DNA from: Luteirhabdus pelagi
GTDB lineage: Bacteria; Bacteroidota; Bacteroidia; Flavobacteriales; Flavobacteriaceae
Assembly: GCF_016827595.1 (NCBI RefSeq)
Contig: NZ_JAECMS010000003.1
Span: 62,001-126,000 of the forward strand
Direction of reading: 5' to 3'
DNA: 64,000 bases
Shown here: piece by piece, positions 1 through 64,000 of the stretch
Numbering within the stretch: position 1 is the first letter of the stretch
Layout of the letters: each line of letters begins with the position of its first letter
The notes under the pieces: model-generated
What the model saw: the letters and a program-made list of their open reading frames with translations, nothing else
The model's database searches: none
Told to the model about the DNA's origin: nothing
Position numbers and translations under genes: made by a program

Positions 1-73
1 TGGCAATCGTCTTACCATCATCAACAGAATATTGTTCGTGCGTTGGTTCCATAGTCGAATGGATTAAATACAT
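1..73 (-). CDS. N-terminal fragment of an unidentified protein (runs off the window start)
   Basis: Only the first 24 codons are present, so the product cannot be named. There are two in-frame ATGs, at 73 and at 52; the upstream one gives an N-terminus beginning MYLIHSTMEPTHEQ and leaves only a 21-nt gap after the stop of the small membrane protein gene upstream, which suits an operon. The fragment is hydrophilic and shows no signal peptide. It is probably the last visible member of the run that starts with the BatA-type and dihydroorotase-like genes. I can see no motif that assigns a function. Confidence 0.5.
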   Translation of the reverse strand, partial: MYLIHSTMEPTHEQYSVDDGKTIA

Positions 74-94
74 TCTATTTCTAAAGATAGAAAA

Positions 95-403
95 CTAATC
101 TAAAAATGTAAACCACTGCTGAAACTTCTCACTGAAGAATGGAATGCCTTGTCTTTTTCCCAGAATAGCCATTAAGAAACAAAAGGCCCATAATCCAACA
201 GCAAGCCAATAGATGATGAAGCCGATATAATAGTCTTGAAGCGCCAATGAGACAATCAGCAAGAGTAACAATCCGAACATATTCTTGATATGCCAGGTTG
301 CAAAGGCATGCTTGTCTTCACGATTCACGAAAAAAGCAACTATCAATCCAATAAAGGTTAGATAGGCTATAATCGCTTTGGTCTTTGCCGATGGTTGCCA
401 CAT
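95..403 (-). CDS. small integral membrane protein, DUF4870-like
   Basis: This is a 102-residue protein with three to four hydrophobic segments (about residues 9-26, 40-57, 58-72 and 74-83) separated by short polar loops, including a conserved-looking AFATWHIKNMFGL stretch. That pattern resembles the small membrane proteins grouped as DUF4870, whose function is not established. Its ATG overlaps the stop codon of the dihydroorotase-like gene by one base (TAATG), so the two are probably translationally coupled. The location is the inner membrane by inference from the helices. Function unknown. Confidence 0.7.
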   Translation of the reverse strand: MWQPSAKTKAIIAYLTFIGLIVAFFVNREDKHAFATWHIKNMFGLLLLLIVSLALQDYYIGFIIYWLAVGLWAFCFLMAILGKRQGIPFFSEKFQQWFTFLD

Positions 404-1659
404 TAGTTGTTCAATTTCAGTTTTTTATTCGAATAGATTCCGTATGCACGTCCTTTCATTTTTTGATGTAAGAAGGAAGCGTTTTGGGAGGTCGAAATAA
501 TATCATCCTTGGTGAAGGTCCAAGCTTCTTTAGGCGTAAACAAACTGAGGGTCGCCGTATTGCCTTCCTCAACCGAATCGCTCTGCTGAAGAAAAACGTC
601 ACTGCCATTAGTAAGCATCTTCACAGTGGTTTCCAAATCAAATATCGTATTCAAGGCACCGAAACAGCTTTCCAATCCGATACTACCATAGGCAGCGTGG
701 TCGAACTCAGTTTTCTTTAGTTCAATATCGATGGGGTTGTGGTCGCTGGTAATCATATCGATGGTTCCATCTTTTACCGCTTTCCGAAGTGCTTTTACAT
801 CGCCCTCAGTCCGTAGTGGTGGTAGTAGCTTGTACCGTGTATCGAACTCTTCTAGCATGTCATCCGTTAGAAGCAAGTTTTCCACCGCAACACTACAACT
901 TACCTTCAACCCTTTTTTCTTAGCCTCCTTTATAAGCTTTACCGATTCTTTAGTTGAAATCGTCGGAATATGAAGGTGTCCGCCTGTATATTCCAATATA
1001 TAGAGGTCACGAGCAATCTGAAGTTCTTCTGAAAAAGAAGGTATTCCCTTTAATCCAAGCATGGTGCTGACTATTCCTTCGTTCATAATGCCATTTCGTG
1101 AAACAGAACGCTCCAGTGGAAACGATTGTACAATGCCATTAAACTTCTGGCTGTACAATAACGCCAATTTCAACACATTGGCATCGCTAATTGGTTTCTT
1201 ATAATCGTAGAAACTAACAGCGCCATGCGAATACATATCGTACAATTCGGCAAGATCGGTTCCTTCACTCTTCACCGTAAGCGCACCCATTGGGTGAAGC
1301 GATACAGCATGGTTTTCGGCTTGGGAACGTAGAAACTTCACATGCGACTTACTATCGGTAACAGGAAGCACATTGGCATTTAACGCTACATGGGAAAAAC
1401 CACTTAAGGCAGCGGTTTCCAATCCATTTGCAATCGTTTCCCGTTCTTCATAGCCTGGTTCCCCAAAACTCACGCTACTATCGAACCAGCCTTTGGAAAT
1501 ATGCAAATCGGGAAGTTTAATTTCCTTAGCATTTCCTACATCCTTAATCGACGCCTTTATCTCGGTAATGGCCCCGTTCTTAATACGAACATCGCGTTTC
1601 TTAGCATGATGCTTGCTACTTGGGTCGATGATGGTTGCGGCTCTTAAAAGTAGTTCCAT
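403..1659 (-). CDS. dihydroorotase-like amidohydrolase, probably non-catalytic
   Basis: The 418-residue protein has the overall plan of class I dihydroorotase, which closes carbamoyl-aspartate to dihydroorotate in pyrimidine synthesis. Family landmarks kept are EPGYEERETIANGL (residues 68-81) and the C-terminal SDHNP Asp (about 305) followed by GSIGLES. However, the metal-binding DxHxH segment before EPG reads DSSVS (residues 60-64), so both His are Ser, and the Arg of the usual LREPG substrate-binding motif is Gly. Loss of both is expected to abolish metal binding and catalysis. In some bacteria such inactive homologues act as structural partners of aspartate transcarbamoylase; whether that holds here is inference. 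It sits 12 nt downstream of the BatA-type gene on the same strand. Confidence 0.85.
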   Translation of the reverse strand: MELLLRAATIIDPSSKHHAKKRDVRIKNGAITEIKASIKDVGNAKEIKLPDLHISKGWFDSSVSFGEPGYEERETIANGLETAALSGFSHVALNANVLPVTDSKSHVKFLRSQAENHAVSLHPMGALTVKSEGTDLAELYDMYSHGAVSFYDYKKPISDANVLKLALLYSQKFNGIVQSFPLERSVSRNGIMNEGIVSTMLGLKGIPSFSEELQIARDLYILEYTGGHLHIPTISTKESVKLIKEAKKKGLKVSCSVAVENLLLTDDMLEEFDTRYKLLPPLRTEGDVKALRKAVKDGTIDMITSDHNPIDIELKKTEFDHAAYGSIGLESCFGALNTIFDLETTVKMLTNGSDVFLQQSDSVEEGNTATLSLFTPKEAWTFTKDDIISTSQNASFLHQKMKGRAYGIYSNKKLKLNN

Positions 1660-1671
1660 AGGAGGGAAGTG

Positions 1672-3630
1672 TTAAACGGATTCAGGTTTTACGTTCCGAA
1701 TCTTTCGATCCTTATAATATTTTAATACCAACATTTCAGCCAACAAAAAGACACTCGCAAAAATAACAAACCATTTCCAAAACTGTTGCACATCGTTTTC
1801 TTGCGCAATAGCGGAAAACAGTTCGTCGATACTTGAAAAATTCATTGCTCCATTCCAATCGTCTACATTGGCATACTGAAGTTTTCCTTCGGAACGGCTG
1901 TAGTTATAACTCAAATATTGAATAGTTTCATCTTTATTCAACACCCTGTAGGTTCCAGCATCGGAAGGCTGATCGGTCGTTGTAACCACCACTTTGTTCG
2001 CTTTGCTCTGTTGAAGGGGAATAAATATTCCTTCAACTCCTTGAACTTTAACGATTTCATCCTGTTGAAGCGAAACGGGAATGTCGAATGTATTCTGAAT
2101 ACCGATTTCAGCATACATCGTCGGCAACGACAAGCTTTGCTGCGCCATATTGAAAAAGGTAGGTACAATTAAAGGCGAACTTTTGAAGTTGGAGTTCTCT
2201 TGGTTGAAAGCAGCTGAAAACAAGTAGGAAGTGCCCGATTGGACCAAAAATGGGCTTCCATCAGAAAATGTCAAAGCGGTTGAAGCTCCCGCGGATGCAA
2301 GGGGGTAATGTGACTGAACCGTTGGATATTGAAAATTGACAACCTCCTTTTCAAATACATTTTCATATAACGGATGCGAAAATTGGATATTAGTCACATT
2401 TTTCTCTTCAGTGGCGATTTCACTTAAAATAGGAAGGCGTAATTGCTGCAATAATGAGTTATAACTAATCCTATCGCTTTCATTCCCAGGAATAATTGCT
2501 ACACTTCCACCATTTTCAACAAAGGAAACGAGGGCCGGCTGTAGCGCATTCGGAATAGTCTTTAACCCATTAAGAATGATTAAATTCTGGTTGGGTATTT
2601 CATTATAGTTCAAGAAAGAAGCTTCTTGCTGTGTATACTCGCATTCGGGCACTTCAAATAAGCGCTGTAAAAAACTGGCATCGCCCTCATTGATGCTCAT
2701 CACCTTTATTTTTTCTGGTTTATTGATGTTCAGGTAGAGCGTATTGTCAAAGGGCATATTTGGTTCCGAAACTTGGATAGCGCCTTGAAATCCGTTCGAA
2801 ATTGGAAGGGTGAAAGATACTTCGGCAGTTCTCGCAGTCGATAAATCGACAGCGCTTTTGGCAATAAGGGTTTCCCCTTGAAACAAGGACACAGGAATGT
2901 CGTCGGTATTGCTTTCCTGACCGGAAACAACAACCTTTATTTCAGCTTCATCCACTGTTCTGGTTTCGATATAAGCGGTATCGAGAGCAATGTTCGATCT
3001 ATTCTCAGGTTGAAGGGAAATGACATCCAGTTGTATATCGGAAGGAACTTCTGGAAGTGTCTCACGAGCCTGTAAATCGGATATGATTATCAATCGCTTT
3101 ACCCCACTATTCCCTGAAAAAAGTTGCTGTGCCTTTACCAATACTTCGGGGAGCGATAATTGTGTTGACGTATAATCGACAGCCCGTAATTTCTCACGAA
3201 AATCGGTAGGGCTTTCTTCCTTATAGGTTTCGGTATTAGTGAACCAACTAAATTTATTGGCATTGATGTCGCGGTCCATCAACTGATTGATACTTCTTTG
3301 TAATAAAGCTCCACTGCTTCCTTTCGCTTGCATGCTGAAGGAATTATCTAAATAGAGTACGGTTTCCTTTTCGGTGTCCAACGCAATGTCTGAAGCTTGG
3401 TACGGTTGTGCAAAAGCAATGATGATACAAGCCAAGGCCGCGAGTCGAAGGAAAAGGGTCAGCCACTTTTTTAGTTTTGAACTTTTTCGTGTCTGCAGCG
3501 AAATACGCTTCAGGAAGGCTACATTAGTAAATTCCGTTTTCTGAAATCGACGTAGTTGAAATAAATGAATAAGAATCGGTATCAGCAGTGCGAATAGGGC
3601 GTAGAGAAGTTCGGGGTGTTTAAACTGCAT
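1672..3630 (-). CDS. BatA-type membrane protein with VWA-like region
   Basis: About 652 residues. The N-terminus (MQFKHPELLYALFALLIPIL, then LIHLFQLRRF) and a second helix (about residues 56-76) form the BatA N-terminal membrane domain described for aerotolerance-type proteins. A VWA-like region begins at about residue 85 with VLYLDNSFSM, a partial MIDAS motif of the DxSxS type. A last transmembrane helix lies near the C-terminus (KWFVIFASVFLLAEMLVLKYY). Most of the chain should be periplasmic between the helices. I chose the ATG at 3630 because the longer reading needs a TTG three codons upstream and the family starts with this hydrophobic segment. It precedes the dihydroorotase-like gene by 12 nt. 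The role is unproven; a second large VWA-like protein lies at 54004-56037. Confidence 0.8.
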   Translation of the reverse strand: MQFKHPELLYALFALLIPILIHLFQLRRFQKTEFTNVAFLKRISLQTRKSSKLKKWLTLFLRLAALACIIIAFAQPYQASDIALDTEKETVLYLDNSFSMQAKGSSGALLQRSINQLMDRDINANKFSWFTNTETYKEESPTDFREKLRAVDYTSTQLSLPEVLVKAQQLFSGNSGVKRLIIISDLQARETLPEVPSDIQLDVISLQPENRSNIALDTAYIETRTVDEAEIKVVVSGQESNTDDIPVSLFQGETLIAKSAVDLSTARTAEVSFTLPISNGFQGAIQVSEPNMPFDNTLYLNINKPEKIKVMSINEGDASFLQRLFEVPECEYTQQEASFLNYNEIPNQNLIILNGLKTIPNALQPALVSFVENGGSVAIIPGNESDRISYNSLLQQLRLPILSEIATEEKNVTNIQFSHPLYENVFEKEVVNFQYPTVQSHYPLASAGASTALTFSDGSPFLVQSGTSYLFSAAFNQENSNFKSSPLIVPTFFNMAQQSLSLPTMYAEIGIQNTFDIPVSLQQDEIVKVQGVEGIFIPLQQSKANKVVVTTTDQPSDAGTYRVLNKDETIQYLSYNYSRSEGKLQYANVDDWNGAMNFSSIDELFSAIAQENDVQQFWKWFVIFASVFLLAEMLVLKYYKDRKIRNVKPESV

Positions 3631-3709
3631 TCCGTTCAATAATTGTTCAAAGATATGAAATGAACTTCAATATAAACGAGGAAGGGAAGGTATTCTTATA
3701 TTGAATTGG

Positions 3710-4915
3710 TCAGGACTGCTGTAAAATAGTGAAGGTAAAGGTAGTGCCTTGCCCAACGGTCGAATCTACTTCAATGGTGCCTCCTAAGTTATTGATGATG
3801 CGCTTTACAGTAGATAATCCGATTCCATTTCCTTTTTTACCATGCCTGTCAAGATTTCCAACGGTTGAAAATAGATTGAAAATATCGTTTATTTTGTCTT
3901 CGGGAATGCCCATTCCGTTATCCTGAATGGTAAATTCATAGAGATTATCTTTTCGTTTACAGTCGATTACGATTTCAATCTTATCCTTATCATTATATTT
4001 CAAGCTATTGCCGATTAGATTCAGGAAAATCTGCTCTAACGCCACGCGGTTGCAAACGATTTCAATGTTTTCTTCAGGAAAATGGATTTCACAATCTAAA
4101 TTGATGTTCAACAACTCGACAATTTCCTCTAAAAGCTGCTGAATATCGAACTTCTCATATTGTTTGGAAGCTGTTCTTTCGCTTTCGTAATGCTGCAACA
4201 AGCCTTCAATATATTCACTTAAGGTGAAGGAAGAATCTTTTAAATAGGAAATATATTCCGCTGCCTGTTCATCCAATTCTGAACTGTACTTCTTCTTTAA
4301 AATATCAGCCGTCACGATCATATTTGCCAACGGCATTTTCATATCATGCGAAACAACTCCAGCAAAGTTCTTTAACTCATTATTGCGAAACTTCAACTCT
4401 TCCTGCAGTTCCTTCAAATCGATATTCTGCTTTCGCAGCTCGAACAAATTCATGGTTTGTCGGGCCAATGCCAATAGCGATTCCTTCTGCTTTTCCGTCA
4501 ATTTACGTGGTACGGTATCGAAAACACATAATGTTCCCAACGGATAGCCGTCAGCATTGATCAGTGGCACACCGGCATAAAAAATAGCGTTGTGTTCAGC
4601 TACCAGCGGATTATCATGAAAGCGATCGTCCTTTCGAGCATCTTCAACAATAAAAATATCGTCCGTACTCAAAATGGCGTGACCACAAAAGGAAATATCG
4701 CGTGGCGACTCGTTAAACGGAACCCCGTAATGCGATTTCAGGAAGTTTCGGTCGCTATCCAAAAGAGTGACCAAAGATATAGGCGTATCGCAAATACTTG
4801 CCGTCAGGTTCGTAATAGTATCGAAATCCTGTTCCGGCAACGTATCCAAAAGATTATATTGGCGTACGGCTTCAAGTCGTTCCTGCTCATTAGCAGGGAT
4901 ACCTGGTGCTTTCAA
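3710..4915 (-). CDS. GAF domain sensor histidine kinase
   Basis: The 401-residue cytoplasmic kinase has no signal peptide or membrane helix. A GAF domain spans about residues 25-160 (LVTLLDSDRNFLKSHYG, then GVPLINADGYPLGTLCV). A short coiled linker leads to a HisKA domain with the phospho-acceptor in VVSHDMKMPL (His190). The C-terminal ATPase has an N-box (about FLNLIGNSLKYND), a G1 box DNGMGIPED and a G2 box GKKGNGIGLSTV. It would autophosphorylate on His190 in response to a ligand or redox signal sensed by GAF; the signal is unknown. No response regulator is adjacent, so it is an orphan kinase here. Confidence 0.9.
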   Translation of the reverse strand: MKAPGIPANEQERLEAVRQYNLLDTLPEQDFDTITNLTASICDTPISLVTLLDSDRNFLKSHYGVPFNESPRDISFCGHAILSTDDIFIVEDARKDDRFHDNPLVAEHNAIFYAGVPLINADGYPLGTLCVFDTVPRKLTEKQKESLLALARQTMNLFELRKQNIDLKELQEELKFRNNELKNFAGVVSHDMKMPLANMIVTADILKKKYSSELDEQAAEYISYLKDSSFTLSEYIEGLLQHYESERTASKQYEKFDIQQLLEEIVELLNINLDCEIHFPEENIEIVCNRVALEQIFLNLIGNSLKYNDKDKIEIVIDCKRKDNLYEFTIQDNGMGIPEDKINDIFNLFSTVGNLDRHGKKGNGIGLSTVKRIINNLGGTIEVDSTVGQGTTFTFTILQQS

Positions 4916-5025
4916 TAAAAAATTCTCCTATGGCGGTAAACGCCGTTTAGTTGATTAATAATTTTTAAAGATAATAAATGAAAACTGCACTACAACAGCT
5001 TATTGGGTAAATCGGAGCTTTTCCT

Positions 5026-5793
5026 TTAGAAATTTTCAAAAACGCCTAATCCGAATAACGCAAAGTCATATTTTACAGGGTCTAACGGATCTAATTTCCG
5101 TAAGGAGCGATCTAGTTCCTGAAGGGCTTTGGCATCGTTTTGCTTTTTTTTCAATAGCTTAAGCTTTCTGGCGACATTCCCGCTGTGAACGTCCAACGGA
5201 CAAGAAAGCTGGGAAGGGGAGAGCTGTTTCCAAATACCGAAATCGACACCCTTGTTATCGTTTCTTACCATCCACCGTAAAAACATATTAATGCGTTTCG
5301 CTGCCGAGCCCTTAAGCGGATCGCTTACATGTTTTTCAGTACGTTTTTCGTGTGGCAATTCGAAAAATACCTTTTTAAAGGAATGGATAGCCGTTTGAAG
5401 TGTACTATCAGTTGCATCAGAAGCAAAAACAGCTTCCATTCCACCATGTTTTAGATAGATATTTTTCAGTGCTTTAATGAAGTACTTAGCATCCGTTTCA
5501 TTAAAAGTTCGATGTACGAAGCCATTCATGGCACGTTCCAATTCTTCTTCGGAATGCGATAAAATGAAGTCATACGGACTATTACCCATCCGCTCCATCA
5601 GTGAGGTCGCATTATTGATAATGCTCTTACGATTGCCCCAAGCGATAGTTGCCGTTAGAAAGCCAGCAATTTCGATATCCTCTTTATGGGTGAAGCGGTG
5701 CGGAATCCGTATGGGATCGGTTTCTAGAAATTTTGGTCGATTATAGTAGGCGGCCTTTTCATCCAAAAATTCCTTCAATTCCGTTTTGGTCAT
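5026..5793 (-). CDS. TIGR02757 family protein (DUF2400)
   Basis: The 255-residue protein begins MTKTELKEFLDEKAAYYNRP and contains RIPHRFTHKEDIEIAGFLTATIAWGNRKSI and LDVHSGNVARKL, hallmarks I associate with the TIGR02757/DUF2400 family, conserved across Bacteroidota and some other bacteria. No catalytic activity is established for it. It is soluble, with no signal peptide. It lies alone between the kinase and the LolD-like gene; a 150-nt gap upstream holds a palindromic repeat. Function unknown. Confidence 0.85.
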   Translation of the reverse strand: MTKTELKEFLDEKAAYYNRPKFLETDPIRIPHRFTHKEDIEIAGFLTATIAWGNRKSIINNATSLMERMGNSPYDFILSHSEEELERAMNGFVHRTFNETDAKYFIKALKNIYLKHGGMEAVFASDATDSTLQTAIHSFKKVFFELPHEKRTEKHVSDPLKGSAAKRINMFLRWMVRNDNKGVDFGIWKQLSPSQLSCPLDVHSGNVARKLKLLKKKQNDAKALQELDRSLRKLDPLDPVKYDFALFGLGVFENF

Positions 5794-5854
5794 GCTTCTT
5801 ATTTTTAGTGTGGGGGCGCAACTTAATTTTGTTAAAATTCTTTCCGATTAATTA

Positions 5855-5928
5855 CACCCCTCTAAATTTCCTCCCGCTTACCGAGCGGGACAGGCTCTCA
5901 AGGGGAGACTTTCTAGATTTTAAAATCA
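5855..5928. repeat. candidate dispersed palindromic intergenic repeat
   Basis: A run with imperfect inverted symmetry fills the gap between two genes. The outer parts TCTAAATTTCCTCCC and GGGGAGACTTTCTAGA are roughly reverse-complementary. Inside lies a hairpin CCCGCT (5873-5878) / AGCGGG (5884-5889), and at the edge a perfect GATTTTAAAATC palindrome (5917-5928). The composition, C-rich on one side and G-rich on the other, differs from surrounding DNA. I recognise this style of element from flavobacterial intergenic regions, but copy number cannot be seen here. Confidence 0.4.
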
Positions 5929-5944
5929 AGATTTATCAATAATA

Positions 5945-6625
5945 TTAAACCAGTTCCTTTTGTCCAATGATGATACCGTCTTGCATTTCGAGTTTACGAT
6001 CGGCCATATCGGCTAGTTCCTCATTGTGCGTTACGATAACGAAGGTCTGACCAAATTCATCTCGCAACTTGAAGAATAGATTGTGAAGATTTTCTGCGCT
6101 TTCGGTATCGAGGTTTCCGCTAGGCTCGTCCGCCAAAATAATGGATGGGTTGTTAATCAATGCCCTTGCAACGGCAACACGCTGTTGTTCGCCGCCAGAA
6201 AGCTCATTCGGCTTATGCGATCCCCGATGGGAGAGTCCTAAGAAGGATAACAGTTCCTTTGCGCGTTTTTCGGCTTTTTGTTTGGGCGTTTTTTTGATAA
6301 AGGCTGGAATACAGATATTCTCTATGGCAGTAAATTCAGGTAATAGTTGGTGAAATTGAAAGATAAAGCCAAGATTCTCGTTTCTGAACTTCGCCAATTC
6401 CTTTCCCTTCAATTCTGAAATGTTTGTATTGTTTATATGAAGACTTCCCGAACTTTTTTCAAAAGAATCCAAGGTGCCCAGAATTTGAAGCAGGGTTGTT
6501 TTTCCCGCCCCAGAAGCGCCCACGATAGAAACGATTTCCTTCTGTTGAACATCGAGGTGAACTCCTTTCAACACGTGAAGGTCGTCGTAGTATTTGTGGA
6601 TATTATTGGCGCGAATCATTCCCAT
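5945..6625 (-). CDS. lolD: ABC transporter ATP-binding protein, LolD/MacB type
   Basis: The 226-residue ATPase has Walker A GASGAGKT (about residues 36-43), a Q-loop near [12 protein letters not shown], the signature LSGGEQQR, Walker [13 protein letters not shown] and the switch His in VIVTHNEE. The sequence [11 protein letters not shown] is typical of the LolD/MacB/FtsE branch, which powers release of lipoproteins from the inner membrane by LolC/E or drives related MacB-like permeases. No permease is next to it, which is common in Bacteroidota, so its partner must be elsewhere. Two in-frame ATGs (6625 and 6619) could serve. A TAGTTTTG -7 box lies at 6642-6649 on this strand. Confidence 0.85.
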
Positions 6626-6641
6626 TCTTTTTTACATCACG

Positions 6642-6649
6642 CAAAACTA
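6642..6649 (-). promoter_or_regulatory. candidate -7 box (TAGTTTTG) of the lolD gene
   Basis: This matches the Bacteroidota -7 consensus TAnnTTTG, 16 nt before the first ATG. No TTG is seen at the expected distance upstream. Confidence 0.45.
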
Positions 6650-6660
6650 CTCAATTAAAC

Positions 6661-9087
6661 TTAACTTGTTGTCTGAAATATCGAGCGAACGGTACTTACA
6701 TCCAAGAAATAGGTAATCCGTAGCGATAGTGTGTTTTGCATCGGTTGTTTAAACAATTGCTCCAAGCTTTCACTGTAGGCCAATTCGGAAGCATTATCTT
6801 GGTTGAAAAGCTGATTTCGGTACAGCAAGGTTGCTTCACTACCTGGCGCGAATCGCCAACGGAAGCTTATATCCAAGTTCCAAATGTTGAAGTTTCGATT
6901 GGGATCATTCTCTGAAGTATCGTACGCAAACAGATCGCGTGTTCCGTCCTCCTTCAGAATGAAGAACGTTTCTTCTCGATAATCGGCTGCACTCCAAAAA
7001 TTCCGGAAACGTAAATCCAATGCCTTAAACGCATCGAAGTTGTAGCTTGCCGTTACGCTGTTTTCAATTTCTGAAACGTTTCGCTGTCCCAAAAATACGT
7101 TTTCACCATCATCGTCTATATACCCAAAGTTTTTGTTTCGAAATGAAAAATCGCTCCGCCATATCACCAAAAGATTATTGGAAAATCGAAAACGCGGGGA
7201 GATATCGAAAAACACATCCCGCTGCGGATCTTCAAAATAGGAACGATATCCAATACCGGCGTCATAAGCAAACTTTCGCCTATAATCGGATGAAACCCAC
7301 ACACGACCGCCAAGATTTTGGTTGAAGGTTACGAAACGACCTGGAATCCGAGGTTCAAAATAATCATCATTATCGCTGACGTAATTCATATTTCCTCCGA
7401 ATGCGAATCGAGAAGGTTTCACAAAGAAAACGCTAGTTTCCAAAATATTTGCTGTCTTCACATTAGGCTTATAGAGGCGTTGATGCCGTCCGGTTAGCGT
7501 AAAGCGCATTTTATTAAAACGTTTGGTCGGCTCAAAAGTTTCGTAGGAAATACCTGCTACAAAATCGTTGAAATTGTTACGAAAGACCAATCCAAGGTCA
7601 TTTATGTCGAACGTGGTATTGGCAAAGTCGTGACCGATGCGCCAACGGAAATTTCCCTTGATGCGTGAAAGGTCGAATTCTGACCGAAAGCCCAAATAAC
7701 TATTTTCAGCTTTCGGATTTACATAGCTCATCAATGCGCGTCCGGATACATTATATCGGTTTTCGGTGTCGGTAACATTGAAAACGAAAGCCGAGGCATT
7801 TGCATCGCGAAAACCGCCATCCCTGATAACATTTGTATTCACTAGTGAAATAGATGAATTCTTGTTGAACTGCTGGTCCATTACCACAATATTATAATTC
7901 GCCACAGGTTCCGCCAACACCTTGCGTCTTTCCCCGGTAAGGGTATCGCGAATGGTAACGTAGGTTTGTTCGGTGATGGCATTTAAGAAGCCGAGGCCAA
8001 GTTCATTTTTGGTTCTACCGGAAATCTTCAACGCATTCAACAAATTCACCTTTTCGGGTGTGTTTGAAATGATTTCATTGTCGCGCAATTTATCGGAAGG
8101 AGTGTAGGAAGGTCCGTTACCGATACGCCTAGAGAAAAACAATCCGCCACGATCAAAAAGTTCGGTACCTTCAATAAAGAACTGTCGGTTTTCACCAAAT
8201 GTCTGTTCAAAAGGCCCTAAATTCAATCGAACGTTATCGAAAGCTGCCTGGCCAAAATCGGGCACTAAGGTTGCGTCCAGCGTAAAACTATCGCTCAATC
8301 CATATTTCAGGTCCATTCCGGCGCTAATCTCGGCATCCGTTTCACCATCGAAATTCGATACAGTTGCTTGTCCGAAGGGAAAGAAGCTTAAACGAATAGG
8401 AGGATTAATTCCTTTCACTCCCAACACTTCACCATTGTATTGTGTTTCACGAGCCTGGGAACGATCGATAAAGCTCCAGGTGTGCGTTTCATTTTCATTA
8501 ATTAACCGACGATAAAAGTTTACACTCCAATCCTGTACTTCCGTTTCGGGAAAGCGTAAGGCATTATACGGTATCTTATATTCGGCATACCAACCTTTGT
8601 CATCGAAAGATATCCGCGCATCGAAAACTACATCGTAACTAAAATCCTGTCGACCCAAACTCACTTTCGAATCGCCTATGGCTCCAGCGCTAGTTACAAA
8701 AAATCGCGTTTCATTAATGCCATCGTTATAAGTATTCAATGCAACGGCAAAATGATCGGCCTGAACAAAAACATCATCTCGCTGTGAAAACTGACGCTTA
8801 ATTTCCGAAGGGTAGGGGTGTGCCATATATGCTGCCACATACACTGCATTATCATCGTAGGCCAACTTTACCTTTGTGGTGTACGCTTCGGAAATGGTTC
8901 CTTCGTTCCCTGGCTCGTACATAAAAAATCCTTCACTACCTTGCATGCCTACCCACACTTCATCGTTTAAAAGTCCGTCGATGACTGGGGGATTCTCCGT
9001 TCGGATGGCGGTTAGGGATCTTTCAGATTGACCAAAGGAAATAATTCCTACCAAAAAAAAGAGATAGAGGCTGTTCTTAAAAAACAT
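6661..9087 (-). CDS. DUF5916 domain outer-membrane protein with CBM9-like N-terminus
   Basis: The 808-residue exported protein starts with a signal peptide (about residues 1-20, ending SFGQS). Residues about 25-220 resemble a family 9 carbohydrate-binding-like beta-sandwich (IDGLLNDEVW, then DNAVYVAAYM and WYAEYKIPYNALRF). The remainder is rich in alternating aromatic strands (for example FRWRIGHDF and DISFRWRFAPGSEATLLYRNQ), consistent with a C-terminal beta-barrel of the DUF5916 type. These proteins are widespread in Bacteroidota; substrate and role are unproven. It ends 36 nt upstream of lolD, and its own -7 box candidate is at 9122-9129. Confidence 0.85.
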   Translation of the reverse strand: MFFKNSLYLFFLVGIISFGQSERSLTAIRTENPPVIDGLLNDEVWVGMQGSEGFFMYEPGNEGTISEAYTTKVKLAYDDNAVYVAAYMAHPYPSEIKRQFSQRDDVFVQADHFAVALNTYNDGINETRFFVTSAGAIGDSKVSLGRQDFSYDVVFDARISFDDKGWYAEYKIPYNALRFPETEVQDWSVNFYRRLINENETHTWSFIDRSQARETQYNGEVLGVKGINPPIRLSFFPFGQATVSNFDGETDAEISAGMDLKYGLSDSFTLDATLVPDFGQAAFDNVRLNLGPFEQTFGENRQFFIEGTELFDRGGLFFSRRIGNGPSYTPSDKLRDNEIISNTPEKVNLLNALKISGRTKNELGLGFLNAITEQTYVTIRDTLTGERRKVLAEPVANYNIVVMDQQFNKNSSISLVNTNVIRDGGFRDANASAFVFNVTDTENRYNVSGRALMSYVNPKAENSYLGFRSEFDLSRIKGNFRWRIGHDFANTTFDINDLGLVFRNNFNDFVAGISYETFEPTKRFNKMRFTLTGRHQRLYKPNVKTANILETSVFFVKPSRFAFGGNMNYVSDNDDYFEPRIPGRFVTFNQNLGGRVWVSSDYRRKFAYDAGIGYRSYFEDPQRDVFFDISPRFRFSNNLLVIWRSDFSFRNKNFGYIDDDGENVFLGQRNVSEIENSVTASYNFDAFKALDLRFRNFWSAADYREETFFILKEDGTRDLFAYDTSENDPNRNFNIWNLDISFRWRFAPGSEATLLYRNQLFNQDNASELAYSESLEQLFKQPMQNTLSLRITYFLDVSTVRSIFQTTS

Positions 9088-9121
9088 TTGGTGTTCGTTG
9101 GAAGTTGAAAAATTGACGCGA

Positions 9122-9129
9122 CAAAACTA
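9122..9129 (-). promoter_or_regulatory. candidate -7 box (TAGTTTTG) of the DUF5916 gene
   Basis: An exact TAnnTTTG match on the minus strand, 34 nt before the ATG at 9087. The -33 element is not clear. Confidence 0.45.
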
Positions 9130-9205
9130 CTAGTATCACTGCTTGTATTTACTAATTTAATGTTAAAATGAAAGGAGCAAAAAACTACTTCGGCTGCTAA
9201 ACCCG

Positions 9206-9213
9206 TAACTTTG
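9206..9213 (+). promoter_or_regulatory. candidate -7 box (TAACTTTG) of msrA
   Basis: An exact TAnnTTTG match ends only 8 nt before the msrA ATG, predicting a 5' leader of just a few bases. Confidence 0.45.
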
Positions 9214-9221
9214 TTTAAGAT

Positions 9222-9761
9222 ATGAATAAAAATATAAAACAATTAATATTTGCCGGCGGCTGTTTTTGGTGTACAGAAGCTGTCTTTCAACGCTTGGATG
9301 GGGTAAAAGAGGTCGTGCCTGGGTTCTCTGGTGGTACGATTAAAAATCCAGCCTATCGAGAAGTGATAACAGGTCGAACAGGCCATGCAGAAGCAGTAAA
9401 GGTAATTTATGATGAGGAGAAAATACAACTGGCTGAATTGTTAGAAGTGTTTTTTGGCACACATGATCCTACCACTTTAAACAAACAGGGAAATGATGTG
9501 GGAACGCAGTATCGAAGTGCTATTTATTATACTTCGGAAGAACAAAGGGAGCAGATTGAATCGTTTGTAGAAATCCTTGAAAAAGAAAAGGTGTTTGATA
9601 ACCCAATAGTAACGGAAATAGCTGCATTCACCGCATTTTACGAAGCTGAAACCGAGCATCACGATTTTTACAATCAACATACCTCGCAACCGTATTGCCA
9701 ATTTATTATAGAACCGAAACTCAAAAAGCTACGAACGTATTATTCCGATAAACTCAAATAG
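9222..9761 (+). CDS. msrA: peptide-methionine (S)-S-oxide reductase MsrA
   Basis: The 179-residue enzyme reduces the S-epimer of methionine sulfoxide in proteins, repairing oxidative damage. The active-site motif GCFWC is at residues 13-17 with Cys14 as the nucleophile, followed by [10 protein letters not shown] and a GYSGG-like GFSGG. Later landmarks are the FWxxHDPTT-type [20 protein letters not shown] and YCQF near the C-terminus. The length is normal and there is no fused MsrB. It is probably cytoplasmic (no signal peptide). folE follows after only 5 nt, so they are likely co-transcribed. Confidence 0.97.
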
Positions 9762-9766
9762 CACTT

Positions 9767-10366
9767 ATGACTAATTATTTCCAAGAAGAGCATTACCCTG
9801 AAAAACTTACCAAAGACTTACAGGGGCATTTTTCAAATATTATTACAGGATTGGGAGAAGATGTTAGCAGGGAAGGAATCGAAAAAACGCCGTTACGCGC
9901 GGCCAAGGCGATGCAGTTCCTAACTTCTGGTTATCATCAAGATCCTGCCGAGATTTTGAAAGGCGCCATGTTTGCTGAAGACTATCATGATATGGTAGTG
10001 GTGAAGGATATCGAACTGTATTCGCTTTGCGAACACCATATGTTGCCGTTCTTTGGAAAAGCACATATTGCTTATATACCCAACGGTCATATTGTCGGAT
10101 TGAGCAAATTACCAAGAGTAGTGGATGTTTTTGCGAGAAGGTTACAGGTACAGGAGCGATTAACCCATAATATCTTGGAATGCATCAATGATACGTTGAA
10201 GCCTACAGGCGTTGCGGTTGTAATTGAAGCAGCGCATATGTGTATGATGATGCGCGGGGTTCAAAAACAAAATAGCGTAACCACAACATCAGGATTTCGA
10301 GGGCAATTTGAAAAGATTGAAACCCGAAATGAGTTCTTAAAACTGATCAGTAGTGACTTAGCGTAA
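9767..10366 (+). CDS. folE: GTP cyclohydrolase I
   Basis: The 199-residue enzyme converts GTP to 7,8-dihydroneopterin triphosphate, the first step of folate synthesis. Visible family motifs are the zinc site region [20 protein letters not shown] (about residues 87-106), [20 protein letters not shown], and [13 protein letters not shown], which contributes the second zinc Cys, then TTTSGFRG. Length is usual for the type IA enzyme. It lies 5 nt after msrA and its stop codon overlaps the candidate -7 box of the next gene. Confidence 0.97.
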
Positions 10367-10371
10367 TTTTG
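10364..10371 (+). promoter_or_regulatory. candidate -7 box (TAATTTTG) of the small membrane protein gene
   Basis: TAnnTTTG begins on the folE stop codon and lies 19 nt before the ATG at 10391. No -33 TTG at the expected distance. Confidence 0.35.
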
Positions 10372-10390
10372 GCAGCATTCTTGCGTTATA

Positions 10391-10723
10391 ATGGGTGAAC
10401 CAAATAGCATGAACATGAAATATTCAAAATATACAGCACTTCGGAAAGGGGTCGTTTACGATTTAATAGGAATGGCATCTAGTTTTATTCCTGTAATTGG
10501 ACCTTTTCTCGATATTCTATGGGCTCCCTATGCCGCAAAGAAAATGCGGGATATGTATGAAGGTGAACAAGGTAAGGTAGCTTCTATCGTAGTATTTATT
10601 GAAGAAATTCTACCGATTACCGATATGGTACCGACGTTTACTCTAATGTGGCTTTATACCTATGTATGGCAAGGCAAGAAAAGTCCCGTACCACAAACGA
10701 TTGAAGTGGAAGTAGAAGACTAA
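10391..10723 (+). CDS. small conserved membrane protein of unknown function
   Basis: A 110-residue protein with two likely membrane segments (about residues 24-44, LIGMASSFIPVIGPFLDILW, and 66-90, ASIVVFIEEILPITDMVPTF...) and a charged AAKKMRDMYEG loop between. In-frame ATGs at 10409 and 10415 also exist; the shorter forms beginning MKYSKYT would still keep the whole hydrophobic core, so the start is uncertain. I do not recognise a named domain. A strong terminator follows, shared with the convergent TonB receptor gene. Confidence 0.7.
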   Translation: MGEPNSMNMKYSKYTALRKGVVYDLIGMASSFIPVIGPFLDILWAPYAAKKMRDMYEGEQGKVASIVVFIEEILPITDMVPTFTLMWLYTYVWQGKKSPVPQTIEVEVED

Positions 10724-10740
10724 TCATAAAAGGATTTAAA

Positions 10741-10777
10741 TTAAAACCCCCGAATTTAAACAGTTCGGGGGTTTTAA
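10741..10777. terminator. bidirectional Rho-independent terminator
   Basis: Arms 10741-10754 and 10764-10777 (core AACCCCCGAA / TTCGGGGGTT) form a 14-bp perfect stem with a 9-nt loop, flanked by A and T runs. It lies between convergent genes and can serve both. Confidence 0.9.
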
Positions 10778-10779
10778 TT

Positions 10780-13071
10780 TTAGAATTGAACCTTAGCCCG
10801 GAATAAAATATTTCGTCCCATATTCGGAATGCCATCTGGCTTCAACCTAGATAGATGTGCGATATACCGCTTATCGAGTAAATTGGTAGCCGTGACCCCA
10901 AGTTGCATTTCTATTTCGTTTAACGAGAAAGTCGTGTTGGCACCAGTGCTTACCAATGCATAACCACCTGTTCTTGTTTCAAACGCACTTACATTTTCTT
11001 TGTCGAATACATTTTGAAGCGTAAAGAACCATTGATTTGACTTCAAAAATTTTCCATCATTAAAATTGATGCGAAGGGTGTTTCGCAGCGTATTCGCCGG
11101 AATCAGGGGTAGATAATCTCCGTTATCTAATGTGCCAGTTACGGTTTCGAAACTGCTTTCAACATGAAGCCAATCTAATGGATGTGGATGTAAATGAAGC
11201 CCCACTTCACCACCATAAAGTTTACTGTCTTGTTGCCGATAGACAAAAACAGGGTCTTCATCAATAGCTTCACCCGTTGGGAAAAGAAAGATAAAATCGC
11301 TAACATAATTATAGAAACCGTTAGCATACAGCTCTAAATGTTCATTTCCGAACTCCAAGGACAAATCTGTTTGAATATTTTGCTCATTCGAGAGGTTTGG
11401 GTTCCCTATTTCATAACGATTGGTTCCTTCATGAGTGCCATTCGAGGTTAATTCAGCTAAGTTTGGCGCGCGAAATCCACTCGCTATGTTCACACGTACC
11501 AGTAAGGTTTCAGTAAAATTAAATTTTGCACCCAATGCCGCATTAAAACTGTTGAAATCACGATCTAACGGCGCAATAAACCCGAAGTCGGCAGGGTTTC
11601 CCATCATTTCACTTTCAATTGAACGGACATCATATCGCAGCCCTGCCTGCAGATCGATCCAATCCTCATGGAAATGTGTAGTACCCATAATTCCTACATC
11701 TGTTGTCCTGGCATCAGGAATAAGGATTTCTTCTCCTAAGTTGTCATTTTGCTGAAACATTCCTTGTACACCGACAATGGTTTCAAATTTTCCCCAATTC
11801 GGGAAATTATATTTAACGGTATAATTTAGCGTGTTTAGATGAAGTTGAAGAGCGGGATCGACTATCTCCTCTTCCTCCTCATGCTCATCGTGCTCGTCTT
11901 CTTCACCTTCATGACTTTCATCTCCATGTTCTTCCTCATGATGGTGGTGGTCTTCAAACTCACGGCGATCGTTGAAAAGATACCCTACCGTAATATCCAA
12001 ACTCGAATTTTCGAAAAACAAAGTATTCTCCAAACTCAAAATGTGGTTGTCGATTTGCTGATAGGGTAGCATTGGTTTGGTTTCATCGGTTTGAATGCCA
12101 ATTTCCTCTGGAAGTCCGATATTGCTCTGGTTGAAGTTATAACGAAGTGTCGATTTCAACATTCCGTTTTGATACCGGATTCCCGTTTTAAAATCGGTTT
12201 CATTAAAACGCGTATTGGTCACTTGCGTAGCTTCATCTCCAATCGCATAATCGGAGTGTTCGGCATAAGAGGCCCGGGTGAGATATTTCCAACGCTTCCC
12301 GGAGCCTTTAACACCTCCATTTATACCATATCCTTCAGTATTAGTGAAATATTGACTGCTAATATCGCCATCGACGATTCCCTCATCTGCAAAACGTTCT
12401 GGCGCAATGTACAATACGCCACCTAATGCATCACTTCCGTAGAGCAGGGAGGCAGGTCCTTTAATGATTTCAACACTGGAAACTCCTGCCTGATTAATTC
12501 CTAGTCCATGCTCATCGCCAAACTGCTGGTTTTCCAAGCGAACACCTTGGGTATAGGTCAGGACGCGGTTGGAACTAAGGCCCCGAATAACGGGTTTTCC
12601 AATACCCGCTCCAGTACTAACACTTTCGACACCGGGGATTTTAGTTAGATTTTCCGAAAGGGTAGGAGCACCAGATTGTTGGAGTTCTTCGATCGAAATA
12701 CGCTCTACACGCATTACGTTTTCGCTTTGGAGCTTATGAAAGGGAGTTGATATAATAACCTCCTCCATTTCCACCGCACTTTCTTCTAATGTCACATTTC
12801 GCGTTACACCGGTAGATGAAAAGGAAATAGTTTCAGAGAAGGAAGCAAAGCCTAAAAAAGAATATACCACGGCATAGGATCCATTCGGAATCGCAGCAAG
12901 TGTATAGCTACCATCCATTTCTGCAACGGTTCCAATTTCCAGCTGCGGAATATATACTGAAGCGGGTAAGGGATTGTTATCTGAATCGGTTATAGTTCCC
13001 GAAAGGGTATTTTGTGCTAGGGTGCTGACTCCCATAACCATGAGCCATACCCCGATAATATATATTTTCAT
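10780..13071 (-). CDS. TonB-dependent receptor with His/Glu/Asp-rich loop, probable metal receptor
   Basis: The 763-residue outer-membrane protein has a signal peptide (residues 1-19), a carboxypeptidase-regulatory-like beta-sandwich (about 20-105), a plug domain (about 120-225, with GAPTLSENLTKIPGVESVS and GLSSNRVLTYTQGVRLENQQ) and a barrel ending in Phe (FRAKVQF). It imports a ligand using TonB/ExbBD energy. Around residues 370-403 an extracellular-type loop carries clusters of His, Glu and Asp (HHHHEEEHGD), a feature of receptors for zinc, copper, nickel or cobalt ligands. The upstream small His-rich protein supports a metal role; which metal is not shown. Operon with three genes upstream. 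Confidence 0.9.
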   Translation of the reverse strand: MKIYIIGVWLMVMGVSTLAQNTLSGTITDSDNNPLPASVYIPQLEIGTVAEMDGSYTLAAIPNGSYAVVYSFLGFASFSETISFSSTGVTRNVTLEESAVEMEEVIISTPFHKLQSENVMRVERISIEELQQSGAPTLSENLTKIPGVESVSTGAGIGKPVIRGLSSNRVLTYTQGVRLENQQFGDEHGLGINQAGVSSVEIIKGPASLLYGSDALGGVLYIAPERFADEGIVDGDISSQYFTNTEGYGINGGVKGSGKRWKYLTRASYAEHSDYAIGDEATQVTNTRFNETDFKTGIRYQNGMLKSTLRYNFNQSNIGLPEEIGIQTDETKPMLPYQQIDNHILSLENTLFFENSSLDITVGYLFNDRREFEDHHHHEEEHGDESHEGEEDEHDEHEEEEEIVDPALQLHLNTLNYTVKYNFPNWGKFETIVGVQGMFQQNDNLGEEILIPDARTTDVGIMGTTHFHEDWIDLQAGLRYDVRSIESEMMGNPADFGFIAPLDRDFNSFNAALGAKFNFTETLLVRVNIASGFRAPNLAELTSNGTHEGTNRYEIGNPNLSNEQNIQTDLSLEFGNEHLELYANGFYNYVSDFIFLFPTGEAIDEDPVFVYRQQDSKLYGGEVGLHLHPHPLDWLHVESSFETVTGTLDNGDYLPLIPANTLRNTLRINFNDGKFLKSNQWFFTLQNVFDKENVSAFETRTGGYALVSTGANTTFSLNEIEMQLGVTATNLLDKRYIAHLSRLKPDGIPNMGRNILFRAKVQF

Positions 13072-13111
13072 ATTGAAGTATTGAATAGTTTAAAAAAAGA
13101 TTTCCGAAAAA

Positions 13112-13441
13112 CTATCCAATGGTGGGCGGTGCCCGAAGATGGAAAAGGCGAGGCGTTTCCTTTTCATACTGTATTTCGTTGAATACAAACGACTGGGGCC
13201 AGTTATTTTCCCATTTCGTTATGGTGAAAGAAGTAAATGTATAATCGTAGCTCGAAAACTTAAAGTGAAGAATGGAGCAGTCTACTTCCTTCTCGTGAAG
13301 GTGCACGGAACTAATAGTACAGACCCTGTGTTCATGATGTTCAAAAAGATGGGTAAACTGAACAGCTGTAGGTAGCATCAAAACACCTATCAACACAAGG
13401 GTTGAAAGGATAGAGGCAATATGGTTTAGTAGTCTATTCAT
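13112..13441 (-). CDS. small exported His-rich protein, putative metal-binding partner of the receptor
   Basis: A 109-residue protein with one N-terminal hydrophobic segment (about residues 8-26, signal peptide or anchor). It is followed by a His/Cys cluster: HLFEHHEHRVC (about 31-41), then HLHEKEVDCSILHF. The rest is beta-rich and polar. I know no named function; His and Cys spacing suggests metal binding in the periplasm. It ends 40 nt before the TonB receptor and starts 1 nt after the DUF6787 gene's stop, so the four genes read as one operon. Resembles the small His-rich proteins that often precede metal receptors in flavobacteria. Confidence 0.75.
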   Translation of the reverse strand: MNRLLNHIASILSTLVLIGVLMLPTAVQFTHLFEHHEHRVCTISSVHLHEKEVDCSILHFKFSSYDYTFTSFTITKWENNWPQSFVFNEIQYEKETPRLFHLRAPPTIG

Positions 13442-13442
13442 C

Positions 13443-13745
13443 TTATTCAGAAACCAGAAAGGAAAGTCCCATCAGCTTCAGCATCTTTTTCTCAAAGTTC
13501 CAAAAAAATTCGAATTCACCAAAAAGCCATCCAAAAGAAACCAATAATACTTGATAGACTGGAAAAATCACCAACAAACGGATTGGCCAATAGATATACA
13601 AACCCATTTCTTCGTGAATTCCTATCAAATCGGTTACGGGACCCGCAAATTTAGCAGAAGTACTTCCCGTTACTGCGAATACAATAAACACTACGGTAAG
13701 ACGCCAATTAGATTCGATATCCCAGCGTTCCTTTAATTTCTTCAT
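13443..13745 (-). CDS. DUF6787 family membrane protein
   Basis: A 100-residue protein starting MKKLKERWDIESNWRLTVVF with two membrane segments (about residues 17-33 and 52-72) and an aromatic C-terminal FFWNFEKKMLKLMG. The N-terminal KERW pattern is typical of the family I know as DUF6787 in Bacteroidota. No function is established. Its ATG overlaps the stop of the DUF6146 gene by 4 nt. Confidence 0.75.
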   Translation of the reverse strand: MKKLKERWDIESNWRLTVVFIVFAVTGSTSAKFAGPVTDLIGIHEEMGLYIYWPIRLLVIFPVYQVLLVSFGWLFGEFEFFWNFEKKMLKLMGLSFLVSE

Positions 13746-14164
13746 TGCCTGCTTCCTGGAAAACGTTGATTGTATTCTTGCATGAAATACCTAAAATAAT
13801 TGAAGAGTAGGTAGTTAACTTCATACCCATAATCGATATTTAATTCGTAATTGATTTCCTGTGGGTACAGTTGCGGAGAAAACCTGAAGGGATTTCTAAC
13901 TCTATAATTATATTCTTGAACAAAAAGTCTGTTCTTATTCTCCAAATACGTTTGGCCGTAAAAACCTCGCGGTGGCTGCGTAACCAACCAGGCGTTAAAT
14001 CCAGGCTCAATAATAATGATCTCATACTCCAAGCTATCATTCGCAATACGAATCGTATCGCCTTTAGCCACTCCGGAGTCATTTTTGCCTTGCATTGCGG
14101 TTTTACTGCTATCGCAACTGTAAACGGCTAATGCAATTGTGAGTAATATGAGGATATATTTCAT
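13742..14164 (-). CDS. DUF6146 family lipoprotein-like protein
   Basis: A 140-residue protein with a lipoprotein-type leader (ILLTIALAVYSCDSS, lipid-accepting Cys at about residue 17). The body has EYEIIIIEPGFNAWLVTQPP and repeated Tyr/Asn-rich stretches (YLENKNRLFVQEYNYRVRNP), and ends with a region rich in YEVNYLLFNYFRYF. This matches the DUF6146 family as I recall it; its role is unknown. It is first in the likely operon with DUF6787, the His-rich protein and the TonB receptor. A TATTTTTG -7 box lies 15 nt upstream. Confidence 0.75.
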   Translation of the reverse strand: MKYILILLTIALAVYSCDSSKTAMQGKNDSGVAKGDTIRIANDSLEYEIIIIEPGFNAWLVTQPPRGFYGQTYLENKNRLFVQEYNYRVRNPFRFSPQLYPQEINYELNIDYGYEVNYLLFNYFRYFMQEYNQRFPGSRQ

Positions 14165-14179
14165 AACAATTACTTTTTA

Positions 14180-14187
14180 CAAAAATA
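14180..14187 (-). promoter_or_regulatory. candidate -7 box (TATTTTTG) of the DUF6146-receptor operon
   Basis: A TAnnTTTG match 15 nt upstream of the first gene of the operon. No clear -33 or Zur/Fur-type palindrome was found by eye. Confidence 0.4.
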
Positions 14188-14226
14188 CGAAAACAGAAGG
14201 GAAGACAGTTTGCTTTTAACACCCAT

Positions 14227-14258
14227 AAAAAAAGCGCTTACCGTACGATAAACGCTTT
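14227..14258 (-). terminator. Rho-independent terminator after the DUF937 gene
   Basis: Arms 14231-14240 and 14249-14258 (AAAGCGCTTA / TAAACGCTTT, one mismatch) with an 8-nt loop; on the minus strand a T run follows the stem. Confidence 0.65.
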
Positions 14259-14279
14259 GTTACTTTTTTCAAGAAAGGC

Positions 14280-14912
14280 TTATCGACCGAAAAGGCCACC
14301 CAACATACCTCCAATGCCGCCTTTTTTTCCACCAAGAACCATTCCCGCTACATCATCGATTACACTTCCATCGCCATCGCCATCCAACAATGTTTCGATT
14401 AGGGATTGCTGCTTCTGCTGCGATCCGCCATTACCGCCCATCAAGCCACCTAACAAACCGTCAAGACCATTTTCAGAAGCTACATTCTGTTCTCGCTTTT
14501 TCTTTCCGAGATATCCCAATAGGATAGGAGCTGCTACTTGAAGGATTTGCATTACCGAGTTTACATCCATCCCGGATTTTTTGGAAAGCGCACTGGCTAC
14601 ATTGTTTTGTGAACCACCCAATACATGGCCTAAAATACCCAGTCCATCCGCTTTTACGTCTTCATTCACACCACCACTAAATAAACCACCAAGGTTGTTA
14701 AGGATATCGCCATCATGCTTATTATCCAAAGCACCCAACAATCCTGCAGCACCGCCTTTGTTTACATTTCGCTTCATGGCACCCATTAGAATGGGCAATC
14801 CCATAGAGAGTACAGACGCCGTTTTATCGGCCGGCTGTTTGGTTTCATTGCTAACGCCATTAATAATCTGGCGTCCCGTTTCACTGTTTAATAATTCTAA
14901 GATACCTTCCAT
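14280..14912 (-). CDS. DUF937 domain-containing protein
   Basis: A 210-residue Gly/Leu-rich protein. The N-terminal half has the DUF937 pattern: ILELLNSETGRQIINGVSNE, then LSMGLPILMGAMKRNV and a long glycine-rich helix-loop series (LLGALDNKHDGDILNNLGGL). A second hydrophobic motif VAAPILLGYLGKKKREQN precedes a Gly-rich tail (GLLGGLMGGNGG and GGIGGMLGGLFGR). It has no signal peptide. Function of the family is unknown. It lies 36 nt after serA on the same strand and is followed by a terminator, so it may be the last gene of a serC-serA-DUF937 unit. Confidence 0.85.
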   Translation of the reverse strand: MEGILELLNSETGRQIINGVSNETKQPADKTASVLSMGLPILMGAMKRNVNKGGAAGLLGALDNKHDGDILNNLGGLFSGGVNEDVKADGLGILGHVLGGSQNNVASALSKKSGMDVNSVMQILQVAAPILLGYLGKKKREQNVASENGLDGLLGGLMGGNGGSQQKQQSLIETLLDGDGDGSVIDDVAGMVLGGKKGGIGGMLGGLFGR

Positions 14913-14948
14913 TTCGTTATGCTTTAAGTTGGTGTAAGTTACGCTATT

Positions 14949-15911
14949 TTAGGATTGCGCTGGCTGTAAAGTGTCAATTATCTGATCGGCAAGTTCCAGT
15001 CCGATACGATCCTGAGCCTCATGTGTAGCGGCTCCAATATGAGGACTTAGGGAGAGTTTACCATTCATCAGTACTTTTACAGCGGGTTGTGGCTCTTCTT
15101 CAAAGGTATCCAATGCTGCAAAGGAAAGCTTTCCGTTTTCCAATGCCTTCAGCAGGGCGTCTTCATCGATTACTCCGCCACGAGCAGCGTTGATAATGGC
15201 AGCACCATCCTTCATTTTTTGAATTTCTTCCTTTCCAATGATGTAGTCTTTTTGTGCAGGAACGTGAAGCGTGATAAAGTCGCTGTGTTTGATCAATTCT
15301 GAAACTGGTTCCGTCTTAATTTGAAGCGTAATTTTTTGTCCATCATAAAAATCGAGGGTAATATCTGCTTCCCCAACTTCGTTATCGCTAGCAATTACCT
15401 TCATTCCGCACCCTAATGCTATTTTCGCTACTTCGCGTCCGATACGCCCAAAACCAATAATACCGAGGGTTTTACCACGTAATTCGCGTCCGCCAGCATA
15501 GCTCTTTTTCAATTCCTTGAAGCGACTTTCACCTTCCAACGGCATGTTTCGATTACTATCGTATAGAAAACGTACACCTCCAAAAAGATGGGCAAACACT
15601 AATTCGGCCACGGATGAAGAGGATGCAGAAGGGGTGTTAATAACCTTCAACCCTTTCTCGCGAGCATATTTCACATCAATATTATCCATTCCCACGCCAC
15701 CACGTCCGATGATCTTCAGACTAGGACAAGCATCGATGAGTTCTTTGCGAACCTTGGTCGCACTGCGTACTAAAAGCACATCAATTTCATGTTTTTGGAT
15801 ATATTGGGTTAATTGCTCTTGGGCAACCTTGGTTGTTATCACTTCGAAACCAGCCTTCTTCAAGGCTTCGATTCCACTTTGCGAAACACCATCGTTTGCT
15901 AATACTTTCAT
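14949..15911 (-). CDS. serA: D-3-phosphoglycerate dehydrogenase (short form)
   Basis: The 320-residue NAD-dependent dehydrogenase is expected to oxidise 3-phosphoglycerate to 3-phosphohydroxypyruvate, the first step of serine synthesis. It has the D-2-hydroxyacid dehydrogenase layout: GRGGVGMDNIDVKYA, the Rossmann motif GIIGFGRIGREVA (about residues 151-163), INAARGGVIDEDAL with catalytic Arg, a Glu in the following helix and the catalytic His in LSPHIGAATHEAQ. There is no C-terminal ACT regulatory domain, so it should lack serine feedback of the E. coli type. It follows serC by 39 nt, which supports the assignment over a generic hydroxyacid dehydrogenase. Confidence 0.92.
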   Translation of the reverse strand: MKVLANDGVSQSGIEALKKAGFEVITTKVAQEQLTQYIQKHEIDVLLVRSATKVRKELIDACPSLKIIGRGGVGMDNIDVKYAREKGLKVINTPSASSSSVAELVFAHLFGGVRFLYDSNRNMPLEGESRFKELKKSYAGGRELRGKTLGIIGFGRIGREVAKIALGCGMKVIASDNEVGEADITLDFYDGQKITLQIKTEPVSELIKHSDFITLHVPAQKDYIIGKEEIQKMKDGAAIINAARGGVIDEDALLKALENGKLSFAALDTFEEEPQPAVKVLMNGKLSLSPHIGAATHEAQDRIGLELADQIIDTLQPAQS

Positions 15912-15950
15912 TGTACTGATCTTTTTACTATTTCTATTGAATTATTTTGG

Positions 15951-17018
15951 TTAGGCTCTTTTTTCCAATTCCCGCATGGTATCTACCACCACTTGAACAC
16001 TTTCTATCGGAAGGGCATTATACATGGAAGCACGGTACCCACCAACGCTTCTATGACCGTTCAGGCCATTAACCCCAGCATCTTTCCACAAGTTGTTGAA
16101 GGTTTCGGAAAGACTTTCATCTGTTAGATTAAAAGTAGCGTTCATCGTAGAACGATCTTCTTTATTCGCTACAAAGCCTGTAAACAATGGATTTCTGTCT
16201 ATCTCCCTATAAATCAGCGCAGCTTTTTCTTCATTCTTTTTTTGAATTGCTTTAATTCCACCTTGATCCTTTAGCCACTTTAGGGTTAACATGCTTACAT
16301 ATACCGAAAATACGGCAGGAGTGTTGAACATACTGTCCTTACCAATGTGTACTTGGTAGTCTAACATAGATGGAATCTGTCGAGACACCTTTCCTAATAT
16401 TTCTTCTTTTACCACTACCAAGGTTGTTCCAGCAGGTCCCATATTCTTTTGGGCACCGGCATAAATCAAATCGAATTTCGAAAAATCCAACTCTCTTGAA
16501 AAGATATCACTGCTCATATCACAAACTAGCGGAATATCAGTTTCTGGAAACGATTTCATCTGTGTTCCAAAAATGGTGTTATTACTAGTACAGTGAAAGT
16601 AATCGGCATCTGAAGGAATCGAATAATTTTTTGGTATATAATTGAAATTTTGGTCTTTAGATGACGCTACTTCAACCAATTCTCCAAATAACTTTGCTTC
16701 CTTTATTGCCTTTGAACTCCATGTTCCTGTATTCAAATAAGCAGCTTTCTTCTCTAACAAGTTATAGGCAGCCATCAAAAACTGCATACTGGCACCTCCT
16801 TGTAGAAAGAGTGCTTTATATCCTTTATTTTCCAGCTGGAGATGTTCTAACGCCAATGCTTGCGCTTTCTCCATGACTTCAACAAAATCCTTGCTTCGGT
16901 GTGAGATTTCCAAAATGGATAAATCGATACCATTAAAATTGAGGACTGCTTCCGAGGCTTTCTGAAAGACGCTTTGCGGTAAAATGCAGGGACCGGCGCT
17001 AAAATTGTGTTTTTTCAT
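15951..17018 (-). CDS. serC: phosphoserine aminotransferase
   Basis: The 355-residue PLP enzyme transfers an amino group from glutamate to phosphohydroxypyruvate, giving phosphoserine. Landmarks: HNFSAGPCILPQSVF at the N-terminus, LFLQGGASMQF, CDMSSDIFSRELDFSKFD, and the PLP lysine in LIYAGAQKNMGPAG (about residue 190); the C-terminus has GHRSVGGYRASMYNALP. Length is typical. It is upstream of serA in the same orientation, giving two consecutive steps of serine biosynthesis. No serine-type leader peptide or attenuator is visible in the 69 nt upstream of it. Confidence 0.96.
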   Translation of the reverse strand: MKKHNFSAGPCILPQSVFQKASEAVLNFNGIDLSILEISHRSKDFVEVMEKAQALALEHLQLENKGYKALFLQGGASMQFLMAAYNLLEKKAAYLNTGTWSSKAIKEAKLFGELVEVASSKDQNFNYIPKNYSIPSDADYFHCTSNNTIFGTQMKSFPETDIPLVCDMSSDIFSRELDFSKFDLIYAGAQKNMGPAGTTLVVVKEEILGKVSRQIPSMLDYQVHIGKDSMFNTPAVFSVYVSMLTLKWLKDQGGIKAIQKKNEEKAALIYREIDRNPLFTGFVANKEDRSTMNATFNLTDESLSETFNNLWKDAGVNGLNGHRSVGGYRASMYNALPIESVQVVVDTMRELEKRA

Positions 17019-17087
17019 AGTGGCATGGGTTAGAAAAGTACAAAGATGCTAAATATGTGCGGTTTAAGCGTTAAAGAATAATCAAAT

Positions 17088-18155
17088 TTATTCATATAAT
17101 TTCAACAAAAAAGCCATGGTATCGACACCATCTGCATATTGGTCCAAAGCAGGTGCTTGGGCGGTTCCTAAGGGAATTGCATTGGCTATGGAGGCTTCAC
17201 TTATAATCGCTTGAATTTGTTCATCCTCTGCTTTCAAACGTTCGGCAAGTTGTGCTTCACTCTTGTAAGTTTCATAAAAAAGAACGCCAATAGGAGAGGC
17301 GTAGCCTTCATCCTTTTTCAACAGTAAAAATTCATTGTCCAACAATTCATGGCTTCCCATTAAATACACCGCTTTATTATAATCGTAGTTATTGATGTAT
17401 TTATGGTTGTTGATTATATCCTTCCAAGTGTAGAGCGCTTCAAAAAACGCCTTAAAATCGTATCCTTCAGGAACAAACAATTTTGAAACGTTTCGGCAGC
17501 CCAATCCGAAATATTGGAAAATATCATCGGCAAGTCCTTCCAGCTGCTCTTTCGATTCATTTCCTGTTAATACCGCTACAGAATTCCGGTTCTTACGGAT
17601 AATATTTGGATACTTCCCGAAGTAATGGTCGAAATAACGTGCCGTATTATTACTGCCGGTGGCAATTACCGCATCGAAATTCTCTAATTTTTCATCTGTC
17701 AGTTGAATTTTCGATTCAAACTCCTGCTCGACATGAACCAACAGTTTTTTGATAAAGGGAAGCAATACTGCATCGTTGGAAGACAGCTTGGCAATTACCT
17801 TATGACCAGCCATCAATACTGAAAGGAAATCATGGAATCCAACCAAGGGAATATTACCCGCCATTACGATGGCAACGGTTTTTGGTGAAGCCGATGCTGG
17901 AATAGTATAATTGGACAACCATTGCTGAAGGTTTTCTTCGTTTAACTCCTTGCTCCAACTTTCTAAAGAATGATATACATTCGGTAATGTAAACCATCCG
18001 TTCTCGGCTTTAGCGCGATGGAGAATACCGTTCATTTCTTCATAATAAGAGTCTAGAAAGGGTAGAGAGGGGTCGTTACTATGATTTTTATCAGAAAACT
18101 GACCTAGAAACTTCCCTACTTTTGCAAAGGCTGAAATGCGCTGGTTTAAATCCAT
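17088..18155 (-). CDS. acyl-CoA reductase (LuxC-like aldehyde dehydrogenase family)
   Basis: About 355 residues from the ATG at 18155. It has the aldehyde-dehydrogenase-like fold of LuxC-type acyl-CoA reductases: VAIVMAGNIPLVGFHDFLSV, KLSSNDAVLLPF, VIATGSNNTARYFDHYFG, and the nucleophile region YFGLGCRNVSKLFVPEGYD with the catalytic Cys. It would reduce an acyl-CoA to an aldehyde with NAD(P)H; the physiological substrate is unknown. A longer reading exists from a TTG at 18197, but that would include a promoter (18161-18202), so I prefer the ATG (MDLNQRISAF). It is divergent from the ferredoxin gene. Confidence 0.85.
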   Translation of the reverse strand: MDLNQRISAFAKVGKFLGQFSDKNHSNDPSLPFLDSYYEEMNGILHRAKAENGWFTLPNVYHSLESWSKELNEENLQQWLSNYTIPASASPKTVAIVMAGNIPLVGFHDFLSVLMAGHKVIAKLSSNDAVLLPFIKKLLVHVEQEFESKIQLTDEKLENFDAVIATGSNNTARYFDHYFGKYPNIIRKNRNSVAVLTGNESKEQLEGLADDIFQYFGLGCRNVSKLFVPEGYDFKAFFEALYTWKDIINNHKYINNYDYNKAVYLMGSHELLDNEFLLLKKDEGYASPIGVLFYETYKSEAQLAERLKAEDEQIQAIISEASIANAIPLGTAQAPALDQYADGVDTMAFLLKLYE

Positions 18156-18160
18156 AAAGG

Positions 18161-18192
18161 TTTGGAGTTGCCCTACGTAGGCATTAAATTTG
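18161..18192 (+). promoter_or_regulatory. promoter of the ferredoxin gene (TTTG-N20-TAAATTTG)
   Basis: TTTG at 18161-18164, then exactly 20 nt, then TAAATTTG at 18185-18192: a full match to the Bacteroidota -33/-7 pattern, about 25 nt before the ferredoxin ATG. Confidence 0.75.
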
Positions 18193-18194
18193 TA

Positions 18195-18202
18195 CAAAGT
18201 TA
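18195..18202 (-). promoter_or_regulatory. -7 box (TAACTTTG) of the acyl-CoA reductase gene
   Basis: On the minus strand an exact TAnnTTTG lies 39 nt before the ATG at 18155, just 2 nt from the plus-strand -7 box. Together they form the near-palindrome TAAATTTGTACAAAGTTA. The -33 is weak (ATG in place of TTG). Confidence 0.5.
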
Positions 18203-18217
18203 GAAAAAGAAAAAGCT

Positions 18218-18568
18218 ATGGCCATTATAATAACCGATGAATGTATAAACTGTGGTGCTTGCGAGCCCGAGTGTCCTAATACTGCTATTTATGAAGGTGC
18301 CGACGACTGGCGTTATGCCGATGGTACCGATTTGGATGGAAATGTTGTCCTTCCGAACGGAAAAGAAGTGGATGCACAGGAAACACAAGAGCCTGTTAGC
18401 GATGAGATTTACTATATCGTTCCCGATAAATGTACGGAGTGCAAAGGGTTTCACGACGAACCGCAATGTGCGGCCGTTTGTCCAGTAGATTGCTGTGTGC
18501 CAGATGATGATCATGTGGAAAGCGAAGAGGAGCTATTGGCAAAGCAAGCCTTTATGCACCATGAATAG
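18218..18568 (+). CDS. 4Fe-4S dicluster ferredoxin
   Basis: The 116-residue protein carries a first cluster motif [13 protein letters not shown] (residues 9-21) and a second, [21 protein letters not shown] (about 72-92), in which the spacing between the second and third Cys is extended, as in the YfhL-like and Allochromatium-type 2[4Fe-4S] ferredoxins. It transfers electrons in the cytoplasm; the partner is not shown, though the acyl-CoA reductase gene next to it is divergent. A tail of acidic residues follows. A good promoter and a strong terminator bracket it, so it is a single-gene unit. Confidence 0.95.
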
Positions 18569-18582
18569 AGAATACTTTTAAC

Positions 18583-18614
18583 AAAAAAAAGCCGGCGAGT
18601 CGCCGGCTTTTTTT
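18583..18614. terminator. bidirectional Rho-independent terminator
   Basis: Perfect stem GCCGGCG (18591-18597) / CGCCGGC (18601-18607) with a 3-nt loop, bordered by 8 A and 7 T. It lies between convergent genes. Confidence 0.9.
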
Positions 18615-18630
18615 ATTCATGGAACAAAAA

Positions 18631-19164
18631 TTACTTCATTTTATTCTTTTTCATTTTTTCTTTGTCCGCAGTATTTACTTTATAAATATAATTGTAAACA
18701 CCATCATTGTCTGAATCATACGATTCTACAACAAAATCTCCATCCTCATTAAAATATCCAATAGAATTTTCACCATCTTGGGTATGTAAATAATAGCCAT
18801 CTTGGGATGTAGGACGAATTCGTGCAAACGTATGATCTTCACCATTAATATTCGTCATTACTTTATATCCCGGCTTATCTGGTGTTAACCAATATTTATT
18901 ATTGTTATTCATGTATTTAACATCGGTATCTACCGTCCCTGGTTTCATTACCGTGCTAAAATTGTGTTCTCCTTCAAAATCGGTCAAAGCCAATTCTTGT
19001 GTTCTAGTTTGGGTTACTGCCTTTGTTGAGGTTTCTGATCCTTCATTATCGGTTACCACTTTTTTTGTAACCGTTGTTGTCTTCATCTTATTTTGATTCT
19101 GATCCACTTGGGCAAATCCCGAAGTAAATGCTGCAAGAGAGAATATCAATACTATCCGTTTCAT
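18631..19164 (-). CDS. secreted protein of unknown function with TVTKKV segment
   Basis: A 177-residue protein with a signal peptide (residues 1-18, ending SGFAQ). After it comes a Thr/Val/Lys-rich stretch (TTTVTKKVVTDNEG), then a globular part with Tyr/Gly/Asp-rich strands (KYWLTPDKPGYKVM, GYYLHTQDGENSIGYF) and an Asp-rich DSDNDGVYNYIYKV, which resembles a calcium-binding loop. It ends in a Lys-rich tail (KEKMKKNKMK). I do not recognise a family. The TVTKKV segment recurs in the secreted protein at 21074-21547. Confidence 0.75.
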   Translation of the reverse strand: MKRIVLIFSLAAFTSGFAQVDQNQNKMKTTTVTKKVVTDNEGSETSTKAVTQTRTQELALTDFEGEHNFSTVMKPGTVDTDVKYMNNNNKYWLTPDKPGYKVMTNINGEDHTFARIRPTSQDGYYLHTQDGENSIGYFNEDGDFVVESYDSDNDGVYNYIYKVNTADKEKMKKNKMK

Positions 19165-19368
19165 AGTGTAAAATTTTAAATGTTAGTCTTTGTTTTCTAA
19201 TGTTTTATGAAATCAATTGTAAGATACTATCATCATGGCTTCGCAGTTGAAAAATCGTTTTAATTCTTTGCTAAACATTTCTGAAAACAACCCTATACTC
19301 TTAAATTCTCTTAATATTCGGGATAATTTCCACCCGTTAATTTTTGTACATTTAGTGAAAATAGCAAT

Positions 19369-20235
19369 ATGCCGCTATGGTTAACCATTTTGTTAATACT
19401 AGTTGCCGCCTACCTTTTGGCGAGCATCCTACTATATTACCTACAGGATTACTTCCTCTTTAAACCGGAAAAGCTTCCCGAGGATTTTCAATTTTTATAT
19501 GAAAACCAAAGTGTAGAAGAATACAATCTTCGAACGCGCGATGGTGCGGTACTCAACGGACTTCACTTTAAAGCCGAAAATCCAATTGGAGTAGTGTTAT
19601 ATCTAAAGGGAAATTCAAAAAGCATCAAGGGATGGGGAAAGTTTGCAGTCGATTTCACCGGACATCAATACGATGTTATCATGGTCGATTACCGTGGGTT
19701 TGGCAAAAGTACCGGTCGCCGCTCGCAAAAAGCACTAAAACGAGACCTTCAATATGTGTATGATAAACTTCGGAAATTGGTGCCCGAGAAACATATTATC
19801 TTATATGGACGCTCGCTAGGATCGGGATTTGCAACCAAATTGGCCTCGATGAACAATCCGCAGTTGCTCATATTGGATGCTCCATACTACAGTCTGGCTA
19901 AGGTTGCGGGACGCTATCTACCATTTATGCCGCTTTCCATACTATTGAAATATCCCATGCCCACCTATAAGTGGTTGAAGTATGTACAATGCCCTATTCA
20001 TATTATTCATGGAACCGACGATAAGCTGATTCCATTTTCGAGTAGTGTGAAGCTATCCAAAATCAAAGCAAAGAGCACCACGCTTCACCCCGTAGTAGGC
20101 GGTGGCCACAAGAATATGAACACCATAAAACAGTATCATGAAATTATCCATGATATTCTTCACCCCATACAGCGAAACATCGATTATAGCAAAACGAGTC
20201 TACAGGTGAAGCATGCAACTAAAAATGAAGAATGA
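19369..20235 (+). CDS. alpha/beta hydrolase, first of a tandem pair, altered oxyanion motif
   Basis: The 288-residue protein has an N-terminal membrane anchor (about residues 3-28) and an alpha/beta hydrolase domain: YRGFGKSTGR, nucleophile GRSLGSG (Ser in ILYGRSLG), Asp in HGTDDKLIPF and His in GGGHKNM. The usual HGN motif before the oxyanion hole reads KGN (VVLYLKGNSKS). The family includes lipases, esterases and ABHD13/Bem46-like proteins; no substrate can be inferred. It overlaps the next gene by 4 nt (ATGA), and the two proteins are clearly paralogous. Confidence 0.88.
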   Translation: MPLWLTILLILVAAYLLASILLYYLQDYFLFKPEKLPEDFQFLYENQSVEEYNLRTRDGAVLNGLHFKAENPIGVVLYLKGNSKSIKGWGKFAVDFTGHQYDVIMVDYRGFGKSTGRRSQKALKRDLQYVYDKLRKLVPEKHIILYGRSLGSGFATKLASMNNPQLLILDAPYYSLAKVAGRYLPFMPLSILLKYPMPTYKWLKYVQCPIHIIHGTDDKLIPFSSSVKLSKIKAKSTTLHPVVGGGHKNMNTIKQYHEIIHDILHPIQRNIDYSKTSLQVKHATKNEE

Positions 20236-21029
20236 GAAAACTTACCAAACTCATTGGTTTCCTAATACTAGCCTTTCTCGTACTTTTGTTAGGTATGTAT
20301 TTGTTACAGGAAAAATTAATTTTTCATCCCGAGCCCTTGGCCGATGACTATTCGTATTCGTTTGAAACACCGTTTGAGGAAATTTTTATTGAGGGAACGG
20401 ATGGGGCAAGGTTAAACGCACTTCAGTTTTCTGTTGACAAACCGAAAGGAACCATCCTATATTTTCATGGAAATGCTGGTAATCTTGCCCGTTGGGGTGA
20501 AATAGGGCAGTGGTTCACGCAATTCGACTACAATGTCCTGATCATGGACTATCGTGCCTACGGGAAAAGTACAGGTTCACTATCAGAGAAAGCTCTGTAC
20601 GAAGACGCGCAACTATGGTACGATTATTTAAAGAAGTCGACACCTGAAAATGAAATCATCGTTTACGGTCGTTCCCTCGGAACTACCTTTGCAGCAAAGC
20701 TGGCAGCAGCTAACAAACCCTGTAAGGCAATTTTAGAAACGCCTTTTTACAGCTTAAAAGATGTAGCGAAAAGCACCTTTCCGTTTTTACCTGTCGGCAG
20801 CCTGTTGAAGTATCAGTTCCCTACCTATACTTTTATGGATGATATTGAATGTCCGATAGCCATACTTCATGGTACATCCGACAGTGTGGTGCCTTACGAA
20901 TCTGGAAACAAGTTGTCAAAAACGGTTTCTGAATCGCTAATGACATTTGTGACCGTCCCGGAGGGCGACCATAATAACTTGGTTGCTTTTGAGGAATATC
21001 GCAAAGCGATTCAAACCATACTGCAATAA
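20232..21029 (+). CDS. alpha/beta hydrolase, second of a tandem pair
   Basis: A 265-residue paralogue of the preceding protein, with an N-terminal hydrophobic anchor (about residues 7-26) followed by the hydrolase domain. It has the intact motif ILYFHGNAGNLARWG, then YRAYGKSTGS, nucleophile GRSLGTT, Asp in HGTSDSVVPY and His in PEGDHNN. The two copies match almost motif by motif (for example LLKYPMPTYKW versus LLKYQFPTYTF), so a tandem duplication is likely. It should be anchored to the inner membrane; the side of the membrane and the substrate are not determined. Confidence 0.9.
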   Translation: MRKLTKLIGFLILAFLVLLLGMYLLQEKLIFHPEPLADDYSYSFETPFEEIFIEGTDGARLNALQFSVDKPKGTILYFHGNAGNLARWGEIGQWFTQFDYNVLIMDYRAYGKSTGSLSEKALYEDAQLWYDYLKKSTPENEIIVYGRSLGTTFAAKLAAANKPCKAILETPFYSLKDVAKSTFPFLPVGSLLKYQFPTYTFMDDIECPIAILHGTSDSVVPYESGNKLSKTVSESLMTFVTVPEGDHNNLVAFEEYRKAIQTILQ

Positions 21030-21073
21030 AAAACCCCAGCAGTTGCCAGGGTCCTCACTAACAAATCAGGGAA

Positions 21074-21547
21074 TTACCCATCATCTTTCTTCTTCTTTTT
21101 TACTTTCTTCCCTTTTTCCAATTTCTTTCGGTTTTCCTTCATTTCAGCTTCCATCATCTTCTCCTTGGCTTCTAGTTCTGCCTTCTTAGCTTCTGCTTTC
21201 CGCTTTTGAGCTTCCTTAGAGGCCTCAAGTTCCTCTTCGACTTTTGCCTTTTCCATTGCGATCTTTGCTTGGTTTTCAGCATTTATTTCCTTTTCAGCCT
21301 TCACCACATCGCTCTTTTTATCTTTAACGGTTTTTACCTTTGCTTCTTGATTTGTTTCTTCATTTCCTTCAACTGAAATAATTTCCTTCTCTTCATATAC
21401 GTCCTCAACAACACGTGTGTCCACGTCAGTGTCCTTTACGGTCACTTTCTTTGTCACCGTTTCTTTTTTCACATCCTGATTTACTTGTGCTATCATCATC
21501 GTACCGCTAAGCATGATTCCGCCAACACACATAATGAGATTTTTCAT
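21074..21547 (-). CDS. secreted Lys/Glu-rich coiled-coil protein
   Basis: About 157 residues. After a signal peptide (MKNLIMCVGGIMLSGTMMIA) comes a TVTKKVTVKD segment, then a long charged region with heptad-like Ala/Glu/Lys repeats (about residues 85-150: KAEKEINAENQAKIAMEKAK, then KVEEELEASKEAQKRKAEAKK) that should form a helical coiled coil, ending in a basic KKVKKKKKDDG tail. An in-frame ATG at 21556 would add three residues; I prefer 21547 because it gives a normal signal-peptide start. Family unknown. The TVTKKV stretch is shared with the secreted protein at 18631-19164. Confidence 0.7.
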   Translation of the reverse strand: MKNLIMCVGGIMLSGTMMIAQVNQDVKKETVTKKVTVKDTDVDTRVVEDVYEEKEIISVEGNEETNQEAKVKTVKDKKSDVVKAEKEINAENQAKIAMEKAKVEEELEASKEAQKRKAEAKKAELEAKEKMMEAEMKENRKKLEKGKKVKKKKKDDG

Positions 21548-21680
21548 GATTGTCATTTTTTGGTTTATATGGTAAAGATACTTTCCAAGTGTTAACTAAA
21601 TGAAAACCAAGCCCCAAAGTATTGCCAAACTTTTTTGTTGAAATGGAAGGTATGATACATAAAAACTACCGTTAAACCGT

Positions 21681-21688
21681 TATATTTG
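21681..21688 (+). promoter_or_regulatory. candidate -7 box (TATATTTG) of ychF
   Basis: An exact TAnnTTTG 28 nt upstream of the ychF ATG; no clear -33. Confidence 0.45.
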
Positions 21689-21716
21689 CGCACTCAAAAT
21701 TGAAGACCATAAAATT

Positions 21717-22811
21717 ATGAAAGCAGGTATCGTCGGCTTACCAAACGTTGGAAAATCAACACTCTTTAACTGTCTCTCTAATGCGAAGGCGCAGAGTGCC
21801 AATTTCCCTTTCTGTACTATTGAACCAAACATCGGCGTCGTAAACGTTCCCGATCATCGTTTGGTGAAGTTGGAAGAATTGGTAAATCCACAACGAGTAT
21901 TACCGGCTACGGTTGAAATCGTCGATATTGCCGGTTTGGTGAAAGGTGCCAGCAAAGGTGAAGGATTGGGGAATCAATTTCTTGGAAATATCCGCGAAAC
22001 CGACGCGATTCTTCATGTATTGCGCTGTTTCGACAATGATAATGTGGTACATGTTGATGGTAATGTGAATCCTGTTCGTGATAAGGAAACTATCGATATT
22101 GAACTTCAATTGAAAGATTTGGAAACCACCGAAAAGCGTCTCGATAAAGTGAAACGCGCTGCTCGGACAGGCGATAAGGATGCACAAAAGGAAGAGGCTG
22201 CATTAATAAAGGTGAAGAAAGGATTAGAGGAAGGAAAGTCGGTACGGGCTATCGAAGTAACCGATGCGGAACGCGAAGAGTATATCGATCGTATGCAATA
22301 TATCACCGATAAGCCAGTAATGTACGTATGCAATGTAGATGAAGGGTCCGCTGCTTCCGGAAATGAATATGTTGAAAAGGTAAAAGAAGCTGTAAAGGAT
22401 GAGAATGCCGAGGTATTGGTCCTTGCCGTGGGTACAGAAGCCGATATTACTGAATTGGACACCTACGAGGAGCGACAGATGTTCTTGGAAGATTTAGGTC
22501 TAGAGGAACCGGGCTCAGCCAAGTTGATTCGTGGGGCTTACTCGCTATTAAACCTACAAACCTACTTTACCGCTGGAGAGAAGGAAGTCCGTGCATGGAC
22601 CATTCCGGTTGGTGCTACCGCTCCTGAAGCGGCAGGTGTTATCCATTCCGATTTTGAAGCAGGTTTTATCCGTGCGGAAGTAATCAAATACGATGATTAT
22701 GTTCAGTATGGAAGCGAAGCCAAAGTACGTGAAGCTGGAAAGCTATCGGTAGAAGGGAAGGAGTATGTCGTAAAGGATGGCGATGTCATGCATTTCCGAT
22801 TTAATGTGTAA
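21717..22811 (+). CDS. ychF: redox-regulated ATPase YchF
   Basis: The 364-residue Obg-family P-loop protein binds and hydrolyses ATP rather than GTP and associates with ribosomes. The P-loop is GLPNVGKST (residues 7-15), with switch regions PFCTIEPNIGVV and DIAGLVKGASKGEGLGNQFL. The nucleotide-specificity motif is the NxxE-type NVDE, a YchF trait (in place of NKxD). A helical insertion and the C-terminal TGS-like domain (about 279-362, with TYFTAGEKEVRAWTI and FEAGFIRAEVI) are present. Length is normal. Monocistronic, with convergent PAP2 gene downstream. Confidence 0.97.
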   Translation: MKAGIVGLPNVGKSTLFNCLSNAKAQSANFPFCTIEPNIGVVNVPDHRLVKLEELVNPQRVLPATVEIVDIAGLVKGASKGEGLGNQFLGNIRETDAILHVLRCFDNDNVVHVDGNVNPVRDKETIDIELQLKDLETTEKRLDKVKRAARTGDKDAQKEEAALIKVKKGLEEGKSVRAIEVTDAEREEYIDRMQYITDKPVMYVCNVDEGSAASGNEYVEKVKEAVKDENAEVLVLAVGTEADITELDTYEERQMFLEDLGLEEPGSAKLIRGAYSLLNLQTYFTAGEKEVRAWTIPVGATAPEAAGVIHSDFEAGFIRAEVIKYDDYVQYGSEAKVREAGKLSVEGKEYVVKDGDVMHFRFNV

Positions 22812-22850
22812 ACTGCTTTCAAGAAAAAAATAGTTTACAACAATATATTA

Positions 22851-22875
22851 GGACACTGAGGCTCTCGAAGTGTCC
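22851..22875 (-). repeat. REP-like palindrome, copy 1
   Basis: Arms GGACACT (22851-22857) and AGTGTCC (22869-22875) enclose an 11-nt loop that reads TCGAGAGCCTC on the minus strand. A second copy at 29871-29895 has the loop TCGAGAACCTC and arms changed at two paired positions. It lies between the convergent ychF and PAP2 genes. A T run is missing, so a plain terminator is less likely. Confidence 0.65.
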
Positions 22876-22878
22876 AGA

Positions 22879-23736
22879 TTAAAACGTAAACCGAACGGCC
22901 ATCGCACTGTATTCATCGCCAAGATAGGTTCTTCCTCCTGTTGGGTATACACTAAAGGAATCATTTTCAACCTTGTGTAGCTCGGGTACAAAATATCCTA
23001 CTGCAGCCCCAAGTCCATAACCTAACAATACATCAGTCAAGAAATGCTGACCTGCTTGTAGTCTAAAATACCCTACTGTTGCTGGAATTGTCGCAGCTCC
23101 AGTCCAAATCCAAAACTTTCCATTCACATCCGGATTGAAGTCGGTAAACACCTTTGCAGTGAAGAATGTCGCGGTCGCAGCAGCTGCTACATGACCCGAA
23201 TAAAAAGACCGTTGACCATTATTACTAGTTCTTCTCGATAGAGAAGTATCACCACTTTCATCGTATACATAGGGTCGAGAGCGATTTACAAAAGCAGCTG
23301 TCATAGTATAAAGGGAAGCAGTGGTAGCTAAGCTCTCTAAGTAAAGTCCACCAATTTGAGCTGAGTGATCATTAGCTTCATCGTCGAACAACAATGCCAG
23401 GGGAGTGGCAAAAGAAAGTGCAAAAGGAATATCGCTTATCTTATTAGCATCCTCAGAGTGATTTCCTGCCACCCAACGATCTAAAAAGTTTATATCGTCT
23501 TTATTGGCAATTTCCTGTTGTAACTCAGCTTCGGTAATATCATCCTTTTCCGTTATGAAATAAAGTCCAAGTCCGCTAACGGCAATGCCACCGCCGGTCC
23601 AGATGCCATCGCGCACCCAATCCCATTCGTATGGGGAAATGGATGATTCTTGTTTAAATGAAGAGGTAGTAGACTCTTGAGCAAAAGAAAATTGTGTAAT
23701 AAATACTACGGCTAGGGTGCTAAAAATTTTTTTCAT
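22879..23736 (-). CDS. PAP2 superfamily phosphatase
   Basis: The 285-residue protein has a signal peptide (residues 1-19) and the three phosphatase motifs of the PAP2/type 2 phosphatidic acid phosphatase family: NRSRP (151-155), YSGH (179-182) and R225-x5-H231-x3-D235 in FRLQAGQHFLTD. It probably removes phosphate from lipid phosphates such as undecaprenyl or phosphatidic acid phosphates at the periplasmic face or outer membrane. The terminal strand (YSAMAVRFTF) hints at an outer-membrane beta segment. Convergent with ychF. Confidence 0.88.
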   Translation of the reverse strand: MKKIFSTLAVVFITQFSFAQESTTSSFKQESSISPYEWDWVRDGIWTGGGIAVSGLGLYFITEKDDITEAELQQEIANKDDINFLDRWVAGNHSEDANKISDIPFALSFATPLALLFDDEANDHSAQIGGLYLESLATTASLYTMTAAFVNRSRPYVYDESGDTSLSRRTSNNGQRSFYSGHVAAAATATFFTAKVFTDFNPDVNGKFWIWTGAATIPATVGYFRLQAGQHFLTDVLLGYGLGAAVGYFVPELHKVENDSFSVYPTGGRTYLGDEYSAMAVRFTF

Positions 23737-23823
23737 GCTTCCAATATAGAAACAATCACCATTCAGAAATTCCGTTTTAACACGCCTTTAATTGAATTTT
23801 AGTCACCTTTTCACAACTTAGTC

Positions 23824-24114
23824 TTATTCGTACAACCGCAACTTTTGCTTTAGTAACACCATCTCTCTCCTCATTTCTTCCATTCTACGTTGCATATGGG
23901 TGAGGACATCAAGACCCTCCATATTAATACCTAAATCATTATGTAATCGGAACATTCGTTCGATTTCGACAATATCCTCTTCAAGTATATAGTGATCTTC
24001 CTTTTGAAATTGCTGCTCTATCAATCCGAATTGATGTAGTGCTTCTATAAACTCACGATCGATGTTTGAGTGTTTACAGTAGGTCGTAACTAGTATATAT
24101 TTCTCTTTTGCCAT
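23824..24114 (-). CDS. cbpM: chaperone modulator CbpM (MerR-like)
   Basis: A 96-residue protein with the CbpM plan: an N-terminal MerR-like winged-helix region (TTYCKHSNIDREFIEALHQF and VEIERMFRLHNDLGINMEG) and a C-terminal helix (MQRRMEEMRREMVLLKQKL). CbpM binds the J-domain of CbpA and inhibits its stimulation of DnaK. The gene starts 1 nt after the cbpA stop, the standard cbpA-cbpM operon order, which supports the call. Confidence 0.9.
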   Translation of the reverse strand: MAKEKYILVTTYCKHSNIDREFIEALHQFGLIEQQFQKEDHYILEEDIVEIERMFRLHNDLGINMEGLDVLTHMQRRMEEMRREMVLLKQKLRLYE

Positions 24115-24115
24115 T

Positions 24116-25030
24116 TTACTTCAATTTTGAAAGTTGTGTAAACAATTCCTTCTCTTCACTAGAAAGCTTTTCTGGCAATCTTACTGTATAGGTAATGAAC
24201 AAGTCGCCAAAAGCATCATTCTGTTTATATTTCGGTAAACCCTTCCCTTTAAGCTTCACCTTTGTGCCGTTTTGCGTTCCAGGCTTCACTGTTAACTTCA
24301 CTTTGCCAGATAGTGTGTCGATGGTGATTTTTCCACCCAACACAGCTGTATAAAGGTCGATTTTCATTTCCTTATATAAATTGGATCCCAGTCGTTTAAA
24401 AGTAGTGTTGTTAAGTACTTCAAATGTGATGTAGAGATCACCTTTTGGACCGCCCTGCACGCCTTCACCTCCATATCCTTTAATTTTAATGGTTTGACCA
24501 TCTTCAACACCTGCTGGAATGGTAATTCTGATTTTCCTTTCACCTAAATCGATAGTTTGTTTATGTGAAGTAAGAATATCGGTCAATTGAAGCCGTAGCG
24601 TTGCATTATAATCCTGCCCTTTGAATTGCGCGTGACTGCGTTGGCGCTGACCACTAAAACCGCCACCGCCAAACATACTTTCAAAAAAGTCAGAAAATTG
24701 ACTGTCGTCAAAACCTCCCGTGGTGTAGGTTCGTTGCTGGGCATTTCCAAATCCTCCGCCACTTCGACTTCGTTGTTGGCGCTGGGCTTCTTCATAGGCA
24801 TCGGCATGCTCCCAATCCTTACCGTATTTGTCGTATTTCTTTCGCTTTTCAGGATCGCTTAACACCGCGTGGGCCTCATTGATGCGTTGAAATTTTTGCT
24901 GCGCCTCCTGATCGTTCGGGTTCACATCGGGATGATACTTTCGAGCCAATTTGCGATACGCCTTTTTAATATCCGCCTGACTAGCCTCCTTTGTCAGTCC
25001 AAGTTCCTTATAATAATCGATGTATTCCAT
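24116..25030 (-). CDS. cbpA: J-domain co-chaperone CbpA (DnaJ class II)
   Basis: The 304-residue protein has an N-terminal J-domain (residues 5-70) with HPD in [11 protein letters not shown], a Gly/Phe/Gln-rich linker (about 85-130, GGGFGNAQQ and [10 protein letters not shown]) and the two C-terminal client-binding beta domains ([20 protein letters not shown], then [11 protein letters not shown]). The DnaJ zinc-finger is absent, which makes it CbpA/class B. It stimulates DnaK. It heads the cbpA-cbpM operon; the 225-nt region upstream separates it from parE. Confidence 0.93.
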
Positions 25031-25255
25031 TTAAGTCCTTACTTTTCAGTTAAAATTACAACAATCGAAAACTAGTGTCAAGTAGCAGCGTAAGCAATAT
25101 GTTTCTACTTCTTATTTATTATGAAGTTTTAGGAACACGAGAGTTTCAGAATTACTAACAACTTTCGCCCAAGAATTGTTAATTACTTTCATGTAATAAG
25201 GTGTTAATTTTCCCTGTGAACCCCTATATTTATTGCCCATTCACTTCAAATTCTT

Positions 25256-27106
25256 ATGGCAGATACACAATATACTGAGGACAATATTAGGTCGTTGGAT
25301 TGGAAAGAGCATATTCGTATGCGACCTGGAATGTACATCGGAAAATTGGGTGATGGTTCCTCACCAGACGATGGTATCTATATTCTTCTAAAAGAGGTGC
25401 TTGACAACTGTATCGACGAGTTTGTGATGGGGGCCGGAAAGACCATCGAAGTCCGTATCAAGGATAAGGAAGTAAAGGTTCGCGACTATGGTAGAGGGAT
25501 TCCGCTTGGAAAGGTAGTCGACGTGGTTTCTAAAATGAATACCGGTGGTAAGTACGATACCCGGGCGTTTAAGAAATCTGTTGGACTGAATGGTGTCGGT
25601 ACCAAAGCCGTAAATGCACTTTCAGCATATTTTAAGGTAGAATCCGTTCGTGATGGTCAAATGAAGCAAGCCGAATTCGAATTGGGAGAACTGAAAAACA
25701 ACCCCGATGTTGAGGATAGTGGAAAGCGAAAGGGAACACGGGTCGAGTTTATTCCTGATGAAACCATCTTTAAGAACTTCAAATTCCGAAATGAGTATGT
25801 CGAAAAGATGCTGCGGAACTATGTATACCTGAATCCTGGCCTTACCATCGACTTCAACGGTGAGAAGTTTCACTCGAAAGATGGATTGAAGGATTTATTG
25901 AATGAGAATATGAGTGAAGAGGATATGTTGTATCCCATCATTCACTTAAAAGGTGATGACATCGAATTGGCCATCACACACAGCAAAACACAGTACAGCG
26001 AAGAATACCATAGTTTCGTTAACGGCCAAAATACCACACAAGGAGGGACACATCTCTCTGCCTTTCGTGAAGCTATTGTAAAGACACTTCGCGATTTCTA
26101 CGGAAAGAATTACGACGCTAGCGATATCCGAAAATCAATCGTTTCGGCCATTAGCATCAAGGTTATGGAGCCGGTTTTTGAAAGTCAGACCAAAACAAAA
26201 CTCGGTAGTACCGATATGGGAGGCGATTTACCAACTGTTCGCACCTACGTGAACGATTTCGTAAAAACCTATCTCGATAATTTTCTGCACAAAAATCCTG
26301 AGGTTGCTGAAAAGATTCAGAAGAAGATCATCCGTGCCGAAAAGGAACGCAAGGAACTGAAAGGTATTCGTAAGCTAGCCCGCGATAGGGCAAAGAAAGC
26401 AAGTCTTCACAACAAAAAATTACGCGATTGCCGAGTTCATTTGGGTGATATGAAAAAAGAACGCCGACTTGAAACGACCTTATTTATCACCGAGGGTGAC
26501 TCTGCGAGTGGTAGTATCACCAAAAGTCGTGATGTGAATACGCAGGCGGTATTTTCACTCCGTGGAAAACCATTGAACAGCTACGGCATGAGTAAGAAGA
26601 TTGTGTACGAAAATGAAGAATTCAACCTGTTGCAGGCAGCCTTGAATATTGAGGATTCCATGGAAGATCTTCGCTACAACAACATCGTAATCGCAACCGA
26701 TGCCGATGTAGATGGAATGCACATTCGATTGCTGTTAATTACCTTTTTCCTTCAATTTTTTCCAGAATTGATCAAAGAAGGGCATTTGTACATTCTTCAA
26801 ACACCATTATTTCGAGTTCGAAATAAAAAGGAAACCATTTATTGCTATACCGAAGAAGAGCGAAAAGCCGCGATCGACAAGTTGAAGCCGAAACCCGAAA
26901 TTACTCGATTTAAAGGGTTGGGTGAGATTTCACCCGATGAATTTCAGCATTTTATTGGTGAGAATATTCGCTTAGACCCTGTGATGCTAGATAAAGCCAT
27001 GAGTATAGATGAATTGTTGAAATTCTATATGGGCAAGAATACACCCGACAGACAGGAATTTATCATCGATAATCTAAAAGTAGAATTAGATAAAGTAGAA
27101 GCCTAA
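25256..27106 (+). CDS. parE: DNA topoisomerase IV subunit B (ParE)
   Basis: The 616-residue GHKL ATPase subunit of topoisomerase IV decatenates daughter chromosomes. The ATP site shows [11 protein letters not shown] (catalytic Glu region), [10 protein letters not shown] and [14 protein letters not shown], followed by the transducer with the QTKTKLG motif. The TOPRIM part has TEGDSASGS and [15 protein letters not shown]. It is shorter than typical GyrB, consistent with ParE, and is followed by parC after 34 nt. A gyrB-type call is less likely because gyrA is not here. Confidence 0.95.
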
Positions 27107-27140
27107 ATCAACCTAGAACTAATATTGCGCAATACATCTT

Positions 27141-29861
27141 ATGAGTGACGAACTCGATAATAACGAAGAACAAAATCCAGAGGATATCGACCACCAGAAC
27201 CAAGAGAGTGGCGATGTCGAAAATGCCGATAACAGCGAAACCATCACCAAGGTTACGGGTATGTATCGTGACTGGTTCTTGGATTATGCTAGTTATGTAA
27301 TTCTAGAACGTGCCGTTCCCGCAATCGAAGACGGTTTTAAGCCTGTTCAGCGTCGTATCATGCATTCCATGAAAGACTTGGACGATGGGCGCTACAACAA
27401 GGTTGCAAACATTGTTGGACATACCATGCAATACCACCCTCACGGCGATGCCAGTATTGCCGATGCGATGGTGCAGATGGGGCAAAAGGATTTGCTTATC
27501 GATACCCAGGGAAACTGGGGAAATGTGCTTACCGGCGATAGTGCAGCAGCGTCACGATATATCGAAGCGAGGCTCTCCAAGTTTGCGCTGGATGTTGTTT
27601 TTAACCCAAAAATTACCGAATGGCAAGCGAGTTACGACGGACGAAAGAAAGAGCCGATCAATCTTCCCGTCATGTTCCCACTTTTGTTGGCGCAGGGAGC
27701 AGAAGGAATTGCCGTGGGACTTTCAACCAAGGTGTTGCCCCATAACTTTATCGAGTTGATCGATGCCTCTGTCAAGCACCTGAAAGGGAAACGCTTCACA
27801 CTCTTACCCGATTTCCCAACGGGTGGCATCATGGATGCTACCGATTACAAGGATGGCGTTCGCGGGGGTAAGATTCGAAGTCGCGCCCGGATTAATCAAC
27901 AGGATCGGAATACGCTTGTTATCAATGAAATTCCCTTTGGAACGACCACTTCATCCCTAATCGATTCCATTCTTAAGGCAAATGAGAAGGGGAAGATCAA
28001 AATCAAGCAAATTGAAGACAATACTGCTGCCGAGGTCGAGATTTTAGTGCATATTCCAAGTGGGATATCACCTGATAAGACTATTGATGCGCTGTATGCC
28101 TTCACCAATTGTGAAACGTCAATTTCACCATTAGGCTGTGTTATTGAAGACAACAAGCCGCTTTTTGTTGGTGTTTCTGAAATGCTTCGCAGAAGTACCG
28201 ATCGTACGGTCGATTTGCTGAAACAGGAACTGGAGATCAGGCTCGATGAACTTGAAGCCCAATGGCACTTCGCTTCACTGGAACGCATCTTTATCGAAAA
28301 TAGAATCTATCGCGATATTGAAGAGGAAGAAACCTGGGAAGGCGTGATCGCTGCGATCGATAAAGGGTTGAAACCACATATCAAGCATTTGAAACGTGCG
28401 GTAACGGAAGAGGATATCGTGCGATTGACCGAAATTCGAATCAAGCGTATTTCAAAATTCGATATCGACAAGGCCCAACAAAAGATTGAAGCATTAGAGG
28501 ATCAGATTGCAGAGATTAAGCATCATTTAGAAAACCTGATTGAATATGCCATTGCCTATTTCAAAAGGTTGAAGAAGGATTACGGGGCAGGGAAGGAGCG
28601 CAAAACTGAAATTCGGGTTTTCGATGATATTGAAGCGACCAAAGTGGTTATCCGCAACACCAAACTTTATGTAAATAGGGAAGAAGGCTTTATCGGAACC
28701 AGTTTGCGTCGCGATGAGTATGTTACCGATTGTAGTGATATCGATGATATTATTGTGTTCACGGAAGACGGTACTATGATGGTTACCAAAGTCGACAGTA
28801 AAACCTTTATCGGTAAAGGTATTATCCATGTAGCGGTCTTTAAAAAGAAAGACAAGCGCACGATTTACAATATGATCTATCGCTTCGGGAAGAGCGGACC
28901 GACCTATGTGAAACGTTTTGCAGTAACGTCTATTACCCGCGACCGTGAGTATAGTCTTACGAAGGACGCAAAAGGAAGTAAAGTATTGTATTTTACAGCG
29001 AATCCTAACGGTGAAGCGGAAGTCGTAACGGTATTACTGCGACAAAAAGGAAATATAAAGAAATTGAAATTCGACCTCGATTTTGCCGATCAAATGGTGA
29101 AGGGGAGAGGTGCAAAAGGGAATATCGTCACCAAACACCCCGTAAAGCGAGTCGAATTAAAGGAAAAAGGACTTTCTACCCTAAAACCACGCAAAATCTG
29201 GTTCGATGAAACCGTACAACGCCTAAATCTAGATGGTAGAGGTGAATTGCTTGGTGAATTTAGAAGTGAAGACCGCTTGCTCATTGTGAAGCAAGATGGA
29301 ACCGTGAAAACGGTAGTTCCGGAAATGACGCTTCGTTTTGATGATGACATTATCATTTTAGAAAAATGGGAGCCTAAAAAACCGCTTTCAGCTATCTATT
29401 GGGAAGGTGAAAAGGAATTGTTTTATGTGAAACGATTCCTGATTGAAAATCCAGATAAGGAGGAGTTGATTATTACCGATCATTCCGATTCCTATCTGGA
29501 GCGAATCTTCACCGATTATCGACCCGTAGCCGAAGTAGTCTTCGTAAAGAAACGTGGAAAGGAGCGTGAAGAGAACCTGGAGGTTAACCTTGAAGAGTTT
29601 ATCGCAGTGAAAGGCATCACGGCAATGGGAAATCAATTGACAAAAGAAAAGGTTTTGGAAATCAACGCCTTGGCATCGCTTCCTTATGAGCCGCCAGAAG
29701 AAAAGAATGCTGAGGATATGGATGTGGTAGATGAAGAGGATGTTTCTTCAGAAGAAGACAATGACTCCTCCGATACTGATGATGATGCAATTCGAAGCAG
29801 TTCTGATGAAGATACCGGTGGTGAAGCATCCGGTGGAGAGGGACAAACAAGTTTATTTTAA
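27141..29861 (+). CDS. parC: DNA topoisomerase IV subunit A (ParC)
   Basis: The 906-residue subunit carries the DNA-cleaving winged-helix domain: QRRIMHSMKD, VVGHT-like IVGHTMQYHPHGD, and the catalytic Tyr in DSAAASRYIEARLSKF. A coiled-coil tower (about residues 420-480) and a beta-pinwheel C-terminal region follow. The last ~60 residues are a disordered, acidic/serine tail (DEEDVSSEEDNDSSDTDDD) that ends exactly in GQTSLF. It cuts and reseals both DNA strands together with ParE. Operon parE-parC, with mscL 50 nt downstream across a REP-like palindrome. Confidence 0.95.
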   Translation: MSDELDNNEEQNPEDIDHQNQESGDVENADNSETITKVTGMYRDWFLDYASYVILERAVPAIEDGFKPVQRRIMHSMKDLDDGRYNKVANIVGHTMQYHPHGDASIADAMVQMGQKDLLIDTQGNWGNVLTGDSAAASRYIEARLSKFALDVVFNPKITEWQASYDGRKKEPINLPVMFPLLLAQGAEGIAVGLSTKVLPHNFIELIDASVKHLKGKRFTLLPDFPTGGIMDATDYKDGVRGGKIRSRARINQQDRNTLVINEIPFGTTTSSLIDSILKANEKGKIKIKQIEDNTAAEVEILVHIPSGISPDKTIDALYAFTNCETSISPLGCVIEDNKPLFVGVSEMLRRSTDRTVDLLKQELEIRLDELEAQWHFASLERIFIENRIYRDIEEEETWEGVIAAIDKGLKPHIKHLKRAVTEEDIVRLTEIRIKRISKFDIDKAQQKIEALEDQIAEIKHHLENLIEYAIAYFKRLKKDYGAGKERKTEIRVFDDIEATKVVIRNTKLYVNREEGFIGTSLRRDEYVTDCSDIDDIIVFTEDGTMMVTKVDSKTFIGKGIIHVAVFKKKDKRTIYNMIYRFGKSGPTYVKRFAVTSITRDREYSLTKDAKGSKVLYFTANPNGEAEVVTVLLRQKGNIKKLKFDLDFADQMVKGRGAKGNIVTKHPVKRVELKEKGLSTLKPRKIWFDETVQRLNLDGRGELLGEFRSEDRLLIVKQDGTVKTVVPEMTLRFDDDIIILEKWEPKKPLSAIYWEGEKELFYVKRFLIENPDKEELIITDHSDSYLERIFTDYRPVAEVVFVKKRGKEREENLEVNLEEFIAVKGITAMGNQLTKEKVLEINALASLPYEPPEEKNAEDMDVVDEEDVSSEEDNDSSDTDDDAIRSSSDEDTGGEASGGEGQTSLF

Positions 29862-29870
29862 TAAGTAAGT

Positions 29871-29895
29871 GGTGACTTCGAGAACCTCAGTCACC
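29871..29895 (+). repeat. REP-like palindrome, copy 2
   Basis: Arms GGTGACT (29871-29877) and AGTCACC (29889-29895) enclose the loop TCGAGAACCTC. It shares 10 of 11 loop bases with copy 1 (22851-22875, opposite strand), while both arms changed together. Confidence 0.65.
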
Positions 29896-29911
29896 AAGCA
29901 ATGAGTACTAC

Positions 29912-30340
29912 ATGGCAGGATTAATCCAAGAGTTTAAGAATTTTGCGGTCAAGGGTAACATGATCGATATGGCGGTGGGTATTATTATCGGAACCGCCTT
30001 CAATAATGTGGTGAATACCTTGGTGAAAAAGGTAGTCATGCCACCACTTTCCCTGATGACCGATGATGTTAATTTGGCGGAACGAAAGTATGTTCTAAAA
30101 GAAGCAACGGAAACAAATTCGGAAGTAGCAATAGGATACGGAGAATTACTTGAAGTAATGGTCGATTTCCTAGTTATTGCCTTTACAATTTTCGTGGTTA
30201 TAAAAGTGATTAACCGTTATAAACGCAAAGCCGAGGATCCAAAGAACAAAACAGTCGAAACCCCAAAGGATATCGAACTGCTATCGAATATCGAGCGCTT
30301 GATGGAAGAGCAAAACAGCATGCTCAAAAACAGACAGTAG
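29912..30340 (+). CDS. mscL: large-conductance mechanosensitive channel MscL
   Basis: The 142-residue inner-membrane channel opens under membrane tension during hypo-osmotic shock. The N-terminus EFKNFAVKGNMIDMAVGIII leads into TM1 (GIIIGTAFNNVVNTLVKKVVMPP, the pore-lining helix), a short periplasmic loop follows, and TM2 is DFLVIAFTIFVVIKVINRY, then a charged cytoplasmic helix. It ends 2 nt before the convergent TerB-like gene. Confidence 0.97.
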   Translation: MAGLIQEFKNFAVKGNMIDMAVGIIIGTAFNNVVNTLVKKVVMPPLSLMTDDVNLAERKYVLKEATETNSEVAIGYGELLEVMVDFLVIAFTIFVVIKVINRYKRKAEDPKNKTVETPKDIELLSNIERLMEEQNSMLKNRQ

Positions 30341-30342
30341 TA

Positions 30343-30690
30343 TTATTCCTCTTCGTTTTTAAGAATATGGCGTAATCCTACAAAAACGGCTTGTTCCGCT
30401 GCTTCAAAATGTCCATCGGCGAAGAACAAATCCTTCATTTCGGCTACCATTTCTTCTATTTGTTCATTCGAAAGGTCAAGCCGATGAACGGTATGCTGAA
30501 TTTTCTGGATGCTCTGAAAGTCGTTATCGGCTTCAAACTCCCTATGAATTCGTTCGTATTCGTTTCGATTCACCTTCGACTTTACCATTTCCAATTCCTC
30601 GGAAGTTTCAATAAAATCGGCATGCGCACAATATAATAGCAAGTAAGCGCTTAAATCGTTTTTTGTCCAATGGGTACTGTAATCACTCAT
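30343..30690 (-). CDS. TerB-like small protein
   Basis: A 115-residue, mainly helical, acidic soluble protein: MSDYSTHWTKNDLSAYLLLYCAHADFIETSEE, then FEADNDFQSIQKIQHTV, and FFADGHFEAAEQAVFVGLRHILKN at the C-terminus. The helical repeat with DxH-type loops (HADF, DGHFE) resembles the TerB fold; I cannot be certain. Its 4-nt overlap with a TerC-family gene (ATGA-type) supports a tellurium-resistance-like context, though in most bacteria TerB/TerC homologues act in ion and envelope homeostasis. Function unknown. Confidence 0.6.
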   Translation of the reverse strand: MSDYSTHWTKNDLSAYLLLYCAHADFIETSEELEMVKSKVNRNEYERIHREFEADNDFQSIQKIQHTVHRLDLSNEQIEEMVAEMKDLFFADGHFEAAEQAVFVGLRHILKNEEE

Positions 30691-31532
30691 AACGGCTTGT
30701 CGTGTTTTTGTTCAATTTCTTCATCCGGAATCGTAGAAACGATATCGGAAGTCTTTTGACGATATTTCATATTGATGAATTCGATGAATAATGAGAATGC
30801 AATCGTGAAGTACAGATACCCTTTCGGAATAACACCTACTTCATTACCGAATACCACCAAATGAGACAGGTGTGCCCCTTCAGCAATAAGCATAAATCCG
30901 ATTAAGATCAAAAACGCCAATCCCAACAACTGAACAGTTGGATGTTTGTTTACAAATCGACCGACAGGGTTCGCAAAAATCATCATAATCAAAATGGAAG
31001 CGACTACGGCAATAACCATTATGATCAAGGCATCGTTTGCTGAGTTTCCTATTCCATTCGTCATCCCAACTGCTGTCAATATCGAATCGAAAGAGAAAAC
31101 CACGTTTATCAAACATATTTGAACAATGGCCTTCGTAAGGGTGGTTGCACGTGCTTTCTTCACCTCGCGTTCGTCATGGCCTTTATCTTCAACTTTTTCA
31201 TGAATTTCGGTGGTACTTTTATAGAGCAGGAAGAGTCCTCCGACAAATAGAATGATCCCTTGCCCGGAAACACCAGCTTTAATCCAGGAGAGATTGATAT
31301 GCCAGAAAGGAGCTTCCATAGCCACTAACCAAGAAATACCAAACAACAGAATAACCCTGATGATCATCGCCATAAAAAGCCCAATGTTCGTCGCTTTTTT
31401 TTGATGTTGTTTTTTAAGCTTGCTCGCGGCTAATGAAATAAAGATGATGTTATCGATACCGAGAACAATTTCAAGAATGGTAAGGGTCAGCAGCGCCATC
31501 AGCGCATCTGGAGAGGTCAAAATATCGAACAT
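30687..31532 (-). CDS. TerC family integral membrane protein
   Basis: The 281-residue protein has about seven membrane helices, with the family motif EIVLGIDNIIFISLAASKL in TM1 (acidic residues in the membrane) and the matching second copy LINVVFSFDSILTAVGMT in the middle. The TerC/Alx/MntX group exports metal ions such as manganese, in some cases linked to secretion of metalloproteins. The C-terminus is charged. Part of the XRE-lipoprotein-TerC-TerB-like cluster: the lipoprotein gene ends 8 nt before it and the TerB-like gene overlaps by 4 nt. Confidence 0.9.
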   Translation of the reverse strand: MFDILTSPDALMALLTLTILEIVLGIDNIIFISLAASKLKKQHQKKATNIGLFMAMIIRVILLFGISWLVAMEAPFWHINLSWIKAGVSGQGIILFVGGLFLLYKSTTEIHEKVEDKGHDEREVKKARATTLTKAIVQICLINVVFSFDSILTAVGMTNGIGNSANDALIIMVIAVVASILIMMIFANPVGRFVNKHPTVQLLGLAFLILIGFMLIAEGAHLSHLVVFGNEVGVIPKGYLYFTIAFSLFIEFINMKYRQKTSDIVSTIPDEEIEQKHDKPL

Positions 31533-31540
31533 AAATATTT

Positions 31541-31951
31541 CTAGTTGGTTGTTTTGTTAGGTTTTATGGGGTCGTTGCTTACTTTCACTGCTTTTCCGCG
31601 TTCTTTTCGATCTTCACCCACAACATTATATTCAAAAGTATATGTATTTCCGTCGGTGGTTAAAATCTTCATATGAATAGCCTTTTCTTCGGCCATGCTC
31701 TTCGGATTGATTTTTTGAACGATATACTCGCAATCGTTTATCCAGCGAATCGAAGACGTGTCACTTTTTCCTCTAAAATAGTCAATTTCGATGGAATCGT
31801 TACGGACAAAGGTCGTGGTTTCAACTTCGGTTCCTACCAATGCCTCAAACTCAAAAGCGCCGGTTTTAAAATCAACACAGTTACGCTCAGGACTATAACA
31901 GCCGGCAATTAATAGGGATAGTATGCTAAAAAAGGTGAATCGCAATTTCAT
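31541..31951 (-). CDS. small putative lipoprotein of unknown function
   Basis: About 136 residues from the ATG at 31951. A lipoprotein signal peptide MKLRFTFFSILSLLIAGC has its lipid-acceptor Cys at residue 18. The mature part is polar and beta-rich (RNCVDFKTGAFEFEALVG, SSIRWINDCEYIVQKINP, GNTYTFEYNVVG). An upstream in-frame ATG (31972) would add seven residues and weaken the signal peptide, so I prefer 31951. Second gene in the XRE/TerC cluster. Function unknown. Confidence 0.75.
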   Translation of the reverse strand: MKLRFTFFSILSLLIAGCYSPERNCVDFKTGAFEFEALVGTEVETTTFVRNDSIEIDYFRGKSDTSSIRWINDCEYIVQKINPKSMAEEKAIHMKILTTDGNTYTFEYNVVGEDRKERGKAVKVSNDPIKPNKTTN

Positions 31952-31988
31952 TATAAGTGCGAATTTCAACATTTTTTAGAAGAAATGC

Positions 31989-32399
31989 TCATTTTTTATA
32001 CACCTTAAAGCTACCATCTTTATATAACAGAATAATTTGATCGATTTCCTTGGAAGTTGAAGACGTAAATGCTTCTGTTTGAGTCGTTGGAAGTGATTGC
32101 TTTATATTTTTGGATACTAGGCTTCTTTCTTCTGATGTTTTAGTAGGGGATACGTCCGTTTTTTCTTCAGTATCGATCGGAAAAGAACCTTTTCCATTCA
32201 ACAACCAATACAATTCGACCTCAGGAAATTCATGTACGACCTTCATGACAAATTCTAAACTAGGCTTATTTCGTCCCGATAGGATATGGGAGATCGTCGA
32301 TCTATTAAAGTCGATCCGCTCGGCAAAAGCAGTTGCCGAAAGACCATAATGCTCGAAGATTTTTTCAAGCCTTTTCGCAAATTCCTTGCTGTTTACCAT
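31989..32399 (-). CDS. XRE-family transcriptional regulator
   Basis: The 136-residue protein has an N-terminal Cro/C1-type helix-turn-helix (residues 5-62: FAKRLEKIFEHYGLSATAFA, then IDFNRSTISHILSGRNKPSL) and an extension EVELYWLLNGKGSFP, then a Ser/Thr-rich linker (about 70-115) and a short C-terminal tail (IILLYKDGSFKVYKK). It is first in the cluster with the lipoprotein and TerC genes and has a full-consensus promoter (32431-32461) in front. Autoregulation is plausible but not shown. Confidence 0.9.
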   Translation of the reverse strand: MVNSKEFAKRLEKIFEHYGLSATAFAERIDFNRSTISHILSGRNKPSLEFVMKVVHEFPEVELYWLLNGKGSFPIDTEEKTDVSPTKTSEERSLVSKNIKQSLPTTQTEAFTSSTSKEIDQIILLYKDGSFKVYKK

Positions 32400-32430
32400 T
32401 GTAACAAATAAATTCCTAAGAGTTGCTTTA

Positions 32431-32461
32431 CAAATGTAACAAATCGGATAGAAAGTAACAA
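32431..32461 (-). promoter_or_regulatory. promoter of the XRE-lipoprotein-TerC cluster (TTG-N20-TACATTTG)
   Basis: On the minus strand, TTG (at 32461-32459), 20 nt, then TACATTTG (32438-32431): a full match to the Bacteroidota -33/-7 pattern, 31 nt before the ATG at 32399. Confidence 0.75.
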
Positions 32462-32646
32462 TTTTAAGTCGAATATCGACTGAATTATATTAAATAATCA
32501 CTTTACATAAATAATGTAACTAACTGATAAATAATTATTTGGGTGCATATGCCAATATTTGAAAGTCCACAGGTACGTGCCATCAATTAACCCCGCTATA
32601 AACTGTTTACTGATGTATCTAAATCAACAATTTTACTTGTATACAT

Positions 32647-32673
32647 TTGTAAACATTAATCTGTTTAGCTTTG
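32647..32673 (+). promoter_or_regulatory. candidate promoter of the M14 peptidase gene
   Basis: TAGCTTTG (32666-32673) with TTG at 32647-32649 (16-nt spacing, short). The flanking TTTGTAAAC repeats (twice, about 24 nt apart) could bind a regulator. The stretch from 32400 to 32758 otherwise holds no gene. Confidence 0.4.
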
Positions 32674-32758
32674 TAAACAAAAACATTTGGAAGCCTTACT
32701 ATCTGTATACCGATCTACCTTTAAAACTAAATTACGCGGACGTTATATCACCTTAAAT

Positions 32759-33847
32759 ATGGTTCGTGATGTTTTAGATGAATTGAATTCTGATTTCCAT
32801 ATATCGCATCCCGGCGTATCGGAAAACGACCAACAGATACCTATGGTTAAGATTGGTGAAGGTCCCATAAAGGTTTTTGCCTGGTCGCAAATGCACGGTA
32901 ACGAAAGTACCACGACTAAAGCACTATTAGATTTCTTGAATTTCTTGCAACATCCAGAGTCATACGAAGAAGAAGCGAGTCATTTTAAAAAGAAATTTAC
33001 CTTTTGCTGTATTCCAATGCTAAATCCGGACGGTGCGGCAGCGTATACACGTGAAAATGCCAATGGCTTCGATTTAAATCGCGATGCGCAGGACTTAAGC
33101 CAGAAAGAGAGTCAGGTGCTTCGAAAGATCTTTGATAGCTTCCAGCCAGATTGGTGCTTAAATCTTCATGACCAGCGTAGTATTTATGGTCTAAAAGAAG
33201 GCAATCCCGCCATTATTACCTTTCTGGCGCCTTCGGCCAATAAAGAAAAATCGATTACGCCTTCTCGAAAGCAAGCTATGGAGAAGATTGTAAAAATGTA
33301 TCACATGTTGCAGGGTTTTATTCCAAATCGGGTTGGACGTTATGATGACGATTTCAACTTAAACTGCGTGGGGGATACCTTTCAACAAACCGATACGCCT
33401 ACGATATTATTTGAGGCGGGTCATTACCCTGGCGACTATCAACGTGAGAAAACACGGGAACTTATCTTCCTGAGCTACTTGTCCTTTTTTGGGTTACTTG
33501 ATGATAAGGTTGAAGCTAAGACTTGTGATACTTCGCATTATTTTAATATTCCGGAGAACAAAAAAAGCTTTTTGGACATCATCATTCGCAATGCGCATTT
33601 CGGGAAGGAAAAAGCGCTGATCGATATTGGAATTCAATATGAAGAAATATTGAAGGACAACACAATCCTCTTCACACCAAAAATTGAAAAAACAGGGAAG
33701 GACCTAGCACTTTTCGGTCATAACGAAATCGATGTAGTTGGAGATGAATTGTTGATAAATTCGCATAAAATTGCCGATATCGGTGTGGAAATTAAATCGA
33801 TACGGCGTAATGGCATCGATTTTACTGAAGATTTATTAAAAAATTAA
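32759..33847 (+). CDS. M14 family zinc carboxypeptidase-like protein
   Basis: About 362 residues from the ATG at 32759 (MVRDVLDELNSDFHISHPGV). A TTG reading from 32687 would cross the promoter, so I reject it. The zinc site of M14 peptidases is seen as HGNES (WSQMHGNESTTTKALL) plus the later His in LNLHDQRSIYGL, with MLNPDGAAAYTRENANGFDLNRD typical of the substrate site. The catalytic Glu would be in LFEAGHYPG. There is no signal peptide, so it is cytoplasmic. The C-terminal domain (about 250-362) is unclassified. Substrate unknown. Confidence 0.85.
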   Translation: MVRDVLDELNSDFHISHPGVSENDQQIPMVKIGEGPIKVFAWSQMHGNESTTTKALLDFLNFLQHPESYEEEASHFKKKFTFCCIPMLNPDGAAAYTRENANGFDLNRDAQDLSQKESQVLRKIFDSFQPDWCLNLHDQRSIYGLKEGNPAIITFLAPSANKEKSITPSRKQAMEKIVKMYHMLQGFIPNRVGRYDDDFNLNCVGDTFQQTDTPTILFEAGHYPGDYQREKTRELIFLSYLSFFGLLDDKVEAKTCDTSHYFNIPENKKSFLDIIIRNAHFGKEKALIDIGIQYEEILKDNTILFTPKIEKTGKDLALFGHNEIDVVGDELLINSHKIADIGVEIKSIRRNGIDFTEDLLKN

Positions 33848-33869
33848 TATAGGCTTTTACAATATATAG

Positions 33870-33877
33870 TACTTTTG
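33870..33877 (+). promoter_or_regulatory. candidate -7 box (TACTTTTG) of the Lrp/AsnC gene
   Basis: An exact TAnnTTTG 34 nt before the ATG; no clear -33. Confidence 0.4.
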
Positions 33878-33911
33878 CCGTTGTATAAACAGACAGCTTA
33901 AACCTCATACA

Positions 33912-34394
33912 ATGCCAAAATTTAAATTAGACGATACCGATCACCAAATTCTTGATATGTTGATCGAAAATACCCGAACTCCTTTTACTGATATTGCCAA
34001 GAAGCTTGATATATCGGCAGGTACTGTACACGTTCGCGTAAAGAAAATGGAAGAAGCCGGAATCATTATCGGTTCTTCCCTTCGATTAGACTACGAAAAA
34101 CTGGGCTACTCCTTTATTGCATACGTCGGTGTTTTTCTTCAGAAAACATCCCAGACCCAGTTTGTTCTAGAGCGCATCAGCGATATTCCTTTCGTTACCG
34201 TTGCGCATGTAACCACAGGAAAGTTCAATATTTTCTGTAAGATTCGTGCTCGCGATACAAGTCACGCCAAGGAAATTATCTATAATATCGATGATATTGA
34301 AGGTGTTACAAGAACCGAGACGATGATTTCTCTTGAAGAAAGCTTAAACGACAAAAAACGCTTGATGCATTCTATCTTCCAGAACATCAAGTAA
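33912..34394 (+). CDS. Lrp/AsnC-family transcriptional regulator
   Basis: The 160-residue regulator has an N-terminal winged helix-turn-helix (about residues 7-55: DTDHQILDMLIENTRTPFTD, IAKKLDISAGTVHVRVKKME) and a C-terminal RAM ligand domain (about 65-150: IAYVGVFLQKTSQTQFVLER, VTTGKFNIFCKIRARDTSHA, YNIDDIEGVTRTETMISLEE). Such proteins sense amino acids and often bind near their own gene. Neighbours (M14 peptidase upstream, BrkB downstream) are not obviously its targets. A terminator closes the unit. Confidence 0.93.
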   Translation: MPKFKLDDTDHQILDMLIENTRTPFTDIAKKLDISAGTVHVRVKKMEEAGIIIGSSLRLDYEKLGYSFIAYVGVFLQKTSQTQFVLERISDIPFVTVAHVTTGKFNIFCKIRARDTSHAKEIIYNIDDIEGVTRTETMISLEESLNDKKRLMHSIFQNIK

Positions 34395-34416
34395 GGATTA
34401 CCATTTATTTAACAGC

Positions 34417-34448
34417 AAACCCTTTGCGACTACGCAAGGGGTTTCTTT
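34417..34448 (+). terminator. Rho-independent terminator after the Lrp/AsnC gene
   Basis: Arms AAACCCTTTGCG (34417-34428) and CGCAAGGGGTTT (34433-34444), one G-T pair, 4-nt loop, then CTTTATTTTT. Confidence 0.85.
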
Positions 34449-34476
34449 ATTTTTATACATAGGCGAAAATTTTCCA

Positions 34477-35427
34477 ATGAAGAAAGCATGGCACTTATTA
34501 AAAAATACCTATCAGAGTTGGGACAGTAATGACCCTTGGTCGAAAAGTGCCGTAATTGCATACTATGCACTGTTCTCGTTGCCATCGCTTTTGCTTATCA
34601 CCGTTTACGTAGCGGGAATTTTCTTTGGCCGGGATGCGGTTCAAGGACGTATCGTTTCGGAATTCGGATCGATGATCGGGGAAGGTGCTGCCCAAGCGCT
34701 TCAGAATATGATTGCCAATGCGGCCCTGGAAAATTCCTCGGCTTGGACGCTCGTGATTGGTTTGGGAATGCTCTTATTTGCGGCTACAGGGGTCTTTTTT
34801 CAACTTCAAAAGGCATTGAATGACATCTGGAACGTACGCGCCAAAGAAATAGGCATTAAAGGCCTTTTAAAGCGACGTGCCGTTTCTTTGGGAGTGATTC
34901 TTGCAATCGGACTTTTATTGCTTATATCATTGCTTATTTCCACCGCTATTTCGAGTATAAGTGATTGGCTTGGCGCTCGTCAGGGTGAAATATCTTCTGG
35001 GATTATTGAGGTCATCAATTTCTTACTATCCCAATTCTTCATCACCGGTCTATTCGCTGCCCTATTTACCTTTCTTCCCGATGTGAAAATTCGATGGAAA
35101 ACTACCTTACTAGGAGCCTTTTTTACAACCTTACTTTTCTTGGCAGCGAAATATATCATCGGCTTTTATTTTGCTACCTCAGATCCAGCTTCGGTTTACG
35201 GCGCTGCTGGAAGTGTTGTACTGATTTTGTTATGGGTGTATTACACCTGCCTCATCATGTTTTTCGGGGCTGAACTAACAGTACAATGGGCGTTGCTTAA
35301 TGATGTCAAGGTCGAGCCTTCCGATGATGCTACAATTAGCTATGAAGAGGAGATTAAAGAACTACGGGCCTATAAGGAAAAGGTCGAGGAGAAGCGAAAA
35401 AAGTCGGAAACCCTTCAGCAGAAATAA
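34477..35427 (+). CDS. YihY/BrkB-family inner-membrane protein
   Basis: The 316-residue protein has six likely membrane helices and the family signature SAVIAYYALFSLPSLLLITVYVAG near the N-terminus, then LVIGLGMLLFAATGVFFQLQ (the FxxLQxxLNDIW region) and AAGSVVLILLWVYYTCLIMFFGAELTVQW near the C-terminus. The C-terminal tail is a charged coiled region (EEEIKELRAYKEKVEEKRKK). The family was once misnamed ribonuclease BN; its role is unclear, possibly envelope transport. It starts 29 nt after the terminator of the Lrp/AsnC gene. Confidence 0.93.
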   Translation: MKKAWHLLKNTYQSWDSNDPWSKSAVIAYYALFSLPSLLLITVYVAGIFFGRDAVQGRIVSEFGSMIGEGAAQALQNMIANAALENSSAWTLVIGLGMLLFAATGVFFQLQKALNDIWNVRAKEIGIKGLLKRRAVSLGVILAIGLLLLISLLISTAISSISDWLGARQGEISSGIIEVINFLLSQFFITGLFAALFTFLPDVKIRWKTTLLGAFFTTLLFLAAKYIIGFYFATSDPASVYGAAGSVVLILLWVYYTCLIMFFGAELTVQWALLNDVKVEPSDDATISYEEEIKELRAYKEKVEEKRKKSETLQQK

Positions 35428-35549
35428 TCTTTCACAATCCTTAACACAGTTTAGTATAACCTTAGTACGCAAAACTTGTTGTACGCGGGTTTCAGCGGTA
35501 TATTAGTATTGAATTAAAATTGAAAAAGAAAATTAAAATATCGAACATT

Positions 35550-36098
35550 ATGGAAAAGAGAATTGCAATATTAGCAACAAATGGATTTGAAGAATCGGAA
35601 TTGAAATCACCAAAAGAAGCGATGGAAAAAGAAGGCTTCACTGTCGATATCGTAAGTGAAGAATCGGGCTCCATAAAAGCTTGGGCCGATGGAAATTGGT
35701 CGAATGAGTATAGCGTTGATAAAACGATCGATCAGGTCTCAGCCGATCACTACAATGCATTGGTGCTCCCAGGAGGCGTAATCAATCCTGACAAGCTTCG
35801 TAGAAATGAAAAAGCGTTGGTTTTTGTACGTGACTTTTTTAAGGCACACAAGCCAGTTGCGGCGATTTGCCACGGACCTCAAGTACTGATTTCTGCAGAT
35901 GTAGTTAAAGGAAGAAAACTGACTTCTTTCAGCTCTATTAAAGACGATTTAGTAAATGCAGGGGCGAATTGGGTCGACGAAGAAGTAGTAGTAGATGAAG
36001 GATTCGTAACCAGTAGAAATCCAAACGATTTACCTGCCTTCAACGATAAGTTGATTGAGGAAATCAAAGAAGGAAAGCATGAATTACAACATGCCTAG
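35550..36098 (+). CDS. PfpI/DJ-1-like protein (type 1 glutamine amidotransferase domain)
   Basis: About 182 residues from the ATG at 35550 (MEKRIAILATNGFEESELKS); a TTG at 35520 gives a longer, poorer reading. The nucleophile elbow is AAICHGPQVL, with Cys and adjacent His as in PfpI/YraA and DJ-1 proteins, and the conserved Glu is in NGFEESEL (about residue 14). Such proteins act as general-stress proteases or deglycases; the activity here is not shown. A strong bidirectional terminator follows. Confidence 0.92.
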   Translation: MEKRIAILATNGFEESELKSPKEAMEKEGFTVDIVSEESGSIKAWADGNWSNEYSVDKTIDQVSADHYNALVLPGGVINPDKLRRNEKALVFVRDFFKAHKPVAAICHGPQVLISADVVKGRKLTSFSSIKDDLVNAGANWVDEEVVVDEGFVTSRNPNDLPAFNDKLIEEIKEGKHELQHA

Positions 36099-36120
36099 AA
36101 TTCAGTGAAACACTAACAAA

Positions 36121-36151
36121 AAGAGGCTTCAAATTGAAGCCTCTTTTTTTT
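36121..36151. terminator. bidirectional Rho-independent terminator
   Basis: Arms AAGAGGCTTC (36121-36130) and GAAGCCTCTT (36136-36145) with a 5-nt loop, T run on one side and A run on the other. Between convergent genes. Confidence 0.9.
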
Positions 36152-36171
36152 ATATCATAATACCACTATTT

Positions 36172-36495
36172 CTATTCGTCTTCATCCTCGGGCTCTTCCT
36201 CAGATAGCTCGTCTTCATCTTCGCCTTTTTCAGGAATTTCGACAATAGGATCGGTTAAGTGTTCATCATCGTAATCGTCTTCTTCGAAATTTGCCATAGT
36301 GCTTTCCAAGCGCGAGCTTACCTTCACCAAATAGATGGTATCTTCGGTTCTAACTTCTACGGCTTCAACCGTTTCATTCTTCGCATTCTTAAACGTAATA
36401 ATTTGGTCGTCGTCATATCCGTCTGGATATTTATCGACCAGCATTCCCAATATCTCCGGCGTTAATTTCTTATAGTCAACAATAATTCTCTTCAT
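36172..36495 (-). CDS. small acidic protein, conserved in Bacteroidota, function unknown
   Basis: A 107-residue soluble protein. The N-terminal half is globular (MKRIIVDYKKLTPEILGMLV, then DKYPDGYDDDQIITFKNAKN and VRTEDTIYLVKVSSRLE); the C-terminal half is almost entirely Asp/Glu (DDYDDEHLTDP and a Glu/Asp tail). I recognise the N-terminal pattern from Bacteroidota genomes but know no function. It lies 65 nt upstream of aroB on the same strand; operon membership is possible. Confidence 0.7.
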   Translation of the reverse strand: MKRIIVDYKKLTPEILGMLVDKYPDGYDDDQIITFKNAKNETVEAVEVRTEDTIYLVKVSSRLESTMANFEEDDYDDEHLTDPIVEIPEKGEDEDELSEEEPEDEDE

Positions 36496-36560
36496 AGCAA
36501 TCCTTGATGGTTTTGGGTGTAAATCTATTTAAAAAATTGAGACTTGCCATACTTTCAAAA

Positions 36561-37643
36561 TTAATTTTTTTTCAATTCTGAATAATAGTCAAAGGCATCG
36601 TTAATAAGCGTATTTGCTACCTTGCAACTAATCTCATAATCACCAAACTGTCGCAACAATACAAAATTTACTTGTCCATTTCGATTCTTTTTATCGTACT
36701 TCAACAAATCGATAATCGCGATTCTGTCTTCTTCTAAAATAGGTATTTTATCATATAGTGAAACAAGGTCCTGTGCAATTTCATCTCTCTTTTCCCTTGA
36801 AAACGAGACTTCTTCCGCAGAAATATAAAGGGCCAAAATCATACCGATAATCACAGCTTCGCCATGGAGCAATTCACTTTTCTCTTTAGATGCCAGCCAA
36901 TGCGACTCGATCGCATGGCCAAGGGTATGACCAAAATTTAGGGTTTTTCGTCGCCCGTGTTCTAAGGGGTCTTCGGTAACCACTTCATTTTTGATTTCCA
37001 CCGATTGCCAGATTAAATCGAATTCCGTCTCTGGATAGTTTATTGAAAACTTCAATACCTTTTGATAATAGTTTTCGGAGGTGATCATCCCGTGCTTCAG
37101 CATTTCGGCCAATCCGGAAAGAACTTCACGGGTAGGCAACGTTTTTAAAAAGTCACTATCGAGCAATACCATTGTGGCCGGTCGGATAATACCTATCTGA
37201 TTCTTCAAAACCCCAAGGTCAACCCCATTTTTACCTCCCACAGCGGCATCTACCATGGCTAGGAGGGAAGTAGGAACGTTAATAAAATCGATGCCCCTTC
37301 TGAAGGTACACGCTACAAATCCGCCTAAATCGGTAACCACGCCACCGCCTAAATTAATCAACAAACTGTTGCGATCAGCACCACGTTCCGAAAGTTCATT
37401 CCAAACCGTTACGCAGGTATCGATCGTCTTATTGGTTTCGCCAGCGCCAATAACCATAACTTCAATATTTTGCAAGCCTGATTTCTGTAAAAAGTAAGGC
37501 AAACATTTGCGTTTGGTATTGGTGTCCACTAGAATGAAAATCGTGCTATATTTTTGGCTATTCAAGTGCTGCTCAAATGCTTGCCAAGCCCTTTCGTTTC
37601 CATAGACGGGCATTCCATTGCTGATAAGCTGTTTATTATTCAT
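36561..37643 (-). CDS. aroB: 3-dehydroquinate synthase
   Basis: The 360-residue enzyme converts DAHP to 3-dehydroquinate in the shikimate pathway, using NAD and a divalent metal. Motifs: NAD-binding GGGVVTDLGGFVACTFRRGI, then PTSLLAMVDAAVGGKNGVDL, metal-binding HGRRKTLNFGHTLGHAIE (two His) and LLHGEAVIIGM (third His). Length is standard. It is divergent from proline dehydrogenase, with a TAGATTTG -7 box at 37675-37682 on its strand. Confidence 0.96.
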   Translation of the reverse strand: MNNKQLISNGMPVYGNERAWQAFEQHLNSQKYSTIFILVDTNTKRKCLPYFLQKSGLQNIEVMVIGAGETNKTIDTCVTVWNELSERGADRNSLLINLGGGVVTDLGGFVACTFRRGIDFINVPTSLLAMVDAAVGGKNGVDLGVLKNQIGIIRPATMVLLDSDFLKTLPTREVLSGLAEMLKHGMITSENYYQKVLKFSINYPETEFDLIWQSVEIKNEVVTEDPLEHGRRKTLNFGHTLGHAIESHWLASKEKSELLHGEAVIIGMILALYISAEEVSFSREKRDEIAQDLVSLYDKIPILEEDRIAIIDLLKYDKKNRNGQVNFVLLRQFGDYEISCKVANTLINDAFDYYSELKKN

Positions 37644-37674
37644 AAACTTGTGTTGGAGTGGTTTTATTCATGGT

Positions 37675-37692
37675 CAAATCTAAGTATATTTG
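37675..37692. promoter_or_regulatory. back-to-back -7 boxes of aroB and proline dehydrogenase
   Basis: On the minus strand TAGATTTG (37682-37675, aroB) and on the plus strand TATATTTG (37685-37692, proline dehydrogenase), separated by 2 nt. The latter ends 5 nt before its ATG. -33 elements are poor (TTT at 37662-37664 for the plus strand). Confidence 0.5.
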
Positions 37693-37697
37693 CGGAT

Positions 37698-38870
37698 ATG
37701 GCAGAACACTCCTTTTTTAACGATACGGAAACTGCGTTCAAGCTAAAATCGGATGCCGAATTGGAACGCGCCTATTTCCTTTTTAAAATGATTGCAAACG
37801 AACCGCTGGTTCGAATTGGGACCGCGGTAACCCGATTTGCATTGAATATTCACTTACCGGTTGAAGGCTTGATTAGAGCCACTGTTTTCGATCATTTTTG
37901 TGGCGGAGTGAATGAGAAAGATTGTATCAATACTGTAGATGCTTTATATGAAGCCAATGTCCATTCGGTGTTGGATTATTCAGTTGAAGGCAAGGAAAGT
38001 GAAGCCCAGTTCGATGCCACAATGAAGAAAGTGATTGAACTAACCCAATTTGCAGAGCATAAACCTGCCATGCCTTTTTCGGTCTTTAAACCCACCGGGT
38101 TGGGCCGCTTCGAAATTTGGCGTAAAAAAACGGAAAAAGAAGCACTTAATGAAGCCGAAGAAGCCGAGTGGCAACGTATTGTCGATCGGTATGATAACGT
38201 ATGTAAGGAGGCTTCTGATAGAGGAATTTCGTTATTGATTGATGCTGAGGAATCGTGGATGCAGGATGCTGCCGATGATTTATGTGAAGAAATGATGAAG
38301 AAATACAACACCGAACGCTGTGTTGTTTTCAATACATTGCAATGCTACCGTTGGGACCGTTATGACTACTTGGAGAAACTTCATGCCCGTGCAAAAAAGG
38401 AAAACTTCCGTTTGGGCTTTAAGGTGGTACGCGGTGCTTATATGGAAAAGGAACACGATCGCGCTCAAGACAAAGGATACAAAACGCCTATCTGTGAAAG
38501 CAAACAGGAAACCGACGAAAATTTCAATAAGGTCACGAAATATGTAGTGGATAATATTGAGGATATTACGCTATTCTCCGGAACCCATAATGAAACCAGC
38601 ACCTATCTTACGCTAGAGGTGATGGAAGAAAATGGGTTGAAAAAGGACGATAACCGTATTTGGTTCGGCCAATTGTACGGAATGAGCGACCACATTAGCT
38701 ATAATCTTGCGGAAAAGGGGTATAATGTTGCGAAATACATTCCGTTTGGTCCGGTTAAGGATGTAATGCCTTACCTTATTCGTAGGGCAGAGGAAAACAC
38801 TTCGGTAGCGGGACAAACCAGTCGGGAACTCAATTTATTGAAACGGGAAAAACAGCGTAGAGGGACTTGA
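37698..38870 (+). CDS. proline dehydrogenase
   Basis: About 390 residues from the ATG at 37698 (MAEHSFFNDTETAFKLKSDA). A longer non-ATG reading overlaps aroB and is rejected. The FAD-dependent TIM barrel oxidises proline to pyrroline-5-carboxylate, the first step of proline catabolism. Family motifs include LLIDAEESWMQDA, VFNTLQCYRWDRYDYL, FKVVRGAYMEKEHDRA, LFSGTHNE and YIPFGPVKDVMPYLIRRAEEN, the last carrying the paired Arg that bind the substrate carboxylate. It is a stand-alone enzyme, not fused to P5C dehydrogenase. It ends 1 nt before the stop codon of the convergent small gene. Confidence 0.94.
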   Translation: MAEHSFFNDTETAFKLKSDAELERAYFLFKMIANEPLVRIGTAVTRFALNIHLPVEGLIRATVFDHFCGGVNEKDCINTVDALYEANVHSVLDYSVEGKESEAQFDATMKKVIELTQFAEHKPAMPFSVFKPTGLGRFEIWRKKTEKEALNEAEEAEWQRIVDRYDNVCKEASDRGISLLIDAEESWMQDAADDLCEEMMKKYNTERCVVFNTLQCYRWDRYDYLEKLHARAKKENFRLGFKVVRGAYMEKEHDRAQDKGYKTPICESKQETDENFNKVTKYVVDNIEDITLFSGTHNETSTYLTLEVMEENGLKKDDNRIWFGQLYGMSDHISYNLAEKGYNVAKYIPFGPVKDVMPYLIRRAEENTSVAGQTSRELNLLKREKQRRGT

Positions 38871-38871
38871 T

Positions 38872-39249
38872 TTAGTCCATTGCTTTTCGCGCAGAAAGTA
38901 GGGTAGCAACAATACTACAGTTTTCTACTTCAATTTTTATATGTTTTTCTGATACCGAACCTTCAATCACGTATATATTACAAGAATCCAGTTGCGTTTG
39001 ACTTTCAGAAAAGATGACATCGCCATTGTTCAACAGTTTTGATACCGCTGTAGTATCAAGACTCAGTGCTAATAACTCTCGCTGACCCTTTTCAGAATAC
39101 ATTAGTTTTTTAGTTCTAATATTCTTTAAGGTTCGCGCATTCGGTCCATAATCGCAGGAGGTTTTTTTTCCGCCCAAAAAAAAGAAAAGAATGATTAAAC
39201 CGATGGTAAATCCGCCTAAGTAATAACCGAGCCTATATATTAGCTTCAT
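38872..39249 (-). CDS. membrane-anchored protein of unknown function
   Basis: A 125-residue protein with one N-terminal membrane helix (residues 9-27, YLGGFTIGLIILFFFLGG) followed by a polar, probably periplasmic domain (SCDYGPNARTLKNIRTKKLM, DTTAVSKLLNNGDVIFSESQ, IYVIEGSVSEKHIKIEVENC). The Cys pair (about 32 and 112) might form a disulfide. I do not recognise the family. It lies 52 nt downstream of alanine dehydrogenase on the same strand, so it may be co-transcribed. Confidence 0.7.
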   Translation of the reverse strand: MKLIYRLGYYLGGFTIGLIILFFFLGGKKTSCDYGPNARTLKNIRTKKLMYSEKGQRELLALSLDTTAVSKLLNNGDVIFSESQTQLDSCNIYVIEGSVSEKHIKIEVENCSIVATLLSARKAMD

Positions 39250-39301
39250 GTTTCAAAATTGAAATGAACCGCAAAAATACAGCTTCGAAAAGAATACAGG
39301 T

Positions 39302-40501
39302 TTAAAATATCAAAAGATTGATATCGCTATATGACATATCGAACCAATCTGATACTGCTTTATTGGTTAAAATGCCACGATAAAAATAAAGGCCATTCCG
39401 AAGTCCTTCATCAAACCGGACCGCTTGTTCAAGTCCGCCAGCTTCTGCGATATCGAAAACATACGGTGTGAAAATGTTGCTAATAGAAATGGAAGCTGTT
39501 TTTGGATACCGAGCTGGGATATTAGGAACACCATAATGAAGCACATCGTTGTACATACGAACGGGAGCTTCGTGTGTAGTCATCTCTGAAGTTTCGAAAC
39601 ATCCTCCCATATCGATGCTCACATCGATTATCACGGCGCCTTTTTTCATATTATCGACCATTTTTTGGGTAACGATTACGGGAGAACGATTTTTTCCTCG
39701 CACTGCACCAATAGCCACATCGCAGCGACGAAGCGCTTTAAGGAGGTTTTTAGGTTGAATGGTAGAGGTGTAAAATGTACGTCCTACGGCCATTTGCAGG
39801 TTGCGAAGCTTGGTAATAGAGCTATCGAATACTTTTACATTCGCTCCCAAACCAAGCGCAGAGCGCACCGCAAATTGCCCAACGGTACCGGCTCCTATGA
39901 CCACCACTTCGATGGGAGGCACCCCGCTAATATTTCCGAATAAAAGTCCATTACCCTTTTTCGCATTTACCATCAATTCGGCTGCAATTAGCACTGAGGC
40001 CGTTCCTGCAATTTCACTGAGCGCCTTAACCGCAGGATAACTTTGGTCCTGGTCTTTAATAAACTCGAAAGCAAGTGCGGTAATTTTCTTTTTTGCTAAC
40101 GCCTCGAAATATTTTTTTTGTCTTGTTTTTAATTGAAGGGCAGAGATCAAAACCGATTTTGGTTGGAGAAGCTCGATTTCCTCGAGGGTAGGCGGTTCGA
40201 CTTTTAGAACTATTGGACACGAAAACACTTTTTTGGTTTCCTTGGTGATTGAGGCACCCGCCTCGCTATATTCGGTGTCGGAAAACCCTGCTTCTTCTCC
40301 AGCGCCACTTTCCAACAATATTTTATTACCATTTGCAACGATGGCGGCAACTGCATCTGGGGTTAGACAAATCCGTTTTTCCTGAAAATACTTTTCTTTT
40401 GGTACTCCGATAAAAAGGTCGCCTCTCTGACGTGCAATTTCCAGCATTTCTTCTTGGGGGATAAGCTGAGCCTTCGTAAAAGGGGAGGATGGTTGGTTCA
40501 T
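39302..40501 (-). CDS. ald: alanine dehydrogenase
   Basis: The 399-residue enzyme interconverts alanine with pyruvate and ammonia, NAD-dependent. It has the AlaDH/PNT fold: VPKEKYFQEKRICLTPDAVA with the substrate-binding Arg/Lys region, the N-terminal Lys in VLKVEPPTLEEIELL, the Rossmann motif VVIGAGTVGQFAVRSALGLG, and VIIDVSIDMGGCFETSEMTTH, then YGVPNIPARYPKTASISISN. The Flavobacteriaceae version has an extended N-terminus (about 25 residues). Sequence alone does not fully exclude a transhydrogenase alpha-subunit homologue, but none of its partners are adjacent. Confidence 0.92.
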   Translation of the reverse strand: MNQPSSPFTKAQLIPQEEMLEIARQRGDLFIGVPKEKYFQEKRICLTPDAVAAIVANGNKILLESGAGEEAGFSDTEYSEAGASITKETKKVFSCPIVLKVEPPTLEEIELLQPKSVLISALQLKTRQKKYFEALAKKKITALAFEFIKDQDQSYPAVKALSEIAGTASVLIAAELMVNAKKGNGLLFGNISGVPPIEVVVIGAGTVGQFAVRSALGLGANVKVFDSSITKLRNLQMAVGRTFYTSTIQPKNLLKALRRCDVAIGAVRGKNRSPVIVTQKMVDNMKKGAVIIDVSIDMGGCFETSEMTTHEAPVRMYNDVLHYGVPNIPARYPKTASISISNIFTPYVFDIAEAGGLEQAVRFDEGLRNGLYFYRGILTNKAVSDWFDMSYSDINLLIF

Positions 40502-40582
40502 AGGTCAATCAAAAATGTTCCTCTAAGGTACATAGTTAATTTGAATTGTTAAAATGGAAGTGGTTGTTGAGAAGCAGAAAAA

Positions 40583-40751
40583 GTAATGACCCGACATAGC
40601 TTTACAACTCCCCAGCTGTTAAACATAATTTTAGTATCGGGCCATTACCTACGAACCAAAGGTGGGTGGTTTTTCGGTTATATGCAAAAAATGCAATTCC
40701 CAATTCAAGAAGGAGCAGTCGTAATTCATGAATTCTCTTTTCTACTGCTCC
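40583..40751. other. structured intergenic region with long inverted repeats
   Basis: Inside a 359-nt gap (40502-40860). Arms GTAATGACCCGA (40583-40594) and TCGGGCCATTAC (40637-40648) pair with one mismatch over a 42-nt loop. A second pair, GGAGCAGT (40712-40719) and ACTGCTCC (40744-40751), encloses a palindrome AATTCATGAATT. Between them AACCA and TGGTT flank an 8-nt loop and precede TTTTT. No convincing ORF. It may be a small RNA, an attenuator region, or the remnant of a mobile element. Confidence 0.45.
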
Positions 40752-40860
40752 GTCAATATGTTGTGAACTAAATATTTGCGTATTTTAGATAAGAATTCGC
40801 CCTAAATACCAAAACAGAACCCTATTTTCGTGTTCGGTAACAAACTAACCATCTATTCCC

Positions 40861-42594
40861 ATGAAATACTGTTTGACTTTATTGTTTTGCATCCTTCCTA
40901 TTTTGGCATTTTCCCAAAATGTTGAAGGTACCTCGCTTGATCTTCTCAGCTACGAACAATTGCTATCACGTTTTGAAGAAGTAGAGCACGACAGCATTCT
41001 TGCTGAACCTATTGCTAGAGAATATTTAAATCGTGCTAGGAGGGAAGGCGATACTATTAAAATGGCCAGGGGGTACGATCGCCTTGCACGTATTTTCCAT
41101 CATGAGAAAAACATAGCTATGGCCGATAGCCTTATTGCACTAACCAAGGATATGGAACATATTACCTATCCTGGGTTGGGGTATATGATAAAGGGATATG
41201 AGTATTCCGTTGTTGGAGACTTAATTAATTCAACCAAAAATTTCTACTTACTATATGATTATGCAAAGAGATATAATAATGAATCATTTAAAATATACAG
41301 CTTAAGCAATTTAATATTAACAAAAGCTTATTTCGGAGATGTTGATGAAGCAATCCAAATGCAACATGAACAAATGAATATTATAAATAAAGATGGATTC
41401 TCAAATCAAATTAGTCAAACTAATAGGATTGAACTAAAAAGCAATTTAGACGATACCGAGACTATACTTAAATTAAATGCTTATTTAGGCTATATAGTTT
41501 GCTATTTGCAGAAAAAGCAATTAGATTCTGTCGTTGATTATTACAAAAAGTATAAATATGAAGTCGATAATCTTAACTTAAAAAATCAAGAAAGCTTTCA
41601 AAACTTTGTAAAAGAACTACAGCTAGAGATTAATTATCATAGGAAGGATTATAAGGAAGCAATAAAGATTTCAGACAGCCTTATTCATTTAGAGAAGAAA
41701 GACAGTAATTACTCAACACATTTAGATACCTATTTATTCAAGGGGTTATCAGAATTAAACATCGGACGAAAAAATGCTGCGTATCTTGCATTAAAAAAGG
41801 CTGACTCAATGTTTGACTTCAGCAGGAATGATTTACTTCCCTATCGAAGAAACATTTTTCAATCTCTACTTCAATTGGAGAAGGAGAGAAATAATGTTGA
41901 CGGTCAATTAATATATCTAAATAAATTAATTAAAGCAGATAGTATATTAAAGAGTCATTATAAGTATTTCGAATCTTCAATTCAAAGAAACTTTGAAACT
42001 CCACAATTAATCGAAAGAAAGCAGAATCTAATCGACTCTCTTGCGAGAGAGAATTCTCAAAAAACGAATACTATGCTATTATTTATAGCATTATTTGTGA
42101 TTGCACTTACTACAGTAATATTCTTTTACTTTCGAAATAGAGCTTATAAACGTAGATTTTTAAGTCTCGTAAATGAAAGAAAAAAAGAAACAATAAGGAA
42201 AAATGAAAAAAATAATAATGAAATCCCTACAAGTGTAATTAAGGAAATATTGGATCAACTAGAATGTTTTGAACGAGGTCGTGACTTCATTGAGCCAAAT
42301 ATTACATTACACAGCCTTGCTAAAAAATTTGGAACCAATGAAAGATATTTATCCAAGGTAATAAATATCAAAAAGGGTAAACATTTCCCAACGTATTTGA
42401 ATGATTTACGAGTTGATTATGCGATGGATCGTTGTCAAACAGACCCAATGTTCAAGAAGTTCACAATTAAAGCAATAGCACAAGAATCTGGATTTAATTC
42501 TGCAGAATCATTTTCGAGAGCTTTTTATCGAAAAGTAAAAATATATCCGTCTTACTATATTAAGAATTTGATTAAAAGTGACAGGAATGGATGA
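40861..42594 (+). CDS. membrane-anchored TPR protein with AraC-type DNA-binding domain
   Basis: The 577-residue protein has a signal peptide (residues 1-19, ending LAFSQN), a long helical TPR-like sensor region (about 25-400, periplasmic), one membrane helix (about 404-424, LLFIALFVIALTTVIFFYFR), a basic linker, and a C-terminal AraC/XylS helix-turn-helix domain (about 470-570: LHSLAKKFGTNERYLSKVIN, FTIKAIAQESGFNSAESFSR and AFYRKVKIYPSYYIK). This is a one-component sensor/regulator layout common in Flavobacteriia: a periplasmic signal changes binding of the cytoplasmic domain. The gene is distinctly AT-rich compared with neighbours. Confidence 0.88.
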   Translation: MKYCLTLLFCILPILAFSQNVEGTSLDLLSYEQLLSRFEEVEHDSILAEPIAREYLNRARREGDTIKMARGYDRLARIFHHEKNIAMADSLIALTKDMEHITYPGLGYMIKGYEYSVVGDLINSTKNFYLLYDYAKRYNNESFKIYSLSNLILTKAYFGDVDEAIQMQHEQMNIINKDGFSNQISQTNRIELKSNLDDTETILKLNAYLGYIVCYLQKKQLDSVVDYYKKYKYEVDNLNLKNQESFQNFVKELQLEINYHRKDYKEAIKISDSLIHLEKKDSNYSTHLDTYLFKGLSELNIGRKNAAYLALKKADSMFDFSRNDLLPYRRNIFQSLLQLEKERNNVDGQLIYLNKLIKADSILKSHYKYFESSIQRNFETPQLIERKQNLIDSLARENSQKTNTMLLFIALFVIALTTVIFFYFRNRAYKRRFLSLVNERKKETIRKNEKNNNEIPTSVIKEILDQLECFERGRDFIEPNITLHSLAKKFGTNERYLSKVINIKKGKHFPTYLNDLRVDYAMDRCQTDPMFKKFTIKAIAQESGFNSAESFSRAFYRKVKIYPSYYIKNLIKSDRNG

Positions 42595-42604
42595 TAAATT
42601 CAAT

Positions 42605-43141
42605 TTATCGGAAGAGGTCTTTTACTTGTTGCCAAAAAGACTTGTTCTCCATTAAATCTTCCTCAAATTGTTTCAAATCATCACCACGGATTTTTTCAAA
42701 AAGCTTTGCTCTTATCAAATATACAAATGGAACTATTACCATCATCATTGGCAATATGTAAATAAGCTCAACTTCATCTACGGTTTTGTTTTGTTGAAGA
42801 ATATTCCATAATTGAAAGCTGTACATTCCAATTGGAACTAAAATTATCCAATGCCACCAATGTTTGCAAGTGAAAAACCAAATCAAGAATAATAATAGAG
42901 GTACTAGTTTTGAACAAATGTACCATGCAAAATTGAACCAAGATCCATAACCTGTTGAAAGTGTAAAAAAAGAAGTTTCCCAAATAGGATCATCTGGGAA
43001 ACTTTTGTATAAATAAAATATAACAGGACTCAGAGCAACTATTATAACAATAAATGCTCCTCTAGGCCTGCTTTTATTATCCTGCTGGTGGAACTTTGAT
43101 TGTTGTTCCGTCAACTTGTTGTTCTGTTTGTCCATCTTCAA
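42605..43141 (-). CDS. four-helix membrane protein, function unknown
   Basis: A 178-residue protein with a polar N-terminus and four likely membrane segments (about residues 29-46, 72-92, 95-113 and 126-142), and a charged C-terminus (KLFEKIRGDDLKQFEEDLME). The TCKHWWHWIILVPIGMYSFQ stretch is aromatic-rich. It resembles a family I recall in Flavobacteriaceae next to small lipoproteins, without known function. The first ATGs (43141 or 43135) lie inside the out-of-frame lipoprotein gene, so about 60 nt overlap. No start after the overlap preserves the first helix. Confidence 0.65.
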   Translation of the reverse strand: MKMDKQNNKLTEQQSKFHQQDNKSRPRGAFIVIIVALSPVIFYLYKSFPDDPIWETSFFTLSTGYGSWFNFAWYICSKLVPLLLFLIWFFTCKHWWHWIILVPIGMYSFQLWNILQQNKTVDEVELIYILPMMMVIVPFVYLIRAKLFEKIRGDDLKQFEEDLMENKSFWQQVKDLFR

Positions 43142-43217
43142 TGCTTTCCGGTGTACAAGACACGAAAAGACCAGTAGTGAATAATGCTACAATGAGGAGA
43201 TACTTTGTTAGTTTCAT
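43077..43217 (-). CDS. 46-residue putative lipoprotein
   Basis: The reading frame from the ATG at 43217 gives a complete lipoprotein signal peptide (MKLTKYLLIVALFTTGLFVS then the lipid-acceptor Cys) followed by the short polar tail TPESIEDGQTEQQVDG and TTIKVPPAG, then two stops. Too short for most gene callers. A good promoter (43246-43279) precedes it, and its 3' end overlaps the membrane-protein gene in another frame, suggesting translational coupling. Similar small 'SCTPE...' lipoproteins exist in flavobacteria. Role unknown. Confidence 0.7.
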   Translation of the reverse strand: MKLTKYLLIVALFTTGLFVSCTPESIEDGQTEQQVDGTTIKVPPAG

Positions 43218-43245
43218 ATTGTTGTTTTTTGTGAGGTTAATAGTA

Positions 43246-43279
43246 CAAACCTAGCACGAAAAAACACAAGTACGGCAAC
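43246..43279 (-). promoter_or_regulatory. candidate promoter of the small lipoprotein gene (TTG-N23-TAGGTTTG)
   Basis: Minus strand: TTG (43279-43277) then about 23 nt and TAGGTTTG (43253-43246), 28 nt before the ATG at 43217. Confidence 0.5.
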
Positions 43280-43401
43280 TATCTTCGCTGTAACTTAGTG
43301 GGTTTTGCCTTAAGTAAAATATTCCCTGCTTAAATAGATATTCGATTTGGGGCAAATTCCATATAAGATACTGAAAAACAAGTATTTAACTCTTATGTAG
43401 T

Positions 43402-43815
43402 CTATTCCACTGGCGTTACGTTTAAAGTTCTACTTCCATTCGTATTCTCTTTAATTTCGATTCGCATGCCTCGATCCGGTAACAATCCAGAAATCTTTTC
43501 TGGCCATTCTACCAAATTCCAAGATTCCTGCATAAAATACTCTTCCACACCGAAATCCAAAGCTTCACTCGGATCATTCAATCGGTAAAAATCGAAATGG
43601 TAGATAGGGCCATTTTCGCCGCTATATTCATTTACCAATGAGAAAGTTGGGCTGCTAACTGTTTCAGCTACGCCCAATTGGCGTACCAATTCCTTAATAA
43701 GTGTTGTTTTACCAACCCCCATCTTACCATAAAAAAGAAGGTTCTTGGAATTCGCTTTGTCTAATAGCTTTTGCGCCACAGAAGACAAATCTGATATTTG
43801 ATATGTTAGTTGCAT
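43402..43815 (-). CDS. tsaE: tRNA t6A biosynthesis ATPase TsaE
   Basis: About 137 residues from the ATG at 43815 (MQLTYQISDLSSVAQKLLDK). The TTG reading from 43833 would include the TATATTTG -7 box at 43831-43838 and is rejected. The Walker A motif GKMGVGKTTLIK (about residues 28-39), then TVSSPTFSLVNEY, HFDFYRL and EEYFMQESWNLVEWPEK, are typical of TsaE, which with TsaB and TsaD installs threonylcarbamoyl on tRNA A37. It is directly downstream of porX, 73 nt away. Confidence 0.93.
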   Translation of the reverse strand: MQLTYQISDLSSVAQKLLDKANSKNLLFYGKMGVGKTTLIKELVRQLGVAETVSSPTFSLVNEYSGENGPIYHFDFYRLNDPSEALDFGVEEYFMQESWNLVEWPEKISGLLPDRGMRIEIKENTNGSRTLNVTPVE

Positions 43816-43830
43816 AATTTGGTTCGGCTT

Positions 43831-43838
43831 CAAATATA
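43831..43838 (-). promoter_or_regulatory. candidate -7 box (TATATTTG) of tsaE
   Basis: TATATTTG on the minus strand ends 15 nt before the chosen ATG; a TTG lies about 22 nt further upstream (43863-43861). Confidence 0.5.
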
Positions 43839-43906
43839 CTATCTATTTAAGATAATTGACCAAAATATTCGACAAAATACACAAATAAAGGTAAATTCCT
43901 ACAAAA

Positions 43907-45463
43907 TTATTGTTTAGGAGTCAATACTGAGAACGGAATTACCATCTCTTCTAGCGATACGCCTCCATGCTGGTACGTATTTCGATAATACCCGACATAG
44001 TGATTATAATTGTTTGGGTAAGCAAAAAACAAGTCGCCCTTCGCAAAGATGAACGAACTACTCATATTAATGCTTGGCAAATAAATCGATTTGGGATTCT
44101 TCGCGGCCAAAACATCCTTGTCTTCATATGTCAGACTCTTCCCCGTTTTATAACGCAGGTTCAAACTAGTATTCTTGTCACCAATAACCTTCGAAGGATT
44201 CTTCACATTTATAGTTCCGTGGTCGGTCGTAATTATCAATTTAAAACCTAATTGGGAAGCTTGCTGAATAATATCCATCAATGGAGAGTTCTTAAACCAA
44301 CTCTGCGTTAACGAACGATACGATTTATCGGTAGAGGCTAATTCCTTAATTACCTCCATTTCAGTCTTTGAGTGCGAGAGCATGTCCACAAAGTTGTATA
44401 CCACTACGGTTAAATCTTCATCTTTATGCGACTTGAAGTTCTCTGCTAACTTTTTTCCTTGTTTTAAACTCGAAATCTTATGGTAGCTCCAATCTAGTTG
44501 CAATCCGAAACGCTTCAACTGAGCTTCCATAAATTCTTCCTCCTTCATGTTCTTCCCACCTTCATCAGTATCATTCAGCCATAAATCAGGATGTAGCTTT
44601 TCCATTTCACTTGGCATCAAACCTGAAAAGATCGCGTTTCTAGCATATTGTGTAGCTGTTGGAAGTATACTGCAGAACATATCCTCAGACTTCTTTTTAT
44701 AACTACTCGCCAAAAATGGCTCAAATGCTTTCCATTGGTCATACCGCAGATTATCTACCACCACTAATAAGGTAGGCTTCTTATCTTCCAGTTCCGGCAT
44801 TACCTTGTCGCGAAACAATGTATGCGACATCACCGGTGCATCATCTTCGTCATCATCAAACCAACCTGGATAATTTTTATCCACAAACTTACAGAACTGT
44901 GTATTTGCTTCCGTTTTTTGCGACTCCAGAATCTCGAACATACTACTATCTTCAATGCCTTCCAGCTCTAATTCCCAATACACCAACTTCTGGTACAATT
45001 CTACCCAGCCTTCCCATGTATTGATCATCGACATATCCATCGCGATCTTTCGGAACTCTTGCTGATAATTACTGGTTGTCTTCTCCGAAACCAAACGAGA
45101 ATGGTCTAAATTCTTCTTTAAGCTCAACAAGATCTGATTTGGATTTACAGGCTTAATCAAATAATCGGCAATCTTATTACCGATGGCCTCTTCCATTATA
45201 TACTCCTCTTCACTCTTGGTAATCATTACCACGGGGAGGTTTGCCTGCTGTTCCTTTATTTCCGAAAGCGTTTCCAATCCGGTGAGACCCGGCATATTTT
45301 CATCCAAAAAAACGATATCGAAAGCATCCTTTTCAATTTCTTCCAAGGCCTCCGTACCGCTCTGTGCTGTTGTAACTTTATAGTTTTTCTTCTCCAAAAA
45401 GAGTATGTGGGGTTTCAACAAATCAATTTCATCGTCTACCCAAAGTACCTTTATCTCGTTCAT
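43907..45463 (-). CDS. porX: PorX-type response regulator with PglZ domain (type IX secretion regulator)
   Basis: The 518-residue protein has a receiver domain (residues 4-120) with WVDDE acidic pocket, phospho-acceptor Asp in FDIVFLDENMPG (Asp54 region), MITKSEEE and the conserved Lys in DYLIKPVNP. A long helical linker leads to a PglZ/alkaline-phosphatase-like domain (about 200-518: LVVVDNLRYDQWKAFEP, PTATQYARNAIFSG, VVYNFVDMLSHSKTE, IITTDHGTINVKNP and YRNTYQHGGVSLEEM), whose metal-ligand residues are present. In Porphyromonas and Flavobacterium, PorX controls type IX secretion together with PorY and a sigma factor. No kinase is adjacent here. Confidence 0.93.
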   Translation of the reverse strand: MNEIKVLWVDDEIDLLKPHILFLEKKNYKVTTAQSGTEALEEIEKDAFDIVFLDENMPGLTGLETLSEIKEQQANLPVVMITKSEEEYIMEEAIGNKIADYLIKPVNPNQILLSLKKNLDHSRLVSEKTTSNYQQEFRKIAMDMSMINTWEGWVELYQKLVYWELELEGIEDSSMFEILESQKTEANTQFCKFVDKNYPGWFDDDEDDAPVMSHTLFRDKVMPELEDKKPTLLVVVDNLRYDQWKAFEPFLASSYKKKSEDMFCSILPTATQYARNAIFSGLMPSEMEKLHPDLWLNDTDEGGKNMKEEEFMEAQLKRFGLQLDWSYHKISSLKQGKKLAENFKSHKDEDLTVVVYNFVDMLSHSKTEMEVIKELASTDKSYRSLTQSWFKNSPLMDIIQQASQLGFKLIITTDHGTINVKNPSKVIGDKNTSLNLRYKTGKSLTYEDKDVLAAKNPKSIYLPSINMSSSFIFAKGDLFFAYPNNYNHYVGYYRNTYQHGGVSLEEMVIPFSVLTPKQ

Positions 45464-45586
45464 ATTGCTGTATATTTGTGCTGTTTTGTAATTTCAGGAT
45501 TCTTAGTTAGCAGTATCCTCAAAAGTAATTCCGAAGTATTCCTACTTCCAGCCAGTTAGTCATAATAATTAGTTAAAGTTTAGTCT

Positions 45587-46819
45587 GTGCGAAACAAGCG
45601 TAAAATTGTAAACGATCCTATCTACGGCTTTATTTCCATTCCTTCCGAACTCGTGTTCGATATAATGGAACATCCCTATTTTCAAAGATTGCGGCGCATT
45701 TCGCAAATGGGCATGTCGTACCTAGTATACCCAGGAGCACACCACACCCGATTTCATCATGCCCTCGGTGCCATGTTTTTAATGCAACGGGCTGTATATG
45801 TATTACGCACCAAAGACATAAATATTTCATCGGAGGAAGAAGAAGCACTCTATATCGCCATCTTACTGCACGATATAGGTCATGGGCCCTTTTCACATGC
45901 GTTGGAAAATAGCATTATTGAAAACTTGACCCACGAAACAATTTCGCTTGCCTTTATGGAAGCGCTTAACGATGAATTTGAAGGGAAACTTAGCTTAGCC
46001 ATTCAGATTTTTAGAAACGAACATCCCAGGGCCTTTTTTCATCAATTGATCGCTAGTCAGTTGGATGTAGACCGTCTCGACTATCTCCGTCGTGACAGCT
46101 TTTACTCAGGGGTTCAGGAAGGCACCATCAATTCACAACGCATTATCGCCATGCTGAATGTGCATAACGATACTTTGGTGGTAGAGGAGAAGGGAATCTA
46201 TTCCATAGAAAAATTCATCATCGCCCGTCGCTTAATGTACTGGCAAGTGTACCTCCACAAAACAGGTTTGGCTGCAGAACAATTGTTGTTGCGCATGCTT
46301 AAACGCGCTAAGGAACTCGTTTCTGAAGGAGTGGAAGTGCCCGCTAGCGAAGCACTTTCCTTTTTTCTGTCGAACTCTAATCAACCTTTTGACCTGAAAG
46401 GAACTGTTCTGAATACCTTTGCAAAACTGGATGATTACGACATCGTATCGGCCATGAAGCAATGGACCGATCATTCCGATTTTGTCTTACGATCACTTTC
46501 TTCTATGCTTTTGAATAGAAACTTGTTGAAAATTAAGTTGAAAAAGAGGCCTCCTTCACCCGAAAAAATGAAGAAAAAACTTAAAAAAGTAATGGATGGC
46601 TATAAGCTGTCGGAAAAAGAGGCGCGTTATTTCGTATTTTCGGGAACCATTGAAAACCAAGCCTATAATATGGATAAAAATCCTATTTGTCTACTCACGC
46701 GAAATGGAAAAATCAAAGATGTAGCAAAGGCGAGCGACCAGGTAAATTTGATGGCCCTGGCCGAAAAAGTAACCAAATATTATGTCTGCTATCCAAAAAG
46801 GGGGAGCATCGAACAATAG
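45587..46819 (+). CDS. HD-domain phosphohydrolase (SAMHD1/dGTPase-like)
   Basis: The 410-residue protein probably starts at GTG 45587 (MRNKRKIVNDPIYGFISIPS). The metal-binding HD motif is in LYIAILLHDIGHGPFSHALE (about residues 92-108), with upstream His in HTRFHHALGAMFLM and the later Asp in SQLDVDRLDYLRRDSFYSG. These resemble dNTP triphosphohydrolases and SAMHD1-like HD proteins. Substrate unknown. Divergent from porX with a 123-nt gap; the lpxD promoter follows. Confidence 0.88.
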   Translation: MRNKRKIVNDPIYGFISIPSELVFDIMEHPYFQRLRRISQMGMSYLVYPGAHHTRFHHALGAMFLMQRAVYVLRTKDINISSEEEEALYIAILLHDIGHGPFSHALENSIIENLTHETISLAFMEALNDEFEGKLSLAIQIFRNEHPRAFFHQLIASQLDVDRLDYLRRDSFYSGVQEGTINSQRIIAMLNVHNDTLVVEEKGIYSIEKFIIARRLMYWQVYLHKTGLAAEQLLLRMLKRAKELVSEGVEVPASEALSFFLSNSNQPFDLKGTVLNTFAKLDDYDIVSAMKQWTDHSDFVLRSLSSMLLNRNLLKIKLKKRPPSPEKMKKKLKKVMDGYKLSEKEARYFVFSGTIENQAYNMDKNPICLLTRNGKIKDVAKASDQVNLMALAEKVTKYYVCYPKRGSIEQ

Positions 46820-46836
46820 TACTAAACCTTTTTTTC

Positions 46837-46844
46837 TATTTTTG
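46837..46844 (+). promoter_or_regulatory. candidate -7 box (TATTTTTG) of the lpxD-lpxC/fabZ-lpxA operon
   Basis: A TAnnTTTG match 36 nt before the lpxD ATG, preceded by a run of T; no clear -33. Confidence 0.4.
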
Positions 46845-46880
46845 CGAGCATAACGGCATACCTAACCTTAAATTAACGAC

Positions 46881-47915
46881 ATGAAATTTACAGCGGCCCA
46901 AATTGCGGGAATTCTTGAAGGAGAAGTAGAAGGTAATGCCGATGTGGAAGTTTCAAAGCTTTCAAAGATTGAAGAAGGCACCGAAGGAAGCTTAACCTTT
47001 CTCGCCAATCCGAAATATACATCCTACATTTATTCCACCGAGGCTTCCATTGCAATCGTTAATAAGGATTTCAAAGTTGAACAGAATATTTCTACTACCT
47101 TAATACGGGTTGAAGATGCCCGAAAAGCGTTTTCCACCTTATTGGAATACTATAACCAAGTGAAGCTTAACAAAAGTGGCATCGAAGAACCGGTGTTTGT
47201 ATCCGATTCGGCTTCTTATGGTGAAAACATCTATCTAGGAGCGTTTTCCTACGTTGGAAATAATGTGAAAATAGGGCATAATGTAAAAATATATCCCAAT
47301 GCCTATATCGGCGATAATGTTGAAATAGGGGACAACGTAATTGTCTTTGCTGGCGCCAAAATTTATTCTGAAACAAGAATTGGCGACCACTGTGTCATTC
47401 ACAGCGGTGTAATCGTCGGAGCCGACGGTTTTGGCTTTGCTCCAAATGAAAAAGGGGAATATTCCAAAGTGCCCCAAACTGGAAACGTTATCGTAGGCAA
47501 CCATGTCGATATTGGTGCTGGCACCACCATCGACCGCGCAACCTTAGGAAGCACCATCATTAAGGATGGCGTGAAACTCGACAACCAGATACAAATTGCC
47601 CATAATGTTGAAATCGGTGAAAACACCGTCATTGCTGCGCAAACAGGGATTGCAGGATCGACCAAAATCGGGAAGAATTGTATTATCGGCGGTCAAGTAG
47701 GAATCGTAGGCCATATTAAAATCGGCAATAATGTCAAGATTCAAGCACAAAGCGGAATTGCCCGAAATGTAAAGGACGATGAAGTACTGCAAGGCTCTCC
47801 TGCCTTAAATTATGGCGATTACAATAAAAGTTATGTACATTTCAAAAACCTGCCAACCTTAGCGCAGCGTTTGCATACATTAGAGAAAAAACATGAAGAC
47901 AACGAACGCAAATAG
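46881..47915 (+). CDS. lpxD: UDP-3-O-(3-hydroxyacyl)glucosamine N-acyltransferase LpxD
   Basis: The 344-residue enzyme transfers a 3-hydroxyacyl chain from acyl-ACP to the amine in lipid A synthesis. It has an N-terminal uridine-binding domain (residues 1-100, [20 protein letters not shown]) and a left-handed beta-helix of hexapeptide repeats (about 105-300). The catalytic His equivalent is in [12 protein letters not shown], and a second conserved His is in [25 protein letters not shown] is a family marker. A C-terminal helix follows. The last 23 nt overlap the lpxC/fabZ start, so expression is coupled. Confidence 0.96.
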
Positions 47916-49308
47916 TACCAAACAAACCACTATCGGGAAAGAGGTGTCCCTAACAGGTGTCGGACTCCATACCGGAAAGGAAGTAACCATTACCTTTAAA
48001 CCCGCAGAAGTCGATACTGGTTATGTGTTTGTTCGCATCGACCTTGAAAATTCGCCTGTTATTGAAGCAGATGCAAATTATGTTGTAAATACGCAACGCG
48101 GAACGAACCTTGAGAAGAATGGGGTTATGATTCAAACCTCAGAGCATGTTTTGGCAGCTTTGGTGGGAATGCAAGTCGATAACTGCCGTATCGAGCTAAA
48201 CGCTTCCGAGCCACCGATTATGGATGGATCTTCAAAGTTTTTTGTTGAAGCATTGGAAAAAGCGGAAAAAGTTACCTTAGATGCCGATCGTGACGTTTAT
48301 GAAGTAAAGGAAGTGGTTTGCTACCGTGATGAAGCAACCGGTAGTGAAATCATGGTGATTCCTTCAGAGGAGTACCAGGTTACTACCATGGTCGACTTCG
48401 GCACAAAAGTATTGGGCACTCAAAATGCTACGCTTGAACATATCTCCGATTTCAAAACGGAAATTGCCGATGCCCGAACCTTCAGCTTTCTTCACGAATT
48501 GGAAGCACTTTTAGAGCACGGGCTGATCAAAGGGGGCGATCTCAACAATGCGATTGTATATGTAGACAAGGAGCTTTCACCTGAAACAATGGAAAAGCTA
48601 CGTGGCGCCTTTAAAAAGGATTCTATTTCGGTGAAGCCAAACGGTATTTTGGACAACCTTACCTTACATCACCCAAATGAAGCAGCACGTCATAAACTGT
48701 TAGATGTTATTGGCGATCTCGCTTTGGTAGGAACTCCTATTAAAGGAAAGGTAATTGCCAACAAACCCGGGCATGCAGTGAATACCGAATTCGCCAAAAA
48801 ACTTTCCAAAAAAATAAAGCTGGAAAAGCGGAACAAAATTCCAACCTTCGATCCGACGGTAGAACCGGTAAAAGATGTAAATCAAATCATGGCCATGCTG
48901 CCGCACCGCCCACCGTTCTTATTGGTCGATAAAATCCTAGAGCTTTCCGATCAGCATGTGGTTGGATTGAAAAACGTATCGATGAACGAGCCATTTTTCG
49001 TCGGTCACTTCCCTGGAGCGCCAGTCATGCCTGGGGTCCTTATTGTTGAAGCCATGGCGCAAACAGGAGGAATTCTTGCCCTAAGTACGGTTCCAGATCC
49101 AGAGAACTATCTTACCTATTTCATGAAGATCAATAATGTGAAATTTAAGCGCCAAGTGAATCCTGGCGATACCTTGTTCTTCAACTTAGAACTGATAAGT
49201 CCGATCCGTAGAGGAATCGTTCATATGAAGGGAGATGCCTATGCCAATAACAAATTGGTGACCGAAGCCGAACTGATGGCACAAATCGTAAAAACAAAAA
49301 ACAACTGA
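47893..49308 (+). CDS. lpxC: bifunctional UDP-3-O-acyl-N-acetylglucosamine deacetylase / 3-hydroxyacyl-ACP dehydratase
   Basis: The 471-residue fusion is typical of Bacteroidota. The LpxC half (about 1-310) has the zinc ligands in [12 protein letters not shown] and [14 protein letters not shown] (His and Asp), the catalytic His in NKPGHAVN and [11 protein letters not shown]. The FabZ half (about 325-471) has [13 protein letters not shown] with active-site His, [20 protein letters not shown] with catalytic Glu. The first removes the acetyl group, committing to lipid A; the second dehydrates hydroxyacyl-ACP for fatty acid synthesis. lpxA overlaps by 1 nt. Confidence 0.96.
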
Positions 49309-50090
49309 TGAATCAACCCTTAGCATACGTCCATCCGGGCGCCAAAATAGCGAAGAATGTCGTAATTGAACCCTTCACCACAATTCACAATAACGTTGTG
49401 ATAGGAGAGGGCACATGGATTGGTTCAAATGTAACCATCATGGAAGGAGCCCGTATCGGGAAAAACTGCAATATCTTTCCAGGGGCCGTAATTTCTGCGA
49501 TTCCGCAGGATTTAAAGTTTCAGGATGAAGAAACAACCGCAGAAATTGGCGATAATACCACCATCCGGGAATACGTAACCGTTAACCGCGGAACCGTAGA
49601 TCGCGGTAAAACGGTAATCGGAAATAACTGTCTTATCATGGCATACTGCCATATTGCGCACGACTGTATCGTTGGCAATAACTGTATCTTCTCGAATGCT
49701 AGTACGCTTGCTGGACATATTACCGTAGGCGATTATGTGGTACTTGCCGGAATGACAGCAGTGCATCAATTTTGTATGATTGGGAACCATGCCTTTGTCA
49801 CAGGTGGTTCCTTGGTGCGAAAGGATGTTCCTCCATATGTAAAAGCGGCTCGTGAGCCATTATCGTATGTAGGAATCAACTCTATAGGATTACGGCGAAG
49901 AGGGTATGATACCGAAAAGATTCGTGAGATTCAGAATATTTACCGTATCCTATACCAAAGAAGCTATAATAACACTCAGGCTTCAGAAATTATCGAGGCC
50001 GAAATGGAAGCAACGCCAGAACGAGACGAGATTCTTCAATTTATAAAGAACTCGAAACGTGGAATCATGAAAGGCTACTTTCAACACTAA
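49308..50090 (+). CDS. lpxA: UDP-N-acetylglucosamine acyltransferase LpxA
   Basis: The 260-residue enzyme performs the first step of lipid A synthesis, moving a 3-hydroxyacyl chain to UDP-GlcNAc. The left-handed beta-helix fills residues 1-190 with hexapeptide repeats; the catalytic His is in CHIAHDCIVGNNCIF, and IREYVTVNRGT and GGSLVRKDVPPYVKAAREP are family marks. The C-terminal helical domain follows. Start overlaps the lpxC/fabZ stop by one base (TGATG). The order lpxD-lpxC/fabZ-lpxA then efp is usual in flavobacteria. Confidence 0.97.
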   Translation: MNQPLAYVHPGAKIAKNVVIEPFTTIHNNVVIGEGTWIGSNVTIMEGARIGKNCNIFPGAVISAIPQDLKFQDEETTAEIGDNTTIREYVTVNRGTVDRGKTVIGNNCLIMAYCHIAHDCIVGNNCIFSNASTLAGHITVGDYVVLAGMTAVHQFCMIGNHAFVTGGSLVRKDVPPYVKAAREPLSYVGINSIGLRRRGYDTEKIREIQNIYRILYQRSYNNTQASEIIEAEMEATPERDEILQFIKNSKRGIMKGYFQH

Positions 50091-50121
50091 ACAATTCAAG
50101 AACTAAAACAATCCAAACAAT

Positions 50122-50688
50122 ATGGCAAGTACTTCAGATATTAGAAAAGGACTTTGTATTCGATATAAGAACGATATTTATAAAATTACCGAATTCCTTC
50201 ACGTAAAGCCGGGAAAGGGCCCAGCATTCGTTCGTACCAAGCTTAAGAGCGTAACCACTGGGAAGGTAATCGATAATACCTTTTCAGCGGGTCACAAAAT
50301 TGAAGACGTTCGTGTGGAAACCCATAAGTTTCAATATCTCTACAATGACGATGCGTTTTATCACTTTATGAATACAGATGATTATACGCAAATCCGACTA
50401 ACACGTGAAGCACTAGATACCCCAGAATTGATGAAGGAAGGTGAAGTGGTAACCGTATTGATCAATACCGAAAACAATGCACCACTTTCTGTCGAAATGC
50501 CTGCACACGTAGTATTGGAGGTAACCCAAACAGAACCTGGCGTCAAAGGAAATACGGCAACCAATGCCACAAAGCCTGCTACGGTTGAAACCGGCGCTGA
50601 AATCAATGTCCCATTGTTCATCAATGAAGGCGATAAAATCCGAATCAGTACAGAAGACGGGCAGTATCAAGAGCGTATGAAGGAGTAG
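50122..50688 (+). CDS. efp: elongation factor P
   Basis: The 188-residue protein relieves ribosome stalling at polyproline stretches. Its three beta-barrel domains are visible: the N-terminal KOW-like domain with the tip FLHVKPGKGPAFV (Lys32, the position modified in E. coli), then ETHKFQYLYNDDAFYHFMNT, and the C-terminal domain with VPLFINEGDKIRISTEDGQY. Length is standard. Separated from lpxA by 31 nt and closed by a terminator that abuts the next promoter. Confidence 0.97.
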   Translation: MASTSDIRKGLCIRYKNDIYKITEFLHVKPGKGPAFVRTKLKSVTTGKVIDNTFSAGHKIEDVRVETHKFQYLYNDDAFYHFMNTDDYTQIRLTREALDTPELMKEGEVVTVLINTENNAPLSVEMPAHVVLEVTQTEPGVKGNTATNATKPATVETGAEINVPLFINEGDKIRISTEDGQYQERMKE

Positions 50689-50708
50689 GCCCGAAACCCC
50701 AATATTTT

Positions 50709-50743
50709 AATCCCGTTATCAGTAAAATGTGACGGGATTTTTT
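50709..50743 (+). terminator. terminator of efp, T-tract fused to a -7 box
   Basis: Arms AATCCCGT (50709-50716) and ACGGGATT (50732-50739) with a 15-nt loop and TTTTTT at 50738-50743. The T-tract continues directly into TATATTTG. Confidence 0.75.
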
Positions 50744-50750
50744 ATATTTG
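50743..50750 (+). promoter_or_regulatory. candidate -7 box (TATATTTG) of the second lpxD-like gene
   Basis: TATATTTG begins on the last T of the efp terminator, 17 nt before the ATG at 50768. The -33 position falls in the hairpin and has no TTG. Confidence 0.5.
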
Positions 50751-50767
50751 GTTTTCAAATTTGGCCC

Positions 50768-51706
50768 ATGAAGTTCAAAACCCAACAAACCTTATCGGAG
50801 ATTGCCAATATTCTTGGCTGTGATTACGTAGGGAAACCTGATTTTCCGGTATTGGGTATGAATGAAATTCACGTCGTACGCCCGGGAGATATCGTTTTTG
50901 TCGACCATCCGAAGTATTACGATAAAGCGCTTACTAGTGCTGCTACGGTAATATTAATCAACAAGAAAGTTGAGTGTCCTGAAGGAAAAGCGTTGCTTAT
51001 TAGTGAAGACCCTTTTAGCGACTTCAACAAGCTGACAAAGCATTTCAACCCCTTCGATCCTGCAAGGGCGGTAATTGCCGATTCTGCTTCCATTGGGACA
51101 CATACGATTATTCAACCCAACGTTTTCATTGGAAACAATGTGGAAATTGGGGATGACTGTATCATTCATAGTAATGTCGCCATTTACGACAACACCAAAA
51201 TTGGAAACAATGTCATTATCCATGCAGGAACGGTACTTGGTGCCGATGCCTTCTATTACAAAAACCGACCTGAAAAATTTGATAAGTTACAAAGTGGCGG
51301 AAATGTGGTCATTCACGATGATGTTGAAATCGGAGCGTTATGTACCATCGATAAAGGGGTAACAGCTTCAACCACTATAGGTGAAGGCACCAAACTCGAC
51401 AACCAAGTACACGTCGGCCACGATACCATTATTGGAAAACGGTGCCTAATCGCTTCCCAAGTGGGAATTGCAGGCTGTGTACAAATTGAAGATTTTGTCA
51501 CCATTTGGGGACAAGTAGGCATTACTAGTGGTGTAACGATCGGCCAAAAGGCGATAATTTCAGCACAAAGCGGAGTGAGCAAATCACTAACGGGCCATAA
51601 ATCCTATTTTGGAACGCCGGCTGATGAATTCAGAAAAAAATACAAGGAATTGGCATCTATTCGCCTGATTCCAGACATAATTGATAAATTGGATAAAATA
51701 AAATGA
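50768..51706 (+). CDS. second LpxD-like UDP-3-O-acylglucosamine N-acyltransferase
   Basis: About 312 residues from the ATG at 50768 (MKFKTQQTLSEIANILGCDY); the GTG reading from 50729 would start inside the terminator/promoter and is rejected. The N-terminal domain and the hexapeptide beta-helix match the LpxD plan, and the catalytic His is kept in QVHVGHDTIIGKRC. The second conserved His, seen as VGIVGH in the first LpxD, is replaced here (VGITSG). It may have a different acyl or sugar-nucleotide specificity. The NTF2-like gene overlaps by 4 nt. Confidence 0.85.
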   Translation: MKFKTQQTLSEIANILGCDYVGKPDFPVLGMNEIHVVRPGDIVFVDHPKYYDKALTSAATVILINKKVECPEGKALLISEDPFSDFNKLTKHFNPFDPARAVIADSASIGTHTIIQPNVFIGNNVEIGDDCIIHSNVAIYDNTKIGNNVIIHAGTVLGADAFYYKNRPEKFDKLQSGGNVVIHDDVEIGALCTIDKGVTASTTIGEGTKLDNQVHVGHDTIIGKRCLIASQVGIAGCVQIEDFVTIWGQVGITSGVTIGQKAIISAQSGVSKSLTGHKSYFGTPADEFRKKYKELASIRLIPDIIDKLDKIK

Positions 51707-52116
51707 GCAAGAGCGCGAAAGAAGTCATAAAACAATTTTACAAATCGGATATTCTTACCAACGATAAGGTAATCGAAGATCATTTTCATAAGGATTTAGT
51801 GCTCATTTGGAACAGCACCGACGGACTTTCCATTATGAACTATGATGACCTCGCTGAATTTTTTAGCGAAATTCGCCGTACCTACGCCGATCTTCGTGCT
51901 GAAATCAGTCACATTCTAGAAGATGACAACCATGTCACCATCCGCTACAAATACTACATCAAAACCATCGAGAATCCTGATGAAGAATTGGGAATCGCCC
52001 ATTTCATCGCTATTTGGGAAGTAAAGGATGGAAAATTATACCGCGGCTATCAAATTAGTCAACCGGTAACGGATAAAGACGATACAACTGAATCCTACCA
52101 TAGGGTTAAGGTGTAA
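51703..52116 (+). CDS. NTF2-like / SnoaL-like domain protein
   Basis: A 137-residue single-domain protein: helical N-terminus (KEVIKQFYKSDILTNDKVIE), then the cone-shaped beta-sheet pattern HFHKDLVLIWNSTDGLSIMN, LRAEISHILEDDNHVTIRYK and LGIAHFIAIWEVKDGKLYRG. Proteins of this fold act as enzymes or small-molecule binders; nothing more specific is visible. Its ATG overlaps the stop of the LpxD-like gene by 4 nt, so it is probably co-translated with it. Confidence 0.85.
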   Translation: MSKSAKEVIKQFYKSDILTNDKVIEDHFHKDLVLIWNSTDGLSIMNYDDLAEFFSEIRRTYADLRAEISHILEDDNHVTIRYKYYIKTIENPDEELGIAHFIAIWEVKDGKLYRGYQISQPVTDKDDTTESYHRVKV

Positions 52117-52145
52117 AATTCCTTTCCAAAACTATTTCAAAATAG

Positions 52146-52153
52146 TACCTTTG
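52146..52153 (+). promoter_or_regulatory. candidate -7 box (TACCTTTG) of sucD
   Basis: An exact TAnnTTTG 76 nt before the sucD ATG at 52230, leaving a moderately long 5' leader. Confidence 0.45.
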
Positions 52154-52229
52154 TGCGCGGTGCATGAGACGATTGGAAACAATCGCCCTATCACCCAAAA
52201 GAAACCAACGAAAACATTCAAAATATACC

Positions 52230-53102
52230 ATGAGCGTATTAGTCAATAAAAATTCAAAAATCATTGTACAAGGATTCACGGGTAGCGAGGGAACCTTCCA
52301 CGCTGGCCAGATGATAGAATATGGAACCAACGTAGTAGGAGGGGTAACGCCTGGAAAAGGTGGTCAAACCCATCTCGACAAACCTGTATTCAACACAGTT
52401 TCTGAAGCTGTTGAAAAAACAGGAGCCGATGTTTCCATCATCTTTGTACCACCAGCATTTGCTGCAGATGCTATCATGGAAGCTGCCGATGCCGGCATTA
52501 AAGTGATTATCACCATTACGGAAGGTATTCCAGTAGCCGATATGATTAAGGCTGCAGACTATATTGAAGGAAAGGATTGCCGATTGGTCGGCCCAAACTG
52601 TCCAGGAGTTATTACGCCAGGCGAAGCGAAAGTAGGAATTATGCCTGGGTTCGTCTTCAAAAAAGGAAAAGTTGGTGTCGTATCAAAATCGGGGACGCTT
52701 ACCTATGAAGCTGCCGATCAAGTAGTAAAGCAAGGACTAGGTATTACAACAGCGATTGGAATTGGTGGTGACCCGATTATCGGGACTACAACCAAACAAG
52801 CGATTGAGTTATTGATCAACGACGACGAAACCGAAGCCGTAGTAATGATCGGTGAAATCGGTGGTCAGTTGGAAGCCGACGCTGCCAAATGGTATAAGGA
52901 AAGCGGAAGCAAAAAGCCTATCATCGGATTTATTGCCGGTGAAACAGCTCCAGCAGGTCGTACCATGGGGCATGCGGGTGCTATCGTAGGCGGAAGCGAC
53001 GATACGGCTCAGGCCAAAAAGAAGATTATGCGCGATTGTGGCATTCACGTGGTGGATTCGCCTGCTGAAATCGGAAAGAAAGTAGCGGAAGTCTTAGGAT
53101 AA
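52230..53102 (+). CDS. sucD: succinate-CoA ligase [ADP/GDP-forming] subunit alpha
   Basis: About 290 residues from the ATG at 52230 (MSVLVNKNSKIIVQGFTGSE), the normal SucD length; a longer reading from 52164 would add 22 residues without homology. It forms succinyl-CoA synthetase with SucB in the TCA cycle. Visible: CoA-binding N-terminal Rossmann domain (TGSEGTFHAGQMIEYG), GPNCPGVITPGEAKVG, and the phosphohistidine in APAGRTMGHAGAIVGG (His near 248). sucB is not adjacent. A strong terminator follows. Confidence 0.96.
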   Translation: MSVLVNKNSKIIVQGFTGSEGTFHAGQMIEYGTNVVGGVTPGKGGQTHLDKPVFNTVSEAVEKTGADVSIIFVPPAFAADAIMEAADAGIKVIITITEGIPVADMIKAADYIEGKDCRLVGPNCPGVITPGEAKVGIMPGFVFKKGKVGVVSKSGTLTYEAADQVVKQGLGITTAIGIGGDPIIGTTTKQAIELLINDDETEAVVMIGEIGGQLEADAAKWYKESGSKKPIIGFIAGETAPAGRTMGHAGAIVGGSDDTAQAKKKIMRDCGIHVVDSPAEIGKKVAEVLG

Positions 53103-53121
53103 CGCTTCAAAATATAGCTAG

Positions 53122-53151
53122 AAAGCCCTGCTCGTTTCGCGGGGCTTTTTT
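53122..53151 (+). terminator. terminator of sucD, T-tract fused to a -7 box
   Basis: Arms AAAGCCCTGC (53122-53131) and GCGGGGCTTT (53139-53148), one G-T pair, 7-nt loop, TTTTTT to 53151. The T-tract continues into TATATTTG. Confidence 0.85.
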
Positions 53152-53158
53152 ATATTTG
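53151..53158 (+). promoter_or_regulatory. candidate -7 box (TATATTTG) of fabG
   Basis: Begins on the last T of the sucD terminator, 53 nt before the fabG ATG. No TTG at the -33 position, which is occupied by the hairpin. Confidence 0.5.
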
Positions 53159-53211
53159 AATAGCTATGTTGAAAGGAAAAACCAACTTCAACTTCACTTA
53201 AAACCAACTTG

Positions 53212-53958
53212 ATGAAATTACTCGAAGGAAAAACTGCGATTGTTACCGGCGGTAGCCGTGGCATCGGAAAAGGAATCGTTGAAATTTTTGCAGATCACGG
53301 CGCAAACGTGGCATTTACCTATAATTCTTCAAAGGAAGCTGCTGAAGCTATTGCGGATGAAGTTTCCAAAAAAGGAGTGACCGTAAAGGCGTACCAGAGC
53401 AATGCCGCTAGTTTTGAAGAGGCACAGCAACTGGCAAGTGATGTGATGAACGACTTCGGAAGCATCGATATCTTGGTAAACAATGCCGGAATTACAAAGG
53501 ACAATCTGTTGATGCGTATTTCTGAAGAAGATTTCGACAAGGTAATCGAAGTGAACCTAAAATCGGTATTCAATATGACGAAAGCGGTGCAGCGCACCAT
53601 GTTGAAACAACGAAAAGGTTCCATTATCAATATGAGTTCTGTAGTAGGAGTGAAGGGAAATGCTGGTCAGACCAACTACGCGGCCTCAAAAGCAGGAATT
53701 ATCGGTTTTACCAAGTCGGTGGCGCTTGAACTAGGGTCCCGCGATATTCGCTGTAATGCGATCGCGCCCGGCTTTATTGAAACTGAAATGACAGGCAAAT
53801 TGGATGAAGCTACGGTTCAAGGATGGCGCGATGCTATTCCGTTGAAACGTGGTGGCTCTCCAGAGGATATCGCAAATGCCTGTGTATTCTTAGGAAGTGA
53901 TCTTTCTGCGTATGTTACGGGTCAAGTATTGAACGTAGACGGCGGAATGCTAACCTAA
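53212..53958 (+). CDS. fabG: 3-oxoacyl-[acyl-carrier-protein] reductase
   Basis: About 248 residues from the ATG at 53212 (MKLLEGKTAIVTGGSRGIGK). This short-chain dehydrogenase reduces beta-ketoacyl-ACP with NADPH. Motifs: TGGSRGIGKG (TGxxxGxG cofactor site), NNAGITKDNLLMR, the catalytic triad Ser in INMSSVVGVKG, Tyr and Lys in YAASKAG, and the C-terminal VTGQVLNVDGGM. The NAGIT-D-NL-MRM-type segment and GFIETEMT favour FabG over other SDRs. It is downstream of sucD and upstream of a VWA-like protein. Confidence 0.94.
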   Translation: MKLLEGKTAIVTGGSRGIGKGIVEIFADHGANVAFTYNSSKEAAEAIADEVSKKGVTVKAYQSNAASFEEAQQLASDVMNDFGSIDILVNNAGITKDNLLMRISEEDFDKVIEVNLKSVFNMTKAVQRTMLKQRKGSIINMSSVVGVKGNAGQTNYAASKAGIIGFTKSVALELGSRDIRCNAIAPGFIETEMTGKLDEATVQGWRDAIPLKRGGSPEDIANACVFLGSDLSAYVTGQVLNVDGGMLT

Positions 53959-54003
53959 ACCCATTTGAATGTGCTTTTGTGAAGAAAGCATCGAAACCCC
54001 AAT

Positions 54004-56037
54004 ATGACGACAGCTACTGTATTTTTTATCATCCTTGCCGCACTTGTTGCGGCATTGCTGTCTTTTTTGATGTATGGATGGAAAAGTTCGCATCGTGCTT
54101 CACTTCGCTGGACCTTCGGTATATTGCGGTTTCTTTCATTGTTTGCGCTTTTCTTATTGCTGATTAATCCCACCTTCACTTCAGAGACCTATACGCTTGA
54201 AAAGCCCAACCTTTCAGTCCTTATCGACAATTCGGCCTCTATTGAAGCCTTGGAAAGAACTGAAGATGTTCGGAATTCGGTGCAACAGCTTCAGAAAAAC
54301 TCAGCACTTCAGGACCGTTTCAATATAAGCTATTACACCTTCGGACAAACATTTCAGAAGAATGATTCCCTTTCATTTTCAGAAGAAAATACCAACGTTT
54401 CAACAGCGCTTTCAACCCTAAAAAATACACAAGAGAAGAATAGGGCGCCAACCATTCTCATTACGGATGGAAACCAAACCCTTGGTAGCGATTATGAATT
54501 TATGGCGAATACCTACAACAATGCCATTTATCCACTAATAGCGGGCGATTCTATTGCCTATACCGACTTGCGTATCAATCGCATCAATAATAACCGCTAT
54601 GCGTTTTTAAAAAACCAATTTCCGGTGGAAGTGTTTCTAAGCTATACTGGAAACGAAGCGGTAACCTCTGCATTTATCGTTCAGCAGAATGGAGGTACGG
54701 TTTTCCGTCAGAATGTTTCTTTTTCTGAAGAGAACAGCAATCAAACCTTACAGTTCACCTTACCCGCTAGTGCGGTTGGTGTTCAAAAATACACAGCTAG
54801 GCTAGTGCCGCTTTCAGAAGAAAAAAATACGGCAAACAACAGCGCGTATTTTGCGGTTGAAGTCATCGACCAGGCCACGAATGTACTTATCGCAAGTGAA
54901 TTGACACATCCAGATCACGGAATGCTTCAAAAAAGCATTACAAGCAACAAACAACGTACGGCCACCATTCAGAAACCTTCCGAAGCGCTTTCCAACCTGG
55001 AAGACTATCAATTAGTGATTCTTTTTCAACCTACTCGTGCGTTTGCTAATCTTATGCAAGCCTTGGAAAATTCAGGAAAAAATTATTGGTTAATCACCGG
55101 AACGGAAACCGATTGGAGCTACCTTAATTCCTTTCAACAAGCCATTCAAAAGGAAGTGACCAATGTGGAAGAGCAGGTAGCTGGTAGCGTAAACTCTAAT
55201 TACAGCGCCTTTGCTGTCCCACAAATCGATTTTGAATCGTATCCACCGCTACAGACCTCCTTTGGTGAGCTATCGATAACGGTACCGCACGACGTCTTGT
55301 TGGAACAGACGGTTTCAGAATTTTCAACCGGTAGTCCGCTATTGGCTACACTTCAGGAAGGAAGTCGGAAAATAGCTGTCTGGGATGGTGAAGGAATATG
55401 GAAATGGCGGGCACGGACCTATGTTCAGGACAATAGCTTTCAGGCCTTTGATGATTTTATTGGAAATTTGGTTCAATATTTAGCCTCTACCAAGCGTCGT
55501 AGTCGATTAGATGTATCTTCCGAGGCTTTTTATTACAGCAATCAGCCTATCCTGATCACCGCACAATACTTCGACAAAAACTATGTGTTCGATCCACGTG
55601 CAAGTCTTCGCATTCAGGTTCGAAATACGGAAACCGAGCAAACACAGGAGTTTCCATTGCTACTGAGGGAGAATTTTTATGAGGTGAATGTAAGCTCCTT
55701 GGAAGCCGGAACCTATGCGTATACCGTTTCGGATGCAACAAATACGATATCTAATAGTGGTTCCTTTACGATTTTAGATGTGAATGTTGAGGAGCAATTT
55801 TTAAATGCCGACGTTAATAAATTACAACGCTTGGCGTCTGAAAGTTCAGGTGAAGCATTTTACACTGCCGAAACCGCTTCCCTGATCGATGAAATCTTAG
55901 AGAATGAAGCCTATAAGCCCATTCAGCGAAGCCAACAAAAAACCGTACCTTTAATCGACTGGTATTATCTACTAATCGTACTAATCCTTTCGCTTGCAGC
56001 GGAATGGTTTATTCGAAAATATAACGGACTAATTTAA
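54004..56037 (+). CDS. large membrane protein with VWA-like periplasmic domain
   Basis: The 677-residue protein has two N-terminal membrane helices (about residues 5-22 and 35-58) and one at the C-terminus (WYYLLIVLILSLAAEWFIRK). Between them lies a VWA-like domain (about 70-200) opening with LSVLIDNSASIEA (MIDAS-type DxSxS) and ILITDGNQTLGSDYEF, then beta-rich extracytoplasmic modules. The plan resembles BatA-type proteins, such as the one at 1672-3630. Function unknown. It lies 45 nt after fabG and 15 nt before the prohibitin gene. Confidence 0.82.
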   Translation: MTTATVFFIILAALVAALLSFLMYGWKSSHRASLRWTFGILRFLSLFALFLLLINPTFTSETYTLEKPNLSVLIDNSASIEALERTEDVRNSVQQLQKNSALQDRFNISYYTFGQTFQKNDSLSFSEENTNVSTALSTLKNTQEKNRAPTILITDGNQTLGSDYEFMANTYNNAIYPLIAGDSIAYTDLRINRINNNRYAFLKNQFPVEVFLSYTGNEAVTSAFIVQQNGGTVFRQNVSFSEENSNQTLQFTLPASAVGVQKYTARLVPLSEEKNTANNSAYFAVEVIDQATNVLIASELTHPDHGMLQKSITSNKQRTATIQKPSEALSNLEDYQLVILFQPTRAFANLMQALENSGKNYWLITGTETDWSYLNSFQQAIQKEVTNVEEQVAGSVNSNYSAFAVPQIDFESYPPLQTSFGELSITVPHDVLLEQTVSEFSTGSPLLATLQEGSRKIAVWDGEGIWKWRARTYVQDNSFQAFDDFIGNLVQYLASTKRRSRLDVSSEAFYYSNQPILITAQYFDKNYVFDPRASLRIQVRNTETEQTQEFPLLLRENFYEVNVSSLEAGTYAYTVSDATNTISNSGSFTILDVNVEEQFLNADVNKLQRLASESSGEAFYTAETASLIDEILENEAYKPIQRSQQKTVPLIDWYYLLIVLILSLAAEWFIRKYNGLI

Positions 56038-56052
56038 ATCAAAAATATAGAC

Positions 56053-56868
56053 ATGGACAGATTACCAAAAATTGGAATTCCTGTAGTAATAGGAATTATC
56101 ATATTAATTATCATTATCGCCCGATCATCGGTTACCATCGACTCTGGTCAAGCGGGTGTATTATACCGAACCTTCGGGAATGGTGTTGTAACCGATGAAC
56201 CACCCTTAGGTGAAGGCTTCCATATTGTAGCGCCCTGGAATAAGGTGTATAAGTATGAAGTTCGTAGGCAGGAGGTTTTTGAAAAAATGAAGGTGCTATC
56301 CTCCAACGGATTGGACATTCAGCTAGATGCTTCCACCTGGTACAAACCGGAATATCAAAATCTAGGAAAACTTCATCAGGAAATAGGCGAAAACTATCTA
56401 AATAGAATTATTCTTCCTACGATACGGTCAGCAGCTCGTAGTGTGGTAGGTCGGTATACGCCTGAACAGTTATATAGCAGCAAAAGAGATGCGATCCAAC
56501 GGGAAATCTATGAAGAAACCAAGAAAATCGTCGAGAACAACTATATCAATATCGATGAAATATTGGTTCGTGATGTAACCCTTCCGCCCACCATCAAACA
56601 GGCCATCGAGCGTAAGTTAAAGCAGGAGCAGGAGTCGTTAGAGTATGAATTCCGTTTGGAAAAAGCTGAAAAAGAAGCCGAAAAGCAACGTATCGAGGCA
56701 CAAGGTAAGGCTGATGCGAACCGTATTTTAAGCGCTTCCCTTACGGATAAGATTCTTCAAGAGAAAGGTATTCAAGCAACTACTAAGCTATCTGAATCGC
56801 CAAATGCAAAAGTGATTGTAATTGGTTCGGGAGATAGCGGACTGCCGATTATCTTAGGAAATCAGTAA
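56053..56868 (+). CDS. prohibitin family (SPFH domain) membrane protein
   Basis: The 271-residue protein has one N-terminal membrane helix (IGIPVVIGIIILIIIIARSS) and an SPFH/Band-7 domain (about 30-200: DSGQAGVLYRTFGNGVVTDE, PLGEGFHIVAPWNKVYKYEV, TIRSAARSVVGRYTPEQLYS and ILVRDVTLPPTIKQAIERKL), followed by a coiled coil (about 190-235). Prohibitin-like proteins form ring assemblies that organise membranes or regulate proteases such as FtsH. Follows the VWA-like gene by 15 nt. Confidence 0.93.
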   Translation: MDRLPKIGIPVVIGIIILIIIIARSSVTIDSGQAGVLYRTFGNGVVTDEPPLGEGFHIVAPWNKVYKYEVRRQEVFEKMKVLSSNGLDIQLDASTWYKPEYQNLGKLHQEIGENYLNRIILPTIRSAARSVVGRYTPEQLYSSKRDAIQREIYEETKKIVENNYINIDEILVRDVTLPPTIKQAIERKLKQEQESLEYEFRLEKAEKEAEKQRIEAQGKADANRILSASLTDKILQEKGIQATTKLSESPNAKVIVIGSGDSGLPIILGNQ

Positions 56869-56891
56869 AACGTAGTTGCCGATTCAAATTG

Positions 56892-56925
56892 AAAAGCGCT
56901 TACGATTCAGTTCGTTGGCGCTTTT
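56892..56925. terminator. terminator between prohibitin and the symporter gene (stop codon inside stem)
   Basis: Arms AAAAGCGC (56892-56899) and GCGCTTTT (56918-56925), with inner ACGA/TCGT pairing and a T run on the plus strand. The 3' arm lies within the end of the symporter reading frame, whose stop codon is at 56902-56900. Confidence 0.6.
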
Positions 56926-58681
56926 TCCCTTTCTGCCACAAATAGAAGACAAAATAACCGCTGATAGCAGCGACGGTCAATAGAATAGATCCACCAATCA
57001 TATTGCCATAAATGAAATATCCAGTGGCGAATAAAGAGGTATAAACAAACACGATGGCAAGCAACATAGAGGCGAAATCTATGGTGAAGGAATCGCTACT
57101 GTTTCCCATCTTAACACCTTCTTTTTCAGCAATATTTCGAAAACCTTTCCAGCCGTGACCATACGGTTTAATAGCATTATAAAATTGCGCCAACACCTTG
57201 GTGTCGGTCGGACGCGTAAGTAAGGTCACGGTAATCCAGCTTACAGTAGTGATGGCGACACCAATAACCAGTTTTTCATAGTCTTCAAAACCGCTTCCAA
57301 ACTCCGTAAATTCGAATAGCAAGGCAACGACAAAGGAAACAACCATCCCCGTAATTTCACTATAGGCATTTACGCGCCACCAAAACCAGCGTAAAATAAA
57401 TATCAAGCCGGTACCCGCTCCGATTTGCAGTAATATAGCGAAAGTACTCAACGCATCGCGTAACGCTAAAGCTATTAAAGCAGCGAAAATCATTAGAACA
57501 ATCGTTGAGATCCGTCCCACGGCCACCAATTCCTTTTCAGAAGCCTCTGGTTTTACAAAACGTTGGTAAAAATCCAAGGAAACATAGGAGGAGCCCCAGT
57601 TCAAGTGTGTCGAAATCGTACTCATAAAAGCGGCTACCAAAGAAGCTACCACCAATCCCAACAAGCCTGCCGGCAGGTTGGTCAGCATCGCTGGATACCC
57701 CAAATCATGACCCAGCACCGCATTCGGAAATTCTTTTCCAATATCAGAAAGCTGAGGATACAGCACTAAGGAAGCCAGCGCAATCAAAATCCATGGCCAT
57801 GGACGAAGGGCATAATGTGCTACATTGAAGAGAAGGGTAGCTCCAATCGCATTTTTCTCATCCTTGGCCGAAAGCATCCGTTGTGCGATATAGCCACCGC
57901 CACCGGGTTCAGCACCTGGATACCAAACACTCCACCATTGTACGGCTAAAGGTATGATCAGTAACACGAGAACCGATTCGGTATTATTAAAGTCTGGCAA
58001 AAACTGAAGTTTATCGACTACATTTTCGTGAGCCAATAAATTCTCCAACCCGCCAATCTCTGGTAAATTTATTATGTAAAACGCGGCCCAAACCGAACCG
58101 ATCATCGCTATTATAAACTGTAGAAAGTCGGTAAAGATTACACCACGCAATCCGCCGATAGAGCTATAGGCCACGGTTATAACAGAAGCATATAATACCG
58201 ATTCCCAATCCTCCAGATTGAACAACACTCCTCCAATCTTAATAGCGGCTAAACAAACCGACGCCATAATCATTACATTGAAGAATACACCCAAATAAAG
58301 GGCCCTAAAGCCTCGGAGAAAAGCAGCTTCCTTTCCGCTGTAGCGAAGTTCATAAAATTGAAGATCGGTCAATACTTGCGATCGACGCCATAGCTTCGCA
58401 TACACAAACACCGTTAGCATACCGGTAATGAGAAAGGTCCACCACACCCAATTGCCAGAAATACCATTCTGTCGTACAATATCTGTAACCAAATTTGGTG
58501 TATCGGCCGAAAAAGTCGTTGCCACCATCGAGATACCCAATAACCACCAGGGCATGTTTCGCCCCGAAAGGAAAAACTCCTTCGAGTCCTTTCCAGAACG
58601 TTTGGCTACTAAAATTCCGATGATAAGGAATACCGCAAAAAATGCGAGGATAATTCCCCAATCCAAGGTGGCTAATTCCAT
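56900..58681 (-). CDS. sodium:solute symporter (SSS family)
   Basis: The 593-residue protein has about 13-14 membrane helices and the SSS (SLC5) fold: N-terminal WGIILAFFAVFLIIGILVAK, FLSGRNMPWWLLGISMVATTF (TM1 region with the conserved Gly), TFSADTPNLVTD, and YSSIGGLRGVIFTDFLQFII, typical of the family. It moves an unknown solute using Na+. The C-terminus (YLWQKGKKRQRTES) is basic. It is third in a likely operon: OmpA protein, helix-hairpin-helix protein (ends 9 nt before it), symporter. Confidence 0.92.
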   Translation of the reverse strand: MELATLDWGIILAFFAVFLIIGILVAKRSGKDSKEFFLSGRNMPWWLLGISMVATTFSADTPNLVTDIVRQNGISGNWVWWTFLITGMLTVFVYAKLWRRSQVLTDLQFYELRYSGKEAAFLRGFRALYLGVFFNVMIMASVCLAAIKIGGVLFNLEDWESVLYASVITVAYSSIGGLRGVIFTDFLQFIIAMIGSVWAAFYIINLPEIGGLENLLAHENVVDKLQFLPDFNNTESVLVLLIIPLAVQWWSVWYPGAEPGGGGYIAQRMLSAKDEKNAIGATLLFNVAHYALRPWPWILIALASLVLYPQLSDIGKEFPNAVLGHDLGYPAMLTNLPAGLLGLVVASLVAAFMSTISTHLNWGSSYVSLDFYQRFVKPEASEKELVAVGRISTIVLMIFAALIALALRDALSTFAILLQIGAGTGLIFILRWFWWRVNAYSEITGMVVSFVVALLFEFTEFGSGFEDYEKLVIGVAITTVSWITVTLLTRPTDTKVLAQFYNAIKPYGHGWKGFRNIAEKEGVKMGNSSDSFTIDFASMLLAIVFVYTSLFATGYFIYGNMIGGSILLTVAAISGYFVFYLWQKGKKRQRTES

Positions 58682-58690
58682 AAAAGTGGA

Positions 58691-59251
58691 TTAGTGATAT
58701 TGTAGATGTTTGGCTTGCCCGACCCAATTATCGCGTTCAATACGACCTGGGAAGAAGTCGATGCTTTCGGTAATTGCGCGAATGTCGCTATACTCCAATC
58801 GACTAATTTGGGAGTAGGTATAGATGCCTATTTCATTCAACTTTTCTTCAACATACGGTCCGATACCATTAATTCTCGTTAAATCATCTTTTTCATACGC
58901 TTCGGCACGTCCGATAGAGTCAAAATCGATGGTTGGTTTGCTTTTGGTATAATTGACAAGATTATTGCGAGTGCGTTCTGCTACTGCTTCAGGTGAAAGC
59001 GTTTCCTTTTTCTCTTCCTGAATAACCTCCAGAATTTTAGGCTTTATTTCGGTGAAAATGGTCTCGATATTATTTACCTTCTCTTGCTTTGCGGCGTTAA
59101 TTTCCTTCTTCAAACGTTCGATCAGCTTTCGTTTTTTAGACCGTTGAAGCCAATACGAGGCAAAATATCCCAAAAGGAATGATACACACATCAAAGTGAA
59201 GATACCCAACATATCGGGCAACTGCTGAAGAAAAGGATTAATTTGCTCCAT
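58691..59251 (-). CDS. membrane-anchored helix-hairpin-helix protein
   Basis: A 186-residue protein: an N-terminal membrane helix (LPDMLGIFTLMCVSFLLGYF, about 11-30), a basic then coiled region (RSKKRKLIERLKKEINAAKQ and following), and a C-terminal helix-hairpin-helix domain (about 128-175: DDLTRINGIGPYVEEKLNEI, YTYSQISRLEYSDIRAITES). Such HhH_5 domains often bind DNA or pair with other proteins; here the anchor makes DNA binding less obvious. It overlaps the OmpA gene by 14 nt, implying coupling. Function unknown. Confidence 0.78.
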   Translation of the reverse strand: MEQINPFLQQLPDMLGIFTLMCVSFLLGYFASYWLQRSKKRKLIERLKKEINAAKQEKVNNIETIFTEIKPKILEVIQEEKKETLSPEAVAERTRNNLVNYTKSKPTIDFDSIGRAEAYEKDDLTRINGIGPYVEEKLNEIGIYTYSQISRLEYSDIRAITESIDFFPGRIERDNWVGQAKHLQYH

Positions 59252-60224
59252 TGGGATATAATATTATTTCTAGGCGTCTGTTGGCGATTCTCCCACGTTC
59301 GGAAGTGTTATCGTCTATCGGCTCGGTTTCACCTTTAGATAGCGCTCTAATTTTAGTTCTTTCAATCGGTCCTTTGGTTACCAAAAACCATCGCGCCTGA
59401 CGCGCATAGGTAAGTCCCGTATGGTAATTATCGATGGCATTTCCCACATTGTCGGTATGACCTACCACATCGACCGTTGCATCCGGATTTTCCTTCATCA
59501 TCTTCATTACCAGCTCAAGTAAGTCACGTAGTTCTTGGTTGATTAGAATACCACGATCCGAAAAGCGAGGATACACGGTCATCGTTTCAGGAATACGGTT
59601 GCGCATTAATTCCAATCGACCTTCATCTAACGGACGAAACGCAAAGGAAATACCTCTATCATAACGTTCTTCCGCATCAAAACGAATATCCTTTATAACC
59701 GGTTTTATAACAATCTGTTCTCTAGGCACACCAGCTCCCAAAAGAATTTGCTCCATTTCTTCACCTCGCTGAACCCCATAATTCGGATTTTCAATATTTT
59801 CCTCTGGACTGTAGCGCGAAATGATATGAAGCTCCTTATCGGGATGTTCTTGTAAGTAGGTTTGAAGCTTATATTTTATATCGAGGGAGGTTTGTGGAAT
59901 GCTAATCGACGAACTGTTTTTTTGAATCGCAACGCCATCCTTATACTGAAACAATGTTGCACCATCGCTATCCACTGCGGTTAAACCGAAATTCGCGTTC
60001 GTTTCCTCTATTTTACTATCGGAATCGGTAAGGGTATCTCGAATGCTTTCATTCGATTCAGCGCCTGAAGTAGATTGCTTTTCAACAGCGGAAGTAGCCG
60101 TATTTTGCTGCGCCGATTCTTGGGCAATCATGGTATTCTCTTTCGGTTCTAACATAAAATAGAGCCATAGGCCAAAGAAAGCCCACGCCAAAAAGATTCC
60201 AAAAGCGATAAGGAAATTTTTCAT
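59238..60224 (-). CDS. OmpA-family peptidoglycan-binding protein
   Basis: The 328-residue protein has an N-terminal helix or signal anchor (LIAFGIFLAWAFFGLWLYFM, about 4-23), a Ser/Thr-rich stretch, and a C-terminal OmpA domain (about 215-328) with DVVGHTDNVGNAIDNYHTGL (NxxLSxxRA equivalent GLTYARQARW) and GETEPIDDNTSERGRIANRR (Asp and Arg bind diaminopimelate). The middle part (about 75-200, SYKLQTYLQEHP-like) is a second, divergent OmpA-like unit by its LHIISRYSPEENIENPNYG pattern. It heads the operon with the HhH and symporter genes. Confidence 0.88.
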   Translation of the reverse strand: MKNFLIAFGIFLAWAFFGLWLYFMLEPKENTMIAQESAQQNTATSAVEKQSTSGAESNESIRDTLTDSDSKIEETNANFGLTAVDSDGATLFQYKDGVAIQKNSSSISIPQTSLDIKYKLQTYLQEHPDKELHIISRYSPEENIENPNYGVQRGEEMEQILLGAGVPREQIVIKPVIKDIRFDAEERYDRGISFAFRPLDEGRLELMRNRIPETMTVYPRFSDRGILINQELRDLLELVMKMMKENPDATVDVVGHTDNVGNAIDNYHTGLTYARQARWFLVTKGPIERTKIRALSKGETEPIDDNTSERGRIANRRLEIILYPNGAN

Positions 60225-60358
60225 CCGCCCCTTAAAGGTTGTTAGTCAGTTAACTAAAGAATAACCTATGATTCCTAACAAATCTATAAAAATTATATCC
60301 CAAGTTTACGAAAAAGTTAAATAGTTTTTTCACAGGGCTATGAACAATTTATTCTCTG

Positions 60359-60366
60359 TATATTTG
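60359..60366 (+). promoter_or_regulatory. candidate -7 box (TATATTTG) of the his leader
   Basis: An exact TAnnTTTG ends 7 nt before the leader-peptide ATG. A clear TTG is not found 20 nt upstream. Confidence 0.6.
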
Positions 60367-60373
60367 AAGGCAA

Positions 60374-60433
60374 ATGAAGACAATTTTTGTACATCATCAC
60401 CATATTTTCCAATTCGCTCATGCGAGGTGGTAA
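60374..60433 (+). CDS. hisL: his operon leader peptide with four consecutive His codons
   Basis: A 19-codon reading frame, MKTIFVHHHHIFQFAHARW, has CAT CAT CAC CAT at 60392-60403 and another His codon at 60419-60421, far above chance for such a short ORF. It ends at TAA 60431-60433, 28 nt before a strong terminator and 86 nt before hisG. This is the arrangement of histidine attenuation: stalling at His codons when charged tRNA-His is scarce would favour readthrough. The name follows E. coli usage by analogy; sequence similarity to HisL is limited to the His run. Confidence 0.85.
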   Translation: MKTIFVHHHHIFQFAHARW

Positions 60434-60461
60434 ATAGGTGTATGTATATTTATAACCCTAT

Positions 60462-60500
60462 AAAAGCCCGTTTGAGCATTCTCAAACGGGCTTTTTGTTT
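60462..60500 (+). terminator. his attenuator terminator
   Basis: Perfect 15-bp stem, AAAAGCCCGTTTGAG (60462-60476) and CTCAAACGGGCTTTT (60481-60495), 4-nt loop CATT, followed by a T-rich tract to 60500. It lies between hisL and hisG, so it would terminate transcription before the structural genes. Confidence 0.93.
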
Positions 60501-60518
60501 TATGCTAATTCAATTTCT

Positions 60519-61376
60519 ATGAAAAAATTAAAAATTGCGATCCAAAAATCGGGAAGGCTTCACAACGATTCGCTTCAACTGTTGAAAAATTGTGGTATCC
60601 ATATCGATAACGGGAAGGATCAACTAAAAGCACCTGCCAAGAATTTTCCCTTGGAAATCTTTTACCTTAGAAATGGAGATAGTCCACAGTACCTAAAGGA
60701 TGGTGTGGTCGATTGTGCCATTATTGGAGAAAATCTGTTGGTTGAAAAAGGCGACGACATTCAAGTAGCCGAGCGTCTGGGTTTTTCTAAGTGCCGCGTG
60801 TCGCTTGCCGTATCAAAGATCTTTGAATACGATTCGGTTCAGGACTTAAACGGAAAAAGAATCGCCACCTCTTATCCCGTAACGACCCAGAAGTTTTTAA
60901 ACGAACAAGGCATACAGGCTGAACTTCACATCATTAACGGTAGTGTCGAAATCGCTCCGAACATCGGACTGGCAGATGCCATTTGCGATATTGTAAGTAG
61001 CGGTAGTACGCTCTTCAAAAATAATTTGAAAGAAGTTGAAGTACTGCTGAAGAGTGAAGCGGTTTTGGCGGTTTCACCCAGATTACCTGAGGAGATAAAT
61101 AAAGTACTGGATAAGTTTCTATTCCGCATTCGTGCGGTGTTGAAGGGTAAGGATTATCGGTATGTTTTGCTAAATGCACCAAACGAGAAGCTAGACGCCA
61201 TCATGGATCTGCTGCCTGGCATGAAAAGTCCGACCATTCTTCCCTTGGCAGAAGAGGGGTGGAGCAGTCTTCATTCGGTGGTGAATCAAGATGAATTCTG
61301 GGACGTCATCGATTCTTTGAAAGCGGCTGGAGCCGAGGGAATCTTGGTATGTCCGATAGAAAAAATGGTGGTATGA
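60519..61376 (+). CDS. hisG: ATP phosphoribosyltransferase
   Basis: About 285 residues from the ATG at 60519 (MKKLKIAIQKSGRLHNDSLQ); the TTG at 60495 lies in the terminator and is rejected. The enzyme joins PRPP and ATP, the first committed step of histidine synthesis. The length is the long, HisZ-independent form with a C-terminal regulatory domain (about 205-285, NAPNEKLDAIMDLLPGMKSP and LHSVVNQDEFWDVIDSLKAA) for histidine feedback. The PRPP loop is IVSSGSTLFKNNL. It overlaps hisD by 4 nt (ATGA). Confidence 0.96.
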   Translation: MKKLKIAIQKSGRLHNDSLQLLKNCGIHIDNGKDQLKAPAKNFPLEIFYLRNGDSPQYLKDGVVDCAIIGENLLVEKGDDIQVAERLGFSKCRVSLAVSKIFEYDSVQDLNGKRIATSYPVTTQKFLNEQGIQAELHIINGSVEIAPNIGLADAICDIVSSGSTLFKNNLKEVEVLLKSEAVLAVSPRLPEEINKVLDKFLFRIRAVLKGKDYRYVLLNAPNEKLDAIMDLLPGMKSPTILPLAEEGWSSLHSVVNQDEFWDVIDSLKAAGAEGILVCPIEKMVV

Positions 61377-62671
61377 TGGAAGTAGTAACATATCCAGATC
61401 CAAAATCCTACGCGGAAATCCTGAAACGTTCATCTGCTTCATTATCTGAAATCGAACCTGATGTACTTTCCATTATGCATACTGTGGAAAGGGAAGGTGA
61501 TGCAGCCTTACTTCGTTTTACCGAGAAGTTCGATACCGTTTCCTTGACGGAAGTGAAGGTTTCGATGGATAAAATATCGTTAGAAGATGAAACAATTCCA
61601 GACGCATTAAGAGAGGCCATCGAAATGGCATATCAAAATATCCATACCTTCCACAGCGCACAACAACAAGGCAGGATTGAAGTTGAGACACAGAAAGGAG
61701 TCCGTTGCTGGCAAGAAAAAAGACCTATCGAAAAAATCGGATTGTACATTCCAGGTGGTTCGGCACCATTGTTCTCTTCCGTACTGATGCTTACTATTCC
61801 AGCTACCATTGCAGGATGCTCGGAGATCGTTCTTTGTACACCTCCTCAAGCCAATGGAAAGATTGCACCAGAAACGCTCTACGCAGCCAAACGTTGCAAC
61901 GTAACGCAGGTTTTTGCTGTGGGCGGTGCCCAGGCTATTGCAGCTATGACCTTCGGAACGGAGTCGGTTCCTGCTATCGATAAAATATTTGGTCCTGGGA
62001 ATCAATACGTAACGGTAGCCAAACAATTGGCGACCAAAAAAGGTGTGGCCATCGATTTGCCCGCTGGTCCGTCTGAAGTTTTGGTTTTTGCTGATGAAAC
62101 GGCAAGTCCAGCATTCGTAGCATCCGATCTGCTCAGTCAGGCCGAGCATGGGCCAGATAGTCAAGTGCTATTGATTAGCACTTCCAATACCCTGCTACAA
62201 CAGACAGCAAAAGCGTTACGAGAGCAATTAGCAGAACTTCCAAGAGCAGCCATTGCAAAACAAGCGCTGGAGAAATCACTTTCGATTTTGGTGAAAAATG
62301 ATACCGAAGCATTGGCCATTATCAATGCCTATGCACCGGAACACTGTATCATTATTGCAGAAAATGAAGATTTCTTCGCAAATGGTATCCAACATGCTGG
62401 CTCGGTTTTTTTAGGACCGTTTACTCCTGAAAGCGCAGGCGATTATGCTTCTGGAACAAATCATACACTACCCACCGACGGGTTTGCGCGACAGTATAGC
62501 GGTATTGGCCTGGATAGTTTTCAGAAAAACATCAGCTTTCAAAAGATAACGGCTGAAGGCTTACAAACCATCGGACCAGCCATTGAAACCATGGCTGCAG
62601 CAGAAGGCTTGGAAGCCCATAAAAATGCGGTTTCCCTTCGATTGGAATCCTTAAAATCGAACCAATCATGA
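61373..62671 (+). CDS. hisD: histidinol dehydrogenase
   Basis: About 432 residues from the ATG at 61373, the one that gives a 4-nt overlap with hisG. It oxidises histidinol to histidine in two NAD steps. Family marks: RPIEKIGLYIPGGSAPLFSS, FAVGGAQAIAAMTFG, KIFGPGNQYVTVAK, DLPAGPSEVLVFADETA, DLLSQAEHGPDSQVLLIST (zinc-ligand Gln/His), and the catalytic Glu-His in NAYAPEHCII, plus SAGDYASGTNHTLPT. hisC overlaps its stop by 4 nt. Confidence 0.96.
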   Translation: MMEVVTYPDPKSYAEILKRSSASLSEIEPDVLSIMHTVEREGDAALLRFTEKFDTVSLTEVKVSMDKISLEDETIPDALREAIEMAYQNIHTFHSAQQQGRIEVETQKGVRCWQEKRPIEKIGLYIPGGSAPLFSSVLMLTIPATIAGCSEIVLCTPPQANGKIAPETLYAAKRCNVTQVFAVGGAQAIAAMTFGTESVPAIDKIFGPGNQYVTVAKQLATKKGVAIDLPAGPSEVLVFADETASPAFVASDLLSQAEHGPDSQVLLISTSNTLLQQTAKALREQLAELPRAAIAKQALEKSLSILVKNDTEALAIINAYAPEHCIIIAENEDFFANGIQHAGSVFLGPFTPESAGDYASGTNHTLPTDGFARQYSGIGLDSFQKNISFQKITAEGLQTIGPAIETMAAAEGLEAHKNAVSLRLESLKSNQS

Positions 62672-63729
62672 AAGAAATAAAATCATTTTCAGCTTCCGAC
62701 TTGGCACGAAAGCGGGTTCTTAAACTGAAGCCCTATCAATCGGCACGGGATGAGTTTTCAGATACGACATCTGCAATGACCTTTATGGATGCGAATGAAA
62801 ATCCGTTGGGTGACCCAGATTTGTATCGCTATCCCGATCCGCATCTTACAACCTTACGCGAAAAATTAAGTGAAGTAAAGAACGTCGACCCATCCCATAT
62901 CCTATTGGGGAATGGGAGTGACGAGCTATTCGACCTGATATTTCGTGTGTTTTGTGAACCTGAGAAGGATGACGTCATTATAACGCCACCAACCTATGGA
63001 ATGTATGAGGTGTTGGCCACTATAAATGCGGTTTCGGTGAGGGCGATCGTTATGGACGATGATTTTCAACCTAAGGTTGAAGAAATCCTTCAACAACAGT
63101 CAAAAACAACAAAACTATTGTTCCTATGTTCCCCTAATAACCCAACCGGAACCATCATTTCACAAGAAAACATGGTTCGACTACTGAATGGCTTTTCTGG
63201 AATTGTGGTGTTAGATGAAGCCTATATCGACTTTTCGACCACGGAAAGTTGGATCCATCAGCTTCACGAATTTCCGAATCTTATTGTTACCCAAACCTTT
63301 TCGAAAGCATGGGGACTTGCCGGCATTCGATTAGGTGTGTGCTATGCTTCAACAGAGATTATTTCACTTCTCCATAAAATAAAACCACCGTATAATGTGA
63401 ATAGCTTGACGCAACAAAAAGCATTGGCTGCTTTGACGAACAAAAATCGAGTTGAAGGCTATAAAGCTTCAATAATAAAGGAGCGAGAGGAATTACTTAA
63501 ACAATTACTTCAACTAAAATATGTTGAAAAAATCGTTCCTTCCGAGGCTAATTTTTTGCTTGTGAAAGTTGACGATGCTAAAAAGCGGTATTCACAACTT
63601 ATCGATAACGGAATCGTGGTGCGCTATCGCGGAAATCAACCCTTATGTGAAAATGGTTTGCGGATTACGGTAGGTACTTCAGAAGAGAATAAAAAGCTTA
63701 TTGAAACGCTTCAGAAACTAGACAGATGA
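62668..63729 (+). CDS. hisC: histidinol-phosphate aminotransferase
   Basis: The 353-residue PLP enzyme makes histidinol phosphate. Motifs: [49 protein letters not shown], the PLP lysine in [18 protein letters not shown] (about residue 216) and the C-terminal [19 protein letters not shown]. It starts inside the hisD stop (ATGA) and its own stop overlaps the start of hisB in the same way, so the operon is tightly coupled. Confidence 0.96.
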
Positions 63730-64000
63730 AACAGAAAGTATTATTTATAGATCGGGATGGCACCTTGGTGTTGGAGCCAAATGATGAACAATTGGATGCT
63801 TTTGAAAAACTCCAATTCTATCCGAAGGTCTTCACCTATTTGGGAAAAATAGCACGGGAAACCAACTATACACTCGTGATGGTGACCAATCAGGACGGAC
63901 TTGGGACCGATTCCTTTCCAGAGGAACAGTTCTGGCCGATCCAAAACTTTATTGTATCAAGTTTTGAACAAGAAGGAATTGTCTTTCAAGATATTAAAAT
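63726..64000 (+). CDS. hisB: bifunctional histidinol-phosphatase/imidazoleglycerol-phosphate dehydratase, N-terminal part
   Basis: Truncated by the window end after about 91 codons. The visible part is the HAD-type histidinol phosphatase domain: [15 protein letters not shown] (catalytic DxDGT) and [20 protein letters not shown]. In flavobacteria and enterobacteria hisB fuses this phosphatase to the dehydratase that acts on imidazoleglycerol phosphate; the dehydratase half is outside the window, so the fusion is inferred from hisB position and family. It overlaps hisC by 4 nt. Confidence 0.9.

Follow-up and report, generated by a model that had tools for sequence, protein, structure and literature searches.

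Dispersed bulged hairpins of Luteirhabdus pelagi as probable recognition sites of a single-domain GIY-YIG endonuclease

Known systems and the two hairpins of the window

In Neisseria, a site-specific single-strand nuclease of the GIY-YIG type, Ssn, was reportedly described in Nature Communications in 2025 along with a repeat named NTS. Ssn with NTS would be the nearest known kind to the system presented here, the likeness being a single-domain GIY-YIG protein and a short repeat in many genomic copies; both were found in this study, with the cognate repeat lying at the nuclease gene as well as dispersed in the genome. The differences are that the present repeat is a hairpin whose arms are free and covary and whose tip defines its class, that its copies are spread over several phyla and stand on both sides of the gene, and that its cutting is here presumed. 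Proteins of the UPF0213/YazA type (1zg2, 1ywl) have the same domain by sequence (E 5.5e-20), but the yazA copy analysed in Bacillus lacks flanking hairpins and overlaps with the genes next to it.

A second point of comparison is the REP/RAYT system, in which, according to PMC6006769 and PMC3733652, short extragenic bulged palindromes are dispersed, form inverted doublets and flank their partner gene. The repeat studied here is likewise a short imperfect palindrome with a bulge, many extragenic copies, inverted doublets (REPIN/BIME) and a flanked partner gene, but the partner is a GIY-YIG protein and not the HUH Y1 transposase of those sources. No GTAG or CGTC tag was found at the foot of the hairpin; of the flanking bases counted, an ACC is conserved, and this on the 3' side alone.

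The window, that is, the whole stretch of 64,000 nucleotides that was analysed, contains two perfect hairpins of 25 nt, which belong to the so-called GARC class:

22851..22875, minus strand: hairpin copy 1, GARC class, with arms GGACACT/AGTGTCC, bulge TC, inner stem GAG/CTC and tip AGC
22858..22868, minus strand: conserved core TCGAGAGCCTC of copy 1, (nearly) invariant across 15 copies of the own genome
29871..29895, plus strand: hairpin copy 2, GARC class, with arms GGTGACT/AGTCACC and tip AAC
29878..29888, plus strand: conserved core TCGAGAACCTC of copy 2, (nearly) invariant across the same 15 copies

In full, copy 1 reads GGACACT-TCGAGAGCCTC-AGTGTCC on the minus strand and copy 2 reads GGTGACT-TCGAGAACCTC-AGTCACC on the plus strand. 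The sequence bears out the original prediction that the two loops agree at 10 of 11 positions and that the arms differ at two positions, each compensated on the partner arm, as well as the opposite orientation of the copies, an arrangement that is also common as inverted pairs in other genomes. A paired 25-mer pattern in which the inner arm bases were left free matched the two copies and nothing else in the window, with 0 matches expected from 100 shuffles. Both copies are predicted to fold as single strands into (((((((..(((...)))))))))) at -5.6 kcal/mol (z of -3.1 and -2.6), in which seven pairs form the outer stem, TC stays unpaired and a GAG/CTC inner stem carries a three-base ARC tip, so that what had been taken as a loop would be a bulged TC plus a short stem with an ARC tip. 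The two copies also lie, as had been claimed, just past gene ends, both after stop codons: copy 1 follows the stop of a plus-strand ORF (21717-22811) and faces the 3' end of a minus-strand ORF (22879-23736) that converges on it, and copy 2 is between the ORFs 27141-29861 and 29912-30340.

The hairpin family in the own genome and in other taxa

The search of the own genome (3.39 Mb in 57 contigs) detected 11 copies of the 15-mer CTTCGAGARCCTCAG, and 16 exact copies of the TTCGAGARCCTCAG core, or 20 at up to one mismatch, whereas the reversed-letter controls gave 0 in both cases. The dispersed family of REP-like palindromes that had been predicted does therefore exist, and it is restricted neither to the two window copies nor to this species. 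Arms such as GGACACT, GGTGGCT, GGTTACT, GGTTGCT and GTTGGCT were found with matching partners; in 15 own copies (13 distinct) 93.8% of the cells were paired, both sides being changed in 5 pairs, and the covariation score was 0.344 versus 0.140 after shuffling (0 of 500 as high) and at most 0.095 when slid. Further pair types among these 15 copies (seven) showed no excess over the shuffles. Copies with a C..G tip and paired arms are also present in this genome.

In the sample of 299 genomes of the family, the 15-mer was found in 18, and a scan of named genome contigs gave at least 117 stretches that contain it. The taxa among the matches listed comprise Bacteroidota, Treponema, Leptospiraceae, Desulfobotulus and Limnohabitans, plus a few MAGs whose labels (Planctomycetota, Actinomycetota and Chlorobiaceae) may be wrong. 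The inner two arm bases were complementary in 129 of 142 copies among the matches listed, retrieved with a pattern that, of the two arms, contained the 3' one alone, as against a mean of 30.8 and a maximum of 48 in 2000 shuffles, which together with the covariation in the own genome supports the earlier proposal that the hairpin is kept by compensatory changes. The 3' ACC is more conserved in the flank counts than its partner GGT, so pairing accounts for part of the conservation but not for all of it.

The tip marks the class of a hairpin. It follows the pattern TTCGA-S-NN(N)-S'-CTC, where S is the complement of S', and GAGC, GAAC, GGGC and GTGC tips can be told apart from CAAG, CAGG, CTCCG and CTACG ones. 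In a set selected by protein, with these letters left free, S and S' were complementary in 145 of 154 hairpins (G..C 50, C..G 53, C...G 42). The degenerate motif reached up to 284 matches in one of 20 genomes, compared with 8 control matches in the same genome, and inverted doublets around 40-80 bp apart were detected in several genomes.

Some copies have particular surroundings. One (L052 and L022, at about 1501) is kept in both sister species around 230-250 bp upstream of tmRNA (from 1740 and 1760), inside a longer palindrome context, GGCATCC..GATACAGCGG, that recurs in L059; a search of eight loci against Rfam returned nothing except tmRNA, in two of them. In Desulfobotulus, a 44-bp-spaced hairpin array with its first copy inverted lies between two AAA-ATPase_like genes (L095 1546-2128, with further arrays). 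As a general partner, AAA-ATPase_like (PF09820) was discarded, its profile having matched only three frames in two loci.

A small GIY-YIG gene bracketed by hairpins

Clustering of the ORFs near hairpins, over the 117 loci among the matches listed, yielded a small GIY-YIG protein in 7 of them. The own genome contains such a gene:

contig C11 of the own genome, about 421.66-422.30 kb: nuclease cassette, in the order hairpin, 110-aa GIY-YIG gene, hairpin cores
contig C11 of the own genome, 421771-422103: single-domain GIY-YIG gene, 110 aa

Residues 1-73 of the 92 aa searched, out of the 110 of the whole protein, match Pfam GIY-YIG (PF01541) with E 4.9e-18. Six hairpin cores at 21-bp spacing follow the gene on its 3' side, and then two more; its stop codon falls within the first downstream hairpin, an overlap present in only 2 of 41 genes and hence not general.

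A first GIY-YIG profile gave 28 matches, spread over 27 loci of which several repeat a single place, and each match had hairpins within 400 bp. As these loci had been selected by the hairpin, the reverse, protein-first test was made with a profile of 11 proteins (A1), itself seeded from hairpin-flanked genes, which, with E values up to 1e-6 accepted, matched 203 of the 299 sampled family genomes. The flanks analysed came from 30 loci, 40 more listed places, and genes from genomes mostly chosen for hairpins. Hairpin density was 1.59/kb within 300 bp of the nuclease genes versus 0.058/kb beyond 500 bp (157 hairpins near 115 gene matches, over 98.6 kb in all, 10 in 173.8 kb far from them, and 4 near with the reversed pattern), in counts that include repeats, namely a split gene (L333) and places entered twice (L283/L385, L299/L386).

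The counts per gene exclude two of these repeats (L385 and the first L386 gene). Among 73 GIY-YIG genes from genomes of the window's family, chosen by protein similarity (at least 75 bits), 63 had a hairpin of the first or of a second type within 300 bp, as did 83 of 95 genes in a wider set. This second type, GTCA-S-TTCGAGTG-variable arms-GTATCGAGAA-S, is borne by most genes without the first. At low-scoring GIY-YIG matches the first type was present in only 1 of 16. Neither type was found at 10 of the 73 family genes, which counts against the nuclease as partner; among the genes of this sort, L291 is flanked on both sides by a TTCGGCTACGCTC variant, and L288 and L299 by other hairpins. Canonical hairpins were on both sides in 34 of the 47 genes having them, the nearest upstream copy being minus-oriented in 28 of 39 cases and the nearest downstream copy plus-oriented in 32 of 42, with median distances to the gene of 59 bp upstream and 34 bp downstream. 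Of 27 hairpin-bearing genomes, 6 gave no A1-type match, among them that of a Flavobacterium cauense isolate, and this also counts against the association.

In viral contigs, 40 pattern matches of profile A1 gave 0 confirmed cases. Plasmid records with a protein match numbered 31, and the flanks were examined in six: a Sphingomonas gene has the TTCGACTTCGCTC type, with two copies 5' and one 3'; Sinorhizobium and Spirosoma genes (L396, L398) are flanked on either side by hairpins of other kinds (ATTCCTGTG..CACAGGAAT and GTCATCC..GGATGAC); a Methylobacterium gene has one small stem; and the Planktothrix and Bacillus yazA genes have no flanking hairpins. Among the matches listed in the literature search, no paper joined GIY-YIG with such repeats by title or abstract.

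The class of the hairpin follows the clade of the nuclease. On a tree of 94 proteins (78 labelled with one of four classes, 16 unlabelled for having no hairpin or a tie), the class changes 9 times, as compared with a shuffled mean of 36.0 and with 0 of 200 shuffles as low. With only 6 of 91 forks starred (few resolved) and 53 of 91 open, the clustering is to be trusted but not the branching order, and near-copies favour any clustering. As the shape of the tip varies in step with the enzyme family, the nuclease, and not the transposase that had been expected, is the likely partner of the hairpin.

The sister species, a member of the Flavobacteriaceae, is Thermobacterium salinum TK19130 (named Luteirhabdus salina in NCBI), as 3243 bases of its contig are identical to the record of that name, and it shows turnover of the copies. 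At the place of window copy 2 its hairpin is kept, with identical arms and one tip change from A to G, and at the place of copy 1 (L277) a C-class hairpin is found instead, with a nested CCTGCCTGCCGGCAGGCAGG palindrome in its tip. The C11 cassette is absent, in such a way that 658 bp with nuclease and hairpins correspond to 70 bp in the sister (contig C12), where a nested C-class hairpin remains. When ten own loci were compared with ten sister loci, three shared a hairpin at the orthologous place, one was the replaced site of copy 1, and six matched none of the ten; one of these six is the cassette, and the other five were judged against the ten compared sister loci alone. The sister retains 11 copies while having no top-tier nuclease, a further point against the nuclease.

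Alternative origins and the proposed mechanism

The link to a RAYT that had been put forward did not hold, and we consider the production of these repeats by such a transposase close to refuted, although they resemble REPs in size, in being palindromic and bulged, and in having scattered copies and inverted pairs. The only Y1_Tnp ORF of the own genome (contig C22, L012 1474-2946) encodes a RAYT-like protein of 490 aa fused in frame to a HemF-type coproporphyrinogen III oxidase domain, and is paired with a different repeat, three AGACCC..GGGTCT hairpins around and inside the ORF. A Y1_Tnp match is missing in 8 of the 18 hairpin-positive genomes of the family and in 6 of 20 others; these six include three assemblies of Treponema, whose 189-284 motif matches are the most among the 20. 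A cognate Y1_Tnp gene flanked by the present hairpin was found neither in the own genome, nor in the hairpin genomes, nor at 54 scanned RAYT loci, one of which (L248) does have a GARC inverted pair around 400 bp away. It is equally improbable that the copies are transcription terminators or mRNA-end hairpins that share a good loop by chance. Both window copies come after stop codons and 57% of the hairpins are outside ORFs, versus 14% of random positions, but the T-tract is absent at both window copies, as originally noted, and the GC-rich hairpin followed by a T-run of an intrinsic terminator is thus not present. Moreover, 49 of 410 flanks had a TTTT no farther than 12 nt from the arms, versus 3146 of 31200 random places, the gene geometry of the intergenic copies is about that of random intergenic positions (tandem 0.64 and 0.63), and bracketing of the nuclease would be left unexplained.

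It is unlikely that the sole role of the bracketing hairpins is to regulate the nuclease gene or to shield it, without their being targeted by the enzyme: closeness to the gene agrees with such a role, but many copies, including both of the window, are distant from any such gene, and the hairpin class tracks the nuclease clade. A possible though rather doubtful alternative is a role like that of Ssn with NTS but without mobility, where a GIY-YIG single-strand nuclease would trim incoming DNA at the hairpins during natural transformation, and the repeats would spread by ordinary recombination and selection. The same association data between nuclease and hairpin speak for it, whereas the sharing of only 3 of 10 own loci with the sister and the presence or absence of the whole cassette between species suggest mobile elements.

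The explanation that we consider probable is that the hairpins serve a single-domain GIY-YIG endonuclease as dispersed recognition sites, being non-autonomous copies that resemble REPs in form without a RAYT having made them. The autonomous unit would be the nuclease gene bracketed by hairpins. The hairpin would form once the DNA becomes single-stranded, on the lagging strand, during repair or in imported DNA, and the nuclease would bind it by reading the conserved bulged tip TTCGA-S-NN-S'-CTC, the arms being needed merely as a stem. A nick in the single strand at the hairpin tip could then be followed by repair or recombination that copies or swaps hairpins between sites, in such a way that cutting would drive their dispersal.

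In a broader and more tentative version, a large bacterial class of REP-like repeats, including the TTCGACAAGCTCAG and TTCGACTACGCTCAG types, might be made or maintained not by RAYTs but by GIY-YIG nucleases travelling in cassettes that hairpins bracket; each nuclease clade would read its own tip class, so that nuclease and hairpin would diversify together, as an enzyme does with its homing site. If the proposed explanation is true, REP-like repeats would gain a second, RAYT-independent source, which would account for hairpins in genomes that lack RAYTs, and the way in which nuclease clades and hairpin classes are paired in nature would provide a ready specificity code for small single-strand nucleases.
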